From Ralstonia pickettii (GTDB lineage: Bacteria > Pseudomonadota > Gammaproteobacteria > Burkholderiales > Burkholderiaceae): a stretch of 64,000 nucleotides of DNA. This document shows, one piece after another, positions 1-64,000 of the stretch. The position numbers and the translations under genes are program-made. Position 1 is the stretch's first letter, and every line of letters begins with the position of its first letter. The notes beneath the pieces were generated by a model that made no database searches, had not been told where the DNA came from, and worked only from the letters and a program-made list of their open reading frames with translations. The stretch lies in contig NZ_MCGB01000113.1 of assembly GCF_001699815.1 (NCBI RefSeq), forward strand, positions 62,001 through 126,000. The letters are read 5' to 3'.

Positions 1-665
1 TGCCCTTCTACGCATCGATGCGCGCGCTCGTGCGGGCTCGCGTACTGCTGGAACGCGCCCATCAGTTGGACGGGGCCCCCGATGTGGCTGCCAGGCTCCG
101 CCGCGAGGCAGGCCGCATGCTCGCCCTGTCTCGGGAGCTGCTCTGCCGAAACGACGCCTGCATTCTCCTCATGCATGGCCTTTCAGGCAGCGGAAAGTCC
201 ACCCGTGCCGCGCAGCTTGCCCAAGCGGAAGGCATGATCCGTGTGCGCTCTGATGTCGAGCGCCAACGCCGCTGGCATGTCCGCGCAGTCGATCGCTATC
301 TGCCACGTGCAGTCGAACGTACGTATCGGCGTCTCGCCGCGATCTGCAAGCTCGGTGCAGGCGCTGGCTTTCCAATGATTGCGGATGCCACATTCCTCGC
401 CGAGCACCAGCGCCGACGTTTCTTCTCGCTGGGCCGGCGGCTGGGGACAGCCGTGGCCATCGTGGACTGTGTTGCCGACGTCGACACGCTGCGTACGCGC
501 ATCCGCAATCGCATGCGCGGCGGGCGCGACGCATCCGAGGCAGACCTGCACGTGCTGGACGCCCAGATCGCCACACAAGAGCCGCTCAACGTAGACGAGC
601 GGGCACATGTTATTCCTGGCGAAATGTCCAAAGTGGTGCCATACATCAAAGGTAGAAGGCAGTGA
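1..665 (+). CDS. P-loop kinase/ATPase, 3' part only
   Basis: The reading frame is open from the window edge (first full codon at base 3), so the gene begins upstream. A Walker A motif, GLSGSGKST, lies about 54 residues after the first Met at 18, followed by a small-kinase type P-loop domain. The arrangement (an alpha-helical piece, then a zeta-toxin/gluconate-kinase-like P-loop) fits the C-terminal half of the COG2187/COG0645 proteins, in which an aminoglycoside-phosphotransferase-like domain is fused to an ATPase. Those proteins are about 500 residues long, so roughly half would be missing here. The substrate is unknown. It precedes the phasin operon by 185 bp, which contains a separate promoter candidate. 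Confidence 0.75.
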   Translation, partial: PFYASMRALVRARVLLERAHQLDGAPDVAARLRREAGRMLALSRELLCRNDACILLMHGLSGSGKSTRAAQLAQAEGMIRVRSDVERQRRWHVRAVDRYLPRAVERTYRRLAAICKLGAGAGFPMIADATFLAEHQRRRFFSLGRRLGTAVAIVDCVADVDTLRTRIRNRMRGGRDASEADLHVLDAQIATQEPLNVDERAHVIPGEMSKVVPYIKGRRQ

Positions 666-746
666 TTTTGCCCGGGGCCGGCCCAGGCAATCAAAGGCCT
701 TGAAACGAAGCGACGAAGCGATGGCGTTTCACGGGCGGCCGCCAAT

Positions 747-787
747 TTGCGCCATATCAACGCGTACAAGCACAGAGTGCCTACGCT
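747..787 (+). promoter_or_regulatory. FNR-like box with -10 element (phasin operon)
   Basis: TTGCGCCATATCAA (747-760) matches the FNR consensus TTGAT-N4-ATCAA at 8 of 10 positions. Exactly 21 nt later comes TACGCT (782-787), a usable -10. A box at about -41.5 is the class II FNR layout. The phasin start codon is 64 nt beyond the -10. Confidence 0.55.
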
Positions 788-850
788 GCAGTTGGAATCC
801 TCGTTCGGCGGCGCTGTTCACCATCCGCCAAGACCCCACCGGAGAACGCA

Positions 851-1339
851 ATGCAACAACCCGCCGATATGGCCTGCAACGTGGCGTGCGCCGTCATGCG
901 CGATATGAGCCGCACCGCCAGCTTCATGCTCGAGACGCAAATCGACCTGTCTCATTTCCGGCTGAAACTGGCCGAGGCTGCGTTGGAAGATGTGCGTGAA
1001 TTGGAACATGAGCTGAGCGGCACGCATGACTGGACATCGCTGGCCTCCGCGCAAACCATCTTCATGAAGATGCAATCGAGCCACAGTGCGACGGCGCTGA
1101 AGACTTGGGTCGAGTTCACGAACAAGCTGCAGGCCGCCTATCTGCGTCGGTTGACGGAGTGGACTCAGCAAATGCAGCAGCCGGAAGCGCAAACCTCTTC
1201 GTCTCAGTTGTTCGCCGCATCGTCCGATTCGCTGAAGGCATTCTTTGACAGTTTCAGCCTCATGGCTCCGTCGGACTCCGAGGCAAAGAAGAACCGACCG
1301 GCGCGCCACACTCCGGCAAGCGCTGAAAAGACCGCCTGA
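851..1339 (+). CDS. Phasin family protein
   Basis: A 162-residue protein, almost all helical and rich in Gln, Ala and Met, with the low-complexity amphipathic character of phasins, which coat polyhydroxybutyrate granules. The phasin-like core spans about residues 10-125 and the tail is Ser/Lys/Ala-rich. GGAG lies 6 nt before the ATG. It is the first gene of a four-gene operon (phasin, CBS protein, alpha/beta hydrolase, phosphoribosyltransferase) with gaps of 22, 40 and 4 nt. The FNR-like box upstream suggests induction at low oxygen, when PHB serves as an electron sink; that is inference. No PHB synthesis genes are in the window. Confidence 0.82.
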   Translation: MQQPADMACNVACAVMRDMSRTASFMLETQIDLSHFRLKLAEAALEDVRELEHELSGTHDWTSLASAQTIFMKMQSSHSATALKTWVEFTNKLQAAYLRRLTEWTQQMQQPEAQTSSSQLFAASSDSLKAFFDSFSLMAPSDSEAKKNRPARHTPASAEKTA

Positions 1340-1361
1340 TCGATACGCCAAGGAGCCCATC

Positions 1362-1826
1362 ATGCGAGTTCAGGACGTTTATTCACCCAATGCAGTCCAT
1401 ATCCCGCTCTCCTGCACGCTTCAGGAGGCGGCACAGCAGATGCGTCAGAGACATGTCGGTGCGCTGGTCGTGACGGAGAACACCCCGTCTGGCCCCCGCG
1501 CAATTGGCGTCGTCACGGATCGCGACATGGTGCTCGATGCGGTCGCGGTTGGCGTTAGCCCCTCACAGACCTGTGTGGCCGATGTGATGAGCCGAGGCAT
1601 CCTCAACGTACCGCTCGACGCAAGCCTGAGCGATGCGTTGCAGGAAATGCTTTCGTCCGGCGTGCGACGTGTTGGCGTGACGTCCGACGGCGCGCTCGTT
1701 GGGGTGCTGTCCCTGGACGACGTGCTCGGCGCCATGGCCACCGAGCTGGGGCTGATCGCCCGCCTTGTCCATAACGAGCGCGAACGCGAGACGACCGGTA
1801 GCGTCCAGCCGCCGCTGAGCGTGTAA
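1362..1826 (+). CDS. CBS-domain pair protein
   Basis: A 154-residue protein made of two CBS domains (about 1-65 and 75-130), each with the GVVTDRDM or GVLSLDDV type of closing strand-helix. Stand-alone CBS pairs bind adenine nucleotides and often act as energy sensors. The start at 1362 is chosen over an in-frame start at 1245 because AAGGAG (1350-1355) sits just upstream and the longer form would run into the phasin gene. It is a paralogue of the CBS protein at 17806-18273, which shares the same domain order and similar closing motifs. The partner or ligand is unknown. Confidence 0.85.
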   Translation: MRVQDVYSPNAVHIPLSCTLQEAAQQMRQRHVGALVVTENTPSGPRAIGVVTDRDMVLDAVAVGVSPSQTCVADVMSRGILNVPLDASLSDALQEMLSSGVRRVGVTSDGALVGVLSLDDVLGAMATELGLIARLVHNERERETTGSVQPPLSV

Positions 1827-1866
1827 CCCGGCCACCGGCTGCCATCACATTTCAGGAATTCTCTCC

Positions 1867-2550
1867 ATGAATGCCGAACCGCTTTCTCTCAGCATGGACA
1901 TCGTGGCGGACGACGCAGTGCTGGAAGGCACCCTGGACTGCCCCGGCAATGCAACCGGCCTGGTGATCTTTGCGCATGGCAGCGGGAGTTCGCGGTTCAG
2001 CCCGCGCAACCGGTATGTTGCCGATCAGCTCCACGCCGCCGGCCTGGGCACGCTGCTGTTCGATCTGTTGAGTGCCGAAGAGGCATCACATGCATCATGC
2101 CGTTTCGACATCGCGCTTCTGGCGCGGCGTCTGCAGACAGCCACACACGCGGTCGGCAGCATCGCCCGCGAACGCAGTTTGCGACTCGGGTATTTCGGCG
2201 CCAGCACGGGCGCCGCAGCCGCGATCCTGGCAGCGTCCGAGCTGGACGACGCCTGCGCGATCGAAGCGGTGGTCAGCCGCGGCGGTCGCCCGGATCTTGC
2301 CGGCCAACGTGCGCTGGCCAGACTGGCCTGCCCGACCCTACTGATCGTCGGCGCCGCCGATTTGGACGTTCTCGATCTCAACCGGCAGGCTCTGAGCCAG
2401 ATGCATTGTGAGAAAGCGCTGGAGACGGTGCCACGCGCAACGCACCTTTTTGAAGAGGCCGGCGCGCTCGAACAGGTGGCCGAGCTCGCACGGGCATGGT
2501 TTGTTCGCCACCTGAGTGCAGCCACCCAACCCCACCAACACGCGAGGTAA
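1867..2550 (+). CDS. Alpha/beta hydrolase, dienelactone-hydrolase-like
   Basis: A 227-residue cytoplasmic hydrolase. The nucleophile elbow GASTG puts the serine at residue 113. Asp165 or Asp167 (in VGAADLD) and His193 (in ATHLF) complete a likely catalytic triad, and HGSG near residue 38 forms the oxyanion region. Small hydrolases of this kind are often found next to, or fused with, a phosphoribosyltransferase in stress loci; here the phosphoribosyltransferase starts 4 nt after the stop. The substrate is unknown. The fold is clear and the exact reaction is not. Confidence 0.8.
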   Translation: MNAEPLSLSMDIVADDAVLEGTLDCPGNATGLVIFAHGSGSSRFSPRNRYVADQLHAAGLGTLLFDLLSAEEASHASCRFDIALLARRLQTATHAVGSIARERSLRLGYFGASTGAAAAILAASELDDACAIEAVVSRGGRPDLAGQRALARLACPTLLIVGAADLDVLDLNRQALSQMHCEKALETVPRATHLFEEAGALEQVAELARAWFVRHLSAATQPHQHAR

Positions 2551-2554
2551 CCCC

Positions 2555-3205
2555 GTGCGATTCAAAGATCGATTGGATGCAGCGCGCCTGCTGGTGCAGG
2601 CGCTGGAAAAGTACAGGGGCACCCACCCGCTGGTGCTGGCCATTCCAAGGGGTGCGGTTCCGATGGGCGCACTCATCGCATCCGCGCTCGGCGGTCAGCT
2701 TGATGTGGTTCTGGTGCGCAAGCTCGGCGCGCCGTTCAACCCCGAACTGGCAGTGGGCTCTGTGGAAGAAGGCGGCTGGTCTTACATCGCGCCCTATGCA
2801 GGGCGCATTGGCGCGGATACGACCTACCTCGAACAGGAGAGCGCCGAGCAGATGGAGGTCATCCGACGGCGCCGGGCGCTGTATACCCCGAACCGCGGCC
2901 CGTATGACGCAGAGGGGCGTGTTGTGATCGTGGTCGACGATGGACTGGCAACCGGGGCGTCCATGAAGGCAGCACTTCACGCGATACGGGAGCGCCATCC
3001 GCAACGCCTCGTCTGCGCGGTTCCTGTGGCGGCGCCGGACAGCCTGGAAGACATTCGCCCCCTGGCCGATGAGATCGTCTGCCTCTACGCGCCGCAGGGT
3101 TTCCGCGCGGTCGGCATGTATTACGCCGACTTTCCTCAGGTCGAGGACGCTGAGGTGCGTGCCGCGCTTGGGGCTGCTTCGCAAACCGAACGCCGAGCTG
3201 GCTGA
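2555..3205 (+). CDS. Phosphoribosyltransferase family protein
   Basis: A 216-residue type I phosphoribosyltransferase. The PRPP-binding loop VVIVVDDGLATGASM is at residues 123-137, with the two adjacent acidic residues and the TGAS turn typical of the family. The GTG start at 2555 is preferred: a GAGG purine run lies about 8 nt before it, and an alternative start at 2516 would overlap the hydrolase. This subgroup, linked to hydrolases and stress genes, has no firmly assigned base substrate. It ends the operon and converges on mgtA, whose stop is 41 bp away. Confidence 0.82.
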   Translation: MRFKDRLDAARLLVQALEKYRGTHPLVLAIPRGAVPMGALIASALGGQLDVVLVRKLGAPFNPELAVGSVEEGGWSYIAPYAGRIGADTTYLEQESAEQMEVIRRRRALYTPNRGPYDAEGRVVIVVDDGLATGASMKAALHAIRERHPQRLVCAVPVAAPDSLEDIRPLADEIVCLYAPQGFRAVGMYYADFPQVEDAEVRAALGAASQTERRAG

Positions 3206-3245
3206 CACGGGTGCGGCCCCTGCCGCCACCGAGCCTTGCCGGGGT

Positions 3246-5873
3246 TCAGTCCAGACCGTATCTGCGCACATACCAGGATTTCATCACGTAGGCTGACAAC
3301 CCATAGGCCAGGACGATCGCAGCCAGGCAGGGCCAGTAGGCTGCCGGCAGCGGCACAAAGCCGAACAATGCCCCGACCGATGTCAATGGCATGGCGACAC
3401 CCACGCAGGCAATGGTGATGCTGGTCAACACCAGCGCGGTACTTGCCCGGCTTTGCACGAAGGGCACCTTGCCCGTGCGGATGATATGGATGATGAGTGT
3501 CTGTGTGAGCAACGATTCAACAAACCACCCGGACTGGAAGAGCGCCGGATCAGCCCACGCGTGAAACACACCCAGCAGCAGCGCATAGGTCGCGAAGTCA
3601 AACAGCGAACTGACGGGCCCCAAGTACAGCATGAACTTCAGAATGCTGCCGATCTCCCACCGTCGTGGCTTGACGAGGTAGTCGTCGTCAACGTTGTCGG
3701 TCGGGATGGCGGTTTGCGAGAAGTCGTAGAGCAGGTTGTTGAGCAGCACCTGCACCGGCGCCATCGGCAGAAAGGGCAGAAACAGGCTGGCGCCCAGCAC
3801 GCTGAACATGTTTCCGAAGTTGGAACTGGCGCCCATCTTGATGTACTTGACGATGTTGCCAAACACCTTGCGCCCTTCCGTCACGCCCTCCCCCAGCACG
3901 GCCAGGCTTTTCTCCAGGAGGATGATGTCGGCAGACTCCTTGGCAATATCGACCGCGCTATCCACGGAGATGCCGACATCGGCGGCCTTGAGCGCCGGCC
4001 CATCGTTGATGCCGTCGCCCATGAAGCCCACGACATGGCCCCTGCGGTGCAGTGCATCGACAATGGCCGCCTTCTGCGCGGGCGAAACCTTGGCGAAGAT
4101 CGATGCGCGTTCGGCGATGTCGGCCATCTGGTCGGGTGACATGGCGGCCAGCTCGGTGCCAAGCACCACCGGTTCCACGGCCAGCCCGACCTCGCGGCAG
4201 ATCTTGCGCGCAACAATGGCGTTGTCCCCCGTCAGGATCTTGACTGCCACGCCGCTGGCCTTCAAGGCGGCCAGGGCTGGCGCGGCCGTATCACGTGGTG
4301 GGTCAAGAAAGGCGATATACCCCAGCAACGTCAACCCCGCCTCGTCCGCCACGGCGTACTGGCTTTGCCCGGGCGGCATCTCCCTGTACGCAACAGCGAC
4401 GACACGGAAACCGTCAGCGTTCAGGTTCTCCGCCAGTTGCCGCGTAGCTTCGAGATGGCTTGCCTCCAGCGGGCCAGCCTCGTCACCGCTCACATAACGC
4501 GCGCTGACGGCCAGCACTTCTTCGACCGCCCCCTTGCAGATCAGCACGTGTGTGCCGTCGTCCTGCGCCAGCACCACCGACATGCGCCGGCGCTCGAAGT
4601 CAAACGGTAGTTCATCGATTTTCTGAAAACGCGCATGCACATCCAGGCGCTGCTCCAGCTCCACGTGCTTGAGCACGGCCACGTCCAGCAGGTTCTTCAG
4701 GCCCGACTGGTAGAAGCTGTTCAGAAACGCGTACTCCAGCACCTGGTCGGATTCCTCGCCGCGCAAATCCAGGTGATGCTTGAGGATGATGCGGTCTTGC
4801 GTGAGCGTGCCGGTCTTGTCGGTGCACAGCACATCCATCGCACCGAAATTCTGGATGGCGTTGAGCCGCTTGACGATGACCTTCTTGCGCGACATGGCGA
4901 TGGCGCCCTTGGCCAGATTGACCGTGACGATCATCGGCAGCATCTCGGGCGTCAGGCCGACGGCCACGGCCACCGCAAACAACAGCGCCTCGAACCAGTT
5001 GCCCTTGGTCAGTCCATTGATGAGAAACACCATGGGTGCCATCACCAGGATCAGCGTCAGCATCAACCAGGTAAACCGGGTAATGCCCCGGTCAAAGCTG
5101 GTCTGCACGCGTTGCGCGGCAATCAGGTTGGCCACATGACCAAAGGCGGTCCGGTGGCCGGTAGTCAGGACCACGCCCGTCGCGTAGCCGCTCACCACGG
5201 CGCTGCCCATGAAGCACAGGTTGGGCCGTTCGAAATCTGCCGCCGGCTGGCTTTCGGAAGGCTCTGCATGCTTTTCCTGTGGCATGGCCTCGCCAGTCAG
5301 GGCCGACTGGTTGACAAACACATCCTTCGCGCCGAGCAGCCGCAGGTCCGCCGGCACCATGTCACCGGCACAAAGCTGGACGATATCGCCCGGCACTAAT
5401 TGCTCGATCGGGATTTCCTGGCTCGCTTCGGCGCCGTCGGATGCGATGCGCTTGACCGTCGCCGTTGTATGCACCATGCGACGCAACGCCTCCGCCGCCC
5501 GGTTCGAACGATGCTCCTGCAGAAAGCCCAGCACGACGCTCAGCACCACCATGACCGCAATCAGTACGGCTGCCCGTACATCGCCCAGCACCGCCGAGAC
5601 GCCCGCCAGCGAGATGAGCAGCAGATTCAACGGATTGACCGACCGGCGCGCCAACTCGACCAGCACACCCTCGTGATGGCCGTTGGCCACGCGGTTGAGC
5701 CCATATTCGCGCAGGCGCTGCGCAGCGCCCTCCTGCGTCAGGCCGTGCATCTGGGTACCGAGCCGCTCAAGCACGTCTTGCGAGGCAAGCGCCGACCACA
5801 TCGAGAGATCGTCGGCTGGTGCATGTGCAGACAACATATTGGGCAGCGCTTGCCAGCGTGGCTTCCCGCGCAT
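3246..5873 (-). CDS. mgtA: Mg2+-importing P-type ATPase
   Basis: An 875-residue P-type ATPase of the P3B (MgtA/MgtB) type, which brings Mg2+ across the inner membrane. It has a cation-ATPase N-terminal domain, an actuator loop TGEA at about 191, the phosphorylation motif DKTGTLT at about 352, the hinge GDGIND at about 618, and a C-terminal set of membrane helices. The actuator loop reads TGEA rather than the usual TGES and keeps the catalytic Glu. The ATG at 5873 is chosen because AAGGAG lies 7 nt upstream; a longer frame to 5936 lacks such a site. An FNR-like promoter about 170 nt upstream would give a long leader, as is usual for mgtA genes. Confidence 0.9.
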   Translation of the reverse strand: MRGKPRWQALPNMLSAHAPADDLSMWSALASQDVLERLGTQMHGLTQEGAAQRLREYGLNRVANGHHEGVLVELARRSVNPLNLLLISLAGVSAVLGDVRAAVLIAVMVVLSVVLGFLQEHRSNRAAEALRRMVHTTATVKRIASDGAEASQEIPIEQLVPGDIVQLCAGDMVPADLRLLGAKDVFVNQSALTGEAMPQEKHAEPSESQPAADFERPNLCFMGSAVVSGYATGVVLTTGHRTAFGHVANLIAAQRVQTSFDRGITRFTWLMLTLILVMAPMVFLINGLTKGNWFEALLFAVAVAVGLTPEMLPMIVTVNLAKGAIAMSRKKVIVKRLNAIQNFGAMDVLCTDKTGTLTQDRIILKHHLDLRGEESDQVLEYAFLNSFYQSGLKNLLDVAVLKHVELEQRLDVHARFQKIDELPFDFERRRMSVVLAQDDGTHVLICKGAVEEVLAVSARYVSGDEAGPLEASHLEATRQLAENLNADGFRVVAVAYREMPPGQSQYAVADEAGLTLLGYIAFLDPPRDTAAPALAALKASGVAVKILTGDNAIVARKICREVGLAVEPVVLGTELAAMSPDQMADIAERASIFAKVSPAQKAAIVDALHRRGHVVGFMGDGINDGPALKAADVGISVDSAVDIAKESADIILLEKSLAVLGEGVTEGRKVFGNIVKYIKMGASSNFGNMFSVLGASLFLPFLPMAPVQVLLNNLLYDFSQTAIPTDNVDDDYLVKPRRWEIGSILKFMLYLGPVSSLFDFATYALLLGVFHAWADPALFQSGWFVESLLTQTLIIHIIRTGKVPFVQSRASTALVLTSITIACVGVAMPLTSVGALFGFVPLPAAYWPCLAAIVLAYGLSAYVMKSWYVRRYGLD

Positions 5874-6043
5874 TGCTAGTCTCCTTGCGCGCAGGCATGC
5901 GCCTGGCGAGTTGCAACCCTCGCATCCGACACCCAACCCCCGGCAGCGTGTGCGGGCATGCTGATCCTGACAGCGGCAGACAAAGACGGCGCGGGCGCGG
6001 TGTGCATGGGAAATTGCGGGTAAAGCACATGGACGTGCAAACC

Positions 6044-6084
6044 ATTAGAGCGCAGGACGCGCGTCGGGGCTTGATGCAACTCAA
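6044..6084 (-). promoter_or_regulatory. FNR-like box with -10 element (mgtA)
   Basis: TTGATGCAACTCAA (6071-6084) matches the FNR consensus at 9 of 10 positions. Reading toward mgtA, exactly 21 nt separate it from TCTAAT (6049-6044), which matches TATAAT at five of six bases. It lies just after the stop of the efflux lipoprotein gene, so it would serve mgtA with a leader of about 165 nt. Confidence 0.55.
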
Positions 6085-6093
6085 CGGTCGTCG

Positions 6094-7569
6094 TCAGTCG
6101 GGTGCTTGCTGTACATGTCCCGCCACTGGGGTTTCAATGCTGGCGCCACGCCAGCCTCCGCCCAGCGCAAGGAACAGCGCCACGGTATCTTGCAGCCGCT
6201 GTGCACGCACCTGCTGCGTGCCCAGCACGGCTTGCTGGTATTGCTGATCGGCACTGAGCACCTGCAGATAGCCGGCAACGCCGGCACGGTAGTCGGCGTT
6301 GATCTCATCCAGTGCGGCACTTGCCGCCGCCTGCGCGCGCAACTGTGCGTCAAGCTGCACGGCATCGTGTTCCAGCGCCCGCAGCACATCGGCCACCTGC
6401 TCAAACGAAGCAAGCACCACCTGCCGATAGCCGGCATCGGCAGCCTGTAACGCCTGCCGCGACGCAGAACGGCGGAAATACAGGGTGCCGCCTTCAAACA
6501 GTGGGGCCACGAGGTTCGCCCCCACGCTCCAGGCGCCGGCTTTCGCACCAAAGAGGTCAGCGCTTCGGCCGCTCATCCGGGCATAGTCTGCGCTGAGGGT
6601 CAGACTGGGCAGCATCGCCGCCGTTGCGACACCCACCTCGGCGCTGACCTGGTGCAGGCGCGCCTGGGCGGCCAGAACGTCGGGCCGCTGGCGCACCAGT
6701 TCAGACGGCACCAGGCTGGGCAAGTCCGCCGGCAATTGCAACCCGTTGAGCGCCACGTCTACGGCATCTGCCTCGGAAGGAAATCGGCCAGTCAAGACGG
6801 CCTGCAGATGCGCAGCCTGGTCACGCTTCTGCTCCAGCGGCGGCAGCGATGCTTCCAACGACGCCAATTGCGCAGCAAGGCTCAACTCGCTGGCATGCGC
6901 CACGACGCCGGCTTCGACCTGCGCGTGTGCAATCTCCATCTGCTCTCGCACCACGGCAATCAGGCTGCGCGTGGTGTCGATCTGCGCCCGATAGGCAGCA
7001 TGCGCGATCACGGCGTTCACCAGATTGCCGGTCAAGGTGAGGTAGGCGGCGGCCACCGCATACCTTTGTCCTTCCGCTTGCGCGGCCAGGGCTTCCACGG
7101 CACGCCGATTGCCGCCAAAGAGATCGACCGCATAGCTGATGGATGCGCCCAGAGTCCACAGCGTAAAAAGGCTTGGCACCCCGGCCTGCCCAAGCCTGGC
7201 GGGCACCGCTGCCTGACGTGACACATCGGCCGATCCCGCCACCTGCGGGTAGAACACGCCCGCGCCGGCTCGCAACAGGTCTTGCGCGGCACGCAGGTTG
7301 GCTTGCGCCTGCTGCAGGCCGGGGTTGGCCGTAATGGCGGCTTCCATGGCCAGATCAAGCGCGGGACTACCGAGAGCGTGCCACCAGTCTGCCGGCACGG
7401 TTGCCGCCGTGAAGCGCTGCGCAACGCCGTCTGCCGAGGGGGGCTGCGCAACTTCACCGTCACGAAGATAGCGATCGACGCCAGGCGCCTGCGGTGCATG
7501 AAAATCCGGCCCGACGGCGCAGCCCGGAACCACAAGCGCGACGCCTATCGCCCACGCCGCCGCTTTCAC
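6094..7569 (-). CDS. Outer-membrane efflux lipoprotein (TolC/NodT family)
   Basis: A 491-residue outer-membrane channel protein. The N-terminus is a lipoprotein signal with lipobox VPGC (Cys17), followed by two tandem OEP repeats rich in long Ala/Gln helices, as in NodT/OprM lipoproteins. It starts with GTG, and its first bases overlap the stop of the membrane-fusion gene (GTGA), so the two are translationally coupled. It would supply the outer-membrane exit for the ABC exporter encoded just upstream. The cargo is unknown. Confidence 0.88.
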   Translation of the reverse strand: MKAAAWAIGVALVVPGCAVGPDFHAPQAPGVDRYLRDGEVAQPPSADGVAQRFTAATVPADWWHALGSPALDLAMEAAITANPGLQQAQANLRAAQDLLRAGAGVFYPQVAGSADVSRQAAVPARLGQAGVPSLFTLWTLGASISYAVDLFGGNRRAVEALAAQAEGQRYAVAAAYLTLTGNLVNAVIAHAAYRAQIDTTRSLIAVVREQMEIAHAQVEAGVVAHASELSLAAQLASLEASLPPLEQKRDQAAHLQAVLTGRFPSEADAVDVALNGLQLPADLPSLVPSELVRQRPDVLAAQARLHQVSAEVGVATAAMLPSLTLSADYARMSGRSADLFGAKAGAWSVGANLVAPLFEGGTLYFRRSASRQALQAADAGYRQVVLASFEQVADVLRALEHDAVQLDAQLRAQAAASAALDEINADYRAGVAGYLQVLSADQQYQQAVLGTQQVRAQRLQDTVALFLALGGGWRGASIETPVAGHVQQAPD

Positions 7570-8651
7570 GACGCCCCCTGCAGGTAGACGTCGACCAGTT
7601 GGCCCGGATAGACGGCCAGCTTGTCAGGCTGCTTGAAACGGAAAAGCAACGGCAGCACGCGCACATCCACGCGTTCGGCGCGCTGGTCGGACAACTGAAT
7701 CTTGGGCGACACGTACGGCTGCACGCGCACGAATTCCAGCGGCACGCTAACGTCGGTGCCGCGCACGAACATGCGTGCCTGCACCGTGCCGGGCGGAAGG
7801 CGGTGCACCAGAATCTCATCCACATACACGCGCACGGCCAGCTTGTTCTGCCCGGCGCTCATCGTGACGAGTGGCACGTTGGCCCGCGTGTAGGCGTCAT
7901 AGGTGCCCTGTGGCGATACATAGCCGCCCATTGCTGTATTGACGGACATGACAACACCGTCCATCGGCGCCCGCACGGCATACTTTTCGAGCAGCGCTGC
8001 TGCCGCCGCCGCGCCCTTCTGCAAGGCATCGCGCTGTTTTTGCAGCGTGCGGATGTCATAGCTCCAGGCGCCGGCGCGCGTCAGGTCGTACTGACGCTGG
8101 GCAACAACGAGATTGCCGTGTGCCACCCGTACCGCGTTGGCAGCGTTGTCCATTGCATCGCGACTGACTGCCTTGGGATTGAGCCGGGCGGCCGCTTCAA
8201 GCTTGTCCAACTGATCCTGCACGGTGCGCAAGCCGGCATCTGCGGCACCCACCTGTGCACGCGTGACCTCCAGCGCTTCCCTGCGCGGTTGGGCCAGCAG
8301 CGCGTTCAACTGCGCATCAACGGCATCCGCTTGCGACTGCTGTTGCGCGGTCAGGGCGCGCTGCACGGAATCTTCGATCTGGATCAGCACGTCGCCGCGC
8401 TTGACTGCCTGCCCTTCTTGCACGGCGATGCGCGCGACGGTGCCCGACACTTCGGCATACAGGTTCAGGTTGGCACCACTGGGCTGATCGCTTTCGACGA
8501 TGCCGTTGGCGTAGATGCCCGTCGCGTACGGATTGGCTGCCGGCTGGAAGACGGGTGGCAACGGCGGGCGCTGCCGCGCGTAGTAGATCGCCGCGCCAAT
8601 TCCCGCCAGCGCGCCGATCACAGAGAGCACAAACAACCATCGGATCTTCAT
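7566..8651 (-). CDS. HlyD/DevB-type membrane fusion protein
   Basis: A 361-residue periplasmic adaptor anchored by one N-terminal membrane helix (about residues 5-25). A biotinyl-lipoyl-like segment (SGTVARIAVQEGQAVKRGD) leads into a long helical hairpin and a returning beta domain. This is the family of MacA, DevB and HlyD. The start codon overlaps the ATPase stop as ATGA. Together with the ATPase, the FtsX-type permease and the outer-membrane lipoprotein it completes a tripartite exporter of DevBCA or MacAB type. No drug or peptide substrate can be read from the sequence. Confidence 0.88.
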   Translation of the reverse strand: MKIRWLFVLSVIGALAGIGAAIYYARQRPPLPPVFQPAANPYATGIYANGIVESDQPSGANLNLYAEVSGTVARIAVQEGQAVKRGDVLIQIEDSVQRALTAQQQSQADAVDAQLNALLAQPRREALEVTRAQVGAADAGLRTVQDQLDKLEAAARLNPKAVSRDAMDNAANAVRVAHGNLVVAQRQYDLTRAGAWSYDIRTLQKQRDALQKGAAAAAALLEKYAVRAPMDGVVMSVNTAMGGYVSPQGTYDAYTRANVPLVTMSAGQNKLAVRVYVDEILVHRLPPGTVQARMFVRGTDVSVPLEFVRVQPYVSPKIQLSDQRAERVDVRVLPLLFRFKQPDKLAVYPGQLVDVYLQGAS

Positions 8652-9346
8652 CGCATCGCTCCGTGTTCAATGCGGCTCAGCTTGCCGTCCTCCATGTCGA
8701 GGATGCGGCTGGCCAGGTCGAGGATGCGCGCGTCGTGCGTCACGATCACGATACAGCGGTGCGCGTTCAGGATCTCCGTCTTCACGAACTGCATGATCGA
8801 ACGGCCGGTGTCGCCATCCAGCGATGCGGTGGGTTCATCCAGGATCAGGATGTCGGGCTGCGTGACGATGGCGCGTGCAATGGCCACACGCTGCTGCTCG
8901 CCGCCACTGAGCTTGACCGGCGGCAACTGGGCGCGGTTCTTCAGCCCGACGACATCGAGGTAGTGCATGGCCTGATCGAGCGCGGTGTCCCAGGCCACAT
9001 GCCGCAGGATCAGCGGGATGGCGACGTTCTCGACCGTGGTGAGGCGCGGGAACAGGTGGTAATCCTGAAACACGAAGCCGATCCTGCCCAGGCGGAAATC
9101 GGCCAGCGCGTCGGCGCCCAGGCTCCAGATGTCAACCCCGTCCACCATCGCGCGGCCGCTATCCGGGCGCAGGATGCCCGATATCACGCTCAGCAGCGTG
9201 GTCTTGCCGCTGCCCGACGGTCCGACGATGAACAGCATCTCGTTGAACTCGGCCTCGAAACTGACCTGCATGAGCGCGCGGGTACGCGCCTCGCCCTCGC
9301 CAAACCATTTATCGAGGGCCTGAGCGGCAATGGCAACGTTGGCCAC
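8648..9346 (-). CDS. ABC exporter ATPase (DevA/LolD-like)
   Basis: A 232-residue ATPase with Walker A GPSGSGKTT (42-50), signature LSGGEQQ (146-152) and Walker B ILILDEP (166-172), as in the LolD/MacB/DevA group. The GTG start at 9346 is used because it lies 2 nt after the permease stop; a longer frame upstream would overlap the permease gene and looks non-coding. The gene sits between the permease and the fusion protein of the same exporter. Confidence 0.88.
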   Translation of the reverse strand: MANVAIAAQALDKWFGEGEARTRALMQVSFEAEFNEMLFIVGPSGSGKTTLLSVISGILRPDSGRAMVDGVDIWSLGADALADFRLGRIGFVFQDYHLFPRLTTVENVAIPLILRHVAWDTALDQAMHYLDVVGLKNRAQLPPVKLSGGEQQRVAIARAIVTQPDILILDEPTASLDGDTGRSIMQFVKTEILNAHRCIVIVTHDARILDLASRILDMEDGKLSRIEHGAMR

Positions 9347-9348
9347 AA

Positions 9349-10485
9349 TCAACCCCGGAAGATATCGAAGGGCTCGATGCGAAGCACTTTGCGCACCCCG
9401 ATGTAGCCCGATATGCCGGCAATCACGATCACCATGGCCAGCGCCAGCATCAGATTGGTGAAGGTGATCATGGCCGCGTAGTCTGGAATGCGAAGACGCA
9501 CCAGTGCGATCGACGCGGCGCATAGGCCGATCCCCAGCCCGTAGCCCACCAGCGCCACAAACGTGGCCTGGAAGACGATCATCGTGACCAGTTCGCGCCC
9601 CTTGGCCCCGATGGCCTTGAGTGCGCCAAAGCGCTCGAGGTTTTCCAGGATGAACGTGTAGAACGTCTGCCCCGAGATCGACAGCCCCACCACGAAGCTG
9701 ATCACCGTCATCAGCAGGATGTTGGTGCCAAGCCCGGTCTGGTAGGTATAGAAGTGAGAGATGCGGCCGATGAACTCTTCCCTGGTCAGGGCGCGGTAAC
9801 CGAGCCGGTCGACCGCACGTTCGATCGCCGCAATGTCGGCCTCGGTCTTGGGCTCAATCAGGATGTACGACATCGTGTAGCGCGTACTCGGCAGGTATTG
9901 CACGGCGCGGCGGTACGTTGTGTACAGGGTGGGCACGCCAAACAATCCGCTGGACGCCACCTCGCCAATGCCGACGATCACCCCTCGATGGTCGTTGACT
10001 TCGAATTCCGTGCCGATATGCGGGTTTTCGAGCTTCCCGAACTCGGCATCCTGGATGACGATGAAGGCGTTCTCGCCGTACAGATCCTGGATACGGCCAC
10101 TGAGCATGCGAGGGCGGCCGAACAGGCTGGTGTCGTCGATGCCGACGACGGTCACGGGCTGATAGGTTCCGCTGTTCAGGCGCACGAGCGCGCCGCCTGA
10201 ATAGAGCGGCACGGCAAACTTCACACCGTGAATGCTGCGTACCGCATCAAGGACGTAATCCGGCATGCCGATCGAGTTGGCCACGGTATTGACAGCCGGG
10301 TCCATGACCCACATCCGTGCGCCAATGTTGTACACGGCAGACGAAGACCGATTGAGCACGCCCGCAAACAGCGACGTCATCTCGATCATCAAAAACACGG
10401 CAAACGTAATGCCGACCAGCAAGCCGCTCAGCTTGGCCTTGTCATTGACCAGCAGCTTGTAGGCGAGTTTGAGAATGGCTTGCAC
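9349..10485 (-). CDS. FtsX-like ABC permease (DevC type)
   Basis: A 378-residue permease with one N-terminal membrane helix (about 20-40), a large periplasmic domain and three C-terminal helices, the MacB/FtsX topology. The length and the C-terminal end VRKVLRIEPFDIFRG fit the DevC group. GTG at 10485 has an AAGGGGG run just upstream and is preferred over an ATG seven codons earlier. It is the first gene of a four-gene exporter operon and is preceded by an FNR-like promoter. Confidence 0.85.
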   Translation of the reverse strand: MQAILKLAYKLLVNDKAKLSGLLVGITFAVFLMIEMTSLFAGVLNRSSSAVYNIGARMWVMDPAVNTVANSIGMPDYVLDAVRSIHGVKFAVPLYSGGALVRLNSGTYQPVTVVGIDDTSLFGRPRMLSGRIQDLYGENAFIVIQDAEFGKLENPHIGTEFEVNDHRGVIVGIGEVASSGLFGVPTLYTTYRRAVQYLPSTRYTMSYILIEPKTEADIAAIERAVDRLGYRALTREEFIGRISHFYTYQTGLGTNILLMTVISFVVGLSISGQTFYTFILENLERFGALKAIGAKGRELVTMIVFQATFVALVGYGLGIGLCAASIALVRLRIPDYAAMITFTNLMLALAMVIVIAGISGYIGVRKVLRIEPFDIFRG

Positions 10486-10560
10486 ATGGCCCCCTTGGCC
10501 ATGCACGGCAGACAGGGGTGCGCCCCGGGGTGATATCGACCGGCCGATGCATGTGCATCA

Positions 10561-10601
10561 ACGATAGCGATTCGGGGGCGGCGGCCATTGATGTGTCGCA
10601 A
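10561..10601 (-). promoter_or_regulatory. FNR-like box with -10 element (exporter operon)
   Basis: TTGATGTGTCGCAA (10588-10601) matches the FNR consensus at 8 of 10 positions. Reading toward the permease gene, a 21-nt spacer leads to TATCGT (10566-10561), a good -10. The leader would be about 70 nt. The right half, CGCAA, is the mirror of the TTGCG half in the phasin box. Confidence 0.5.
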
Positions 10602-10629
10602 GGCCGGGCTGCGTCCAGCAGGGAATGCG

Positions 10630-11277
10630 CTACAGCGTATCGTCGTCGGAAAACAAGCGATGGCGTATCGCGTAACGCACAAGGGCGGCTTCGCTGGAGA
10701 GCTGCAGCTTGTCCATCAGCCGCATCTTGTAGGTGCTGATGGTCTTGGCGCTCACGCACAGGCTGGTGGCGATCTCGGTCAAGGGCTCGCCGCGCACCAG
10801 CCGGCGATAGACTTCCATCTCGCGGTCGGACAGGCGCGTGTGGGCCGCCTCTTCACTGGGCTCGCCCAGGCTGTGCGCGAGCTTCTCCGCCATGGGTGGG
10901 CTGACGTAGGTGCCGCCGTTCGCCACCTTCTGCAGCGCGGTAACCAGTTCGGTGGCGGCGCTCTCCTTTGTCAGGTAGCCGGCCGCCCCCGCACGAAAGG
11001 CGCGTGCCACGTATTGTTCTTCAGCGTGCATGGTCAGCACCAGCACGCGCACCCTGGGGTGATCGTCATGCAACTGGCGGAGCAGTTCCAGCCCGCTGTG
11101 CCCCGGCATGGAAAGATCGAGCACGATCACCTGCGGTTGATGATCACGCACAAGTTGCACGACCTGTGTACCGTCGGAGGCTTCGCAGGCGACTTCAAAA
11201 TCCCCCGCGCGCTCAAGGATATGACGCACGCCATCGCGCATCACGGCATGATCGTCGGCGATCATCACGCGAATCAT
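10630..11277 (-). CDS. NarL/FixJ-family response regulator
   Basis: A 215-residue regulator. The receiver domain has acidic residues at 8-9, the phosphoacceptor Asp54 (VIVLDLSMPG) and Lys near 104. A LuxR-type helix-turn-helix follows at about 150-210 (LTEIATSLCVSAKTISTYKMRLMDK, of which the middle is the recognition helix). Its ATG overlaps the kinase stop as ATGA, so the pair is co-translated. It lies directly before the exporter operon and may control it, although a separate FNR-like promoter sits between them. Confidence 0.9.
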   Translation of the reverse strand: MIRVMIADDHAVMRDGVRHILERAGDFEVACEASDGTQVVQLVRDHQPQVIVLDLSMPGHSGLELLRQLHDDHPRVRVLVLTMHAEEQYVARAFRAGAAGYLTKESAATELVTALQKVANGGTYVSPPMAEKLAHSLGEPSEEAAHTRLSDREMEVYRRLVRGEPLTEIATSLCVSAKTISTYKMRLMDKLQLSSEAALVRYAIRHRLFSDDDTL

Positions 11278-12620
11278 GACGGCGCCTCCTCGGTGGCCTT
11301 GTGAACGGCGGGAAAGCTCACGCTCAAGCGAAAGCCGCCACCAGGTGCATGTGTGATCGTTGCCTGCCCGCCCAGTAGCCGGGCGCGCTCGCGAATGCCA
11401 AGCAATCCCAGCGGCTTGCGTTCACCCACCGCCGGAGGCGCCCCACTCCAGCCATGGCCATTGTCTTGAATGGACAGTTCGAGCACGTCGTCCTGCTGCG
11501 AGAACTCGATCTCAACACGCGTGGCATCGGCGTGGCGCACGACGTTGTTGAGTGCCTCCTGCACGATCCGGAACACCGAGATGGCAGCGCGCTCGTTCAT
11601 CGCCAGTTCTTGCGCATGCACAGTCACGACCAGGCCAAAGCGTTGGCGAAAATTCTTGGCCATCCATTCGAGGGACGGCACGAGCCCCAACTCGTCGAGC
11701 AATGGCGGCCGAAGATCCGCCGAGATATGCCGAACGGCAACAATCGTCTCGTCGATCACGTGTTGCATTGCCTGGGTCTGGTCGATCAGCGCCTTGTCGC
11801 TCCGTGCGGCCTGCAGATCCGCTGCCAGCAGCGAAATGTCCATCTTGAGCGCGCTCAGGCGTTGGCCCAGATCGTCGTGCAGCTCGCGGGCGATGCGGTG
11901 CCGCTCCTCCTCGCGCGTGGCCAGGATGCTGTCCGACAGATGCTGCAGTTCTTCCTGGGAGCGCCGCAGCGCCGCTTCCGCACGCACACGCTCCGTGGTG
12001 TCGCGCAGCATCACCGTGAAGAGCTTGCCGCCGTTCACTTCGATCTGTGAAATCGACGCTTCGATCGGGAATTCGCGCCCATCGGTATGCAGGGCAAACA
12101 GCGGGCGCTGCTTACCCATCTGGCGCTCCGATACGCCCGTCACCCCGAAGCGCCGTACATGCGCTTCGTGCGCGCCGCGAAACCGCTCGGGAATAAAGTC
12201 TGACAGTGGGCGGCCGATGGCTTGGCGCGCTGAACAACCGAACAGAGTTTCAGCCATGGGATTGAAGAGCACGATGCGCTGGGTTTCGTCCACCGAAATG
12301 ATGGCTTCCATTGATGACCGGATGATGCCGGCCAGCCGCGCTTCGCTCTTTTCTAGGTACGTCAGATCCCGGGCGACGGCGGCTCGCAACTTCCGCAGCC
12401 GCAGCCAATAGAAGACCAGTGCGATGACCGCAGAAATACTTGCCGAGGCCAGCAAAATGAAGGGGGCATCCCCGGCCTGAAGCGCAAACGCCAGCCGGGC
12501 AACTGCCGCCGCCAGCAGCAAAACGGCCAGCACCCCCACCACCAGTTCGGCCGAAGTGGATTGCAACTGCAGCAGCCGCCTGTGCGTTGCCTTTGAGGAT
12601 TGAGTATCTTGCTCCGCCAC
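11274..12620 (-). CDS. PAS-containing sensor histidine kinase (NarX-like HisKA_3)
   Basis: A membrane sensor kinase of about 448 residues. Two membrane helices lie near the N-terminus, then a PAS domain (FNPMAETLFGCSARQAIGRP region), a HisKA_3 dimerisation helix with the phospho-His near residue 245 (ARELHDDLGQRLSALK) and an HATPase domain. The start is uncertain: GTG at 12620 is used because the residues encoded upstream, to the ATG at 12668, are Trp/Cys-rich and do not look like protein. PAS domains in such kinases often sense redox or oxygen; no haem- or flavin-binding residues can be assigned by eye. Confidence 0.85.
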   Translation of the reverse strand: MAEQDTQSSKATHRRLLQLQSTSAELVVGVLAVLLLAAAVARLAFALQAGDAPFILLASASISAVIALVFYWLRLRKLRAAVARDLTYLEKSEARLAGIIRSSMEAIISVDETQRIVLFNPMAETLFGCSARQAIGRPLSDFIPERFRGAHEAHVRRFGVTGVSERQMGKQRPLFALHTDGREFPIEASISQIEVNGGKLFTVMLRDTTERVRAEAALRRSQEELQHLSDSILATREEERHRIARELHDDLGQRLSALKMDISLLAADLQAARSDKALIDQTQAMQHVIDETIVAVRHISADLRPPLLDELGLVPSLEWMAKNFRQRFGLVVTVHAQELAMNERAAISVFRIVQEALNNVVRHADATRVEIEFSQQDDVLELSIQDNGHGWSGAPPAVGERKPLGLLGIRERARLLGGQATITHAPGGGFRLSVSFPAVHKATEEAPS

Positions 12621-12718
12621 CGAGCACCACCAAAAGGTCGGGATGCAATCAACATAGCCCATTCCCAAGGCTGGAGGTACTAGCCGTGTGAAGGAGAAGC
12701 CCCCCGGAAAACCCTGCC

Positions 12719-12746
12719 GCCGCTGTCAGGGAATCCTGACAGCGGC
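12719..12746. repeat. Perfect 12-bp inverted repeat in divergent promoter region
   Basis: GCCGCTGTCAGG (12719-12730) and CCTGACAGCGGC (12735-12746) form a perfect dyad with a 4-nt centre, between the divergently transcribed kinase and FNR-type genes. The 15-mer ATCCTGACAGCGGCA also occurs at 5964-5978 in the mgtA leader. It could be an operator or a small hairpin. There is no T-run, and a terminator is unlikely between divergent genes. Confidence 0.6.
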
Positions 12747-12831
12747 ATGGCACATCCCGACGACCATCTCAGCGCTGCCTGATTTCGCGCAAACGCCGCG
12801 CCTCCGATACTGACCGTACGGACACCGGGCC

Positions 12832-12845
12832 TTGATGGAGCGCAG
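12832..12845 (+). promoter_or_regulatory. Weak FNR-like half box before the FNR-type gene
   Basis: TTGATGGAGCGCAG has a perfect left half but only two of five right-half matches. No -10 lies at the expected spacing. It is listed because the same TTGAT-N4-CGCAG pattern recurs before the alcohol dehydrogenase gene. Autoregulation would be the meaning if it is real. Confidence 0.25.
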
Positions 12846-12916
12846 TGACCGGACACCCACCACCTCACCGAGGATGTGTGGTTCAAAGACCACAGACGCC
12901 TTCCGGAGCCGCCCCC

Positions 12917-13708
12917 ATGATTCCGCGCACGATAGAGTCCCCTTCACCCGTCGAAACCCGCCAACTTCCCCAGCTCAGGCTCGTCCGCGACGCAACGCAG
13001 ATCCGCCAGACAACACCCCTGATTCCCAGCAGCCAATGCACCAACTGCATGATGCACTGGGCCTGTATCGCGAGCGCTGTGCCATCGGCGCAACACGAAC
13101 AACTGGATCGGATGGTGCACACCTGGCGCAAGATCGCCAAAGGCGAAGCCCTTTTTCGGGCGGGCGACGTGTTCCATGCGCTGTATGCCATCCGGTCCGG
13201 TTCGTTCAAAACCGTGGTATCGCACCCCAACGGCGCAAATCACGTCACCGGATTCCAATTGGCGGGCGAAACGCTCGGCCTCGACGGCATTGCCGCCGAT
13301 CGGCACACATGCGACGCGATTGCGCTGGAGGACAGCACCGTGTGCTCCATGCCCTTCCATTGCATTGAGGACCTGTGCCAGGACATTCGTCCACTGCAAC
13401 ATCGCCTTCACCAATTGATGGCAGAAGAGATCGTGCGCGAGTCAGGGCTGATGCTGCTGCTCGCTGGGCTGAGTGCGGAAGCGCGTGTTGCCACCTTCCT
13501 GCTGAACCTTTCCACGCGCATGCAGGACCGGGGGTATTCCGCTACCAGCTTCACGCTGCGCATGACCCGGGAAGAAATCGGCAGCTACCTTGGCATGCAG
13601 CTCGAGACCGTCAGCCGTGCGCTGTCGAGGTTTCAGCGCGAAGGCTGGATCGTGGTGAGCGGCAAGAACATCGAGCTGACCGACAAGGCGGCACTGATGG
13701 AGCTTTGA
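12917..13708 (+). CDS. fnr: FNR-type Crp-family regulator with [4Fe-4S] cysteines
   Basis: A 263-residue regulator. The N-terminus carries C41-x2-C44-x5-C50, and a fourth cysteine, C132, sits in the cyclic-nucleotide-like domain. This is the spacing of the four [4Fe-4S] ligands of E. coli FNR (C20, C23, C29, C122). The recognition helix contains ETVSR, the set that reads TTGAT in FNR. GGAG (12904-12907) supports the ATG at 12917. The protein should be a dimeric activator that loses its cluster in oxygen. Several FNR-like boxes lie within 13 kb on both sides, so it is the natural candidate controller of this island. Confidence 0.9.
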   Translation: MIPRTIESPSPVETRQLPQLRLVRDATQIRQTTPLIPSSQCTNCMMHWACIASAVPSAQHEQLDRMVHTWRKIAKGEALFRAGDVFHALYAIRSGSFKTVVSHPNGANHVTGFQLAGETLGLDGIAADRHTCDAIALEDSTVCSMPFHCIEDLCQDIRPLQHRLHQLMAEEIVRESGLMLLLAGLSAEARVATFLLNLSTRMQDRGYSATSFTLRMTREEIGSYLGMQLETVSRALSRFQREGWIVVSGKNIELTDKAALMEL

Positions 13709-13728
13709 TCGCTCGGGGCGCCCCTCAA

Positions 13729-13769
13729 AAAACATGCCGCCCCGCTTTTCAGGTGGGGCGGCATGTTTT
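13729..13769. terminator. Bidirectional intrinsic terminator
   Basis: A perfect 15-bp stem (AAAACATGCCGCCCC with its complement at 13755-13769) and an 11-nt loop lie between the converging fnr and BON genes. The A-run on one side and the T-run on the other make it work for both strands. Confidence 0.88.
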
Positions 13770-13786
13770 CTTTACTGCTTCATTAC

Positions 13787-14434
13787 CTACGGCACGATCT
13801 GGAGATGATCGATGACTTCCGTCACTCCAGGTGCGGACCATGCCGCGCCCTTTGCCGCACGCCGCTCCGATGCGGAACCGATGTGGCCGCTGAGCGTGAC
13901 CGTCCCGCCTTGAACGGAGACGCGAATGTGGTCGGCTTCACGCGCGGCATGCCGCTTGAGCGCCGCACCGATCTGCTCGGCAACATTGGCTGGCGCCACG
14001 CGCGCTTTGATCTGCAGCCGATTGATCAGGCCCGCCACACCACGCAACGATCCCACCGCATGCGCTGCCTGCTCGCTCTGGTAGGGCCAGTCCACCTCAC
14101 CCGAGAGCGTCACCCAGCCGTTTTCGACCAGCACCTCGATGCGGTTGGACGGCAGGGTAACCTGCCATTCAAGCGCGGCGCGGGCCGCTTGGGCAACGTC
14201 TGCGTCCGTATGCGCTCCCGGCAGGCGGACTTCGATTTTCTGCACGACACCACGCACGCCAGCAACACGTTCGGCTGCATGCTCGGCAGCAAGCTTTTCC
14301 ATGTAGCTGCGAACGTGGCCGGTCAGTGTCACCACGCCGTTGTCCACCTCCACACCAATTGCTGCGGCATCCACCGCAGGCTCCCAAAGCAGTTCGTCGT
14401 TGACGTCCTGTTTGATGCCCAGATCGCTTTTCAT
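13787..14434 (-). CDS. Triple BON-domain protein (paralogue A)
   Basis: A 215-residue protein built of three BON domains (about 1-65, 75-140 and 145-215), each with the pattern V-x(5-8)-G-x-V-x-L-x-G. It lacks a signal peptide, so unlike OsmY it should remain in the cytoplasm. BON domains bind lipids or act in envelope stress responses. It is the last gene of a six-gene stress operon. It is paralogous to the BON protein at 15452-16105: both begin MK(S/N)D and share LW/QW-(E/D)PAVDA near residue 16. Confidence 0.85.
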   Translation of the reverse strand: MKSDLGIKQDVNDELLWEPAVDAAAIGVEVDNGVVTLTGHVRSYMEKLAAEHAAERVAGVRGVVQKIEVRLPGAHTDADVAQAARAALEWQVTLPSNRIEVLVENGWVTLSGEVDWPYQSEQAAHAVGSLRGVAGLINRLQIKARVAPANVAEQIGAALKRHAAREADHIRVSVQGGTVTLSGHIGSASERRAAKGAAWSAPGVTEVIDHLQIVP

Positions 14435-14464
14435 ACTTTGCTCCTGCTGGATAGAGTCGCCTTG

Positions 14465-14827
14465 CTATGCCCAGCGGCGCTCACACGCTGTTTGGCAAGG
14501 CAGACAGCGCATGGCCGTCGGCTGGGCTTGCAGGCGTAAAAACGGAATCGCTTCGCCACAATCGACGCAGATACCGTAGCTGTGCTGCTGCATACGCTCG
14601 CGTGCAGCGTTCAGTTGCTCAAGCTCGCTTCGGTAGCGGACGAGCATGACGTCGTTCGTTTGTTCCCCTACCTCTTCATCGGCAAGATCCGCGTTCTCAA
14701 ACGGCGCTTCACGCGGCACCGGCACAGTGGTTGGGCCCAGCGCCGACAACTGGCGCCGCACGCGTGCTTCCTGCTCGTCGAGCAAGCTCCTCAGCCGTTT
14801 CCATTGCGCCTCGGTAAAGCGGCTCAT
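14465..14827 (-). CDS. DksA/TraR-family zinc-finger protein
   Basis: A 120-residue DksA/TraR-like protein: an N-terminal coiled coil, then the zinc finger C87-x2-C90-x17-C108-x2-C111. The coiled-coil turn carries acidic residues (ADLADEE near 46-52), as needed for action in the RNA polymerase secondary channel. It is shorter than housekeeping DksA (about 150 residues), so it is probably an accessory paralogue. Placement in the stress operon suggests it reshapes transcription when the operon is induced. Confidence 0.85.
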   Translation of the reverse strand: MSRFTEAQWKRLRSLLDEQEARVRRQLSALGPTTVPVPREAPFENADLADEEVGEQTNDVMLVRYRSELEQLNAARERMQQHSYGICVDCGEAIPFLRLQAQPTAMRCLPCQTACERRWA

Positions 14828-14874
14828 GCCACGTCTCCTTCAATGGATTCAACGTCCCAGCGGTGGGTTCGGCC

Positions 14875-15405
14875 TCAGGCTTCCGTTGGCGACAGCCAGG
14901 CCGGACGTTGCCTCGATTGCTCCCACCGGCCGGCAGTCTTCACCTGTTCGATGAAACCCGCGATCTCTTCTTGCGACAGCCCGCTGAGCACGTCACGCTG
15001 GAACAGCGCCAGCACCGGCGCCGGAATGGTGGCCGTGATGCGCATGATTTCTTCGACAGCACGGAACGCCCCGCGGGCCGCCATGACACAAATCACGGAC
15101 AGGTGCGTGGACCCCGGCAGTTGGTCAGCCAGGAAGTCCCGCATGGGCGAAGCCAGGTGGCCCATCCAGATGGGCGCGATCACGATGACGTGTTCGACAT
15201 CATCAAGCGGCGGACCTTCATAGCGATACTTGGCGCGCGCATGGAATACCGTTTCGAGGACGCAGCGCGCATCTCCCAGGAAGCCGGCGCGCGGATGCTC
15301 GTCCGTCACCTCGGCAAGCTGCCATCCGCTCTGCGCAGCCATCTGCTCGGCTACCTGACGTGCCGTGCCGGTGCGCGAGTAGTACACGATCAGCTTCTTT
15401 TCCAT
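14875..15405 (-). CDS. Flavodoxin / HemG-like protein
   Basis: A 176-residue flavodoxin-fold protein. The FMN phosphate loop SRTGTA is at residues 10-15, and APIWMGHLASPMRDFL near 85 is the second flavin loop. The ATG at 15405 has GGAG six nt upstream, and the longer frame to 15525 lacks a start signal. The pattern resembles the flavodoxin/HemG group. In an oxygen-limited operon it may act as a low-potential electron carrier or quinone-linked oxidase; this is inference. Confidence 0.8.
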   Translation of the reverse strand: MEKKLIVYYSRTGTARQVAEQMAAQSGWQLAEVTDEHPRAGFLGDARCVLETVFHARAKYRYEGPPLDDVEHVIVIAPIWMGHLASPMRDFLADQLPGSTHLSVICVMAARGAFRAVEEIMRITATIPAPVLALFQRDVLSGLSQEEIAGFIEQVKTAGRWEQSRQRPAWLSPTEA

Positions 15406-15451
15406 CTCGTACTCCAGGGATTTCGAAAGCAGTGGAAATGGCGGATTGCCT

Positions 15452-16105
15452 CTAGGAACCAACCCACATCTGGTCGACGACGGCGCGCACGCCTGGTGCA
15501 TCCCATGCGGCCTCACGGGCGGCACGGCACTCGTTGAGGTTGCGCAGCGGCCCGTACAAGGTCACCGTGCCGTCCGCCACGGAAACATTCAGGCGCGACG
15601 CGTCAACTGCAGCCAGGCGTTGCAGTGCCTTTGCAATGCGATTGCTCAGATCCGCGGGGCCCGAGGCGGCGCGCAATGTCAGCGCATTGGCCACGGATTT
15701 CACGCCGCGCACTCTGCGCACCGTGTCCAGCGCCGCACGGCGCTGGAAGTCCTGGTCGACTTCACCGCGCAGCGTCACGGCGCCGCCCTCGACAGTGATC
15801 TGGACAGCATCCGGCGGCACCGATGCATTCCAATGCAACGCGCTGCTGATCGCCTGCGCAATCTCGCCATCCGGGCGCTCCATATCCGGCGGCATCCGCA
15901 CATCCACATGGATGACAAGCGCGGTCACGCCGGCTACACGCCGGATCGCCTCTTCCGCGGCATGCTTGTCGGCGAACGTGTCGACGCCGCCGGAGAGCGT
16001 GACGACGCCATCCTTGGCCTGCACGGCAAAGCGACTGGCATCCACCGCCGGGTCCCATTGCAATTCTTCTTCGACATCGTGCTTGAGCTGGATATCGTTC
16101 TTCAT
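15452..16105 (-). CDS. Triple BON-domain protein (paralogue B)
   Basis: A 217-residue protein with three BON repeats and no signal peptide. It shares length, domain order and N-terminal motif with the BON protein at 13787-14434, which lies three genes downstream. The two copies flank the flavodoxin and DksA-like genes, so they arose by duplication within one operon. The gap to the upstream gene is 33 nt. Its function is unproven; a cytoplasmic stress role is the usual guess. Confidence 0.85.
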   Translation of the reverse strand: MKNDIQLKHDVEEELQWDPAVDASRFAVQAKDGVVTLSGGVDTFADKHAAEEAIRRVAGVTALVIHVDVRMPPDMERPDGEIAQAISSALHWNASVPPDAVQITVEGGAVTLRGEVDQDFQRRAALDTVRRVRGVKSVANALTLRAASGPADLSNRIAKALQRLAAVDASRLNVSVADGTVTLYGPLRNLNECRAAREAAWDAPGVRAVVDQMWVGS

Positions 16106-16138
16106 CGTGATCTCCTCAGGTTCAATTGAGGTCGAGGC

Positions 16139-16978
16139 TCAGTGCGACATCAGCACCGGCACGGTCATCGTGTTCAGCAGGGTGCGCGTCACCCCGCCCA
16201 GTACGAGTTCGCGCAGGCGGCTGTGCCCGTAGGCCCCCATCACGATCAGATCGGCATTGAAGTCGGCCGCTCGCGAGAGCAGCAACTCACCCACGGCGGC
16301 ATCGGAATCTGCGCAATCGGTCTCTTCCACCGTTGTATGAATACCGCGCGCATTCAGCGCACGCGCCACCTGACCCACCGTGGTTTCCTCGGCCCAGTGC
16401 TTTGGCTGCGTGCTTGTGATCTGCAGCACGTGCACATTGGTGCCCGTCATCATCGGCATGGCATCGTGCAGCGCACGGGCCGATTCGCGTCCGCCGCTCC
16501 AGGCCACCAGCACGCGCTGCGGCAATGCAGTGAAGTTGCCCGCATACGGCACAACCAGCACGGGGCGGCCCGACTCCAGGATCAGGGTCTCCACAAAGTC
16601 GCCGGCAATGAATTCATCCGGTTCATCGTGGTTCCGTTGCCCGACGACGAGAAGATCGGTCTCACGCGCTTCACGAAGTACGAGAGCCACGGGGTCGCCT
16701 TCCACTGCTCGCCACTCCGTTTCCACCGCAAGCTTCTCCGTCGCCAGGCGAAAGCGCGCGTGCACCGCATCCCGGATGCTGTCGCGCCGGATGCGGTCTT
16801 CCTCCAGATAGTGCGCAGCGTTCTCCATCATGTAGAACCAGCTGAGGCTTGGCGCAAAGCTCGCATAGATGCCGACGAGTTTGGCGCCGTGCGCCTGGGC
16901 ATACTGGGCCGCAAGGTCAAGGCGGTGCATGGCGCGTTCGCTGCGGTCCAGATGCACCATCACACTGGCGTAGCTCAT
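16139..16978 (-). CDS. Tandem universal stress protein (two UspA domains)
   Basis: A 279-residue protein with two UspA domains (about 1-145 and 150-279). The second keeps the nucleotide-binding signature GAYGHSRLRELVLGGVTR; the first lacks a clear G-x2-G-x9-G(S/T) and is probably degenerate. The ATG at 16978 is chosen because the 16 residues encoded upstream do not fit the family and the spacing to the previous gene (40 nt) is then normal. It is the second gene of the six-gene operon. Confidence 0.85.
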   Translation of the reverse strand: MSYASVMVHLDRSERAMHRLDLAAQYAQAHGAKLVGIYASFAPSLSWFYMMENAAHYLEEDRIRRDSIRDAVHARFRLATEKLAVETEWRAVEGDPVALVLREARETDLLVVGQRNHDEPDEFIAGDFVETLILESGRPVLVVPYAGNFTALPQRVLVAWSGGRESARALHDAMPMMTGTNVHVLQITSTQPKHWAEETTVGQVARALNARGIHTTVEETDCADSDAAVGELLLSRAADFNADLIVMGAYGHSRLRELVLGGVTRTLLNTMTVPVLMSH

Positions 16979-17018
16979 GGTCAGATCCCGAAGTCGTGTC
17001 AGAAGATGCGCTACCGGA

Positions 17019-17519
17019 CTAGGCAATGACGGCGTTGCTTAGCGGTTCGGTAGGCGCGTGCGACGTTTCCGTCGGCTCCGCGCGGACGAGCAGCACCGGC
17101 AGTGTGCTCCGGCGCACAACGCTCTCGGCGACGCTGCCGAGGAACAACCGTTGGAAGCCGCGACGCCCGTGCGTGCCCAGCACCAGGGCTTGGGCGCCGA
17201 CGTTGTGTGCCGCCTGTTCAATGGCAGTGCCGATATCGAAAGTGCCGATCGGGTCGTCAACCACGACGCTATGGACGTGCACACCTGCCTTTTCGGCCTT
17301 GGCACGCGCGTCGGCAACAATTTGATTGCCTTGTTTGACCAAGGCCTCGGTAAAGGCGCCGACATCGATATAGCCAACGTCGTACATCAGGTACGAGTTA
17401 TCGATCACGTGGGCGATGACCAACTCCGAGCCGAGCTTTTGTGCAAGCTGGATTGCCTCGTCCAGCGCTCGGTCTGCCGTCGGACTGCCATCCACCGCTA
17501 CCAGAATCCTGTCGTACAT
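17019..17519 (-). CDS. Universal stress protein, ATP-binding type
   Basis: A 166-residue UspA-family protein. It begins with the standard YDRILVAVDGS strand-loop and has the complete ATP motif GTHGRRGFQRLFLGS near 125-140. GGAGG is placed well before the ATG at 17519. It is the first gene of the six-gene operon (USP, tandem USP, BON, flavodoxin, DksA-like, BON; gaps of 30-47 nt), with an FNR-like box about 80 nt upstream. Confidence 0.9.
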   Translation of the reverse strand: MYDRILVAVDGSPTADRALDEAIQLAQKLGSELVIAHVIDNSYLMYDVGYIDVGAFTEALVKQGNQIVADARAKAEKAGVHVHSVVVDDPIGTFDIGTAIEQAAHNVGAQALVLGTHGRRGFQRLFLGSVAESVVRRSTLPVLLVRAEPTETSHAPTEPLSNAVIA

Positions 17520-17599
17520 GATGTGCCTCCATCGAATCCGTCGTCGGCCCCAATCGGGGCTGCTGAATTCCATGTTGGACCACCAAGCGGATCACCCCT

Positions 17600-17613
17600 T
17601 GATTTACATCAGC
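17600..17613 (-). promoter_or_regulatory. FNR-like box for the stress operon
   Basis: TTGATTTACATCAG matches TTGAT-N4-ATCAA at 9 of 10 positions. Reading toward the USP gene, CAACAT lies 22 nt away and could serve as a poor -10. The box is 81 nt before the USP start codon. Confidence 0.6.
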
Positions 17614-17645
17614 GTTTGGCTCGCTGCAGCCTCACGCAATGCCAA

Positions 17646-17686
17646 TTGATCTGCCTCAAGAGCCAGCGCGCAACGCTCGATAGACT
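17646..17686 (+). promoter_or_regulatory. FNR-like box with -10 element (second CBS gene)
   Basis: TTGATCTGCCTCAA (17646-17659) matches the FNR consensus at 9 of 10 positions, followed after exactly 21 nt by TAGACT (17681-17686). The leader to the CBS gene would be about 113 nt. With the box at 17600 it gives this divergent region one FNR site per direction. Confidence 0.58.
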
Positions 17687-17805
17687 CGTCCGCTATCCGC
17701 TGCCCCCGGGGTGCAGTCATGGAAAGCGCATGGCACCTTGTGCGAGATCAAACTTTGACACCGGCCCGTTCTTATAGTGAAAACGTACGCGCATCGGAGT
17801 TCAGC

Positions 17806-18273
17806 ATGAGGGTCGATGAAATTTGTTCCCACCGCATCGTTCACGTCCAGGCGACGGCGACGCTGCAGCAAGCCGCCCGGCTGATGCGGGACGAAAGCGC
17901 CCGGGCGCTGCTTGTCACGGAACACGCCGCTGGGGGTTCTCGGGTGGTGGGCATCGTGACAGACCGGGACATGGTGGTGCACGGCCTTGCCAGCCGCAGC
18001 GACTGCAGCCAGACCGCCGTATCGGAAGTCATGACGCGCGGCCTTCTGACCATCCACGATGACGCCGTGATCAGCGAAGCCTTGCGCTCGATGCTGAGCC
18101 ACGGCCTGCACCGTCTGGCGGTGGTCGATCGTCAGCAACGGCTGGTGGGCATGCTCAGCCTGGACGACACCATCCGCGCAATGGGTGGCGAATGGACCTT
18201 GCTGGCCGGCATTCTCGGTCGCGACAACGCTGGCCAGTCCCGCCAGCACGCGCCGTCCGATTTGATTCTCTAA
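17806..18273 (+). CDS. CBS-domain pair protein (paralogue)
   Basis: A 155-residue protein with two CBS domains (about 1-62 and 72-128), with closing motifs GIVTDRDM and GMLSLDDT. These match the CBS protein at 1362-1826 almost motif for motif, so the two are paralogues in the same putative regulon. ATG 17806 follows CGGAG; the in-frame start at 17719 lacks one. The gene converges on the DUF4010 gene, whose stop lies 4 nt inside its end. Confidence 0.85.
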   Translation: MRVDEICSHRIVHVQATATLQQAARLMRDESARALLVTEHAAGGSRVVGIVTDRDMVVHGLASRSDCSQTAVSEVMTRGLLTIHDDAVISEALRSMLSHGLHRLAVVDRQQRLVGMLSLDDTIRAMGGEWTLLAGILGRDNAGQSRQHAPSDLIL

Positions 18274-19715
18274 GTGTTCACCCACCGTTCTTCAGGAGCG
18301 CTGTCATGTTTACCAATGTTGGAACCGCGGACCGCGCCGTCCGCATCCTGATCGGCATCGCCATGATCCTGCTGGCATTTTTTGGCAAGGTGCCAGCATG
18401 GGTTGGCTGGCTGGGGCTGATCCCTCTGGTGACCGGCCTGATCCGCATGTGCCCGCTCTATTGGGTGCTGGGCATTGGGCGGCATTGACCAGGCGACAAG
18501 CCAGAACACCGCCCAGCTGGACAGAAGCATGGTCAGCAGACCAGCGGTGACCTTACCGGCAAAAGCGCGGCCTCCGCTGATGGCCACGACAATCTTCGAG
18601 AACGTGTTGGCTGTCAGCGCAAGCATCACCAGCGCGCCTGCCGTCGGCGTCTGCAACGTGTGGCTGGCAACCTGCGTTGCGATCGAAGCGGTCGCGGCAT
18701 GGACATCGGCAAACGCCCCAAACACGGTGACAGCCACCACCGCCGCTGTCCCGAACCATGTGCGCGCGGCAGCTGCGGCAAGCAGCAAGGCAGCCGTCCA
18801 CAGCGCAAAGCCGATTGCGACGCGCCAGTTGATGGATGACACCGAACTCTCCGGCGCCTCCTGGAGCGGCTCGTTGGCGCGCCATATCCAGAGCGCCGAC
18901 CATGCCACGGTCGCCATCATGCCCACCGCCAGCGGAGCCGCCAGCACGCGCAACAAGTCGATGTTGATGGCAGCGATCAGCAGCAGCATCTGCACCAGCG
19001 TGGCGACATTGGACAGCAGCGCCGCGGCAACCGCACCATCAACGGGGCGATGGTCCCGCCGCACGCGTGCTGCCACGGCCGTGATCGTGGCCACGCTCGA
19101 TGCAAACCCGCTGAACAAGCCGGCCAGCGGCAAGCCGATCCGCTCTCCAAACCATCGCGCAGCAAAATGGCCCGTGTTGCCTGTCAGCATGACAAGCAGC
19201 ACAACCAGCCACAACGTGTGCGGGTTCCAGGCGTTCAGCGGCCCCAAGTTCCGGTCTGGAACCGCGGGCCAGATCAGCAATGCCGCCACGGCAAGGATCA
19301 GCAGATCGGCGAGTTCACGCTGGGTAATGACCGTGCGGGCAAACCGATGCAAACCCGCTTTGGCATAGAGCAGGACAAGTAAGACCGTGCCGAGGCCAGC
19401 CGTCATTTCGGGCTCGCTCACGGCATAGGCGCCTAACAGCGTGGTCGCGACCAGTGCGAATTCCGTCGTCACGCCAGGATCAACATTGGCCGAATGGTGA
19501 TAACCGACCGCCGCCAACACCGCGACCGTCAGCAGCACCGTGGGCACGGCAAATGGTATTGGCAGGCTTGCCGCGATGGCACCCGCCAGCGCCCCGATCG
19601 CAAACGTTCGCATGCCCGCTGGCAGCTCTGCGCTGTCGGCATGACTCCGCTCGCGCTCAAGGCCGATCGCCAGCCCCACGCCCAGGGCAACCGAGAAAGA
19701 CAGCAGTGAAGACAT
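18270..19715 (-). CDS. MgtC-like/DUF4010 membrane protein with antisense tail
   Basis: A 481-residue polytopic membrane protein: an MgtC/SapB-like N-terminal part (about 1-140, with GLAIGLERER) and a DUF4010 region (about 180-400), with about a dozen helices. Residues 410-481 are hydrophilic, His/Asp/Gln-rich, and are read entirely from the antisense of the DUF2892 gene. Family members, as I recall them, end near residue 410-430, so this tail looks like read-through after loss of a stop codon. The function is unknown. Confidence 0.75.
   Translation of the reverse strand: MSSLLSFSVALGVGLAIGLERERSHADSAELPAGMRTFAIGALAGAIAASLPIPFAVPTVLLTVAVLAAVGYHHSANVDPGVTTEFALVATTLLGAYAVSEPEMTAGLGTVLLVLLYAKAGLHRFARTVITQRELADLLILAVAALLIWPAVPDRNLGPLNAWNPHTLWLVVLLVMLTGNTGHFAARWFGERIGLPLAGLFSGFASSVATITAVAARVRRDHRPVDGAVAAALLSNVATLVQMLLLIAAINIDLLRVLAAPLAVGMMATVAWSALWIWRANEPLQEAPESSVSSINWRVAIGFALWTAALLLAAAAARTWFGTAAVVAVTVFGAFADVHAATASIATQVASHTLQTPTAGALVMLALTANTFSKIVVAISGGRAFAGKVTAGLLTMLLSSWAVFWLVAWSMPPNAQHPIERAHADQAGHQRDQPQPANPCWHLAKKCQQDHGDADQDADGAVRGSNIGKHDSAPEERWVNT
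18306..18488 (+). CDS. DUF2892 (YgaP-type) small membrane protein
   Basis: A 60-residue protein with two hydrophobic helices and the family pattern: an NVGTADRAVRILIG opening, GWLGLIPLVTGLIRMCP and a closing Cys-Pro-Leu-Tyr segment. AGGAG lies 8 nt before the ATG. These proteins sit in the inner membrane, and related domains are fused to rhodanese in YgaP. The whole gene is covered on the other strand by the C-terminal extension of the DUF4010 gene, which is unusual. It probably shares the CBS transcript (gap 32 nt). Confidence 0.8.
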   Translation: MFTNVGTADRAVRILIGIAMILLAFFGKVPAWVGWLGLIPLVTGLIRMCPLYWVLGIGRH

Positions 19716-19778
19716 TCAGTGGAGTCGAATGGCTGTTGCGTTGACCTGTTCAGTATTACGCGCGGCAACGCTTTCCGA

Positions 19779-19839
19779 TTGATCTGGCGCAGTCGATGGT
19801 CGACTGCCGGGCGGTCATTCCACAGCACTGTTCCATACT
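19779..19839 (+). promoter_or_regulatory. Possible class I FNR-like site (alcohol dehydrogenase)
   Basis: TTGATCTGGCGCAG (19779-19792) has a perfect left half and a weak right half. No -10 lies at 21 nt, but CATACT (19834-19839) lies exactly 41 nt downstream, which would place the box near -61.5. The start codon is 29 nt further on. Confidence 0.3.
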
Positions 19840-19868
19840 GACCAGACACGCCAACCTCGGAGACAGCG

Positions 19869-20879
19869 ATGCCTGAATCGATGCAGGCCATGGTGATGGA
19901 AGGTGCCGGAAAGCCATTGATCTGGCGTGATGTGCCTATGCCCACGCCTGGGCCCGGTGAGGTCCGGATCGCGGTGTCCGCGTGTGGCGTCTGCCGTACG
20001 GACCTCCATATCGTAGACGGTGAACTGACCACCCCAAAACCCTCCCTGATTCCCGGCCACGAAATCGTAGGCATCGTCGAGTCATGCGGCGAAGGCGTGA
20101 CGGCGCCCACCCCGGGCGAGCGCGTTGGCGTGCCGTGGCTCGGCTGGACGTGCGGCGTCTGCCCGTACTGCCTGCACGGGCGCGAAAACCTGTGCGACCA
20201 CCCTGCCTTCACCGGCTACACGCGCGATGGCGGCTATGCGCAATACGCCGTTTGCGACGCCCGGTACTGCCTGCCGATTCCCGCGCGGTACGACGACGCC
20301 CACGCCGCGCCGCTGCTCTGTGCGGGGCTGATCGGCTACCGCACGCTGCGCATGGCCGGCGATGCACGCAGGATCGGCATCTACGGCTTTGGCGCTGCGG
20401 CCCACCTCATCACGCAGATCGCCGTGGCGGAGCAGCGCGAGGTCTTCGCCTTCACCCGCACCGGTGACACTGCGGCTCAACATCTTGCGCTGGACACCGG
20501 TGCCAGTTGGGCAGGCGCCAGCGACACCCCCGCACCGGAACAGCTCGACGCCGCGTTGATCTTCGCGCCCATCGGCGCGCTCGTGCCGCAGGCGCTGCAG
20601 GCCGTGGTCAAGGGCGGCTCGGTGGTTTGCGGCGGCATTCACATGAGCGACATCCCGGCATTTCCGTACCGGTTGCTATGGGAAGAGCGCAAGCTTGTCT
20701 CCGTCGCAAACCTGACGCGGGCCGATGGACTCGCGCTCATGCGCATCGCGGCGGAAGTCCCGTTGCGGGTGCACGTCACGCCCTATCCGCTGCAAGACGC
20801 CAACACCGCCTTGGAAGACCTCCGCGCCGGACGCGTGGCGGGCGCTGCCGTCCTGCAGGTGCCGTCGAAAGACCTTTGA
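19869..20879 (+). CDS. Zinc-dependent alcohol dehydrogenase
   Basis: A 336-residue MDR-family dehydrogenase. Catalytic zinc ligands are Cys42 (ACGVCRTD) and His64-Glu65 (GHE). The structural zinc site has Cys95, Cys98, Cys101 and Cys109. The nucleotide-binding turn is GFGAAAH near 178. The overall pattern fits the adh_fam_2 group (AdhA-like), which oxidises or reduces small alcohols and aldehydes with NAD(H). With a putative FNR promoter it could regenerate NAD+ under low oxygen. The next gene, a universal stress protein, starts 80 nt after its stop. Confidence 0.85.
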   Translation: MPESMQAMVMEGAGKPLIWRDVPMPTPGPGEVRIAVSACGVCRTDLHIVDGELTTPKPSLIPGHEIVGIVESCGEGVTAPTPGERVGVPWLGWTCGVCPYCLHGRENLCDHPAFTGYTRDGGYAQYAVCDARYCLPIPARYDDAHAAPLLCAGLIGYRTLRMAGDARRIGIYGFGAAAHLITQIAVAEQREVFAFTRTGDTAAQHLALDTGASWAGASDTPAPEQLDAALIFAPIGALVPQALQAVVKGGSVVCGGIHMSDIPAFPYRLLWEERKLVSVANLTRADGLALMRIAAEVPLRVHVTPYPLQDANTALEDLRAGRVAGAAVLQVPSKDL

Positions 20880-20916
20880 CGCGCATCAACAGCCCACGCG
20901 CCACGCTGTCTACGCT
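20876..20916 (+). promoter_or_regulatory. FNR-like box with -10 element, overlapping adh stop codon
   Basis: TTGACGCGCATCAA (20876-20889) matches the FNR consensus at 9 of 10 positions and contains the TGA stop of the dehydrogenase gene. Exactly 21 nt later is TACGCT (20911-20916), the same hexamer at the same distance as in the phasin promoter. Confidence 0.62.
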
Positions 20917-20959
20917 GGTTACACGCGGTGCCCGACTGCGCAACGCCTTGGAGACCACC

Positions 20960-21415
20960 ATGTACCAACGAATCCTGCTCGCCGTCGACGGCAGCCACGC
21001 GTCCTACCTCGCGCTGCACCAAGCCATTGTGGTCAGCAAGGCGACGGGCGCGGAAGTCGAAGCCCTCTTCGTTGCCGATAGCAGCGACATCACCTTCGAC
21101 ATGGTTGGATCTGACTCGATTGCCTACGCCAAGCAGGTCGCCGGCTACGGCCGCGACACGCTTGCCGAGGTATCGAAGAAGCTGGATGCCGCAGGCGTCA
21201 AACATTCGACCAAGCTGCTCGAAAACTCCATTGCGCCCGGGCAGATCTCCGCAACGATCGTCGCAGAAGCCAACGAGACCGCAACCGACCTGATCGTGCT
21301 CGGCACACATGGCCGGCGTGGGCTCAAGCATCTGGTGCTCGGCAGCGTGGCCGAAGGCGTGGTCCGCAAGACCAACAAGCCGGTATTGATGGTGCGTAGT
21401 GAGGTCGAGGAATAA
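20960..21415 (+). CDS. Universal stress protein, ATP-binding type
   Basis: A 151-residue UspA protein beginning YQRILLAVDGS, with the complete ATP motif GTHGRRGLKHLVLGS near 118-132. GGAG (20950-20953) precedes the ATG. It is a paralogue of the USP at 17019-17519. An FNR-like box and -10 immediately upstream suggest its own promoter in addition to read-through from the dehydrogenase gene. Its role is stress survival by analogy with UspA; the target is unknown. Confidence 0.9.
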   Translation: MYQRILLAVDGSHASYLALHQAIVVSKATGAEVEALFVADSSDITFDMVGSDSIAYAKQVAGYGRDTLAEVSKKLDAAGVKHSTKLLENSIAPGQISATIVAEANETATDLIVLGTHGRRGLKHLVLGSVAEGVVRKTNKPVLMVRSEVEE

Positions 21416-21871
21416 AGAACATCCATTGAGCGCTGCCCTCGCGGGTGTGTTCGGAGGCACTCGGCTGCCATTCCGTGCGCAACGACACGCGCAATCCGAT
21501 CCGCCGGCTGGATGAGGCTCTCAAACCGCTGACCGACCCCGCACCGCTGGCCATGGTGATGCGTTTTGACGACAGTGTTGCCGTGCTGAACTTACGGGTC
21601 GCCGGCCGAACCGAGCACTTCTGAGACGCGCGCTGGACGCTCGCCCGGCAAGTCCGCACAGCCCGTGCAGGGGCCCGCTGCGCCGTGCACGTGCGGATTC
21701 GCGAGCTGTCTATCGTGCGTGAAGCCGGCCCAAAAACAGGTGACGGACGTGACCCTCAAGGCCGCGAAGCCGCCCGGACCATGGCCGGATGAGGGTTGGG
21801 ATTTGCTTGTGCATTCACAAACGCATTGCATAGACTCACCTTTCAAGGAATCCCTTATAGGCAAACGCATC
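21416..21871. other. 456-bp gap with a possible gene remnant
   Basis: No confident gene. One short plus-strand frame ends at 21624; from GTG 21475 it gives 49 residues with protein-like composition (AMVMRFDDSVAVLNLRVAG) but no ribosome site, and may be the end of a lost gene. From 21625 to 21871 I see only the region that must hold the amidotransferase promoter, with no clear -35/-10 pair. Confidence 0.4.
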
Positions 21872-22765
21872 ATGTGTCGCTGGCTGGCGTATTCAGGCAA
21901 TCCCATTCAGATGGAGACAGTGCTGTTCCGGCCGCGGCACTCGTTGATCGACCAGAGTCTGCGCTCCCGCCTTGGCGGCGAGACGACCACCAACGGCGAC
22001 GGTTTCGGCATCGGGTGGTACGGCCGTTACTCTGAAGTGCCCTTTCGATACCGCTGCCTGCATCCCGCGTGGAACGACACCAACCTGCGTGAAGCCGCCC
22101 GCGCCATCCGCTCGTCGATGTTCATCGCCCACGTGCGAGCGGCCACCGACACCCCGGCGCAAGAGACCAACTGCCATCCGTTCCGCTACGGCCGGTGGCT
22201 TTTTGCGCACAACGGGTTGATCCGCGAATACCCATTGCTCCGCCGCGCGCTGATGATGGAAGTGGCGCCGGAGCTGTTCCGCTGGATCGAAGGCTCGACC
22301 GATTCCGAGATCATGTTTTTCCTGGCGCTGTCGTTCGGGCTCGACCGCGACCCGCGCGGCGCGCTCGAACAGATGGTCGGGCTGATCGAAGACATCGGCC
22401 GCCGCCACGGCGTCGAATACCCGCTAAACATGACGGTCTGCGCGACGGACGGCGTTCAGATCGTGGCTGCGCGCTACTCCAGCGAGGGCGAATCGCGCTC
22501 GCTGTTCCATAGCACGTCGTTCAGGCATCTGCACCAGCTCTATCCTGACAGCGCCGCGATTGAAGACGCCGGCGACGACGCCTTCCTTGTGCTGTCCGAA
22601 CCGCTTGTCGACCTGCCCGGCGCATGGGCCGAGATTCCCGAAGAGACCGTCGTGATCGTCAAGGGCGGCGTGGTCGAGCACCACCGTTTTGTCCCGCGCA
22701 AGCCCGGCCCCACGGGCTTCGACCTGCCCGCCAACCAGGCTTCTTATGGGCGCGAGGCGGGCTGA
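21872..22765 (+). CDS. Class II glutamine amidotransferase (YafJ/EgtC-like)
   Basis: A 297-residue Ntn-hydrolase-fold amidotransferase. The nucleophile is Cys2, exposed after Met removal (MCRWLAYSG). NGDGFGIGWYG near 47-57, HVRAATDTP and HNG further on are the conserved glutamine-binding elements. It is a stand-alone GATase_4 protein without a synthetase domain, as in YafJ and EgtC. ATG 21872 is fixed by the need for Cys at position 2; an in-frame start at 21665 would bury it. The acceptor of the ammonia is unknown. A terminator follows. Confidence 0.87.
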   Translation: MCRWLAYSGNPIQMETVLFRPRHSLIDQSLRSRLGGETTTNGDGFGIGWYGRYSEVPFRYRCLHPAWNDTNLREAARAIRSSMFIAHVRAATDTPAQETNCHPFRYGRWLFAHNGLIREYPLLRRALMMEVAPELFRWIEGSTDSEIMFFLALSFGLDRDPRGALEQMVGLIEDIGRRHGVEYPLNMTVCATDGVQIVAARYSSEGESRSLFHSTSFRHLHQLYPDSAAIEDAGDDAFLVLSEPLVDLPGAWAEIPEETVVIVKGGVVEHHRFVPRKPGPTGFDLPANQASYGREAG

Positions 22766-22778
22766 TCGCCCTGCCGCA

Positions 22779-22809
22779 GGGGTGATACAAGCATCACCCC
22801 ACTCTTTTT
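22779..22809 (+). terminator. Intrinsic terminator after the amidotransferase gene
   Basis: GGGGTGAT (22779-22786), a 6-nt loop and ATCACCCC (22793-22800) are followed by a T-rich tail ending in five T. Confidence 0.85.
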
Positions 22810-22825
22810 CCCCCTCCGCTGAAAC

Positions 22826-22849
22826 CTCCTGACAAAACGCTGTCAGGAG
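22826..22849. repeat. 9-bp inverted repeat upstream of uvrA
   Basis: CTCCTGACA and TGTCAGGAG flank a 6-nt centre, 160 bp before uvrA. Its core TCCTGACA recurs in the dyad at 12719-12746 and in the mgtA leader. It does not match a LexA box (CTGT-N8-ACAG). Operator or second hairpin of the preceding terminator are both possible. Confidence 0.45.
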
Positions 22850-23008
22850 CCTTGCGTTAGGCTCCCGCCCACGACTTGTTCCGTAGACAAACCGGATCTT
22901 GATAATCCGCTACAGTTTACGGCTCGAATTCTGATTGCCGGCGCAGCGGCCGATGCTTTAGCCCCGCCGGCATGCCCCCTTACCTCCAAGCTCCAAGGAA
23001 CGCCCTCC

Positions 23009-26000
23009 ATGTCCTCCGGTGTCATTCGCCTGCGCGGAGCCCGTCAGCACAATCTCAAAAACCTCGATCTGGACCTCCGTACGGGCGAAATGACCGTCGT
23101 GACCGGCCCGTCGGGCTCCGGCAAGTCCAGCCTCGTTTTCGACACGCTCTACGCCGAAGGCCAGCGCCGCTACGTCGAGACCTTCAGCGCCTATGCGCGT
23201 CAGTTCCTCGACCGCATGGACCGGCCGCAGGTCGAGCACGTCGAAGGCGTGCCGCCCGCCATCGCCATCGACCAGACCAACCCCGTGCGCAGCTCGCGCT
23301 CGACGGTCGGCACGATGACGGAACTGAACGATCACCTGAAGCTGCTGTTTGCGCGCGCCGCCCAGCTGTTCGACCGCGACACCGCGCTGCCGGTGCGCCA
23401 CGACACGCCGGAAACGATCTACGACGAGCTGCTCTCGCGCACGCGCGATGGCGATCCACGCCTGGTGGTGACCTTTCCCGTCGAACTGCCCGCCAATACG
23501 AGCCCTGAAGAAGTCACGCAATGGCTGTCGGTCAGCGGCTATACGCGCGTGCAGGCCGAGCGCGTGGTGGAGTCCTCCACGGGCAAGCGCAAGCTGCTCG
23601 ATGTGGTGGCCGACCGCTTCCGTCTGCAGGGCACCGAGCGTGCCCGCGCGCTGGAGGCCATTGAGTCGTCGCTCAAGCGCGGCGGCGGGCGCGTCAGCGT
23701 GTATGTCTTGCCGGCCGATGAAGGTGCGGAGCCGACCATCTGGCGCTTTTCCACCGGCCTGCACTGCCCCGAAAGCGACCTGCGCTACGCAGACCCGCAA
23801 CCCGCTCTCTTCTCGTTCAATTCCGCTTATGGCGCGTGCGATACCTGCCGTGGTTTCGGCCGCGTGATCGGCGTCGATCTTGGACTGGTGATTCCGGACG
23901 AGCGCAAGACGCTGCGCGACGGTGCCATCAAGCCGATGCAGACGCCGGCCTGGAAGGAATGCCAGGACGATCTGATGCGCTATGCCGCCGCAGCCGACAT
24001 CCCGCGCGGCACGCCGTGGACAGAGATGACCGAAGCCCAGCGCAACTGGGTCATCAATGGAGACCCGGCCTTCAAACGCGGCGGCTGGAACAAGCAGTGG
24101 TACGGCGTGCGCCGCTTCTTCGACTACCTGGAGTCGAAGGCCTACAAGATGCACATCCGCGTGCTGCTCTCCAAGTACCGCAGCTACACGACCTGCGAAA
24201 CCTGCGGCGGTGCACGACTGAAAACCGAGTCGATGCAGTGGCGCCTGGGCACCAAGGAAAACGCCGACGCCGTGCTCGCACCCGAACACCGCTTCATGCC
24301 GCGCGGCGTGGCCTGGAGCCGCACCCAGCTCGAAGCCTTGCCCGGGCTGACCGTGCACGACCTGATGCTGCTGCCGATCGAGCGCATCCGCCGTTTCTTC
24401 GATGAACTGACGCTGCCGTCCACACTGCTCGACGACGCGCTCAAGCTGCTGCTGGACGAGGTGCGCACACGGCTGGCGTATCTGTGCGACGTGGGCATCG
24501 GCTACCTGACGCTCGATCGCCAGAGCCGCACGCTGTCGGGCGGGGAAGTGCAGCGGATCAACCTGACGACGGCGCTGGGCACATCGCTCGTCAACACGCT
24601 GTTCGTGCTGGATGAACCCAGCATCGGCCTGCACCCGCGCGATCTGGATCGCATTGTCGAAGCCATGCAGCGCCTGCGCGACGCGGGCAACACGCTGGTG
24701 GTGGTCGAGCACGATCCGTCCGTAATGCTGGCTGCGGACCGCCTGATCGACATGGGGCCCGGCCCCGGCGAGCGTGGGGGCAACATCGTCTTTGACGGCA
24801 CGCCTGCGGCCATCCGTCAGGCCGATACGCTCACGGGCGCGTATCTGTCGGGGCAGCGCCGCGTGGCCGACGCCACGGATTGGCAGGCGCGCCCCGTCAC
24901 CGACGCCACGCCGCGGCTGGTGCTCGAAGGCGCGTCGGAACACAACCTGCGCGATGTCACGGTGGAAGTTCCGCTGCAGCGCCTGGTGTGCGTGACCGGC
25001 GTGTCCGGCTCGGGCAAATCGACGTTGATCCAGGACGTGCTGCACCCGGCGCTGGCGCGGCATTTCGGCAAGGCAACGGAATCGCCCGGCGCATTCCGCG
25101 CCTTGCGCGGTGCCGATCAGATCAGCGACGTGGTGTTCGTTGACCAATCCCCGATCGGCAAGACCGCGCGTTCGAACCCGGCCAGCTACGTTGGCGCGTT
25201 TGATGAAATCCGCAAGCTGTTTGCCAAGGCGCCGATGGCGCTGCAGCGCGGCTACACGGCCGGCACGTTCAGCTTCAACTCGGGCGACGGCCGTTGCCCG
25301 ACCTGCGGCGGCTCGGGCTTCGAGCACGTCGAGATGCAGTTCCTCTCCGACATCTACCTGCGCTGCCCGGATTGCGACGGCACGCGCTATCGCGCCGAAA
25401 TCCTGGAAGTGAAGCTGCCGCGTGCCGGCCGCGCATTGTCCGTGGCCGATGTGCTGGAACTGACGGTGAGCGAAGCCGCCAGCGTGTTCGCCGAAGACGC
25501 CGACGTGCTGCGCGTGCTGCAACCGATCGTCGACGTGGGCCTGGAATACGTGAAGCTTGGCCAACCGGTGCCGACGCTCTCCGGCGGCGAGGCCCAACGC
25601 CTGAAGCTGGCGGGCTTCCTGGCCGAAGCCGCGCAGGCCGCCCAGGCCGCGGCGCGCAAGCGCGTCAAGCAGGACGTGCCCGCCAACGCCGGCCGCCTGT
25701 TCATGTTCGACGAGCCCACCACGGGCCTGCACTTTGACGACATCGCCAAGCTGATGCGGGCGTTCGGCAAGCTGCTCGACGCCGGGCATTCGCTGATCGT
25801 GATCGAACACAACCTCGACGTGGTGCGTGCGGCGGATTGGATCATCGACCTCGGCCCCGAGGGCGGCGACGCCGGCGGCCTGCTGGTCTGCGCCGGCACG
25901 CCTGCGCAGGTCAAAGACTGCGCTGCATCGCACACGGGCGCCGCGCTCAAGCAATACGAAGCCAGCGTTGGTCAGCCGGAAGCCATCGAAGGCGTGCCGC

Positions 26001-28858
26001 TGCAGACGGCACTGGCCGAGCGCCGCGCCAAGCGCGCTGCGCTGGCGGAAGTCCAGGGCGAAAACGTCGTGCGCATCGTCCACGCCCACGAGCACAACCT
26101 CAAGGGCCTGAACGTCGACATTCCGCACGGCAAGTTCAACGTGGTGACGGGCGTATCGGGTTCGGGCAAGTCGACGCTGGCGTTCGACATCCTCTTCCAC
26201 GAGGGGCAGCGACGCTATCTTGAATCGCTCAACGCGTATGCACGTTCCATCGTGCAGCCCGCGGGGCGGCCGGAAGTCGATGCCGTCTATGGCATTCCGC
26301 CCACCGTGGCGATTGAGCAGCGCCTGTCGCGCGGCGGCCGCAAGAGCACGGTGGCGACCACGTCCGAGGTGTGGCACTTCCTGCGACTGCTGTATGTGAA
26401 GCTCGGCGTGCAGCACTGCATCCACGACGGCACGCCGGTGTCGGCGCAAAGCCCGGAGGCGATCTTTGCGCAGCTCATACGCGATCATCGCGGCCAGCAC
26501 ATCGGCCTGCTTGCGCCGCTGGTCCTGAACCGCAAGGGCGTCTATACCGACCTTGCCAAATGGGCCAAGGCCCGCGGCTATACGCATCTGCGCGTCGATG
26601 GCGAATTCCTGAGCGTCGACCCGTGGCCGCGCCTGGACCGCTTCCGCGAGCACACGCTGGAACTGCCCGTCGGCGACATCGTTGTCTCGCCGGAAAACGA
26701 GGCCGCGCTGCGTGCGTTGCTGGAGCAGGCGCTGGAGTACGGCAAGGGCATCATGCACGTGCTCGCGCCGCTGGATGGCCTGCAGAGCGCCATGCACAAG
26801 GGCGGCACGGCGCACGTGGGCAGCGTCAAGGTCTTTTCGACCAAGCGCGCGTGCTCGACCTGCGGCACCAGCTACCCCGAGCTGGATCCGCGCATGTTCT
26901 CGTACAACAGCAAGCACGGCTGGTGCGCGAGCTGCGTCGGTACCGGGCTGGCGCTCACGCGCGAACAGCGCGCCGCGTTTGACGACACCGTGCTCGGCGG
27001 AGACGATCGCGGCCGCGAGCAGACGCTTCCTTCAGAGGAAGTCGATCCCGAAGGCATGACCGACCTGCCCTGCCCGGATTGCAACGGCACGCGCCTGAAC
27101 CCGACGGCGCGCGCCGTCACCTTTGCCGACAGGCCCATCGTCGACATTGCGCAGTGGACGGTCAGCCAGACCCGCCGCTGGGTCGAGGGCCTGGACCTGA
27201 CCGGCCGGGACGCCGACATCGCCCGCGATGTGGTGGCCGAGATTCACAGCCGCCTGTCGTTCCTGGAGGAAGTCGGCCTGGGCTACCTGAGCCTGGATCG
27301 CGCCGCGCCAAGCCTGTCGGGCGGTGAAGCCCAGCGTATCCGCCTGGCTGCGCAACTCGGCAGCAACCTGCAAGGCGTGTGCTACGTGCTGGATGAGCCG
27401 ACCATCGGCCTGCATCCGCGCGACAACCAGATCCTGCTCGACGCGCTGCGCAAGCTGGGCGACAAGGGCAACACGCTGGTGGTGGTCGAGCATGATGAAG
27501 ACACCATCCGCCGGGCCGACCACATCATCGACATCGGCCCGGGTGCCGGCAAGCGCGGCGGCACGCTGGTTGCGCAAGGCGGCGTGCAGGATCTGGCCGC
27601 GCAGCCGGATTCGCTCACGGGCCGGTTCCTGTCGCAGCCGATCGAGCATCCGCTGCAGCCCCGCCGCCAGGTGGTTGCGCCGCGCGGCGGCACGCAGGCG
27701 GTGCCGGAGCAATGGCTGACGGTGCACGGCGCCAAGCTGCACAACCTGCGCAACGTCACCGCGACGATGCCGCTGTCGCGTCTGGTGGCGATTACGGGCG
27801 TTTCGGGCTCGGGCAAATCGACGCTGGCGCGTGATGTGTTGATGACGAACCTGCTCGATGCGGTCGGCCGTTCGGTGCTGTCTTCGCCGGCTACGCGGCG
27901 CGCACGCAAAGCCGCGCAGGCAGAGGCGCCAGAGGCGAAGATGCCGCGCAAGCTCGACGTCAAACACGACTGGCACGGCTGCGACAGCGTCATCGGCTGG
28001 GAAACCATCGACCGCGTGCTGGAAGTCGACCAGACGCCGATCGGCAAGACGCCGCGCTCCTGCCCCGCCACGTACATCGGCGTGTGGGACACCATCCGCA
28101 AGCTCTTTGCCGACACACTCGAGGCGCGGGCACGCGGCTACACCGCCTCGCGCTTCTCGTTCAACACCGGCGACGGCCGCTGCCCTGCCTGTGAAGGCCA
28201 GGGCGTGCGCACCATCGCCATGAGCTTCCTGCCCGACGTGAAGGTCGGCTGCGACGTCTGCCACGGCCAGCGCTTCAATGCAGAAACGCTGGCCGTCACC
28301 TGGCGCGGCAAGAACATCGGCGATGTGCTGACCATGGAGATCGACGAAGCGGTCGAATTCTTTGGTGCGATGAACAGCATCGCCCACCCGCTGCAGTTGA
28401 TGAAGGACGTGGGCCTCGGCTACCTGACGCTGGGCCAGCCCTCGCCCACGCTGTCCGGCGGCGAGGCGCAGCGCATCAAGCTTGTCACCGAGTTGTCCAA
28501 GGTGCGCGACGACGTGACGCGCCGCGGCCAGAAGCCGCCCCACACGCTCTACGTGCTGGACGAGCCGACGGTGGGCCTGCACATGGCCGACGTGGCCAAG
28601 CTCATTCGCGTGCTGCATCGCCTGGCGGACGGTGGCCACAGCGTGATCGTGATCGAGCACGACCTTGATGTGATTGCCGAGGCGGACTGGATTCTCGATC
28701 TCGGCCCCGAAGGCGGCGATGAAGGCGGCACGATCGTCGCGGCTTGCGGGCCGGAGGCGTTGACGCGCGTGGCGGCCAGCCATACTGGCGCAGCGTTGGT
28801 GCCGGTGCTGGCGCGCGGCAAGCAGGTCGATCCGAGCAAGGAAGGCGAGACGGTCTAG
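23009..28858 (+). CDS. uvrA: Double-length UvrA: two fused UvrA copies
   Basis: A 1,949-residue protein, twice the length of E. coli UvrA (940). Four ABC modules are visible: Walker A at about 32, 664, 1048 and 1596, and signatures LSGGEVQ (508), LSGGEAQ (856), LSGGEAQ (1436) and LSGGEAQ (1814). Each half has a C-terminal zinc finger (CPTC...CPDC near 762-790; CPAC...CDVC near 1724-1752). UvrA works as a dimer that finds DNA damage and loads UvrB; here both protomers are one chain. In the first half the N-terminal zinc site has lost a cysteine (CPES near 252). Double-length forms are, to my recollection, annotated in other Burkholderiales, so this may be a second uvrA besides a normal one elsewhere. 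Confidence 0.9.
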   Translation: MSSGVIRLRGARQHNLKNLDLDLRTGEMTVVTGPSGSGKSSLVFDTLYAEGQRRYVETFSAYARQFLDRMDRPQVEHVEGVPPAIAIDQTNPVRSSRSTVGTMTELNDHLKLLFARAAQLFDRDTALPVRHDTPETIYDELLSRTRDGDPRLVVTFPVELPANTSPEEVTQWLSVSGYTRVQAERVVESSTGKRKLLDVVADRFRLQGTERARALEAIESSLKRGGGRVSVYVLPADEGAEPTIWRFSTGLHCPESDLRYADPQPALFSFNSAYGACDTCRGFGRVIGVDLGLVIPDERKTLRDGAIKPMQTPAWKECQDDLMRYAAAADIPRGTPWTEMTEAQRNWVINGDPAFKRGGWNKQWYGVRRFFDYLESKAYKMHIRVLLSKYRSYTTCETCGGARLKTESMQWRLGTKENADAVLAPEHRFMPRGVAWSRTQLEALPGLTVHDLMLLPIERIRRFFDELTLPSTLLDDALKLLLDEVRTRLAYLCDVGIGYLTLDRQSRTLSGGEVQRINLTTALGTSLVNTLFVLDEPSIGLHPRDLDRIVEAMQRLRDAGNTLVVVEHDPSVMLAADRLIDMGPGPGERGGNIVFDGTPAAIRQADTLTGAYLSGQRRVADATDWQARPVTDATPRLVLEGASEHNLRDVTVEVPLQRLVCVTGVSGSGKSTLIQDVLHPALARHFGKATESPGAFRALRGADQISDVVFVDQSPIGKTARSNPASYVGAFDEIRKLFAKAPMALQRGYTAGTFSFNSGDGRCPTCGGSGFEHVEMQFLSDIYLRCPDCDGTRYRAEILEVKLPRAGRALSVADVLELTVSEAASVFAEDADVLRVLQPIVDVGLEYVKLGQPVPTLSGGEAQRLKLAGFLAEAAQAAQAAARKRVKQDVPANAGRLFMFDEPTTGLHFDDIAKLMRAFGKLLDAGHSLIVIEHNLDVVRAADWIIDLGPEGGDAGGLLVCAGTPAQVKDCAASHTGAALKQYEASVGQPEAIEGVPLQTALAERRAKRAALAEVQGENVVRIVHAHEHNLKGLNVDIPHGKFNVVTGVSGSGKSTLAFDILFHEGQRRYLESLNAYARSIVQPAGRPEVDAVYGIPPTVAIEQRLSRGGRKSTVATTSEVWHFLRLLYVKLGVQHCIHDGTPVSAQSPEAIFAQLIRDHRGQHIGLLAPLVLNRKGVYTDLAKWAKARGYTHLRVDGEFLSVDPWPRLDRFREHTLELPVGDIVVSPENEAALRALLEQALEYGKGIMHVLAPLDGLQSAMHKGGTAHVGSVKVFSTKRACSTCGTSYPELDPRMFSYNSKHGWCASCVGTGLALTREQRAAFDDTVLGGDDRGREQTLPSEEVDPEGMTDLPCPDCNGTRLNPTARAVTFADRPIVDIAQWTVSQTRRWVEGLDLTGRDADIARDVVAEIHSRLSFLEEVGLGYLSLDRAAPSLSGGEAQRIRLAAQLGSNLQGVCYVLDEPTIGLHPRDNQILLDALRKLGDKGNTLVVVEHDEDTIRRADHIIDIGPGAGKRGGTLVAQGGVQDLAAQPDSLTGRFLSQPIEHPLQPRRQVVAPRGGTQAVPEQWLTVHGAKLHNLRNVTATMPLSRLVAITGVSGSGKSTLARDVLMTNLLDAVGRSVLSSPATRRARKAAQAEAPEAKMPRKLDVKHDWHGCDSVIGWETIDRVLEVDQTPIGKTPRSCPATYIGVWDTIRKLFADTLEARARGYTASRFSFNTGDGRCPACEGQGVRTIAMSFLPDVKVGCDVCHGQRFNAETLAVTWRGKNIGDVLTMEIDEAVEFFGAMNSIAHPLQLMKDVGLGYLTLGQPSPTLSGGEAQRIKLVTELSKVRDDVTRRGQKPPHTLYVLDEPTVGLHMADVAKLIRVLHRLADGGHSVIVIEHDLDVIAEADWILDLGPEGGDEGGTIVAACGPEALTRVAASHTGAALVPVLARGKQVDPSKEGETV

Positions 28859-28868
28859 CGTGGCGCGC

Positions 28869-28896
28869 GGCGGTCTCCGCCCAGGTGGAGACCGCC
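28869..28896 (+). terminator. Strong hairpin just after uvrA
   Basis: A perfect 10-bp stem (GGCGGTCTCC with GGAGACCGCC, 8-nt loop) starts 10 nt after the stop codon. It has no T-run, so it may protect the 3' end or work with Rho rather than terminate alone. Confidence 0.5.
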
Positions 28897-28987
28897 GGCG
28901 TGGGGCGCAAGCTTCATGTGGCGCCAGCAATCCTTTCGCTTTCCTGAGCAAACCCGGGCAGAAAGCCTGTCGGAGCTGGGTTTGCCC

Positions 28988-29014
28988 TAAAGAAGGGCGC
29001 CTCGCCGCCGTCAC
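28988..29014 (+). promoter_or_regulatory. Sigma-28 (FliA)-like promoter for fliD
   Basis: TAAA (28988-28991), exactly 15 nt, then GCCGTCAC (29007-29014), against the consensus TAAA-N15-GCCGATAA. The -35 part is perfect and five of eight -10 bases match. It ends 41 nt before the fliD start. Confidence 0.45.
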
Positions 29015-29055
29015 ATTGTGGAGATTGTGAAGAAAGCGTTTGCGCGCGTCCGACC

Positions 29056-31092
29056 ATGGCCACCTCGTCCACGAGCAACAACTACGTTCCGCCGATCTCC
29101 ATTCCGGGCATCGGGACGAACATCGACGTCAACACCCTTGTCACGAAGCTGATCCAGGCGGAAAGCAAGGGCATGACGCTGCGGCAGACGCAGCAAAAGG
29201 CCTTTCAGGCGCAACTGTCGGCAGTCGGCTCGCTCAAAAGCGCGCTGTCGACCGTCCAGACCGCGATGGCGGCCCTGAACAACCCGGACACATTCACCGG
29301 CAACAAGGCCAGCGGGCACGACACGTCGATCCTCACGGCTTCGCTGTCCAATACGGCGCCGGCTGGCTCGTACCAAATCAACGTGACGCAGCTTGCGCAG
29401 GCGCAGGTGGTATCGGCCGCCGGGCAGGCGTCCAGCAAGACGCCCATTGGCGGCGGCACGCCCACCACCCTCACCTTTTCTTTTGGGAATGTCTCGGGCG
29501 GCAGCTTTGCCAATGGCAAATACACGGGCGCCACGTTCACGCAGAACGGCAACCAGGCCGGCGGCTCGATCACGATCGACCCATCGAACAACACGCTCGC
29601 CGGTATCCGCGACGCCATCAATAGCGCCAACCTTGGCGTCTCGGCCAGCATCGTCAACGACGGCAGCAGTTCGCCTTATCGGCTGGTGCTGACGTCCACT
29701 GCGGGCGGCGCCAATTCGGAGATGAAGATTTCCGTGTCGGGCGACCCGGCCCTGCAATCCCTGCTGAGCCACGACCCGGCCGGCACGCAGAACATGACCG
29801 AGGTCGCCACAGGCCGCAACGCGCTTGCCACTGTCAACGGCATCAGCGTGCAAAGCGCCACCAACACACTGACGGACGTGGTGGATGGCACGTCGTTCAC
29901 GCTCGCCAAGACCGGCAGCACGACCGTGACGGTGGGCAGCGACGCGGGCCAGGCCAGCCAGTCGGTGCTGAACTTCGTCAAGGCGTACAACGCGCTGCGC
30001 ATCCAGCTCAACGCGCTGACCAAATTCGATACCGCGAACGCCGCCAACAACGGCGCGCTGGCCGGCGACGTCAGCACGAAGGCGATGATCAACCAGCTGA
30101 CAGACGTGCTGGGCCAGGGCATCGGCAACGGCGCGTTCCAGTCGCTCGGCAGCATCGGCGTGACGATGGACAAGGAAGGGACGCTGTCGATTGACGACCC
30201 CAAGCTGTCCGCGGCCCTGAAGAAATCGCCCAGCCAGGTGGCGGCCGTATTTGCCGGCACCGGCATGGCAACGGATTCGCTGCTGAAGGTCGCGTCGTTT
30301 TCAACGACCACGCAAGCCGGCAGTTATGCCGTCAACGTCACTCAACTGGCGACGCAGGGCTCGCTCAAGGGCTCGGCGGCCGCCAACACGACCATCCAGA
30401 GCGGCGTGAACGACAGCCTGTCGGTCACGCTCAGCGGCATCACGACCAACATCAAGGTGCCGGCCGGCAGCTATACCGCGTCGAGCCTGGCCGCGCAGAT
30501 TCAAAGCCAGGTCAACGCGTCGCCAGACTTGCAGAGAGCCAAGGTGGAAGTCGCCATCGGCACCGATGCCAATGGCGTGCTGACGCTGACCGACAAGCAA
30601 TACGGCTCGGCATCGACGGTGTCGGTGTCAGGAAACGGCGCCGCGTCGCTGCTCGGCGGCAGCCCGACGGCCACGGCCGGTCGCGATGTACAAGGCACCA
30701 TCAGCGGGGCGGCCGCCACGGGTTCGGGCCAGAACCTCTACGGCGCCAGGGGCTCGGCCGTTGATGGCCTGACGGTGCAAGTGTCTGGCGGTGCATTGGG
30801 CGACCGCGGCACCGTCACCGTGCAGCGTGGCTACGCGGCGCAACTGCACACCGTGTCAGGCAACTTGCTGTCGAACAACGGCATGGTGCAGAACGCCAGC
30901 GACGCCATCAACAACTCCATCACCTCGCTCGGCAAGGAAATCGATCTGATGCAGAAACAGCTCGATGCCAAGCAGGCGCTGTATTACACACAGTTCAATG
31001 CGCTATCGAAGATGGTAGCCAGCATGACGAATACGAGCAATTACCTGACGACGCAGTTGGCGATATTGCAGAAGCAGCGGACGGGGGGCTAA
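29056..31092 (+). CDS. fliD: Flagellar hook-associated protein 2 (filament cap)
   Basis: A 678-residue FliD. The N-terminal domain has the family start PGIGTNIDVNTLVTKLIQAES, and the C-terminal domain ends in a coiled coil (about 610-670, SLGKEIDLMQKQLDAKQALY region). Two internal repeats, AGSYQINVTQLA near 102 and AGSYAVNVTQLA near 419, are typical of FliD head domains. It is exported by the flagellar secretion system and caps the filament. No signal peptide, and no clear ribosome site before the ATG. No fliC, fliS, fliT or other flagellar gene is nearby, which is unusual for fliD. Confidence 0.88.
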   Translation: MATSSTSNNYVPPISIPGIGTNIDVNTLVTKLIQAESKGMTLRQTQQKAFQAQLSAVGSLKSALSTVQTAMAALNNPDTFTGNKASGHDTSILTASLSNTAPAGSYQINVTQLAQAQVVSAAGQASSKTPIGGGTPTTLTFSFGNVSGGSFANGKYTGATFTQNGNQAGGSITIDPSNNTLAGIRDAINSANLGVSASIVNDGSSSPYRLVLTSTAGGANSEMKISVSGDPALQSLLSHDPAGTQNMTEVATGRNALATVNGISVQSATNTLTDVVDGTSFTLAKTGSTTVTVGSDAGQASQSVLNFVKAYNALRIQLNALTKFDTANAANNGALAGDVSTKAMINQLTDVLGQGIGNGAFQSLGSIGVTMDKEGTLSIDDPKLSAALKKSPSQVAAVFAGTGMATDSLLKVASFSTTTQAGSYAVNVTQLATQGSLKGSAAANTTIQSGVNDSLSVTLSGITTNIKVPAGSYTASSLAAQIQSQVNASPDLQRAKVEVAIGTDANGVLTLTDKQYGSASTVSVSGNGAASLLGGSPTATAGRDVQGTISGAAATGSGQNLYGARGSAVDGLTVQVSGGALGDRGTVTVQRGYAAQLHTVSGNLLSNNGMVQNASDAINNSITSLGKEIDLMQKQLDAKQALYYTQFNALSKMVASMTNTSNYLTTQLAILQKQRTGG

Positions 31093-31295
31093 AGGTGCCT
31101 TGAGTGCGCCTCCGCTGCAGCCAACCGCTTAGTTACTGCTGCGGCTTCCCCCATAGCGTGGTGAGGAGGGCTATGGCGAGTTTGTATTGCAGGTTCATGT
31201 GAGAGAGCTGACTGACTTAGGAAGTGGAAACGCAAGCGCATGAGGCACACCGCCTCAACGCGCGCGCGTGACCTGCAAACATCTGCGCTCGACCA
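31093..31295. other. Decayed stretch after fliD
   Basis: No intact gene. A 21-residue minus-strand frame (31133-31198, MNLQYKLAIALLTTLWG...) looks like the start of a secreted or lipoprotein signal sequence cut short by a stop, and is probably a remnant. Confidence 0.4.
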
Positions 31296-31580
31296 TCATT
31301 TCGCGCCGGTCTTGGCTGGCGGCGAGATGGGCTGATCACCGGATGTCTCGTCCGGGTCGCGGTAGCTGGTGTCAATGGTGTAGCCCTGAGCCTTCAGCTT
31401 TTGCTCGGCGTTGGCGCGCTCGGCATGCATCTGGCGTTGCAGGCCTGGAGAGAGGTCACGCCAGTGTGGGCGGTCCTGCTCATTGAACGCATTGCGCTAG
31501 AAGTTGGCGTAGCCCTCGAGCTTGATCTTGACGAAGTACGCGCACGGCTCATCCACCTTCATGCGCGTCGAGGCGAACTG
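31296..31580 (-). pseudogene. C-terminal gene fragment with in-frame TAG
   Basis: The minus strand encodes protein-like sequence (DEPCAYFVKIKLEGYANF, then NEQDRPHWRDLSPGLQRQ and a Lys/Gln-rich end) broken by an in-frame TAG at 31497-31499 and closed by TGA at 31296-31298. Upstream of about 31580 the frame turns into non-coding antisense. It looks like the last 90 residues of a lost gene. I do not recognise the family with confidence; a toxin- or type VI-associated origin is only a guess. Confidence 0.5.
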
Positions 31581-31955
31581 AAGCGCGGCGAAGCATGGTT
31601 GATGAAGTTCGACGAGATCAACGAGCAGACGCACGAGATGTCCAGCGTCACGGCTCGCACGCAGTTCATCTCGTCGCTCACGCAGAGCGGGCACGTGGCC
31701 GAGGCATTGCCGTATCTGGATTGGCTGCGCGATGTCTACGCGCACGTTCGCACCACCGATTCGCACTTCCTGTACATGCGCGGCATCCCGTTTTTCCCGA
31801 GTTTTCTGGAAAACAGCCTGCCCATTCTCAAGGCAAACATGCGGGCCGAGGCGGTCGCTCGGCGGTATGGCGTGTTGTCGGAGCAGTTGGATGAGGAAGG
31901 CGAGGCGCAGCTTGGGCAGTGGCTGCAATCGTTGATGGTTGCAGCCGAACGCTGA
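31581..31955 (+). pseudogene. C-terminal gene fragment of unknown family
   Basis: The plus strand reads as plausible protein from about 31581 to the stop at 31955 (KFDEINEQTHEMSSV..., HVAEALPYLDWL, PSFLENSLPILKANM), helical and TPR-like in feel. An ATG at 31602 would give 117 residues, but no ribosome site precedes it and the frame upstream is the antisense of the neighbouring fragment. It appears truncated at its 5' end at the same point as the minus-strand fragment. It could still be a short expressed gene. Confidence 0.45.
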
Positions 31956-32084
31956 GTTTGTCCCCGGAGATTGACGTACGACTGCGTTCTGTGTGAGCCT
32001 CAGTCGCCCATCGTTTTCAGGCCACCGGGAAAACGCAATGCAGGAGGCGCGCCGTGCCCGCCAGGAGTGGCCGGCAAGCGCGAC

Positions 32085-34811
32085 TCACTCCCCACTACCT
32101 GGCGCCAGCACCTCACGCTGCCCATTCCGCCCCATCGGCGACACCAGCCCAGCCGCTTCCATCTGTTCGATGAGCCGCGCAGCACGGTTGTAGCCGATGC
32201 GCAGTTGCCGCTGCACGGAAGAAATCGACGCGCGGCGCGTGTTGAGCACGAACGCCGCCGCCTCGTCGTACAGCGGATCGGCTTCTGCCTCTCCACTTTC
32301 GCCACCGAACAAATCGCCGCTCGCGGCAGCTTCACCTGGATCACCGGCGAGGATGGCTTCGTCATATTCGGGCTCGCCAAACTGCTTCCAGTGTTCGACC
32401 ACGCGGTGCACTTCTTCGTCGGCAACGAACGCGCCATGCACGCGTTGCGGATAACCCGTGCCCGGCGGCAGGAACAGCATGTCGCCCTGGCCCAGCAGCG
32501 ATTCGGCGCCCATCTGGTCGAGAATCGTGCGCGAGTCGATCTTGGATGACACCTGGAACGCCACGCGCGTGGGAATGTTCGCCTTGATCAGGCCGGTGAT
32601 GACGTCCACCGACGGCCGCTGCGTCGCCAGAATCAGATGGATGCCGGCGGCACGGGCCTTCTGCGCGAGGCGCGCGATCAGCTCTTCGATCTTCTTGCCA
32701 GCCACCATCATCAGGTCGGCCAGTTCGTCGATGACGACCACGATCAGCGGCAGCGTCGAGAGCGGCTCGGGCGCATCGGGCGTGAGCGAGAACGGATTCG
32801 GCACCTTACGGCCGGCCTGTTCCGCCGCGCGGATCTTCTGGTTGTAGCCGGCCAGGTTGCGCACGCCCAGCGCCGACATCAGGCGGTAGCGCTTTTCCAT
32901 TTCGCCCACGCACCAGTTGAGCGCGTGCGCGGCCTGCTTCATGTCGGTGACGACCGGCGCGAGCAGATGCGGAATGCCCTCGTACACGGAGAGTTCCAGC
33001 ATCTTCGGGTCGATCATGATCATGCGCACGTCGTCGGGCGTGGCCTTGTACAGCATCGACAGGATCATCGCGTTGACGGCCACCGACTTGCCGGAGCCCG
33101 TCGTGCCGGCCACCAGCAGGTGCGGGGCGCGTGCGAGATCGGTCACCACGGGGTTGCCGGTGATGTCTTTGCCCATAGCCAGCACGAGGTGCGACGCGTG
33201 CGACTGGAAATCCGCCGCATTCACGACTTCCGACAAGCGGATCATTTCGCGGTGGGCGTTGGGCAGCTCCAGCCCCATGCATGTCTTGCCTGGGATGGTC
33301 TCGACGACCCGGATGGACGTCACGCCCAGCGCACGCGCCAGGTCTTTCATCAGCCCGACCACCTGTGCGCCGCGCACGCCAATCGCCGGGTCAACCTCGA
33401 ACCGCGTGATGACCGGGCCGGCCGATGCGCCAACGACCGTCACCGGCACTTTGAACTCCGCCAGACGCTGCGCGATCAGGTTGCTGGTCTCTTCCAGGTG
33501 CTCGGCGGAGACGGCTTCCGCGCTCGGGGATGCGGCGGTCAGCAATGCGGCACCCGGCAGGCGGTAGTCGATGATGCGTGGTATTGCAGGTGTGGCAGTT
33601 GGAGCGGGCGCAGGCGCTGCGGCGACGGCCGGTGCTGCGGCGCGCGACACCACCTCCCCCACCACGGCCGGCAAGACGATGCGCGGCTTAGGCGCAGGCA
33701 TGACAGGCGCGACTTCCGGCTGCGCGGCCGGCTCGATGGACGGTGCTGCGGGCAGCGCTTCCGGCTCCGGCAGCGCTTCGGCAATCGGGGCGGCTTCGGC
33801 TTCCGCGATCGGTTCGGCAACCTCCGGGGCAGGCGTCGTTACGGGGGGCGCCATCAGGCCGCGCAGTTCGGCCAGGAGCGCTTCCGCCTCTTGGCGTACG
33901 GCATCCAGGTCGACAGTCGGGTTTTCTGCGACGGCGGCTTTCGCCTCCACCATCTCCGGCACCGTCGGCTCGACAAGGACAACCGGCTCGGCTGCGGGCA
34001 CGACCTGCGGCGCAGGGGCTGCCAGGGCGGGCGTCTGCGTCTGCGTCTGCAGACCAAGTTGCGGTTGATGGAACGGGCTGCTGACGATGGTGGCGCGCGG
34101 TTTTGGGCGCGCCGGAGGCGCCTGCGGCGGAGTTGGCGGAGCTACAGGCGGCGCCTTGGCGGTTGCGGGCGCCTCTGCCGGCGTGCCCTTCTTTGCGTCG
34201 AGCAGCGGCCAGATTTCGCCAGGTTGCGGCGGCGACGGGCGCGTGCGCGGCGGCGGCTGCCATGCTGGCTGGCGGCGGGCAGACACGGCTTCGATGCCAC
34301 GGTGCCGCACCGTCGGTTGTGCGGGGCCGGCATTACCGCTCCAGCGTGCCTCCCCTGCCCCACCCAGGCCGAGCGCAGTCGGCCTCAAGCCATCGTCAAC
34401 AGGTTCGTCGTGGCGGGTGTCCGGTTCGGAAGACGCCTCGGGATCAGCGGCGCGACGGCGGTTGAACACCTGGCCCCACGATCGTCCGAACACCATGGGG
34501 GCGACCCAGATCAGCACGCCGAGCATCAGGAGAAACGCGCCCGTCCAGCCCAGCATGTGAGAGAACAGCGACGACAATGCGCGCCCGGCAGCACCGCCGG
34601 CCTTGTCCTGCGGGTCGGCGCCAGAAGTCAAGGCTTCAAGCGCGGCGCTGGCGCTCAGCGCGACGAGCGTCACCAGCCAGAGCCGCACGGTGCCTCGACC
34701 TTTGAGGAAGTCCCGCTCACCCGCCAGCGCGCGCGTCACATACCGCCACACCAGCGGCAGCAGCCACACGGTGGAAATGCCAAACCAGCCAAGCACCATT
34801 TCAAACGCCAT
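32085..34811 (-). CDS. ftsK: FtsK/SpoIIIE-type DNA translocase with short membrane region
   Basis: A 908-residue DNA translocase. Three membrane helices (about 5-25, 43-62 and 82-108) are followed by a Pro/Ala-rich linker (about 120-400), the RecA-like motor with Walker A GTTGSGKS near 567, and a C-terminal gamma winged helix (about 845-900) that reads KOPS. E. coli FtsK has four helices; here the ATG is directly preceded by an in-frame TAG, so the membrane part cannot be longer. The TACAAT -10 at 34836-34831 leaves a leader of only about 15 nt. It is probably the second FtsK of the genome, dedicated to chromosome segregation. Confidence 0.85.
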
Positions 34812-34830
34812 CTACAAATGCCAGGCCGCG

Positions 34831-34836
34831 ATTGTA
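34831..34836 (-). promoter_or_regulatory. -10 element of ftsK
   Basis: TACAAT on the minus strand, one base off TATAAT, about 20 nt before the ATG. The -35 is poor. The transcript would be nearly leaderless, consistent with the absence of a ribosome site. Confidence 0.45.
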
Positions 34837-34863
34837 GCGGGGCGCGCCACCGCCATGAGAATC

Positions 34864-34890
34864 GCCCGGCCGAAAAACACGCGGCCGGGC
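34864..34890 (-). terminator. Hairpin between the uronate operon and ftsK
   Basis: A perfect 9-bp GC-rich stem (GCCCGGCCG with CGGCCGGGC, 9-nt loop) 70 nt after the transporter stop. It lacks a good T-run on this strand. Confidence 0.5.
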
Positions 34891-34961
34891 GTTCTGGCAA
34901 CACGTTTCAGCGCAACGTGTCCGACGCAGTGGCGTGATCGGCGCGTCTGCGGGAACAGAAA

Positions 34962-36263
34962 TCAGGCCGCAGTACTGGGCGCCGTCCCGCCGGGCTGCAT
35001 CGGCACGGGGCGGGCCTGCTTGTCGTTGAGCAACGTCCACACGAGGATGGCGGCCACGATGTCGAACACGGCCAGCGCCACGAACAGCGGGTTGTAGCCG
35101 ATGGTGGTTGCGAGCGTACCGACCGCCAGGGAGAACAGCATGCCGCCCATGTAACCCGACATGCCCGCCAGCCCCACGGCCGTGCCGACTTCATGCTTGC
35201 CGAACATGTCCGACGTGAGCGTGTATAGCGCGCCGGAGAGCGTCTGGTGCGCGAAACCGCCCACGCAGAACAGCGCAATCGCCGTGTATGGACTCGTCGC
35301 CAGTCCAATGCAGGCGGGGCCGATCATGCACAGGCAGCCCGTCACCATCACGAGCTTGCGCGACGTGACAAGCGACACCGAGAACCGCCTCTGGAACCAT
35401 GGCGCCAGGTAGCCGCCCAGCACGCAGCCCACATCCGCCGCCAGGAACGGCAGCCACGCAAAGAGCGCGATCTCCTTCAGGTTCATATGGCGCTCGGTAG
35501 CCATATAGAGCGGAATCCAATAGTTGAACGTCTGCCACGCCGGCTCCGACAGAAAGCGCGGAATGGCGATACCCCAGAAGCGGCGGCCGCTGACGATCTT
35601 GCCCCATGAAGGCTTGGGCACGTTGGCGTCGTCGTCCGGCGTTTCCTGGCCGGCGCGGATGTAGTTGCGCTCTTCCTCCGACAGGCGATGGTGTTTGGCC
35701 GGCACGCGATACAGCAGGAACCACAGCACGCTCCACACCAGCCCGATGCCGCCGATCACGGCAAAGGCAAAGCGCCAGTTGCCGTGCAAAATGCACCAGA
35801 CCACCAGAGGAGGCGCCACCACCGCCCCCACGGACGAGCCGATGTTGAACCAGCCGGTTGCAATCGACCGCTCCTTGGCCGGGAACCACTCCGCCGTTGC
35901 CCGCAGCGCCGACGGGAAACCCGCCGCCTCCGTCATCCCCAGCATCGCGCGGAACGCCGCCAGCGACAGCCAGCTGCCGGCCGTGCTGTGCAGCAGGCAG
36001 ACCACCGACCACGCCGCCGCAAACAGCGCAAAACCCAGCTTGGTGCCCAGCACGTCGAGCACATAGCCCGCCACCGGCTGCATCACCATGTAGGCCGCCT
36101 GGAATGCCGCGACGATGTAGCCGTACTGCTGCGTGCTGATGTTCAGCACCTTGTTGACTTCAGGCGCCGCCACCGCCAGCGCATTACGCGCCAGGTAGTT
36201 CATGATCAGGCCGCTGAGTACGAGGCCGATGATCCACCAGCGCAAGCCTTTGATGGGTTTCAT
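34962..36263 (-). CDS. exuT: MFS hexuronate transporter (ExuT-like, ACS family)
   Basis: A 433-residue major facilitator with twelve helices. It begins with the ACS-family pattern RWWIIGLVLSGLIMNYLARNALAVAAPE and has a charged central loop (about 190-225). ExuT-type symporters bring in galacturonate or glucuronate with H+. It is the last gene of the uronate operon, 52 nt after the lactonase gene, which fits supply of substrate to uronate dehydrogenase. The assignment to hexuronate rather than another organic acid rests on the operon. Confidence 0.82.
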   Translation of the reverse strand: MKPIKGLRWWIIGLVLSGLIMNYLARNALAVAAPEVNKVLNISTQQYGYIVAAFQAAYMVMQPVAGYVLDVLGTKLGFALFAAAWSVVCLLHSTAGSWLSLAAFRAMLGMTEAAGFPSALRATAEWFPAKERSIATGWFNIGSSVGAVVAPPLVVWCILHGNWRFAFAVIGGIGLVWSVLWFLLYRVPAKHHRLSEEERNYIRAGQETPDDDANVPKPSWGKIVSGRRFWGIAIPRFLSEPAWQTFNYWIPLYMATERHMNLKEIALFAWLPFLAADVGCVLGGYLAPWFQRRFSVSLVTSRKLVMVTGCLCMIGPACIGLATSPYTAIALFCVGGFAHQTLSGALYTLTSDMFGKHEVGTAVGLAGMSGYMGGMLFSLAVGTLATTIGYNPLFVALAVFDIVAAILVWTLLNDKQARPVPMQPGGTAPSTAA

Positions 36264-36315
36264 GTGTTGTCTCCTAAAGCCCCCGGTTCTTCTTGTGTGC
36301 GGGGCGTACTCGGTT

Positions 36316-37218
36316 TCAGAGGTGCAGGACGGGTTCCGGCAATCCAGTCACGCCCGGGCGCACGGCAAACGTGGCGCCCGAGAGCGGGTCGTCACCGATG
36401 CGGATCGACGTCACGAACAGGGTGTCCAGCCCGGGGCCGCCGAAGGCACACATGGCCGGTTTGGACGTAGGGATGGCGATGCTTCGATCAAGGCGGCCGT
36501 CTGGCGTGAAGCGATGCACAAACCCAGCATCGTTGCCGCAGATCCAGTAGCAACCATCGGCGTCCACGGCAGCGCCATCCGGACGCCCCGGGTACGCGTT
36601 CATGTCGATGAAAACGCGGCGGTTGTGCGGCGTGCCGGTGTCGATGTCGTAATCGAAGGCCCAGACCGTCTGGCGGCTTGCGTGCGAATCCGACAGATAC
36701 ATCGTCTTGCCCTCGGGGCTGAAGGCCAGGCCGTTCGGGACGATCAGGTCGTCGATGACGGCATCAACGCGCCCAGTGCGAGCGGCCGCCGCATCCAGGC
36801 GATACAGCTTGCCGAGCGGCAGGCCAAGCGAGGTGTCCAGCACCATCGTGCCGGCCCAAAACCGGCCTTGGCGATCGCAGCGACCGTCGTTGAAACGCAT
36901 GTCAGGGCGCGCGTGCGCCACCGTGGCGAGGCGCTGCAGGGGCCCAAGCTCGATGCCGGGGCTGGGCGGTGGCGCGAGAAAGATGCCCGTTTCCATCGCC
37001 ATCGCCCAACCGTTGGGCGCCATGGCTATACAGCCCGCCATCTCGGGCAGCGGCCAGTTGTTGGTCTGGCCGGAGAAGAAGTTCCAGCGCCACAGCGTGC
37101 GTCCCGGAATGTCCGTCCAGTACAGCGCCTGCTCACCCGCGTGCCAGACGGGGCTTTCGCCGACACCGCATTGCATGTTGCCAATCCGCTCGACTGCCGG
37201 CTCTACGTTCAGGTGCAT
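36316..37218 (-). CDS. SMP-30/gluconolactonase-family aldarolactonase
   Basis: A 300-residue six-bladed propeller of the SMP-30/gluconolactonase family. Metal-binding residues are recognisable: Glu near 21 (GVGESPVW), Asn near 110 (MRFNDGRCD), Asn near 164 (VPNGLAFS) and Asp near 215 (YPGRPDGAA). It should hydrolyse the 1,4- or 1,5-lactone released by uronate dehydrogenase to galactarate or glucarate. ATG 37218 has GGAG at 8 nt and lies 4 nt after the dehydrogenase stop, so the two are coupled; the frame upstream overlaps udh and is not coding. Confidence 0.85.
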   Translation of the reverse strand: MHLNVEPAVERIGNMQCGVGESPVWHAGEQALYWTDIPGRTLWRWNFFSGQTNNWPLPEMAGCIAMAPNGWAMAMETGIFLAPPPSPGIELGPLQRLATVAHARPDMRFNDGRCDRQGRFWAGTMVLDTSLGLPLGKLYRLDAAAARTGRVDAVIDDLIVPNGLAFSPEGKTMYLSDSHASRQTVWAFDYDIDTGTPHNRRVFIDMNAYPGRPDGAAVDADGCYWICGNDAGFVHRFTPDGRLDRSIAIPTSKPAMCAFGGPGLDTLFVTSIRIGDDPLSGATFAVRPGVTGLPEPVLHL

Positions 37219-37222
37219 TGCG

Positions 37223-38068
37223 TCAGTCTCCGAACGGGCCGGCTTTGACAAATGCACCGCCTTGATACTGCGCAGCCGGATCATCGGCAGGCAGCGGCGG
37301 CTGCGCTTCGACCTGCGCGCGGAAGATCTCGCTCGTCTGCGTAGGTGTGTAGCCGAGGTGCGCGGCGTGGCGGTTGTCCCACCAGCGGTCGCGGTTGTTC
37401 GACATGCCGTAGACCACGGTAAAGCCCACGTTCGGCACGAACAGCGCGCGGCGGATGAGCTGTTCGAGGTCGTCGTACCCGAGCCAGGTGACGAGCATGC
37501 GGCGGTCCTTCGCTTCGGCAAACGAAGAGCCGATGCGGATGGCAACCGTCTCGATGCCATAGCGATCGAAATAGAAGCTGGCGAGCTGTTCGCCAAACAC
37601 CTTGCTCAGCCCGTAGTAGCCATCGGGCTTGGTGGGCACGGCGCTGTCGATCACCTCGCCCTGCTTGTAGAAGCCGATGGTGTGGTTCGAGCTGGCGAAC
37701 ACGATGCGCCGCACGCCATGACGGCGCGCCGCTTCGTACAGGTTGTAGGTGCCTGCGATATTGGCCGGCAGGATTTCTTCAAACGGCCGCTCGACCGATA
37801 CGCCGCCCAGATGCACGATCGCATCCGTGCCAGCGACGAGCGCATCGACGGCTTTCGCGTCGGCAAGGTCGCACGGCACGATCTCTTCGCCGGTGCGCGC
37901 TTCACCAAGATTTGATATATCAGACAGGCGCAAAAAATCGGCGTACTTGGGCAACCGCTCGCGCAGCACCTTGCCGAGATTGCCGCCGGCGCCCGTGAGC
38001 AGCACGCGGTGGCAGCGTGTGGTCACGCCGTCGAGCGGGTCGTTTTGAATGTTCAATTCAGTCGTCAT
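37223..38068 (-). CDS. udh: Uronate dehydrogenase (NAD-dependent)
   Basis: A 281-residue short-chain dehydrogenase of the extended type. The NAD-binding turn is GAGGNLG (26-32) and the catalytic Tyr152-x3-Lys156 lies in YGLSK. Length and motifs (SSNHTIGFY, GSSFAEAKDRRML) fit bacterial Udh, which oxidises galacturonate and glucuronate to aldarolactones. The gene starts 1 nt after garD. With the lactonase, two dehydratases, KdgD and a semialdehyde dehydrogenase it forms the complete oxidative uronate pathway to 2-oxoglutarate. Confidence 0.9.
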   Translation of the reverse strand: MTTELNIQNDPLDGVTTRCHRVLLTGAGGNLGKVLRERLPKYADFLRLSDISNLGEARTGEEIVPCDLADAKAVDALVAGTDAIVHLGGVSVERPFEEILPANIAGTYNLYEAARRHGVRRIVFASSNHTIGFYKQGEVIDSAVPTKPDGYYGLSKVFGEQLASFYFDRYGIETVAIRIGSSFAEAKDRRMLVTWLGYDDLEQLIRRALFVPNVGFTVVYGMSNNRDRWWDNRHAAHLGYTPTQTSEIFRAQVEAQPPLPADDPAAQYQGGAFVKAGPFGD

Positions 38069-38069
38069 A

Positions 38070-39671
38070 TCAGGTCACCGGGGCGGGGTTGAACAGGGCC
38101 AGCGAATTATGCAGGCCAAGCTTGTCGGCGCAGACTTGTTTGCGGCCGCTCGCCACGTCAAGAATCAGGTGGAACAGCTCCCAGCCGATGTCGGCAATGC
38201 TCGCTTCGCCCGTGGCGATGCGGCCGGCGTCGAGGTCGATCAGGTCATGCCAGCGCTCGGACAGCGCCTTGCGCGTCGACACTTTGATGACCGGCGCCAT
38301 GGCCAGGCCATACGGCGTGCCGCGGCCGGTCGTGAACACCTGCAGGTTCATGCCGGAGGCCAGCTGCAACGTGCCGCACACGAAATCGCTGGCGGGCGTC
38401 GCAGCAAAGATCAGGCCCTTGCGACGCACTTTCTCACCCGGGCCAAGCACGTCGACGATGGGCGTGCTGCCCGACTTGACGATCGAACCCAGCGCCTTTT
38501 CCACCACGTTGGACAGGCCACCCTTCTTGTTGCCCGGCGACGGGTTGGCGCTGCGGTCAGTCTGGCCGCCGCTCAGGTAGTCGTCGTACCAGGCCATCTC
38601 GCGCAGCAGCGCGCGGCCGACGTCTTCATCGATGGCGCGCGGCGTGAGCAGATGGATGGCGTCACGCACCTCGGTCACTTCCGAAAACATCACGGTGCCG
38701 CCGGCTCGCACGATCAGGTCCGCCGCAAAGCCGACCGCCGGGTTGGCTGTCACGCCCGAAAACGCATCGCTGCCGCCGCACTGCACACCGACCACGAGAT
38801 CGGAGGCCGGGCAGGTTTCGCGCTGGCGCTTGTTCAGATGTTCGAGGCGGCGCTCGGCCATCTCCATGATGGCGTCGGTCATGCCGATGAAGCCGTCGAA
38901 GGCTTCGTCCTGCAGACGCAGCACCGGCGAATCTGCGGTGCCGGCCACTTCGATCGGAATGCGCCCACCCGGTGCGAGCTTTTCCGGCACAAGGCGTTCG
39001 GGCACGAGCTTTTCGCAGCCCAGGCCGATCACCATGATCTCGCCGCCAAAGTTCGGATTCAGCGCCAGGTTCTGCAGCGTGCGGATCGGCACGATGGCGG
39101 CCGGCGCGTTGATGGCGACGCCGCAGCCGTACACATGGTTGAGCGCCACCACGTCGTCGACATTCGGGAAGCGCGGCAGCAGTTCGCGTTTGATGCGGCC
39201 CACGACGTAATCCGTCACGCCCGCCACGCACTGCACGCTGGTCATGATGCCGAGCACGTTCTTCGTGCCGACCGTGCCATCTGCATTGCGATAGCCCTCG
39301 AAGGTATAGCCCTCCAGCTTTGCCAGCTTTGGATCGGGGCGCGTGGCCAGCGGCAATTCATCCAGCGCGGGCGCGGATGGCAGCTTGACCGCATGTTCGT
39401 TGACCCAGCTACCGCGCGGCAGCGGCTTCACGGCATAGCCGATCACCTCGTTGTAGCGGATGATCGCGTCGCCTTCGGCCAGGTCGACCAGCGCCACCTT
39501 GTGGCCTTGGGGCACACCTTCGACTAGCACCGTGCCATCGGCGAGTGCCGTGCCAGCGGGCAGGCCGCGTGCGTTGACGACGATGGCGACGTTGTCACCG
39601 TCGTGCACGCGAATCGTCAGCGCCTTTTCAGTTGCGTTGCCGGCCTCGGGGGCCAGCGTCGGTTCAGACAT
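38070..39671 (-). CDS. garD: Galactarate dehydratase
   Basis: A 533-residue UxaA/GarD-family protein: an N-terminal SAF-like domain (about 20-100) and a large catalytic part with the conserved [21 protein letters not shown] and [10 protein letters not shown] segments that bind the metal. It converts galactarate (meso-galactarate) to 5-keto-4-deoxyglucarate. ATG 39671 has CGGAG at 6 nt; a GTG one codon earlier is less likely. Note that both GarD and the unrelated GudD are in this operon. Confidence 0.92.
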
Positions 39672-39712
39672 CACAGACTCCGTGATTGATTCAAACTCAA
39701 ACGGGCTTCTTT

Positions 39713-41122
39713 TCAGCGCCTCAGGCTCGGGCGTTTCGGGTCATACGTCCAGCCCGGCACGAGGTATTGCATGGCCATGGCGTCATCACGCGCGCCAGGG
39801 CCCAGGGTCTTGTACAGCGCATGGGCGGCCATGACGCGGTCCATGTCGATTTCGATGCCAAGGCCCGGGCGCTCCGGCACGGCCACGTGGCCGCCCTGGA
39901 TGCGCAGCGGCTCGCGCGTCAGGCGCTCCTGGGCCTCCTGCCAGATCCAGTGCGTATCGATGGCCGTGATGTTGCCCGGCGCGGCGGCGGCCACATGCGT
40001 GAACATCGCCAGCGACACATCGAAGTGATTGTTGGAATGCGAGCCCCAAGTCAGACCCCACTCGTCGCAAAGCTGCGCGACGCGCACGGAGCCTTGCATG
40101 GTCCAGAAATGCGGATCGGCCAGCGGAATGTCGACTGCGTGCAGCTGGACTGCGTGGCCCATCTGGCGCCAGTCGGTGGCGATCATGTTGGTGGCCGTCG
40201 GGATACCGGTGGCACGCTTGAACTCGGCCATCACCTCGCGGCCCGAGTAACCGGCTTCGGGGCCGCACGGGTCTTCGGCATAGGCCACTAGATGCCCTTG
40301 GCCCTTGCACAGCGCAATTGCCTCGTTGAGCGACCATGCACCATTCGGGTCCAGCGTGACGCGGGCGTGCGGAAAGCGCGCCTTGATGGCGGCAATCGCT
40401 TCCATCTCTTCAGCGCCGGGCATCACGCCGCCCTTGAGCTTGAAATCGGCAAAACCGTAGCGCTCGGTGGCGGCTTCGGCCAGGCGGGCGATGGCGGCGG
40501 GTGTCATGGCAGCTTCGTGGCGCAAGCGCAGCCAGTCGTCTGCGCCGTTGGCGCCCTCCAGGTACGGCAGATCGGTCTTGCGACGATCGCCCACGTAGAA
40601 CAGGTACGCGAGCATCGGCGCGCTATCGCGCTGCTGGCCGGCGCCCAGCAACTCCGCCACCGGCACTTCGAGAAACTGACCAAGCAGATCGAGCAGCGCC
40701 GCTTCCACCGCCGTGATGACGTTGTCCATGCGCAGGTTGATCTCGTGCGGCTGGCGCAGCACTGCCGCTTCCGAAGCGGAGGTCACCTGGTGCACCGTCG
40801 CCTGATGCGCGGCATTGCCGCCACCGGCCAGCGCCCGGCGAATGCTGCTCAGCACGCCATTGGTACGACCGATCGATTGACCGACCACCAGCGGAATCAC
40901 ACGCTCCAGCGCTTGGCGGATGCCCTCCCCGCCCGGCACCTCGCCCACGCCGGTACGCCCGGCGTTGTCCTTCAGGATCACGAGGTTGCGCGTAAAGAAC
41001 GGTGCATGCGCGCCGCACAGGTTCAGCAGCATGCTGTCGCGACCCGCGACGGGAATCACCTGCATCTCCGTCACCCGCGGTGTGTGCGTGCGTGCGCCGG
41101 ACTCGATCGATTGCAACGTCAC
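39713..41122 (-). CDS. gudD: Glucarate dehydratase
   Basis: A 469-residue enolase-superfamily dehydratase. The KxK base motif is Lys228-x-Lys230 (FKLKGG). Metal ligands are Asp258, Glu283 and Asn312, and the catalytic His366 lies in SHSNNHFD with Asp389 behind it. These are the residues of GudD, which dehydrates glucarate (and idarate) to 5-keto-4-deoxyglucarate. Its stop is 41 nt before garD. Confidence 0.93.
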
Positions 41123-41140
41123 TTACGAGGCTCCTGTGGC

Positions 41141-42493
41141 TTACAGCGGCTTCAGTTCCACACGCTTGATCTCGCCCACCATGAACAGGTAGCAGACGAT
41201 GGCAACCGCGGCGTGGATCCCCACGTACACAAGCGCCCCGTTGAACGAGCCCGTGGTGTTGACGATGTAACCGATCGCGATGGGCGTGGTGATGCTCGAC
41301 AGGTTGCCGAAGGTGTTCATCAGCGCGCCCGATAAGCCCGCAATCTGCTTGGGCGCCGTATCGGAGTTCACTGCCCAGCCCAGCGCACCGAGGCCCTTGC
41401 CGAAGAACGACAACGCCATCACGGCCACGACGACGGCCTGCGCATCGACGTAGTTGCAGATCACCATGGTCATGGAAAGCAGCATGCCCAGCACGATGGG
41501 TACCTTGCGCGCCATCGAAAGCGAGGCACCACGCCGGAGCAGCGCGTCAGAGATGATCCCGCCCAGAATGCCGCCCAGGAAGCCGCACACCGCCGGAATC
41601 GACGCGACGAAGCCCGCCTTCAGGATCGACATGCCGCGCGCCTGCACCAGATACACCGGGAACCACGTGATGAAGAAGTACGTGAGCGCATTGATGCAGT
41701 ACTGCGCGATGTACACCCCCATCAGCATGCGGTTCTGCAGGAGCTGCTTCACGTAGCCGAGTTTCGGACCCTCAGCCTTGGCCACGCCGGCACGGTCCAT
41801 GTTGACCAGGCCGCCGCCGGCTTCGATGTACTCGATTTCGGCGCGGTTGACGCCCGGGTGGTCTTTCGGTTCGTGTACGAAGGCTCTCCACACGACCGCC
41901 ATGACAATGCCGATCACGCCCATCACGATAAACACGTGATGCCAGCCGAACGCGTGCACCAGCCAGGCCATCAGCGGGGCAAACACCACCGTGGCGGCAT
42001 ATTGCGCAGAGTTGAAGATGGCCGCTGCAGTGCCGCGCTCATTGGCCGGAAACCACGCCGCCACGATACGGCTGTTCGCCGGGAAGGACGGCGCCTCTGC
42101 CGCCCCCACCAGGAAGCGCAGGCAGAACACCATGACGATGGCGGCGGCGCCGGTAAAGAAACCGATGGCACCCTGCGCCAGCGTGAACAGCGACCACAGC
42201 AAAATGCTGAACGTGTAAACGCGCTTCGAACCGAAGCGGTCGAGCAGCCAGCCGCCCGGAATCTGCGCGATCACATAAGCCCAGCCAAACGCCGAAAAAA
42301 TATAGCCAAGCGACACGGCATCGATGCCGAGTTCTTTTTGCATGGCCGAGCCGGCAATGGAGATGGTCGCCCGATCGGCGTAGTTGATGGTCGTCACGAT
42401 AAACAGCATCGCGAGGATCACGAAACGCACGCGGCTCATGCGCTCAGCGCGCGGCACGGCCTGTGCTCCCACTGCGGGGGCTTTGATGTCCAT
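41141..42493 (-). CDS. gudP: MFS aldarate transporter (GudP/GarP-like)
   Basis: A 450-residue ACS-family transporter with twelve helices and the family pattern NYADRATISIAG after helix 1 and GGWLLDRFGSKRVY before helix 3. GudP and GarP carry glucarate and galactarate by proton symport. The gene sits between the semialdehyde dehydrogenase and glucarate dehydratase genes, which supports an aldarate substrate. A 100-nt leader with two hairpins precedes it, in contrast with the tight spacing elsewhere in the operon. Confidence 0.85.
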   Translation of the reverse strand: MDIKAPAVGAQAVPRAERMSRVRFVILAMLFIVTTINYADRATISIAGSAMQKELGIDAVSLGYIFSAFGWAYVIAQIPGGWLLDRFGSKRVYTFSILLWSLFTLAQGAIGFFTGAAAIVMVFCLRFLVGAAEAPSFPANSRIVAAWFPANERGTAAAIFNSAQYAATVVFAPLMAWLVHAFGWHHVFIVMGVIGIVMAVVWRAFVHEPKDHPGVNRAEIEYIEAGGGLVNMDRAGVAKAEGPKLGYVKQLLQNRMLMGVYIAQYCINALTYFFITWFPVYLVQARGMSILKAGFVASIPAVCGFLGGILGGIISDALLRRGASLSMARKVPIVLGMLLSMTMVICNYVDAQAVVVAVMALSFFGKGLGALGWAVNSDTAPKQIAGLSGALMNTFGNLSSITTPIAIGYIVNTTGSFNGALVYVGIHAAVAIVCYLFMVGEIKRVELKPL

Positions 42494-42508
42494 CGTCTCC
42501 TCCTTGAG

Positions 42509-42561
42509 CCGGCACCCGTCGTGCCGGTCGGTTCAAGTTGCCGGGTCCTGTGCGGCCCGGC
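42509..42561 (-). other. Two hairpins in the gudP leader
   Basis: CCGGCAC/GTGCCGG (42509-42527) and GCCGGG/CCCGGC (42540-42561) could fold in the RNA between the semialdehyde dehydrogenase and gudP genes. No T-run follows on this strand. They may set processing or partial read-through. Confidence 0.4.
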
Positions 42562-42593
42562 GTGTTGTCTTTTTCTATTTACGTGTTACGACT

Positions 42594-44165
42594 TCAGGCC
42601 CAGTTTCCATCCACGAACCGGCGCAGCTTGAGCGGGTTGGCGTCCTGCAGCGCTTCGGGCAGCAGTTCGGCCGGCAGATCCTGATAGCACACCGGGCGCA
42701 GGAAGCGCTCGATGGCCGCCGTGCCGACCGAAGTCGTGCGTGCATCCGTCGTTGCCGGCCACGGCCCGCCGTGCACCATGGCGTGGCACACCTCAACACC
42801 GGTTGGCCAGCCATTGGCCAGAATGCGCCCCGCCTTGCGTTCCAGAATCGGCAGCAGCGAACGCGCGATCGCCGTGTCGCCCGTATCCAGATGCAGCGTG
42901 GCGGTCAGTTGGCCTTCGAGCGATTCGGCCAGCGCGCGCAGCTCCTCCGCATCGCGGCAGCGCACGACCAGGCCGGTGGCGCCGAAGATCTCGTCGTGCA
43001 GCGCCGGTTGCGCCTGGAAGCTCTTCGCATCGGTGATGTAGAAGCCGGCTTGCCCGCGGTTGGGTTCGTCGCTGTCTTGGCCGCGTGCGACGCAGCGCAC
43101 GTTGGCCTCGGAGGCCAGCTTGTCGACGCCACGGGTGTAGGCGCTGTGGATGCCTGCGGTGAGCATCGGCTGCGCAGCCACGCCGCCCATGGCCGCAGCG
43201 GCGGCAGCCTCAAAGGCATCCAGTTCCGGCCCGTCGATGGCGAGCAGCAGGCCCGGGTTCGTACAGAACTGGCCCGCACCCATCGTGAGCGATGCCACGT
43301 ACTGCTGACCCAGCGCAGCAGCACGCTTGGCCAGTGCGTCGGGCAACAGGAAGACGGGGTTGATGGCGCTCAACTCGCCATATACCGGAATCGGCTGCGG
43401 ACGCGCCTGCGCAATGCGCAGCAGCGCCTGACCGCCTGCACGCGAGCCTGTAAAGCCCACTGCCTGAATATGCGGATCAGCCACCAGTGCGCCCGCCACA
43501 TCGTTGTCCGCCAGGATGAGCGAGAACACGCCCTCCGGCAGCCCGCATTGCGCAACCGCCGCTTGAATGGCGCAACCCACGAGTTCAGACGTACCCGGGT
43601 GCGCCGGATGCGCCTTGACGACCACCGGACAACCCGCAGCCAACGCTGACGCGGTATCCCCGCCTGCCACCGAGAACGCCAGCGGGAAGTTGCTCGCGCC
43701 AAACACGGCGACGGGCCCCAGCGCAATGCGGCGCATGCGCAAGTCCGAGCGCGGCAACGGCTTGCGTTCGGGCAGAGCCGAATCCAGGCGTGCGCCCACG
43801 GCATCACCGGCACGCACCACGCTTGCAAACAGGCGCAGCTGGTTGCACGTGCGGCCGCGCTCGCCTTCCAGGCGCGGACGCGGCAATGCCGATTCGGCCA
43901 TCGCGCGTTCGATCAAGGCATCGCCCAGCGCTTCGATCTGGCTGGCGATGGCTTCCAGGAAGGCTGCACGGGTTTCCGGCGCGGTCTCGCGGTAAACGTC
44001 AAAAGCCGCGGCGGCCAGTTCAGCGGCACGTGCGGCCTCGGCCTTGGAGGCCAGGGTGAATTCCGGTTCGAGCCATTCCCCGGTGGCGGGGTTCATGGCG
44101 CGAACCTTGCCGGCACCACCCGCTACGCGGGCGGCACCCAACAACAGTTCGCCGCTCAATTGCAT
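42594..44165 (-). CDS. 2-oxoglutarate semialdehyde dehydrogenase (NADP+)
   Basis: A 523-residue aldehyde dehydrogenase of the KGSADH-III type. The catalytic Cys301 lies in [10 protein letters not shown] and the general base Glu264 in YGELSAINP. The NAD(P) loop FTGSRAGG is near 235. It oxidises 2,5-dioxopentanoate, the product of KdgD, to 2-oxoglutarate, which enters the TCA cycle. The gene follows kdgD by 27 nt. Its identity rests on both the operon and the family pattern. Confidence 0.9.
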
Positions 44166-44192
44166 AAGGATTCCTTGTGTTTTCGGTTGCGC

Positions 44193-45131
44193 TCAGGCCG
44201 CCAGCTTTTCCACTTCGGCAACGCGCGACACCAACGCCGACAGTTCTGCAATCTCGGCGTCGGTCAGGTCGGTCAACGGAGCACGGACCGGACCTGCGTC
44301 ACGGCCGATGACCTTCATACCGGCCTTGACGATCGACACCGCATAGCCGCGCTTGCGGTTGCGCAGCTGGATGTACGGCAGCACGAACTCGTTGAGCATC
44401 TTGTAGACCTTGGCATTGTCGAACGCGCGCACGGCGGCGTAGAACTCTAGCGCGAACTTCGGCACGAAGTTGAAGATGGCCGACGAATACGTCGTCACGC
44501 CCATCGTCAGGTACGGCAGTGCAAAAGTCTCGGCCGTCGGCAGGCCGCCGACATAGGTAAAGCGGTCGCCCAGGCGGGCGTAAATGCGCGTCATCAGTTC
44601 CAGATCGCCCACGCCGTCCTTGAAGCCGACCAGGTTCGGGCAGCGGTCTGCCAGGCGTTCCAGGTGGTTCTCGTCGAGGACCTGGTTGGCGCGGTTGTAG
44701 ACGATCACGCCGAGCTTGGTCGATTTGCAGACCTGCTCCACGTGCGCGGCCACGCCGTCGGCAGAGGCTTCGGTCAGGTACGGCGGCAGCAGCAGGATGC
44801 CGTCGGCGCCGGCAGCTTCTGCGGCTTTGCAGTATTCGATCGATTCGGCCGTGCCGCGGCCGGCCGGGGCGATCACCGGAATCTTGCCGGCGGTTTCAGC
44901 CACGGCAGCACGCACCACGCGGTCCGTCTCAGCTGCGGTGAGCGAGAAGAATTCGCCCGTGCCACCCGCCGCAAACAGGCCGGCTGCCTCGTGGCTGAAC
45001 AGCCAGCTGAGGTTGGCGCGATACGCGGCCTCGTCGAACGACAGATCCGACGCCTTGAAGTGCGTGATGGGGAAGGACAGCAGACCGGAGCCGATCTGTT
45101 GGGCGAACTCTTTGGGGCTGTATCGGGACAT
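44193..45131 (-). CDS. kdgD: 5-dehydro-4-deoxyglucarate dehydratase
   Basis: A 312-residue DapA-family (class I aldolase fold) enzyme. The Schiff-base lysine is Lys171 in [10 protein letters not shown], and the partner Tyr is near 146 (GVIVYNRAN). GGTGEFFSL near 57 replaces the GTTGE of DapA, as in KdgD. It decarboxylates and dehydrates 5-keto-4-deoxyglucarate to 2-oxoglutarate semialdehyde. It is the first gene of the eight-gene operon, divergent from the LysR gene. Confidence 0.93.
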
Positions 45132-45168
45132 GTCTCGCTCGTGATGAATGCGTGTTGTTGATGAGCGA

Positions 45169-45193
45169 ATTCTTGCATCGGGATCGATTCAAG
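45169..45193. promoter_or_regulatory. Repeated motif copy 1 (kdgD side)
   Basis: ATTCTTGCATCGG, then GATC, then ATTCAAG, 38 nt before the kdgD ATG. It contains the symmetrical core CTTG-N3-CG-N4-CG-N3-CAAG and recurs at 45404-45434. Confidence 0.5.
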
Positions 45194-45217
45194 TCCAAGC
45201 CAACTAATAACTCGATT

Positions 45218-45234
45218 AATACAGAACTTGTATT
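45218..45234. promoter_or_regulatory. LysR-type dyad
   Basis: AATACA-N5-TGTATT, a perfect dyad containing a T-N11-A core, in the AT-rich centre of the divergent region about 90 nt from kdgD. It is the best candidate for the activator site of the LysR protein. Confidence 0.5.
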
Positions 45235-45370
45235 GATACAGGGTCTTCCCTAAGCTGCCAGTCCCGATGCTGCGGCCGCACGTGACGGCGCGGCCGCGCC
45301 TGCTTAGTGCCCTGTCACACCGCGCCTTCGGGCTCGACGTAAAGCGCATACAGGGAATCCGAACTCGCCA

Positions 45371-45434
45371 TTTCCTGCATCGATCTGCCCCGAGGGCGAG
45401 CCGATTCTTGCATCGGCGATCTTTCCGATTCAAG
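45371..45434. promoter_or_regulatory. Repeated motif copies 2 and 3 (lysR side)
   Basis: TTTCCTGCATCGATC (45371-45385) is a partial copy. ATTCTTGCATCGGCGATC followed by GATTCAAG (45404-45434) is a full copy, ending 36 nt before the lysR start. Copy 1 lies at a similar distance from the opposite gene. Confidence 0.45.
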
Positions 45435-45470
45435 ATAAGCACTGACTCTATCCATACCGTTTTTGAATCG

Positions 45471-46367
45471 ATGTTTGAACTCAGCCAACTCCGCTGCTTT
45501 GTCGCCGTGGCCGAAGAACTGCACTTTGGGCGGGCGGCAGAACGCCTGCACATGACCCAGCCGCCGCTGTCGCGCCAGGTCCGCCTGCTCGAACATCAGG
45601 TCGGCACCGAACTGCTGGAGCGCAACAGCCGCTCGGTCAAGCTGACGGCCGCGGGGCGCAGTTTTCTGCCCGACGCATCGCGCATCCTGCGCCTGGCGGA
45701 CGAGGCGGCGGCGACGGCCCGGCGTGTGGCCACGGGCGCTGCTGGGCAGTTGGCGATCGGCTTTACCGCGTCGGTCGGCTATGGCAAGTTGCCCTCGCTA
45801 GTGAGCGCCGTGCGGGCCGCTTCACCCGGCGTGCGATTGACGCTGAAGGAGATGGTGAGCGGCGCGCAGCTCTCGGCGCTGGATGCGCGCGAAATCGACG
45901 TCGGCCTGCTGCGCCCGCCGGTGGAGCACGGCGAGCTGATTGCCGTGCCGTGCTCGCAGGAAGCGCTCGTGATCGCCCTGCCGGAAGCGGTGGCGGACAG
46001 TTGGCCGCAACGCCCCAGCCTGCGCGATTGCGAGGGCCAGCCGCTGCTGATGTATTCGCCATACGAGGCGCGCTATTTCCACCAGATGGTCAGCAGCCTG
46101 CTGGAGCGCGCGGAGGTGCTGCCCGACATCGTTGAATACGTCAGCCAGATCCACTCGATGCTGGCGCTGGTGCGTGCAGGCATCGGCGTAGCGCTCATTC
46201 CCGCAGCGGCGGCCATGCTGCACTTCGAAGGCGTCGTCTACCGCCCGGTACGCACCACGCCGGCCAAGCCGGTCGAACTCTGGATGGCCTATCGCAAGGA
46301 CAACGACAACCCCGTCTTCAACGTGCTCAAGACGGTGCTGCACAACGCCCTTGCCGAGCGGCGCTGA
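45471..46367 (+). CDS. LysR-family regulator of the uronate operon
   Basis: A 298-residue LysR regulator. The winged helix-turn-helix is at about 1-60 (ELHFGRAAERLHMTQPPLSRQV) and the effector domain at about 90-290. ATG 45471 is chosen by homology of the start MFELSQLRCFVAVAEELHF; a longer frame to 45267 crosses the control region. It is divergent from kdgD, and repeated motifs lie near both starts, so it most likely activates the aldarate operon in response to glucarate, galactarate or 5-keto-4-deoxyglucarate, and controls itself. Confidence 0.87.
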   Translation: MFELSQLRCFVAVAEELHFGRAAERLHMTQPPLSRQVRLLEHQVGTELLERNSRSVKLTAAGRSFLPDASRILRLADEAAATARRVATGAAGQLAIGFTASVGYGKLPSLVSAVRAASPGVRLTLKEMVSGAQLSALDAREIDVGLLRPPVEHGELIAVPCSQEALVIALPEAVADSWPQRPSLRDCEGQPLLMYSPYEARYFHQMVSSLLERAEVLPDIVEYVSQIHSMLALVRAGIGVALIPAAAAMLHFEGVVYRPVRTTPAKPVELWMAYRKDNDNPVFNVLKTVLHNALAERR

Positions 46368-46422
46368 ACTCACGCGGCACCGCACTTGCTGGAGCCATGG
46401 CGATCCCGACCCGGAGACCGCC

Positions 46423-46788
46423 ATGCCGAAAACACCCCAGAACATTCCACGCACCGCCCTGTGGCTCGCCGCGGCGGCCATCGGCCTGACGGTGGTTGCT
46501 TTGCCGCATCCCGCCCACGGCAAACTGCCGCCGCCCACGCCGGCTGAGCAAGCCGCCGCTGCCCAGCAGGCCGAGACCGAGCGCGCCCAGAAGGCGCAGG
46601 AGCAGGCCCAGCTGACCGCAGTGCAGGACCGTCTGGCAGCGCGCTTTGGCAATGGCGGCAACAACGCGCCAGACGCTGCCACGCCGGTCGCCAACCTGCC
46701 CAAGAACGTCGCGGAAGCGCCGGGTACCGCCGGCCCGCATGGTGGCTCGCGGCCGAGCGCGGAATCCCATTCAGGCAACGCCCGCTAG
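46423..46788 (+). CDS. Small secreted protein of unknown function
   Basis: A 121-residue protein with a signal peptide (about 1-33, ending AHG) and a mature part rich in Ala, Gln, Pro and Gly: a short coiled coil (about 40-70, EQAAAAQQAETERAQKAQ) and a low-complexity tail. CGGAG precedes the ATG at 46423. No domain is recognised. Its last 4 nt overlap the end of the convergent binding-protein gene. It may be a periplasmic protein of limited distribution. Confidence 0.65.
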   Translation: MPKTPQNIPRTALWLAAAAIGLTVVALPHPAHGKLPPPTPAEQAAAAQQAETERAQKAQEQAQLTAVQDRLAARFGNGGNNAPDAATPVANLPKNVAEAPGTAGPHGGSRPSAESHSGNAR

Positions 46789-47726
46789 GCGATTAGCGGA
46801 AAGCCCGTGTCAAACGTGGTAGCCACCTCCAGCCGCTGTTTGAGCAGGCCCACCTTCACGTAGAAATCGGCCGTGCGCTGCTGCTCCGCAATGAGCTGCG
46901 GATCGATGGCGCGCCACACAGTCTGCCGCCGCGCAAACTGCAGCCGCGCGGCCTCCGGCGCAATGCCGATGATGCGGGCCAGCGTGGCTGAAAAGCTATC
47001 GACATGCTGATACGACCACACCTGCGCGCGTACCACGCGCTGCAGGAAATCGCGCAGCGCGTCGCGCTTGGCCGCCAGGGCCGCGTCGGTCGCCGCCAGG
47101 TAGCTGAGGCCCGACCACAACCCGCGTCCGTTGACCAGCACGCGCGCATGCTTGGCCGTTTCGGCCATCGCGGTGTAAGGCTCCCACGTTGACCACGCAT
47201 CGATCGAACCGTTGACCAGCGCAAGCTTGGCATCCGCAGGCGGCAGAAAACGGAAGTTGGCGTCGTCCGGGCCCAGCCCTGCAGATTCCAACGCCTTGAG
47301 CGCCACGAAGTGCCCGATCGACCCGCGGTTTGTGCCGATCGACTTGCCTTTCAGATCCGCGGCGGTCTTCAGCGGAGAATCCGGCCGCACCAGCACCGCC
47401 GTGCCGTATGGGTCGGATCGGTTGGCGCCGATCAGCTTGATGCGCGTACCCGCCGCCAAGGCAAAGATGGCTGGCGCATCCCCAATGGGGCCCAAGTCGA
47501 CGGCGCCTGCATTGAGCGCTTCGGCCAGCGGTGCGGCCGCCGGAAATTCGGTCCATTGGATGTCGTACGGCACGCCTTTGAGCGCGTCGGCGGCTTCGAG
47601 CAGCGCGCGCAGTCCGCCCTTCTGGTCGCCGGCCTTGAGCACGAGGCGGGGTTGCGCGATGGACAAGGCAGGCGCGGCAGCGAGTGCCAGCGTGGATTGC
47701 AGAAAACGTCGTCGATGTTGCGGCAT
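46785..47726 (-). CDS. Sulfonate/nitrate-type ABC binding protein 1
   Basis: A 313-residue SsuA/TauA-like substrate-binding protein. The N-terminus HRRRFLQSTLALAAAPA is a twin-arginine (Tat) signal, and the mature part has the two-lobe pattern, with GDAPAIFALAAG near 80 and YGTAVLVRPDSPLKT near 107. Family members bind alkanesulfonates, taurine or related anions. It is the last gene of the minus-strand operon, 25 nt after the cytochrome c gene. It is the second binding protein of the cluster and only distantly like the first. Confidence 0.83.
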   Translation of the reverse strand: MPQHRRRFLQSTLALAAAPALSIAQPRLVLKAGDQKGGLRALLEAADALKGVPYDIQWTEFPAAAPLAEALNAGAVDLGPIGDAPAIFALAAGTRIKLIGANRSDPYGTAVLVRPDSPLKTAADLKGKSIGTNRGSIGHFVALKALESAGLGPDDANFRFLPPADAKLALVNGSIDAWSTWEPYTAMAETAKHARVLVNGRGLWSGLSYLAATDAALAAKRDALRDFLQRVVRAQVWSYQHVDSFSATLARIIGIAPEAARLQFARRQTVWRAIDPQLIAEQQRTADFYVKVGLLKQRLEVATTFDTGFPLIA

Positions 47727-47751
47727 GGTGATGGAGCGATGCGGTCGAGGG

Positions 47752-48918
47752 TCAGTGGATGAAGCCGCCTTTCACATAGCGCACGGGTTCGGCGTCCATG
47801 CGGGCGATCAAGGAATCGAGGCCGCTCGTGCTGCGGGCGGTCCCGCGTGCGGCCGAAGTGCAGAGGAAATCGGCATCGGACCACGTGGTGCCCGGTGCGC
47901 CGCGTGCGCGCAACCAGCCGTTGCGGTCGGCCAGCAACTGCGTGCCGGAGAACGCTTGCGGCGCAGCACCGGCGATGGCGGCGAAGACGCTCCAGGCGTC
48001 GGCGCCTGTCGCCACGCAACGCGCCTGGAACGCGCGCGTTGGCGGTGGCAACCTGCCATCCGGCGTGATCAGCAATGTCTGGAAACGCGGATCTTCCAGC
48101 GGGATGTCGGTGCTCGATGCCGCATCCACCGCCACCACGCGCACGCGTTGGCCGTTGCGCCACGTCGCCAGGGATTGCGGCAGCGCATCGCCGCAGCGCA
48201 CGGACAACGCGGGCAGCGCCACCGGCAGCGGCCAGCCGCCGGCGCGCACGCCGCCACGCGCGGCCAGCACCTTCATGGCGTCGAGTACCGCCCAGATATC
48301 GGCATCGCTCAGTCGACCGGCAAATGCAGGCATGGTGGACGCACCTTGCGTGTCCTGCATGCCGTGGGCGATGTGCCAGAACAGCTCGCCATCGGCATGA
48401 CGGCCAAGCAATGGGCCGACCACCGTGGGTGGCCAGCGCGTAAGCGTGGCGGCCAAGGGGCCTTCGCCCCGGCCGTCTGCGCCGTGGCAGCTTGCGCACG
48501 CGGCGTTGTAGATGCGCGTGCCCTGCGTGATGGACGCCACCGAAAAAGCCGTTGGGCTCACATGGAAACTCGTCGGCACGGCGGGCGCCACCACAACCGC
48601 CGAGGGCCACGGCGCCACCACAAGCAGGCCCGCCGCAACACCGGATGACACCGGCCGCCACCGCCTCACGAGCACGGCGATCACGACGGCCAGCAACGCC
48701 AGCATCAAGGCAATCAGCGTCAGGCCAAGCTGCTGCGCTTGCCCAAGGTCGATCAACAGGGTTTCGCCCGCGATGCGCACGTCCCACGGCCATGCCGGCT
48801 GCCCGTGTGCCTCGCCGGTCAGCCCAAGCGTGTGCATCAGCACCAGCACGCCGTGCTGCGCCCATTGCAGAAAGCCAAGCAACGCGTTGAGCCAGACCGT
48901 CGCTTCCGGTCCGCTCAT
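47752..48918 (-). CDS. Membrane-anchored cytochrome c
   Basis: A 388-residue protein. Two or three hydrophobic helices (about 5-32, 60-84 and 92-112) precede a periplasmic cytochrome c domain with haem motif CASCH (141-145) and a likely Met ligand in STMPAF near 194. The C-terminal 170 residues contain a domain with scattered cysteines and an LLADRNGWLRAR segment reminiscent of thioredoxin-like proteins. ATG 48918 lies 14 nt after the ATPase stop. A cytochrome c inside an ABC uptake operon is unusual; it may accept electrons from oxidation of the imported sulfur compound. Confidence 0.78.
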   Translation of the reverse strand: MSGPEATVWLNALLGFLQWAQHGVLVLMHTLGLTGEAHGQPAWPWDVRIAGETLLIDLGQAQQLGLTLIALMLALLAVVIAVLVRRWRPVSSGVAAGLLVVAPWPSAVVVAPAVPTSFHVSPTAFSVASITQGTRIYNAACASCHGADGRGEGPLAATLTRWPPTVVGPLLGRHADGELFWHIAHGMQDTQGASTMPAFAGRLSDADIWAVLDAMKVLAARGGVRAGGWPLPVALPALSVRCGDALPQSLATWRNGQRVRVVAVDAASSTDIPLEDPRFQTLLITPDGRLPPPTRAFQARCVATGADAWSVFAAIAGAAPQAFSGTQLLADRNGWLRARGAPGTTWSDADFLCTSAARGTARSTSGLDSLIARMDAEPVRYVKGGFIH

Positions 48919-48932
48919 GATGATGCCGCCAT

Positions 48933-49730
48933 CTACCAGGTCTCGCCGAGGCCGAGATGACCCAGCGCCTCGTGCCGCAACGCGCTCAAGCGCGGGTCGC
49001 CGCGATGGCGTGGGTAAGGCAGATCCACCGTCAGTTCCGCCGTGATGCGCGCCGGGCGCGGGCTGAAGATGACCACACGCTGCGCCAGGAACAACGCCTC
49101 CTCCACATCGTGCGTCACCAGCACGGTCGAGAAGCGCGCGCGTTGCCACAGCGTCACCAGCTCGCTCTGCATGGCCAGCCGCGTGAGTGAATCCAGCTTG
49201 CCCAGCGGTTCGTCCAGCACCAGCAACTGCGGATCGTTGACCAGCGCACGCGCCAGCGCCACGCGTTGCGCCATGCCGCCCGAGAGCTCATGCGGAAACG
49301 CCCGATGAAAGCCGCCCAGGCCCACGCGCTCCAGAGCATCGTCCACGCGGTCACGCTCTGCGTTGAGCACACCGCGCGCTTGCAGGCCCAGCGCGACGTT
49401 GTCCCACACGCGCCGCCATGGGTAGAGCGTCGGGTCCTGGAAGACGACCACACGCGACGGGTCCGGCGCGTCGATGGGGGCATCGTCCTGCAGGATGCGG
49501 CCGCGCGTGGGCGGCTCCAGCCCCGCAATCAGGCGCAGCAGCGTGGACTTGCCGCAACCGCTTGGCCCGAGCAGCGCAACGAACTCACCCGGCTGTATGG
49601 TCAGGCTCACACCGTCGAGCACCTGCAGCGGATTGGCGCGGCTGCCAAACCAGTGGCTGACGCCCTGCACGTCGATACGCGCCCCGACAGTGGCCGCAGG
49701 CGGCGCCTCGCGTTCCAGCACGGCTACCAT
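48933..49730 (-). CDS. ABC importer ATPase (SsuB/TauB-like)
   Basis: A 265-residue ATPase with Walker A GPSGCGKST near 56, signature LSGGMAQRVALARAL near 148 and Walker B LLVLDEP near 167. This is the nitrate/sulfonate/taurine group. Its start overlaps the permease end by 7 nt. The DNA reads as a complete gene with the usual length. Confidence 0.88.
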   Translation of the reverse strand: MVAVLEREAPPAATVGARIDVQGVSHWFGSRANPLQVLDGVSLTIQPGEFVALLGPSGCGKSTLLRLIAGLEPPTRGRILQDDAPIDAPDPSRVVVFQDPTLYPWRRVWDNVALGLQARGVLNAERDRVDDALERVGLGGFHRAFPHELSGGMAQRVALARALVNDPQLLVLDEPLGKLDSLTRLAMQSELVTLWQRARFSTVLVTHDVEEALFLAQRVVIFSPRPARITAELTVDLPYPRHRGDPRLSALRHEALGHLGLGETW

Positions 49731-50761
49731 TTCAGCGTCCCCTTCTGCCAGACCAGCGCGCGGTCACGCACCTTGAAGAGCAGCGTGATGATGCTGGAGA
49801 ACAGCAGCGCCATGACGATCAGCGCGGCATACATGTTGACGTACGATGCCCAGCCTTGCGCCCAGGTCAGGTACCAGCCGAGGCCCGACTTCACGCCCAT
49901 CATCTCCGCCGTCACCAGCACCGTGAACGAAGCGCCCAGCCCCATGAACAGCCCCACGAACACCTGCGGCAGGGCTGCCGGAATCGCCACACGCAGCACC
50001 AGGAATGCGTTGGATGCGCCCAGCGTGCGGGCAACGTCGTAGTAGCTTTTGCTCACGCCCGCCACGCCGGACCACGTGAGCACCGCCACGGGAAAGCCGG
50101 CTGCCAAGGCGATCAGGAAAGCCGCCGCCGAATAGCTCGACGGGAAGAAGTAGAACGTGATCGGCAACAGCGCCGTCGCCGGCAACGGCCCGAGAATGCG
50201 CAGCACCGGATGCACCCAGTAACCCACTGCGCGCGACCAGCCGATCGACACGCCCACCAGAAAGCCCGTCAACGCACCAAGCAGATAGCCGATGCCGAGC
50301 AGCTTGAGCGTATTCAGCACGCTGTCGCCCAGACGCGGCCAGTCTTCCGAATAGACCTCGATCAATGCCTGCGGCGGCGCAAAGAACGGTGTGGGCAATG
50401 CACCGGACTTGGCGGTCAGCACCTCCCACAACGCCAGCACCGCAGGCACGGCGATCAGCCATGGCCCGGCCGGTTGCAGCGCTTCCTGCACGGGCCGCAA
50501 CGGGGACACATGGCCCGCCGCCAACGCCATCACGAACAGCGCAATGCCAACGATCAACGCGGTAACGCCCAACTCCACCGTGAATGCCCAGTCGCTGAAA
50601 CCGACCACGTGATTGGGCCAGCGCCACGTCAGCAAGCCGAAGGCGGCCCAGGCCAATGCGGCCACGGCGCCGGTGCGCCATGCGCCTCCGCGCTCGACGG
50701 CATCGGCAAATGGGTTGGAGAGCGCGGCAGACGCCTCCAGTGTTTGCGGGATGGTGCTCAT
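49724..50761 (-). CDS. ABC importer permease (SsuC/TauC-like)
   Basis: A 345-residue permease with six or seven helices and the EAA-like loop ARTLGASNAFLVLRVAIPAAL near 245. The N-terminal 90 residues carry two additional helices that SsuC (about 263 residues) lacks. It pairs with the ATPase, which overlaps it by 7 nt. Confidence 0.87.
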   Translation of the reverse strand: MSTIPQTLEASAALSNPFADAVERGGAWRTGAVAALAWAAFGLLTWRWPNHVVGFSDWAFTVELGVTALIVGIALFVMALAAGHVSPLRPVQEALQPAGPWLIAVPAVLALWEVLTAKSGALPTPFFAPPQALIEVYSEDWPRLGDSVLNTLKLLGIGYLLGALTGFLVGVSIGWSRAVGYWVHPVLRILGPLPATALLPITFYFFPSSYSAAAFLIALAAGFPVAVLTWSGVAGVSKSYYDVARTLGASNAFLVLRVAIPAALPQVFVGLFMGLGASFTVLVTAEMMGVKSGLGWYLTWAQGWASYVNMYAALIVMALLFSSIITLLFKVRDRALVWQKGTLKW

Positions 50762-50796
50762 GTCGATGTGTTCCTCATGTGCTCACACGCCGTGCG

Positions 50797-51804
50797 TCAG
50801 GCCAGCACATTCACGTACACGTGCTGCGCCAGGCGCTGCGGATCGGTGGTCTTCTTGATGACGCCGATGCGGCGGAAGTCTTCCGCGTAGAAGGCGATCT
50901 CGTCGCGCAGGTCGACGCCGGTCGGGTGATGCGTGTACGTGAGCGTGGCGTAGAGCTTGCGCAAGTCGTCCAGCGCCACCTTGGGCGAATACTTGGCAAA
51001 CACCTTGGCCGCCTCATTCGGGTTTTCGTTGACGAAATCCGTGGCTTGCACAATCGAACGCGCCAGTGCGGATGCCGTCGGGCGGTCATTGCGGACCAGC
51101 TCGCCGCGTGCGCCGATCACGCAGCAGACCTTGCGTGCGTATTCACCGGAGAGGTTCGTGGCCAGCTCCACGTAGGCGCCGTTCGTGCGCTTCTCCAGCA
51201 GGAAAAGGTTGGGGTCGCCGTCGGCAATCGCCTGGATCTCGCCTTTGTCCACCGCCACGCCCAGCAGGTCGGCCGGGTACTGGCGCCACGTGACGTCCTT
51301 GTCCGGGTCAATGCCGTTCTTGGCCAGCAGGATGGTGAAGAAGTGCTTGCCCGGGGCAGCAAGATCGCTCACGCCTACGGTTTTTCCCTTGAGCGCCGCC
51401 AGGCTGGTGACGCCTGCCGCCTTGGAACCCACAAGCCGCACACAGCCGCCATGCGAGCTGCCGATGATCTTCACGTCGAAGCCCGCTTCCAGCGGCTTGA
51501 GCCAGCGGTGAATCATGCCCACTGCGGCATCTGCCTTGCCGGTGGCGATCGATTCGAGCAGTTGATCGGTCGAGCCGCTGTAGTTGATCAGATCGACGTG
51601 CAGTCCGTTCTTTTCGAAGAAGCCGCGTTCCTGCGCCACCACGATGGGCGTCAGGCAAAACGCGTTCTGGTTCCAAGCAAACGTCAGCTTGCGCTGTTGC
51701 GAGTAGGCCTTGCGGCCCAGGATCAATGCCGGTGCAGCCAGCGCCGTGGCGGCCGCTGCGTGCAATATCTTGCGGCGCGAGATGCCCGCGGTCTCTTCGC
51801 TCAT
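50797..51804 (-). CDS. Sulfonate/nitrate-type ABC binding protein 2
   Basis: A 335-residue binding protein. The signal SRRKILHAAAATALAAPA is twin-arginine-like, and the mature domain has NQNAFCLTPIVVAQERGFF, a pattern of the SsuA/NMT1 superfamily. ATG 51804 has GGGGAG at 6 nt; the frame upstream overlaps the aldolase gene and is not coding. It is the binding protein placed directly before the permease, so it is probably the main one. Confidence 0.86.
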   Translation of the reverse strand: MSEETAGISRRKILHAAAATALAAPALILGRKAYSQQRKLTFAWNQNAFCLTPIVVAQERGFFEKNGLHVDLINYSGSTDQLLESIATGKADAAVGMIHRWLKPLEAGFDVKIIGSSHGGCVRLVGSKAAGVTSLAALKGKTVGVSDLAAPGKHFFTILLAKNGIDPDKDVTWRQYPADLLGVAVDKGEIQAIADGDPNLFLLEKRTNGAYVELATNLSGEYARKVCCVIGARGELVRNDRPTASALARSIVQATDFVNENPNEAAKVFAKYSPKVALDDLRKLYATLTYTHHPTGVDLRDEIAFYAEDFRRIGVIKKTTDPQRLAQHVYVNVLA

Positions 51805-51853
51805 TGAATGCTCCCCGTGATGATGTGTTCGATCTGTTCTGTCAGGCGACGGC

Positions 51854-52693
51854 TTAATCGAGCACGTCCGGCTCGGCCGCGACCAGGCCGGCGTAAAGGC
51901 TTTCGAACGCGTGCAGCGCACCCTCCTGGCCGCCCACCTGGCTGTGGGTGTGGCGCGCGGTGGCGGCATCGATGGGCTGCGGCGTGCCCGCGGCTTCGGC
52001 AAGCAGTTGCGTGTGGGCAGCGTTGTCCAGCGCGATGTACCACCACGCTGCGGCTTCCAACGTCGGGCCTGCCGTGAGGATGCCGTGGTTCTTCAGGATC
52101 ACGCCCTTGTGCGTGCCGCCGTCGGGCTTGGTGAGGGCATGCGCAATGCGCTCGCCTTCGCTGGAATCGACCACCATGCCGGTGAAGTCGTCGAACAGCG
52201 CATGGTCTTCATAGAACGAGCATGCATCCTGCGTGAGCGGATCCAGCGGCCGGCCCAGGGTCGACCACGCCTTGCCGTAGGTCGAATGGGTGTGCGCCGC
52301 AGCCACGATGTGCGGATGCGCTTCGTGAATCGCCGCATGAATCGCAAACGCCGCCTTGTTCAGCGGCCGGTTGCCGATGACGGTCTCGCCACGCGCGTTC
52401 ACGAGCAGCAGGTCCGTCACCTTGATGCGCGAGAAATGCACCCCCAGCGGGTTGACCCAGAAGTGGTCCGTCAACTCCGGGTCGCGCGCGGTGATGTGGC
52501 CCGCCAGCCCGAGGTCAAAGCCGTGCCGCGCAAACAGGCGGAACGCCCCCGCAAGCCGCTCCTGCCGATGGCGCCGCTCGGCCTCGAGCGTGGGGCGCGT
52601 GGCGGGCGGATCAAACCAGAATTTCTGCTGCGGCGTGCTGTTCAGCTTGAGCGTGGACGATGCGGGGCGCTCGATAGAGAAGACTGCGCTCAT
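51854..52693 (-). CDS. Class II aldolase/adducin-family protein
   Basis: A 279-residue protein of the fuculose-aldolase/adducin fold. The zinc site is formed by His residues in AAAHTHSTYGKAW near 130-136 and by His near 205 (ILKNHGIL). It lies 9 nt after the monooxygenase gene. Members cleave phosphorylated or hydroxylated C-C bonds, or act on sugar acids; some work with sulfonate catabolism. The reaction here is unknown. Confidence 0.82.
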   Translation of the reverse strand: MSAVFSIERPASSTLKLNSTPQQKFWFDPPATRPTLEAERRHRQERLAGAFRLFARHGFDLGLAGHITARDPELTDHFWVNPLGVHFSRIKVTDLLLVNARGETVIGNRPLNKAAFAIHAAIHEAHPHIVAAAHTHSTYGKAWSTLGRPLDPLTQDACSFYEDHALFDDFTGMVVDSSEGERIAHALTKPDGGTHKGVILKNHGILTAGPTLEAAAWWYIALDNAAHTQLLAEAAGTPQPIDAATARHTHSQVGGQEGALHAFESLYAGLVAAEPDVLD

Positions 52694-52702
52694 GCCCGTG
52701 CC

Positions 52703-53794
52703 TCACGCGGCCTTGCGCTGCGCTTCACGCTGCGCCACCAGCTCGCGCACGCGCGGGATGAGCGTGCGACCGTAATCCACCACGTCTTCCAGCGGATCAA
52801 AACCGCGGATCAGGAAGGTGGTGACGCCCAGGTCGTAGTAGTCGAGCAGCGCATCGGCCACTTGCTCCGGCGTGCCGACCAGCGAGGTGGAATTGGAACG
52901 TCCACCAGTTTCCTTGGCGATGGCCGTCCACAAACGTTTGTCGACGCGCTCGCCTTGTTCGGCTGCCGCGAGCAGGCGGCGTGCGCCCTCGCTCTGTTGC
53001 GGGCCGCCTCGGCTGTAGCCCTGCTGCACACGCAGCGCGCGCGTCCGCTCAAGGATGTTCTCTGCCCGTGCCCAGGCGGCGTCTTCCGTTTCCGCCAGGA
53101 TCGGGCGGAACGACACAGAAAACCGGATGCTGCGCCCGTGCTTGGCGGCTTCGGCCCGCACGCGCGTTGTCAGATCGCGCACCTGGTCGAGCGATTCACC
53201 CCACAGCGCATACACGTCGGCATGCTTGCCGGCCACCTCGACGGCCACGTCCGAAGCACCACCGAAGTAGATCGGCACATGGGGCTTCTGCGCGGGCTTC
53301 ACCTCGGAGAAGCCTTGCTCGAAGCGATAGAACGTGCCCTCGTGGTCGAACGGCTTCGACTCTGTCCAGATGCGCCGCAGGATGCCCAGGTATTCGTCCG
53401 TGCGTGCATAGCGCTGGTCGTGGTCGAGATAGTCGCCATCACGCCGTTGCTCGCTGTCGGAACCGCCCGAGATGAAGTGCACGCCCAGGCGGCCACCGGT
53501 GAACTGGTCCAGCGTGGCAATCTGGCGCGCGGCCAGCGTCGGATTGGTAAACCCGGGCCGGTGCGCAAGCATGAAGTGAATGCGCTCCGTCAACGCGGCT
53601 GCATATGAGATCGTGAGCGTGGCCGACGGCCCCGTCGAATGGTGCGGCACGAGGATGCGATCAAAGCCGGCCTGTTCGTGCGCCTGTGCAAAGGCACGTA
53701 CGTAATCGCGGTCGATCACCGGCCCGTTCGGATCGGGCGGGTGAATTTCAGACTGCTTCTGGCTCTGGATCATGCCGATGAAATCGACGCTCAT
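52703..53794 (-). CDS. FMNH2-dependent monooxygenase, SsuD-like
   Basis: A 363-residue luciferase-like (LLM) flavin monooxygenase. Motifs HRPGFTNPTLAARQIATLDQ and FISGGSDSEQRRDGD are the SsuD/SfnG pattern. SsuD oxidises alkanesulfonates to aldehyde and sulfite with FMNH2 and O2. No flavin reductase (SsuE) is in the window, so it would need one from elsewhere. ATG 53794 has CGGAG at 5 nt. It is the first gene of the minus-strand operon. Confidence 0.87.
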   Translation of the reverse strand: MSVDFIGMIQSQKQSEIHPPDPNGPVIDRDYVRAFAQAHEQAGFDRILVPHHSTGPSATLTISYAAALTERIHFMLAHRPGFTNPTLAARQIATLDQFTGGRLGVHFISGGSDSEQRRDGDYLDHDQRYARTDEYLGILRRIWTESKPFDHEGTFYRFEQGFSEVKPAQKPHVPIYFGGASDVAVEVAGKHADVYALWGESLDQVRDLTTRVRAEAAKHGRSIRFSVSFRPILAETEDAAWARAENILERTRALRVQQGYSRGGPQQSEGARRLLAAAEQGERVDKRLWTAIAKETGGRSNSTSLVGTPEQVADALLDYYDLGVTTFLIRGFDPLEDVVDYGRTLIPRVRELVAQREAQRKAA

Positions 53795-53991
53795 GCTGGC
53801 TCCGTTCCGCATATCGTTAGAAGACTTGCGAGGCATTGCGCCCCGCCATGAATGCGAATGAAGTTACGTCACCACCCGCATTGCACTAACGAATAATTTC
53901 AACGCTGCATATACGGCATAGGTCGTTCGTGGCGCCTGGCAACCCGGATACGCTGTGCGCCAATGCCACTTGCTTCGCACATTGCATCGCC
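53795..53991. promoter_or_regulatory. Divergent control region of the organosulfur cluster
   Basis: AT-richer than its neighbours. TCGTTAG (53814-53820) and CTAACGA (53886-53892) form a widely spaced inverted pair near the two starts. No certain -35/-10 can be assigned. A CysB/Cbl- or LysR-type activator would be expected here, but none is encoded in the cluster. Confidence 0.4.
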
Positions 53992-55200
53992 ATGTCGCCT
54001 GCTCCCTTGCATCGCCTGCCAACGCCGCCCGACCGGCTTGCCGAAGCGCTGGCCACCATTGCTCCGCAGCTGGCCGCGTCAGCCGCAGAGCATGATCTGC
54101 AGGGCAACTTCCCGCACGACAACTTCGCGCTGCTGCACGCCTCGGGCCTGATTGCACAGGTCATCCCGCAAACGCATGGCGGTGGCGGCGCCGGCCTGCA
54201 GACGGCACGCCAGATCATTGCGTCCATCGCGCATGCCGATGCAGCCACTGCGCTTGTGCTGACGATGACGTACCTGCAGCACCGCGCCATCGCACGTGCC
54301 GATACGCGCTGGCCCGCGCATGTTCGGCAACAGGTGTTTGCGACTGCGCTGAATGAAGGCGCGCTCATCAACGCGCTGCGCGTGGAGCCGGACCTCGGCA
54401 CGCCCGCACGCGGCGGTTTGCCCGCCACAGTGGCAACGCGTGTCGGCAATCGCTGGCGCATCCGGGGCCGCAAGCTCTACAGCACCGGCAGCCCTGCCCT
54501 GCGCTGGCTATCCGTGTGGGGCCGCACCGATGAAGCCGAGCCGCGCGTGGGGATTTTTCTCGTGCCGCGTCCGTTGCCGGAAACACCGGGTATCCGCATC
54601 GAAGAAACCTGGAACCACCTCGGCTTGCGTGCCTCGGGCAGCCACGACGTCATCCTCGAAGATGTGGAGATTCCGCTCGACCACGCCGTCGATATCCGCC
54701 CTGCTTCGGAATGGGCAGCGCACAGTGCCGCGCAAGCCGACACGGGCGCGCAACTCGACCAGCAAGCATGGATGAACGTGCTGCTCGGCAGCCTGTACGA
54801 CGCCGTGGCGCAGGCCGCGCGCGACTGGCTCATCCAGTTTCTGAACACGCGGGCACCGGCCAACCTGGGCGGGCCGCTGGCCACGCTGCCGCGCATGCAG
54901 GAAGTGGTGGGCGAGGTTGCCGCCGCGCTGCAAACCAACCGCGTGCTGCTCGATCATGCAGCCGAAGCCGCCGATGCGGGCGCGCCGCTTTCCATCACCG
55001 ACAGCGGGCTGCTCAAGTACACCGTCACCGCCAACGCGATCCGCGCCGTGGAGTTGGCGCTGCAGCTGTCCGGCAATCACGGCCTGTCGCGCCGCAACCC
55101 GCTCGAGCGCCATTATCGCGATGTGCTGTGCAGCCGCATTCACACGCCGCAGAACGACTCCATCCTGCTGGCAGCCGGCCGCACTGCGCTCGGGGTTTAG
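53992..55200 (+). CDS. Acyl-CoA-dehydrogenase-type flavoprotein (SfnB/DszC-like)
   Basis: A 402-residue flavoprotein of the acyl-CoA dehydrogenase fold: a helical N-domain, a beta domain (RKLYSTGSPALRWLSVWGR) and a C-domain with the ELALQLSGNHGLSRRNPLERHYRDVLCSRIHTP pattern (middle shown). In sulfur loci such proteins (SfnB, DszC) act as flavin-dependent monooxygenases rather than dehydrogenases. The start is uncertain: ATG 53992 is used and GTG 53929 is possible; neither has a good ribosome site. Confidence 0.82.
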   Translation: MSPAPLHRLPTPPDRLAEALATIAPQLAASAAEHDLQGNFPHDNFALLHASGLIAQVIPQTHGGGGAGLQTARQIIASIAHADAATALVLTMTYLQHRAIARADTRWPAHVRQQVFATALNEGALINALRVEPDLGTPARGGLPATVATRVGNRWRIRGRKLYSTGSPALRWLSVWGRTDEAEPRVGIFLVPRPLPETPGIRIEETWNHLGLRASGSHDVILEDVEIPLDHAVDIRPASEWAAHSAAQADTGAQLDQQAWMNVLLGSLYDAVAQAARDWLIQFLNTRAPANLGGPLATLPRMQEVVGEVAAALQTNRVLLDHAAEAADAGAPLSITDSGLLKYTVTANAIRAVELALQLSGNHGLSRRNPLERHYRDVLCSRIHTPQNDSILLAAGRTALGV

Positions 55201-55260
55201 CTGGACGCCGCCAACCAAGTCCAGCAAGATGCCCAAAAATCCCACACCAGGAACCTGTCG

Positions 55261-55920
55261 ATGAGCACGCCTGCACTCGCCACCGTTTCCGCTGCTGCTT
55301 CCTCTGCGGCACCCGTACAAACACAGTCCATCGCGCCGCTGCGTGAGTTCGTGACGGCGCTGTCGCGCCTGCTGGATCAGCAACCGACCGAAGCCGAAAT
55401 CCTCTCGCGCGCCGGTGCCCTGCTCGGTGCGCTCGTCGCCCGCGACGACTGGTTGCCCGCTGAATACTCGCAGCCGCACCCAGAGCACTTCCAGCAGTTC
55501 CTCCTGCATGCCGATTCCGGCGAGCGCTTTTCCATCGTCAGCTTTGTCTGGGGCCCGGGCCAGCGCACACCCATTCACGACCACACCACGTGGGGCCTGA
55601 TCGGCATGCTGCGCGGCGCTGAATACTCGCAGCCGTTCAAGCTCGACGCGCAAGGCAAACCCCAACCCGACGGCCCGGCCATCCGCCTGGAGCCGGGCGC
55701 TGTAGAACACGTCTCGCCGCGCGTGGGGGACATCCACCGCGTGCACAACGCCTTTGACGATCGCACCTCGATCAGCATCCACGTCTACGGCGGCAACATC
55801 GGCGGCATCCACCGTTCCGTCTACACGGAAGACGGCGAGCGCAAGCCGTTCGTCTCCGGCTATTCGAATACCCATCTGCCCAATCTCTGGGACCGTTCCA
55901 AGGACACGCCCGCATCATGA
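55261..55920 (+). CDS. Thiol dioxygenase (cysteine/3-mercaptopropionate type)
   Basis: A 219-residue cupin of the cysteine dioxygenase family. Iron ligands are His106 and His108 (PIHDHTTWG) and His159 (GDIHRV); Tyr176 (HVYGGN) is the conserved outer-sphere residue. The family adds O2 to a thiol to give a sulfinate. Bacterial members with this pattern often prefer 3-mercaptopropionate. Its last bases overlap the rhodanese start (ATGA), so both are made together. Confidence 0.88.
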   Translation: MSTPALATVSAAASSAAPVQTQSIAPLREFVTALSRLLDQQPTEAEILSRAGALLGALVARDDWLPAEYSQPHPEHFQQFLLHADSGERFSIVSFVWGPGQRTPIHDHTTWGLIGMLRGAEYSQPFKLDAQGKPQPDGPAIRLEPGAVEHVSPRVGDIHRVHNAFDDRTSISIHVYGGNIGGIHRSVYTEDGERKPFVSGYSNTHLPNLWDRSKDTPAS

Positions 55921-57566
55921 GTACCACCATCGACGCTATCGACGCCATCGAATCGCCGGTCGCTGCACCGCTGGCCGAAACCCACGTCCCGACGTTGGCG
56001 TATGCCGACGTGCGCGCCGCCCTGCTGGCCCGCAAGGAGATTGCACTGGTCGACGTCCGCGAGGAAGACCCGTATGCCCAGGCGCATCCGCTATGGGCAG
56101 CCAACCTGCCGCTCTCCCGGCTGGAGTTGGAAGCGTGGTCGCGCATTCCGCGCCGCGACACGTTGATCGTGCTGTACGGCGTGCACGATGGCGTGGACCT
56201 CGCCCCGCGCGCGGCGGCCAAGCTGGCTGAACTCGGCTATACGCGCGTGTACCTGCTCGAAGGCGGACTCGATGGCTGGCGCGCAGCCGGCGGCGAGGTG
56301 TTCCAAGACGTGAACGTGCCGAGCAAATCCTTTGGCGAATACGTGGAGGCGCACCGCCACACGCCGTCGCTCAGCGCGCAGGAGGTCAAGGCGCTGCTTG
56401 ATGCCAAGCGCGACGTGGTGATCGTCGATTCGCGCCGCTATGAAGAGTTTCAGACCATGAGCATCCCCACGGCGACGAGCGTGCCGGGTGCCGAGCTGGT
56501 GTTGCGCATCCGCGAGCTGGCACCGGACCCGAGCACGCAGGTCATCGTCAATTGCGCGGGACGCACGCGCAGCATCATCGGCACGCAATCGCTGGTGAAT
56601 GCCGGCATCCCCAACCCGGTGGCGGCACTGCGCAATGGCACCATCGGCTGGCTGCTGGCCGATCAGGTGCTGGACCATGGCGCCAACCGCCGTCATCCGC
56701 AGGACGTGTCTGCCGAATCACGCGCGCAGGCACAGGCCGATGCGCGCGCCGTGGCCGAACGCGCCAACGTGCCGCGCATTGCGCTGGCTGAGGTTGCCAA
56801 ACTCGAGACCCCGGACCGCACGGTCTACAAGCTCGACGTGCGCACACCCGAGGAATATGCCACCGGCCACCTGCCCGGCTTTGCCAGCGCGCCCGGCGGC
56901 CAGCTCGTGCAGGAAACCGATCACACCGCCGCCGTGCGCGGCGCGCGCATCGTTCTGGCCGATGACGACGGCGTGCGCGCCGACATGTCCGCCTCGTGGC
57001 TCGCACAGATGGGCTGGGAGGTTTATGTCGTCGATCCGGTCGACGCGAGCGCGCGCAGCGTCACCGGGACGTGGCAGACACCTGCCCCGCCGCTCCCCGC
57101 CGTGCGCACGGTCGACGCCCGCGCCCTGGCCGGCTGGCTGGAAGCGGGCGACACCGCCGTCATCGACGTCACGCGCAGCGCCAACTACGTTGCGCGGCAT
57201 ATTCCGGGTGCGTGGTTTGCTGTACGCTCAGACTTGCCCGCAGCGCTGGCGCGCATCCCGGCGGCCCGCCGCTACGTGCTGACGTGCGGCTCCAGCCAGC
57301 TCGCCCGCTTTGCCGCCGCCGACCTTGCCAAGCTGACGCAGGCCGAGGTGTGGGTGCTCGACGGAGGCACTGCAACATGGGTGGCCGCCGGCCTGCCCAT
57401 TGAAACCGGCGAGACCCGCCTGGCCTCAGACCGCATCGACCGCTACCGCCGCCCGTATGAAGGCACGAGCGCACCGCGTACCGCGATGCAGGCCTATCTC
57501 GATTGGGAGTTCGGGCTGGTCGAGCAGCTGCGGCGCGACGGAACGCACGGGTTCCGGGTCATCTGA
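55917..57566 (+). CDS. Four-domain rhodanese sulfurtransferase
   Basis: A 549-residue protein with four rhodanese domains (about 20-130, 140-260, 280-390 and 395-510). Catalytic loops: domain 1 has YGVHD with no cysteine, domain 2 has CAGRTRS (Cys213), domain 3 has DDDGVR with no cysteine, and domain 4 has CGSSQLAR (Cys457). So domains 2 and 4 look active and 1 and 3 inactive, like two fused TST-type pairs. It would move sulfane sulfur from a persulfide or thiosulfate. It follows the thiol dioxygenase gene with an ATGA overlap. Confidence 0.9.
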   Translation: MSTTIDAIDAIESPVAAPLAETHVPTLAYADVRAALLARKEIALVDVREEDPYAQAHPLWAANLPLSRLELEAWSRIPRRDTLIVLYGVHDGVDLAPRAAAKLAELGYTRVYLLEGGLDGWRAAGGEVFQDVNVPSKSFGEYVEAHRHTPSLSAQEVKALLDAKRDVVIVDSRRYEEFQTMSIPTATSVPGAELVLRIRELAPDPSTQVIVNCAGRTRSIIGTQSLVNAGIPNPVAALRNGTIGWLLADQVLDHGANRRHPQDVSAESRAQAQADARAVAERANVPRIALAEVAKLETPDRTVYKLDVRTPEEYATGHLPGFASAPGGQLVQETDHTAAVRGARIVLADDDGVRADMSASWLAQMGWEVYVVDPVDASARSVTGTWQTPAPPLPAVRTVDARALAGWLEAGDTAVIDVTRSANYVARHIPGAWFAVRSDLPAALARIPAARRYVLTCGSSQLARFAAADLAKLTQAEVWVLDGGTATWVAAGLPIETGETRLASDRIDRYRRPYEGTSAPRTAMQAYLDWEFGLVEQLRRDGTHGFRVI

Positions 57567-57578
57567 CTGGCCTGCAAG
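57567..57578. other. Short gap before the tandem array
   Basis: Twelve bases between the rhodanese stop and the first repeat unit. The gap from 57832 to 57937, after the array, is AT-richer and probably holds the promoter of the next gene. Confidence 0.5.
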
Positions 57579-57831
57579 GTTCGGAACGTCAGGCTTGGCG
57601 TTCCGAACCCGACCGTTGGGGTTGGACACTCCATGCTTGCGGTTCCGAACTCCACCGTCGGCGTTCGGAACGTGACCGGCGTCGTTCCGAACCTCGATAT
57701 CTCGTACTTCGAACACCGACATTGAGGTTCTGAACGCCGTGCATGGGGTTCCAAACTCGGCACGCGGGGTTCATCACTCCGAGCGCGAGGTGTGGAACCG
57801 CGTGATGGCAGTCTCAAACCCACATACGCCT
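57579..57831. repeat. Degenerate tandem array, 12 units of 21 bp
   Basis: Units start at 57579, 57600, 57621, 57642, 57663, 57684, 57705 (22 bp), 57727, 57748, 57769, 57790 and 57811. Most open with GTTCGGAAC or GTTCCGAAC, a near-palindrome, followed by 12 variable bases; later units drift (GTTCTGAAC, GTTCCAAAC, GTGTGGAAC). The period of exactly 21 bp gives heptads on translation: VRNxxxx or VPNxxxx on the minus strand, SERxxxx or SEPxxxx on the plus. No unit is an exact copy of another, so the array is old or under selection only for the core. Confidence 0.85.
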
Positions 57832-57937
57832 CAGCTCACTTGCTTGCTAACAATGCTCACAACGAGCGATAACAAAACTCGTTTTGCGCATAAGGCCGCC
57901 TTGAGTAGCATCGGGACTTCCTCGCAGAGGTTCCGTC

Positions 57938-58825
57938 ATGTCCCCCTTCATCGCCCTGTGCCTGCTCATCACCTACGTGGTGTGGGGCACAACGTATCTC
58001 GCCGTCCGTTTTGCGCTGACCGATCTGCCGCCCTTTCTGATGATGGGCTCGCGTTTTCTGGCTGCGGCGTTGCTGCTCGCCCCGCTGGTCATCCTGCGAC
58101 AGCGCAAGCAGCCCGAAGAGCGGCCAACCTTGCGCCAGGTCCGCAACTGCGCGCTGATCGGCGCGTTCATGCTGGTGGGCGGCATGGGCATGACGGCGGT
58201 GGCCGAGCAGACCATCTCGTCGGGTGCGACCACGGTGATGATCGCGTCGATGCCGCTGTTCTCCACACTCTGGACGCTGCTGGCCGGCGGCCGCCTGCGT
58301 GCATATGAGATTGGCGCCATCGCGCTGGGCAGCATCGGGATTGCGGTGCTGTTTCGCGGAGCGGAGTTTCAGGCCAGCACGGTCGGCGTGCTGGCGCTGA
58401 CCACCGCCATTGCGTCATGGTCGTTCGGCTCGCAGCTCTCCAAGCGCATCGACATGCCCAAGGGCATGACGGCCTTTGTACTGGAGATGGCCTTTGGCGG
58501 CGTGGCGCTCGTGGTGCTCAGCCTGCTCACCGGCGAAGCGTGGCCCAGCCACATCGGCATGCACGCCGCGCTTGCGTGGGGCTACCTTGTGGTGTTCGGT
58601 TCGGCCATCGCATTCACGGCCTACATGGCGCTGGTGGAACGCGTGTCCACCGTCATGGCGACAAGCTATGTGTATGTGAACCCGCCCATCGCCCTGCTGA
58701 TGGGCGCATGGCTCGCCGATGAAGTGGTCGCGCCGCAGACGCTGGGCGCCACGGGCATCATCCTCGCGGCCGTGGTCGTGCTGACGGCCGGGGCTACGCG
58801 GGCGGCGCGACGGGCGGCTGCTTGA
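57938..58825 (+). CDS. DMT-family exporter (EamA, YedA-like)
   Basis: A 295-residue protein with ten membrane helices in two EamA repeats. It begins LLITYVVWGTTYLAVRFAL, and the second repeat contains YLVVFGSAIAFTAYMALVERV. These are drug/metabolite exporters; amino acids or their derivatives are common cargo. AGAGG precedes the ATG. It converges on the GGDEF-EAL gene. Confidence 0.85.
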   Translation: MSPFIALCLLITYVVWGTTYLAVRFALTDLPPFLMMGSRFLAAALLLAPLVILRQRKQPEERPTLRQVRNCALIGAFMLVGGMGMTAVAEQTISSGATTVMIASMPLFSTLWTLLAGGRLRAYEIGAIALGSIGIAVLFRGAEFQASTVGVLALTTAIASWSFGSQLSKRIDMPKGMTAFVLEMAFGGVALVVLSLLTGEAWPSHIGMHAALAWGYLVVFGSAIAFTAYMALVERVSTVMATSYVYVNPPIALLMGAWLADEVVAPQTLGATGIILAAVVVLTAGATRAARRAAA

Positions 58826-58840
58826 GCGTCTGTATAGCTG

Positions 58841-60853
58841 CTACCCCGCCAACGACGACGGCAACGACGCGCTCGGCACCACCTCCTCTTCGGCATACGC
58901 AGCGGTGCCGCTGTCCGCAGCGTTGTCCAGTCGGTTGAGCCAGGCCATCAACGCGTCGGCTTGCTGCGGGCGCGAGAACAGGTAGCCCTGCCCCAGGTCG
59001 CAGCCGGCGTCGCGCAGCAACGCGAGCTGCTCGGGGTCTTCCACGCCTTCGGCCACCACCTGCATGCGCAGGCTGTGGGCCATGGCGATCACCGCGCCTG
59101 CAATGGCTTCGCCGTCGCCGGGCATGCGCTGCACAAAGCTGCGGTCGATCTTGAGCTTCTGGATCGGAAAACGCTGCAGATACGCCAGCGACGAATACCC
59201 GGTGCCGAAATCGTCGATCGACAGGCTGATGCCGGCCGCGTGCAGGGATTCGAGCAGCGCGATGTTGGCTTCGATGTCTTCCATCAGCACGCTCTCCGTA
59301 ATTTCGAGCTCGAGCTGATGCGGCGGCATACCGGTTTCGCGCAGCACGTCCATGACGTTTTCCACGAGCGCCGGGTCGCGCGTCTGCCGAGCCGACAGGT
59401 TGACGGCCACCCGCAGCGTGACGCCGTCTTCGCGCATCCAGCGCACCGCCTGTTGGCACGCGGTACGCAGCACCCACAGGCCAAGCGGCACGATCAGCCC
59501 GGTTTCTTCCGCCACGGCGATGAACTCGCCCGGGCCAATCAGCCCGATCTCGGGATGGCGCCAGCGCACCAGTGCTTCCACGCCGTAGACGTTCGCCCTG
59601 GAGATCACCGCGTCGTGAGCATCGTCGGTGCTCAGGCGCACCTGCGGCTGGTAGGCCAGCAACAACTCTTCGCGGTCGAGCGCCCGGCGCAGATCGGCTT
59701 CCACGCGCAGGCGGCGGCGCGCCTGCTGGTCCATCTCCGACGTAAAGCTGGCGGCCGCATTCTTGCCGTGGTTCTTGGCGTGATACATCGCCGTGTCGGC
59801 GTTGCGCGTGAGCACCTGCACGTCACGTGCGTCATGCGGATACAGGCTCACGCCCACGCTGGCCGTGACGTAGATCTGATGCAGGTCGAGTGAAAACGGC
59901 GCCCCCAGCGCGGCAAGAATGCGCTTGGCCAACCCATCGGCCAGCGTTGCTGCTTCTGTCTCGGCAATCTGTGCACGGCCCGACAACTCTGCGATCACCG
60001 CGAACTCGTCTCCGCCGATGCGGCACAGCACGGCGCGCAGGTTGGCCTGCTCGATCACGTCGTTAAGCCGCCGTGCAACCTGGCGCAGCAGGCGGTCGCC
60101 ATTGTTGTGGCCCAGCGTGTCATTGACGACCTTGAAGTTGTCCAGATCCAGCAGGAGCAGCCCAACCGCCCCCGTCTGGCCTGCGCGCTTGAGCGACACC
60201 TGCAGGCGTTCGTTGAAGGCGTGCCGGTTCGGCAGTTCCGTCACCGAATCGATGTGGGCCAGGTAGTCCAGGTGCGCCTCTGCCTGCAGCACCGCGCGGC
60301 GCATGCGGGCGATCACCAGATACGCGAGGCCCATTGCACCGATGCCCACCGATACGGTCAGCACCGCATAGCCGAGCAGTTGCATGTACAGCTCGCTCAG
60401 GCTGGAGCGCACCACCACGTAGCCGATCACGCGGCGCTCCGATTCCACGGGCTCCACCACCTCCAGCGTGGTGAGCGTCGATACAGCCGACTCGCGCAGC
60501 ATGGCGGCATCGGGTGCCCGGACGGGCGCGGCATCGCCGTGCTGATACAGCGCCAGCGGCTTGCGCAGCGCGCTGAAAATGCCAGCAGCGCGCAGTGACG
60601 GCGATGCCTCCAGAGCGCCCAGCGTTTCTTCTGCCGCGCGGCGGTCATTGAAAAGCAGCGCGGCCACGCTGTTGGCACCGACGATGCGCGCCTGCACGTG
60701 CACATCGCGCACCAGCGCCGCATGCAGCGCGATGAACTGGAACACGATGAGCAGGAAGCCGGCAATGGTCAGTGCCGCACCGGCACCGGCCATATTGGCT
60801 CGCACCATGGAGTGCCCCAGGCGGGGCCGAGGGGTCGTAACGTACAGGCTCAT
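58841..60853 (-). CDS. Membrane GGDEF-EAL protein with YfiN-like sensor
   Basis: A 670-residue c-di-GMP enzyme. The N-terminal helix (about 23-47), a periplasmic region (about 48-155), a second helix (about 156-182) and a short signalling helix give the CHASE8/YfiN layout. The GGDEF motif RIGGDEF near 281 is complete. The EAL domain has VEALVRW near 422 and DDFGTGYSSL near 545, with all main metal residues. It could both make and break c-di-GMP. Its ATG overlaps the yfiR stop as ATGA, which fits control of the periplasmic part by YfiR. Confidence 0.88.
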   Translation of the reverse strand: MSLYVTTPRPRLGHSMVRANMAGAGAALTIAGFLLIVFQFIALHAALVRDVHVQARIVGANSVAALLFNDRRAAEETLGALEASPSLRAAGIFSALRKPLALYQHGDAAPVRAPDAAMLRESAVSTLTTLEVVEPVESERRVIGYVVVRSSLSELYMQLLGYAVLTVSVGIGAMGLAYLVIARMRRAVLQAEAHLDYLAHIDSVTELPNRHAFNERLQVSLKRAGQTGAVGLLLLDLDNFKVVNDTLGHNNGDRLLRQVARRLNDVIEQANLRAVLCRIGGDEFAVIAELSGRAQIAETEAATLADGLAKRILAALGAPFSLDLHQIYVTASVGVSLYPHDARDVQVLTRNADTAMYHAKNHGKNAAASFTSEMDQQARRRLRVEADLRRALDREELLLAYQPQVRLSTDDAHDAVISRANVYGVEALVRWRHPEIGLIGPGEFIAVAEETGLIVPLGLWVLRTACQQAVRWMREDGVTLRVAVNLSARQTRDPALVENVMDVLRETGMPPHQLELEITESVLMEDIEANIALLESLHAAGISLSIDDFGTGYSSLAYLQRFPIQKLKIDRSFVQRMPGDGEAIAGAVIAMAHSLRMQVVAEGVEDPEQLALLRDAGCDLGQGYLFSRPQQADALMAWLNRLDNAADSGTAAYAEEEVVPSASLPSSLAG

Positions 60854-61422
60854 TGCACGGTCCTCGCCAGGCGCAGCAGTTGTGAGCTGAGTTGCAGATG
60901 GGCTTGCCGCGCGGCCACTGCATCGATGTCGAAGACCACGCGATCGTCATGCAGCGTCAACGCGATCATCGGTTCGGGGTTGCCGGGTGCGCGCTGGTTT
61001 TTAGGGCTGTCGGACACCGTCAGCATGGGCGTGGCCGGATCGACACGCACGCCGTTCGAAGCACGCGCATCAAACACCAGGACATGGCAGCCGGCAACGG
61101 TACCGTCATTGATCTTTCGGATTTCCAGGCGGTGTCCGCGCACGGGTTTTCCTGTCAGTTTTTCCAAGGCTGCCTGCAACGGATGCTGTGCTGTCACGCA
61201 CAACACCATCGGGGCGTCGGCCTGGATGGCATCGGCCGGCCAGTTGGTGAACAGCGCAAAGTTGTAGATGAACGCTGCCTTGACCTGCACCTCGCTGGCC
61301 TGCATCTGCGCGTGCGTGGCGCCCATGCACACCACGCCAGCCAGCACGGCGCCCAGCGCCGCACATAACCTGCGCGGGCCTGGTCTTCGGGCGCGTCGGA
61401 CAGTGCCGTGCGGGGTGTTCAT
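60850..61422 (-). CDS. YfiR-like periplasmic repressor (DUF4154)
   Basis: A 190-residue protein with a signal peptide (about 1-38, Arg-rich start, ending ATHAQ) and a DUF4154/YfiR domain: VKAAFIYNFALFTNWPAD near 47, then two cysteines (Cys74 and one near 112). YfiR binds the periplasmic part of YfiN and keeps the diguanylate cyclase off; redox changes release it. Its coupling to both neighbours by ATGA overlaps suggests a three-gene signalling unit. Confidence 0.87.
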   Translation of the reverse strand: MNTPHGTVRRARRPGPRRLCAALGAVLAGVVCMGATHAQMQASEVQVKAAFIYNFALFTNWPADAIQADAPMVLCVTAQHPLQAALEKLTGKPVRGHRLEIRKINDGTVAGCHVLVFDARASNGVRVDPATPMLTVSDSPKNQRAPGNPEPMIALTLHDDRVVFDIDAVAARQAHLQLSSQLLRLARTVQ

Positions 61423-63518
61423 CGGAAGGTGTAGGTAAATTTCACGCGAAAAGTACGGCCATCCTGCTCGATGGATGGCTGCGGTTGCTCCGGCCCGGCC
61501 GGATCGGCGTAGCGTCGATCGAACAGGTTGTAGACGCTGGCCGACATCTCCAGATTGGGTGCCAGCTGCGCCGCCAGCAAGGTCAGGTTGGCGATCCAGT
61601 AACCGCCCACTTGGCCCGTGGTCGTCAGCCGGTTACTGATGTATCGCGCCTCGATCCCTGCGCGCCAGTCGTCACGCCACACGGGCGCGGTGGCATTGAT
61701 CTTGAGCATGTGACGCGGCGAATTGGCCAGCGTCTGGCCGCTGTCGATGTCTTCGGAACGCTGGAAGCTGTAGCTCGTGCGCAGGCGCGTGCCGCCCGGC
61801 CAGTTCTGCTCGTAGCCGAGTTCTGCGCCCCGTGTGCGCACGCGCGCCACGTTGCTGAAGAAGAGCAGCCCGGTGTTCGGGTCTTCGCTCTGGCTGATCA
61901 GGTTGGAAACGTTGTTCTGAAACACCGACAACGTGGCTTTGCCGCCTGCGGCAACTTGCTGTTCGACAACCGCTTCATACGTACGGATGCGTTCGGCCGA
62001 CAGCCCGTGGGTAGCCTGCTGGCCGCCGGGGGCACTGCTCTGATAGTTCAATTCGTAATCGTTCGGCGCGCGATAGGCCATGCCGTAGATCGCCTTGACG
62101 GTGGTCGTTGGGGCGGCATGCCAGATCAGGCCCACACGTGGGCTGAAGATGCCCGGCGTGAAGCTCGTATGGTCGTAGCGCAGGCCCGTATCCAGCACCC
62201 AATCCGGATGGAGCATGAATTGGTCCTGCACGTATGCGCCCACGCGGTTGTTGGTGCGATGGTCGTCCAGGTAACTGACGTAGGGCACCGTATCGAAATT
62301 ACGCATTGCATCACGGTAATCCCGTTGCAGCTCGGTACCCATGACCAGCGTATGGCGTTCGATACGGCGCGTCACGAGCTTGAGTTCCGTGCCGTACCAC
62401 GCGGTATCGAACACATCGCGGTTGATGCCGGCCGGGGGCGGGTTGTACGTGTAATCGCCCAGCGACGCATACCGCCCCCAGAATAGCCGCGCAGACACGT
62501 CGGTCGTGTCGTCCAGTGCGTGCTGCCAGGTGCCGTTGAATATCTGCCGCGTATCGACAGCGCGCGAGCGCGGGTCGTTGAAGCTCTGGTTGTACGGCGC
62601 AGTGGGCACGCCCTTCGTCCGATCGACGTAGCCGAAGGTCATCCCGAACTCGCCGAAACTGCCCTTGGCAAACAGACGCTTGGCGCGGTCGAAATCCATG
62701 CCGCGGGCCACACCGTCACTCACGCCGGGCTGATTGAACTCGGCAAAGTACAGGTCGCGGCCCGGGGCATCGCTCACGCTGGCCGACAGCAGCCACTCGG
62801 CACCGTTCTCGGCTCGCTTGCCCCACGTCAGGCGGGCATCGCGCGCATTGGCGCTGCCGGTCGATGCACTGGCCTGCACGCCGTCGATGTCACGGCCGCG
62901 CTTGGTGATGATGTTGATCACACCGAACAGCGCGTTCGACCCGTACACCGCCGAGCCCGCTCCGGGCACGTACTCCACCCGCTCGATCAGGTCGACGTTG
63001 AGGATGGCTTCGGTCCCGACGGCTGCCTGATCGAAGATCGGATCGTTGGTGCGATGGCCGTCGATCAGCAACAGGAAGCGGGTGTCGTAGTCGCCCGCCC
63101 GCAGAAAGCCGCGCGCCCCAAGCGTGTTGTAGCTGCGATCGTAGTTGGTGTAGAGCCCTGGAAGGCTCCCCAGGATGTCGGCCAGCGTGCGCCAGCCATA
63201 GGCTTTGATGTCCGCCGCGGTAATGACCGAAACGTTGGCGGGCGCCTCATTCGCGGCTTGCGCGTACTTGGATGCGCCGGTGACGACCTGCACCTGCATG
63301 AGTTGTTCGATAGGCAACGCGGTCAGGTCTGTCGCGTCTGTTTGGGCCAGCGCTGTTGTGGAAAGCGACGTAACCGCCACCGCAAACATTTGCGCAATTC
63401 GGCTCGGGTCGAGCAGCGCGCACGGCAAGCGCATTGGCAACGAGAACACATGCTCTGCACTCGGATGTTTCAAGCAACCAAGCCCAAGCGCACGGGCAAT
63501 CACAACAAGCAGCGACAT
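61419..63518 (-). CDS. TonB-dependent outer-membrane receptor
   Basis: A receptor of up to 699 residues: plug domain (about 85-200, with GYSNALFGVINIITK-like YGSNALFGVINI) and a 22-strand barrel ending in the C-terminal TYTFR. The signal peptide is most likely read from ATG 63434 (MRLPCALLDP... ending ALAQ); the first ATG at 63518 gives a longer leader, and neither has a clear ribosome site. The ligand is unknown (iron chelator, metal or nucleotide are possible). It is coupled to the yfiR gene by ATGA, as in TonB-YfiR-cyclase loci. Confidence 0.85.
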   Translation of the reverse strand: MSLLVVIARALGLGCLKHPSAEHVFSLPMRLPCALLDPSRIAQMFAVAVTSLSTTALAQTDATDLTALPIEQLMQVQVVTGASKYAQAANEAPANVSVITAADIKAYGWRTLADILGSLPGLYTNYDRSYNTLGARGFLRAGDYDTRFLLLIDGHRTNDPIFDQAAVGTEAILNVDLIERVEYVPGAGSAVYGSNALFGVINIITKRGRDIDGVQASASTGSANARDARLTWGKRAENGAEWLLSASVSDAPGRDLYFAEFNQPGVSDGVARGMDFDRAKRLFAKGSFGEFGMTFGYVDRTKGVPTAPYNQSFNDPRSRAVDTRQIFNGTWQHALDDTTDVSARLFWGRYASLGDYTYNPPPAGINRDVFDTAWYGTELKLVTRRIERHTLVMGTELQRDYRDAMRNFDTVPYVSYLDDHRTNNRVGAYVQDQFMLHPDWVLDTGLRYDHTSFTPGIFSPRVGLIWHAAPTTTVKAIYGMAYRAPNDYELNYQSSAPGGQQATHGLSAERIRTYEAVVEQQVAAGGKATLSVFQNNVSNLISQSEDPNTGLLFFSNVARVRTRGAELGYEQNWPGGTRLRTSYSFQRSEDIDSGQTLANSPRHMLKINATAPVWRDDWRAGIEARYISNRLTTTGQVGGYWIANLTLLAAQLAPNLEMSASVYNLFDRRYADPAGPEQPQPSIEQDGRTFRVKFTYTFR

Positions 63519-63587
63519 CAGCAGAACCGGCAGAACCGATCACGTCTGTGGGATGACGTTCGGCGGGAAATTCGATCGTTCTGCTCT

Positions 63588-63610
63588 AAAACGGAGAACC
63601 GGCGCGGTTC
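63588..63610 (-). terminator. Possible terminator of the atp operon
   Basis: GAACCG-N3-CGGTTC with TCCGTTTT after it on the minus strand, about 80 nt past the atpC stop. The T-run is displaced by three bases, so it is weak. Confidence 0.4.
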
Positions 63611-63692
63611 TTTACCCCACCCCTGGTGGGACGACACGTCAGCGCCGTTGTGGTGCAGGGCGGCATGGCCCCTTTCTTGTGAAGGCCAAGCC

Positions 63693-64000
63693 TCAGCGGC
63701 GGCGCTTGCGCAAACGCTCGATGGCGGCCAGTTGCGCGACGGCTTCGGCCAACTCCGCCTGCGCGCGTGCGTAGTCGAATTTGCTTTGGCTGTTCTGCAT
63801 AAGCTCCTCGGCCGCCTTGCGGGCCTGCTGCGCTTTCGCCTCATCCAGGTCGTGTGCGCGCACGGCGGTGTCTGCCAGCACGATCACCTGCTCCGGTTGC
63901 ACGTCGACAAAGCCGCCGGCTACAAAGAGGATCACTTCTTCGTTGTTCTCCTGCGTGACGCGGACACTGCCCGGGCGCATGCGCGTCAGCAGACGTTCAT
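63693..64000 (-). CDS. atpC: ATP synthase epsilon subunit, C-terminal part
   Basis: The gene enters from the right edge; about 102 residues are present. The beta-sandwich end (LTRMRPGSVRV, NNEEVILFVAGGFVDVQPEQVIVLAD) and the two C-terminal helices (DLDEAKAQQARKAAEELM..., ending RLRKRRR) are those of F1 epsilon, which links the rotor and can brake ATP hydrolysis. The usual length is about 140, so roughly 38 residues lie beyond the window. It would be the last gene of the atp operon. Confidence 0.95.
   Translation of the reverse strand, partial: ERLLTRMRPGSVRVTQENNEEVILFVAGGFVDVQPEQVIVLADTAVRAHDLDEAKAQQARKAAEELMQNSQSKFDYARAQAELAEAVAQLAAIERLRKRRR

Follow-up and report, generated by a model that had tools for sequence, protein, structure and literature searches.

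Within the window (the whole stretch of 64,000 nucleotides of Ralstonia pickettii DNA that was analysed), a tandem array of short dyad-symmetric units takes up most of the space separating a rhodanese gene from an EamA-family transporter gene (Table 1). A consensus scan of positions 57450-58050 found neither a sigma-70-like promoter nor an intrinsic-terminator-like site. Rfam searches covered the window site and a related array with two 200-bp repeats (locus L100, described below), and at both they returned only matches below the gathering score. The leader of the EamA gene (57832-57937) is well conserved in eight species; within it, an inverted repeat (ACGAG...CTCGT) might serve as the gene's own operator.

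Table 1. Coordinates of the window array, its twelve cores and the neighbouring genes; core remarks give matches to the eight fixed bases.
Feature	Position	Strand	Remarks
Rhodanese protein gene	55917..57566	+	upstream neighbour; four Rhodanese stretches; stop codon 12 bp before array
Whole array	57579..57831	.	12 units of 21 bp (one 22), core GTTCNGAAC with free centre
Core 1 GTTCGGAAC	57579..57587	.	8/8
Core 2 GTTCCGAAC	57600..57608	.	8/8
Core 3 GTTGGACAC	57621..57629	.	5/8, degenerate; one extra adjoining unit in most orthologs
Core 4 GTTCCGAAC	57642..57650	.	8/8
Core 5 GTTCGGAAC	57663..57671	.	8/8
Core 6 GTTCCGAAC	57684..57692	.	8/8, heads 22-bp unit 57684-57705
Core 7 ACTTCGAAC	57706..57714	.	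5/8, degenerate
Core 8 GTTCTGAAC	57727..57735	.	8/8
Core 9 GTTCCAAAC	57748..57756	.	7/8
Core 10 GTTCATCAC	57769..57777	.	6/8
Core 11 GTGTGGAAC	57790..57798	.	6/8
Core 12 GTCTCAAAC	57811..57819	.	5/8, weak; beyond the array finder's reach, by eye
EamA-family transporter gene	57938..58825	+	downstream neighbour; begins 106 bp past array

An earlier sequence-only reading had described twelve units with an exact 21-bp period, one of them 22 bp long, and this arrangement was both read directly and re-found by an array finder, each unit starting at the first base of its core; the sole 22-bp unit is the sixth. The finder reached eleven units and the weak twelfth was assigned by eye. All eight fixed bases were matched in six cores, seven in one, six in two and five in three (the last by eye), and the kept core and varying intervening bases of the sequence-only reading hold at this array. 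The exact GTTCNGAAC motif occurs six times in the 64-kb window, always inside the array, against a mean of 0.60 and a maximum of 3 in 100 dinucleotide shuffles. Under a model trained on arrays of relatives the array scored 162.5, whereas the best of 30 order-1 Markov copies of the whole window scored 18.4; Tandem Repeats Finder detected it in part only (57595-57693, 4.7 copies). The array is not a CRISPR, as had also been stated from the sequence: the near-identical 24-48-bp repeats and unique spacers of similar length that mark such loci are not seen here, where a 9-bp core is separated by drifting spacers of 12-13 bp that match those of orthologs unit for unit.

Searching the genome and its relatives for the core at 21-bp spacing revealed that the array belongs to a dispersed, genus-wide, mostly intergenic set in Ralstonia. 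A four-unit model derived from the sequence of 29 stretches alone found arrays in all 16 Ralstonia genomes, with 14 to 87 overlapping hits in each, counts that are lower bounds because 150 first-look candidates were scored per genome. An exact two-core pattern was present in 11 of the 16 (reversed control 0). The exact three-core pattern matched 9 of 120 genomes of the family, all of them among the 10 Ralstonia genomes sampled, and none of the 110 genomes from 24 other genera; reversed controls were zero. The window array is not the only one in its species, since the same genome carries further arrays of 13 (C45), 8 (C82) and 5 (C8) units, a mostly diverged array of 15 units (C112) and a three-unit piece (C57). 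Scanning 40 loci with the array finder yielded 41 arrays of 5 to 21 units, orthologs included, 19 of which have 13 units. In eleven additional stretches there were arrays or array fragments 3 to 25 units long, and no called gene covered a perfect core. Roughly 5-12 arrays were present per genome in the four Ralstonia genomes tallied, and several copies lie on both large replicons. No called gene was overlapped by more than 20 bp by 34 of the 41 arrays; among the other seven, one (L133, not counted as a family member) lies wholly within a convincing gene and the others touch ORF ends or ORFs that are less certain. No description of the family was found in the literature searched, including term searches of PMC12306157, which gave no hits, and of PMC3733652. 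Two possible origins were considered and either rejected or weakened: whole-array transposition, as representative arrays at different loci were not alignable in register beyond noise, and a viral origin, as viral contigs gave three short, chance-like matches.

The window array is old, fairly stable and inherited in place. At this site the finder called 11-13 units in 11 of the 16 genomes; two further genomes have 8, another has 4, and the remaining two gave no call, although one of them retains two core-like units. Across the eight species aligned here the units correspond one to one, with 13 in six species and a loss of one unit each in this genome and in one other. The arrays are also dispensable, being reduced or missing at the window site in some species and missing in 7/16 genomes at a second site (site A, between convergent genes) where the other nine carry an array of 11-13 units. 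Two of the seven negative genomes have approximately 17-27 bp between the matched flanks, four have other DNA, and one has a different 21-bp array. The latter, in G014, is of another type, roughly AGCTnnnnGCTTTGCGnnTGG, at the place where nine sister species carry the GTTCNGAAC array; arrays of the G014 type lie in L272 at about 2205-2685 and in L280 at about 1049.

Comparison of orthologous arrays revealed which bases are kept. In nine other ortholog groups, 95/820 core columns (12%) were variable, compared with 41/102 (40%) at the central N, 354/1245 in the spacer (outer 232/828, 28%; inner 122/417, 29%) and 458/2470 in the flanks, which are partly coding. Fisher tests of the core against inner spacer, outer spacer, N and flanks gave p values of 7e-14, 3e-17, 1e-11 and 3e-6, respectively, to be taken as guides because columns and species are not independent. 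The core is thus better conserved than its flanks. The nine alignments, from which gapped columns were dropped, represent 26 of the 41 arrays; L098, L109, L120, L135, L102, L106, L112, L117, L125, L129, L130, the short L124_4665 and L133 were left out, and L114 and L115, which are window-site arrays, were tested at that site via L009 and L008. There, in eight species, 19/104 core columns were variable against 61/146 in the spacer (Fisher 1e-4), comprising 42/98 outer and 19/48 inner columns, with 5/13 at N; a short stretch downstream was conserved as much as the core (15/79 variable). Relative to the spacer, the site bases were clearly protected in seven of the nine groups and at the window site, weakly in one group and not in another; core protection was absent from group B (24/111 core columns against 32/168) and slight in group I (14/112 against 29/167). 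The core is often imperfect, 283 of 498 units deviating from it. The central base is free (A 129, C 118, G 115, T 136 in the same 498 units), and a free base in the very middle of a protected dyad is a telling contrast. The protected site is short, since the flanking CCA/TGG were no better kept between orthologs than the middle of the spacer (28% versus 29%).

The spacing of the sites is also constrained. With equal penalties for 19, 20, 22 and 23, 17 representative arrays (a set that includes L133, and in which L102 and L106 share one flank) contained 189 gaps of 21 bp, 31 of 22 and none of 20 (binomial 9e-10), and all 41 arrays together contained 433 gaps of 21, 64 of 22, one of 20 and one of 23. 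The extra base of the 22-bp units seems to be located in the middle of the spacer. The positions of these units recur among arrays, at intervals whose regularity is no more than suggestive (p 0.04). Two turns of B-DNA take up about 21 bp, and a spacing of 21-22 bp would hold the sites on one helix face if the local repeat is 10.5-11. These observations bear on the possibility that the arrays are decaying minisatellites or selfish satellites, in which a 21-bp repeat expands by slippage or recombination, is tolerated between genes and inherits its core from a founding unit. Such an origin would suit the near-identical or alternating units of some arrays (L106, L098) and the varying presence of arrays between species; moreover, a palindrome could be present by chance in any 21-bp minisatellite, and the cross-phylum matches reported below were chosen by the pattern itself. 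However, founding similarity does not explain why 12% of core columns vary between orthologs when the figure for the centre and spacers of those units is 28-40%, and both the asymmetry between 22 and 20 bp and the stable order of units across species misfit free slippage. We therefore consider a satellite unlikely, and as a full account it appears to be largely refuted by the ortholog comparison. Overall, the arrays are real and under selection.

The sequence-only reading had offered a heptad-repeat protein as its alternative (VRNxxxx/VPNxxxx on the minus strand). We considered such a protein with VRNxxxx, SEPxxxx or FRTxxxx heptads, intact or decayed, 21 bp being seven codons. Open stretches do exist in single genomes, for example the minus-strand ORFs 57426-57722 and 57494-57823, many arrays have at least one stop-free frame, and an array-like stretch (L133) is in frame within a CheA-like gene. 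Across the eight orthologs, however, none of the six frames, counted from the start of each array, is stop-free in all, and one ortholog has a 1-bp insertion. Each 22-bp unit shifts the reading frame, and open translations pass from one peptide class to another along the array (e.g. L111, L114); in addition, the 34 arrays free of substantial gene overlap also speak against a coding role, leaving the heptad protein disfavoured and, in our estimation, very improbable. The gene at L133 (4864-5136) is CheA/Hpt-like, named from its own sequence, and its in-frame 21-bp linker repeat has weak cores. This linker is contiguous in 3/16 genomes and 60-100 bp shorter in G005, G000 and G012 (three measured). 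Given that it has no perfect core (5-7 of 8 bases) and is unalignable in 13/16 genomes, L133 is probably ordinary coding low complexity, and insertion of an array into the CheA gene is not supported.

Another explanation is that the self-complementary units fold as structured RNA or as cruciforms that protect or end mRNAs, as proposed for REP/BIME elements. The dyad symmetry of the units and the mostly intergenic location of the arrays fit this idea, as do the convergent gaps occupied by 6/15 representatives (16% expected by bases, p 0.024; p 0.43 for convergent:divergent against gap counts) and a palindromic repeat of approximately 200 bp found within about 70 bp of 13/41 arrays. Within units, double changes at core positions 2 and 8 numbered 57 against 17.2 expected, and 38 of them were complementary, which would also fit base pairing. 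In contrast, double changes at positions 3 and 7 were at chance (14 against 13.4 expected), and those at positions 4 and 6 exceeded expectation (42 against 19.6) with only 8 of the 42 complementary; we think that both excesses stem mostly from a small number of arrays amplified internally, which are included in these counts. The letters of the core are the same from locus to locus although pairing needs no fixed sequence, the window site has no terminator-like sequence in the interval scanned, and folding relative to unit-permuted arrays was marginal (mean z -0.48, sd 1.31, n=37), with one strong case (L103, -4.35). Folding of the DNA or RNA is thus a doubtful explanation to which we assign a low probability; the lack of a common open frame and the folding only marginally beyond that of permuted units make a heptad protein or a specific RNA fold unlikely. 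An avoidance of promoter gaps was not supported either, 2/15 representatives lying in divergent gaps, as expected.

The 200-bp repeat is itself dispersed, often in inverted pairs with an array between or beside them, and its copies mostly share 81-96% pairwise identity. It was noted at L100 (4539-4748 and 5241-5470), L101, L102, L104, L105, L107, L118, L119, L121, L124, L129 and L132; no copy was found in the window, it had no Rfam match at gathering score, and five plasmid records from other genera contain pieces of 41-73 bp. At about 5399-5670 of L107, a long intergenic (CTTGCT)n run lies between two inverted copies.

In the DNA sampled, GTTCNGAAC is neither avoided nor used singly outside arrays: one copy was found in 224,180 bases of Ralstonia DNA (2.35 expected), with no isolated operator pointing to a regulator gene. 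Inside arrays there were 112 copies in 6,038 bases, where every other four-base dyad occurred at most twice, although this count is partly by construction because that core had served to train the model by which the arrays were found. An exact 17-bp form, TGGNGTTCNGAACNCCA, was present in 13/16 Ralstonia genomes (control 0), and wherever checked its sites fell in finder arrays or model-hit stretches. It is disfavoured as a longer operator, its outer bases being unprotected in orthologs and without covariation within units. Some arrays have a 42-bp super-unit: in L098 (5013-5432), L109 (4787-5038) and L120 (5071-5301) units of GTTCNGAAC alternate with GCTAAAAGC/GCTTTTAGC-like ones, and in L112 (4889-5268) they alternate with GCTCAGAGG units. 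Together with the double changes at positions 2 and 8, the alternating units may mean that a second type of site exists, and they are the least comfortable observation for a reading based on a single protein.

That reading, to which we give somewhat better than even weight, is that the array is a multivalent DNA-binding platform whose helix-phased dyad sites are filled cooperatively by a putative dimeric, sequence-specific protein. About a dozen copies of the GTTCNGAAC dyad, 21 and sometimes 22 bp apart, would place all sites on the same side of the helix, where the protein, rather than a DNA or RNA structure, would read the dyad. Since it is mainly the dyad site that is protected from mutation, such a protein probably sits on the arrays. 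The bound array might then act locally as an element of chromosome structure, for instance as an intergenic patch that is nucleoid-associated, insulating or road-blocking, and would less plausibly serve as the promoter operator of one gene. The cooperative binding suggested by the sequence-only reading is partly supported in that the core is better conserved than the flanks and the species carries other arrays; binding itself is something we infer.

Among the dispersed intergenic repeats of bacteria, those known best are hairpins or mobile elements. Plasmid Rep iterons and ParR/TubR sites are direct repeats about two helix turns apart that are bound cooperatively on one face. The Ralstonia arrays have the same two-turn tandem spacing (21/22 bp) but are present in several copies on both large replicons, and neither a rep nor a par gene adjoins the window array. 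The matS, SlmA and parS sites are short palindromes scattered over the chromosome, each read by one protein and mostly single; the Ralstonia site is similarly short, palindromic and scattered, but is hardly found other than in rows (of 5-21 units among the 41 arrays and up to 25 elsewhere). REP/BIME elements, which go with families of REP-associated tyrosine transposases, are described as 20-40-bp stem-loop palindromes with a GTAG or CGTC tag (PMC3733652, in part). Like these and REPINs, the arrays are dispersed, intergenic, dyad-symmetric and multi-copy; unlike them, they are head-to-tail rows of 21-bp units with a one-base centre, in the low per-genome numbers given above, and the GTAG/CGTC tag is absent from their consensus. 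No hairpin is possible within one core, as its 4-bp arms surround a single base. Heptameric G-rich tandem repeats reported from Xanthomonas and Nostoc (PMC4692102, in part) are, as far as that part describes them, likewise lineage-specific and share Nostoc as a host, but have short G-rich units in place of a 21-bp dyad with diverged spacers. In the Ralstonia arrays, what selection has kept points to a surface for protein contact that recurs in phase with the helix. The rule that gaps measure 21 or 22 bp and almost never 20 lends itself to direct tests in vitro, and identification of the reader protein would make it possible to test whether intergenic, chromatin-like patches made of many sites exist in some bacteria.

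We also identified the three-core pattern beyond the genus, the matches listed including many Nostocales, Saccharothrix, Actinokineospora, Pedobacter, an Acidobacteriota MAG, Treponema, Bacteroidales, Planctomycetaceae and a Thiosymbion. Eight genomes picked as positives gave counts of 59, 8, 71, 40, 36, 70, 13 and 10, with a reversed control of 0 in all, and a drawn sample of 194 cyanobacterial genomes, which includes the chosen Nostoc centre, had five with matches (59, 49, 20, 2 and 1; control 0/194). At least three units beyond the matched ones were present in 86 of 111 non-Ralstonia arrays, and of these, 63 kept the core better than the spacer, 22 kept it less well and one equally well (means 0.887 and 0.834), a modest excess that may come from selection by the pattern. 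Because random 21-bp minisatellites sometimes carry the core, the cross-phylum evidence is suggestive only. A wider proposal, that two-turn dyad arrays are a recurrent element of bacterial chromosomes, in which a putative protein family would read GTTCNGAAC-like rows with lineage-specific spacers in Ralstonia, Nostocales, Pedobacter, the Acidobacteriota MAG, Treponema, Saccharothrix and others and so fold or insulate the chromosome, is tentative and, on balance, unlikely to hold. Outside Ralstonia the spacers differ by lineage, and in some of them a second dyad, offset by half a unit, was seen by eye. Among the matches listed, Saccharothrix (L136, L166, L206, L217) has dispersed GTTCNGAAC arrays with a 22-bp period and a different spacer.
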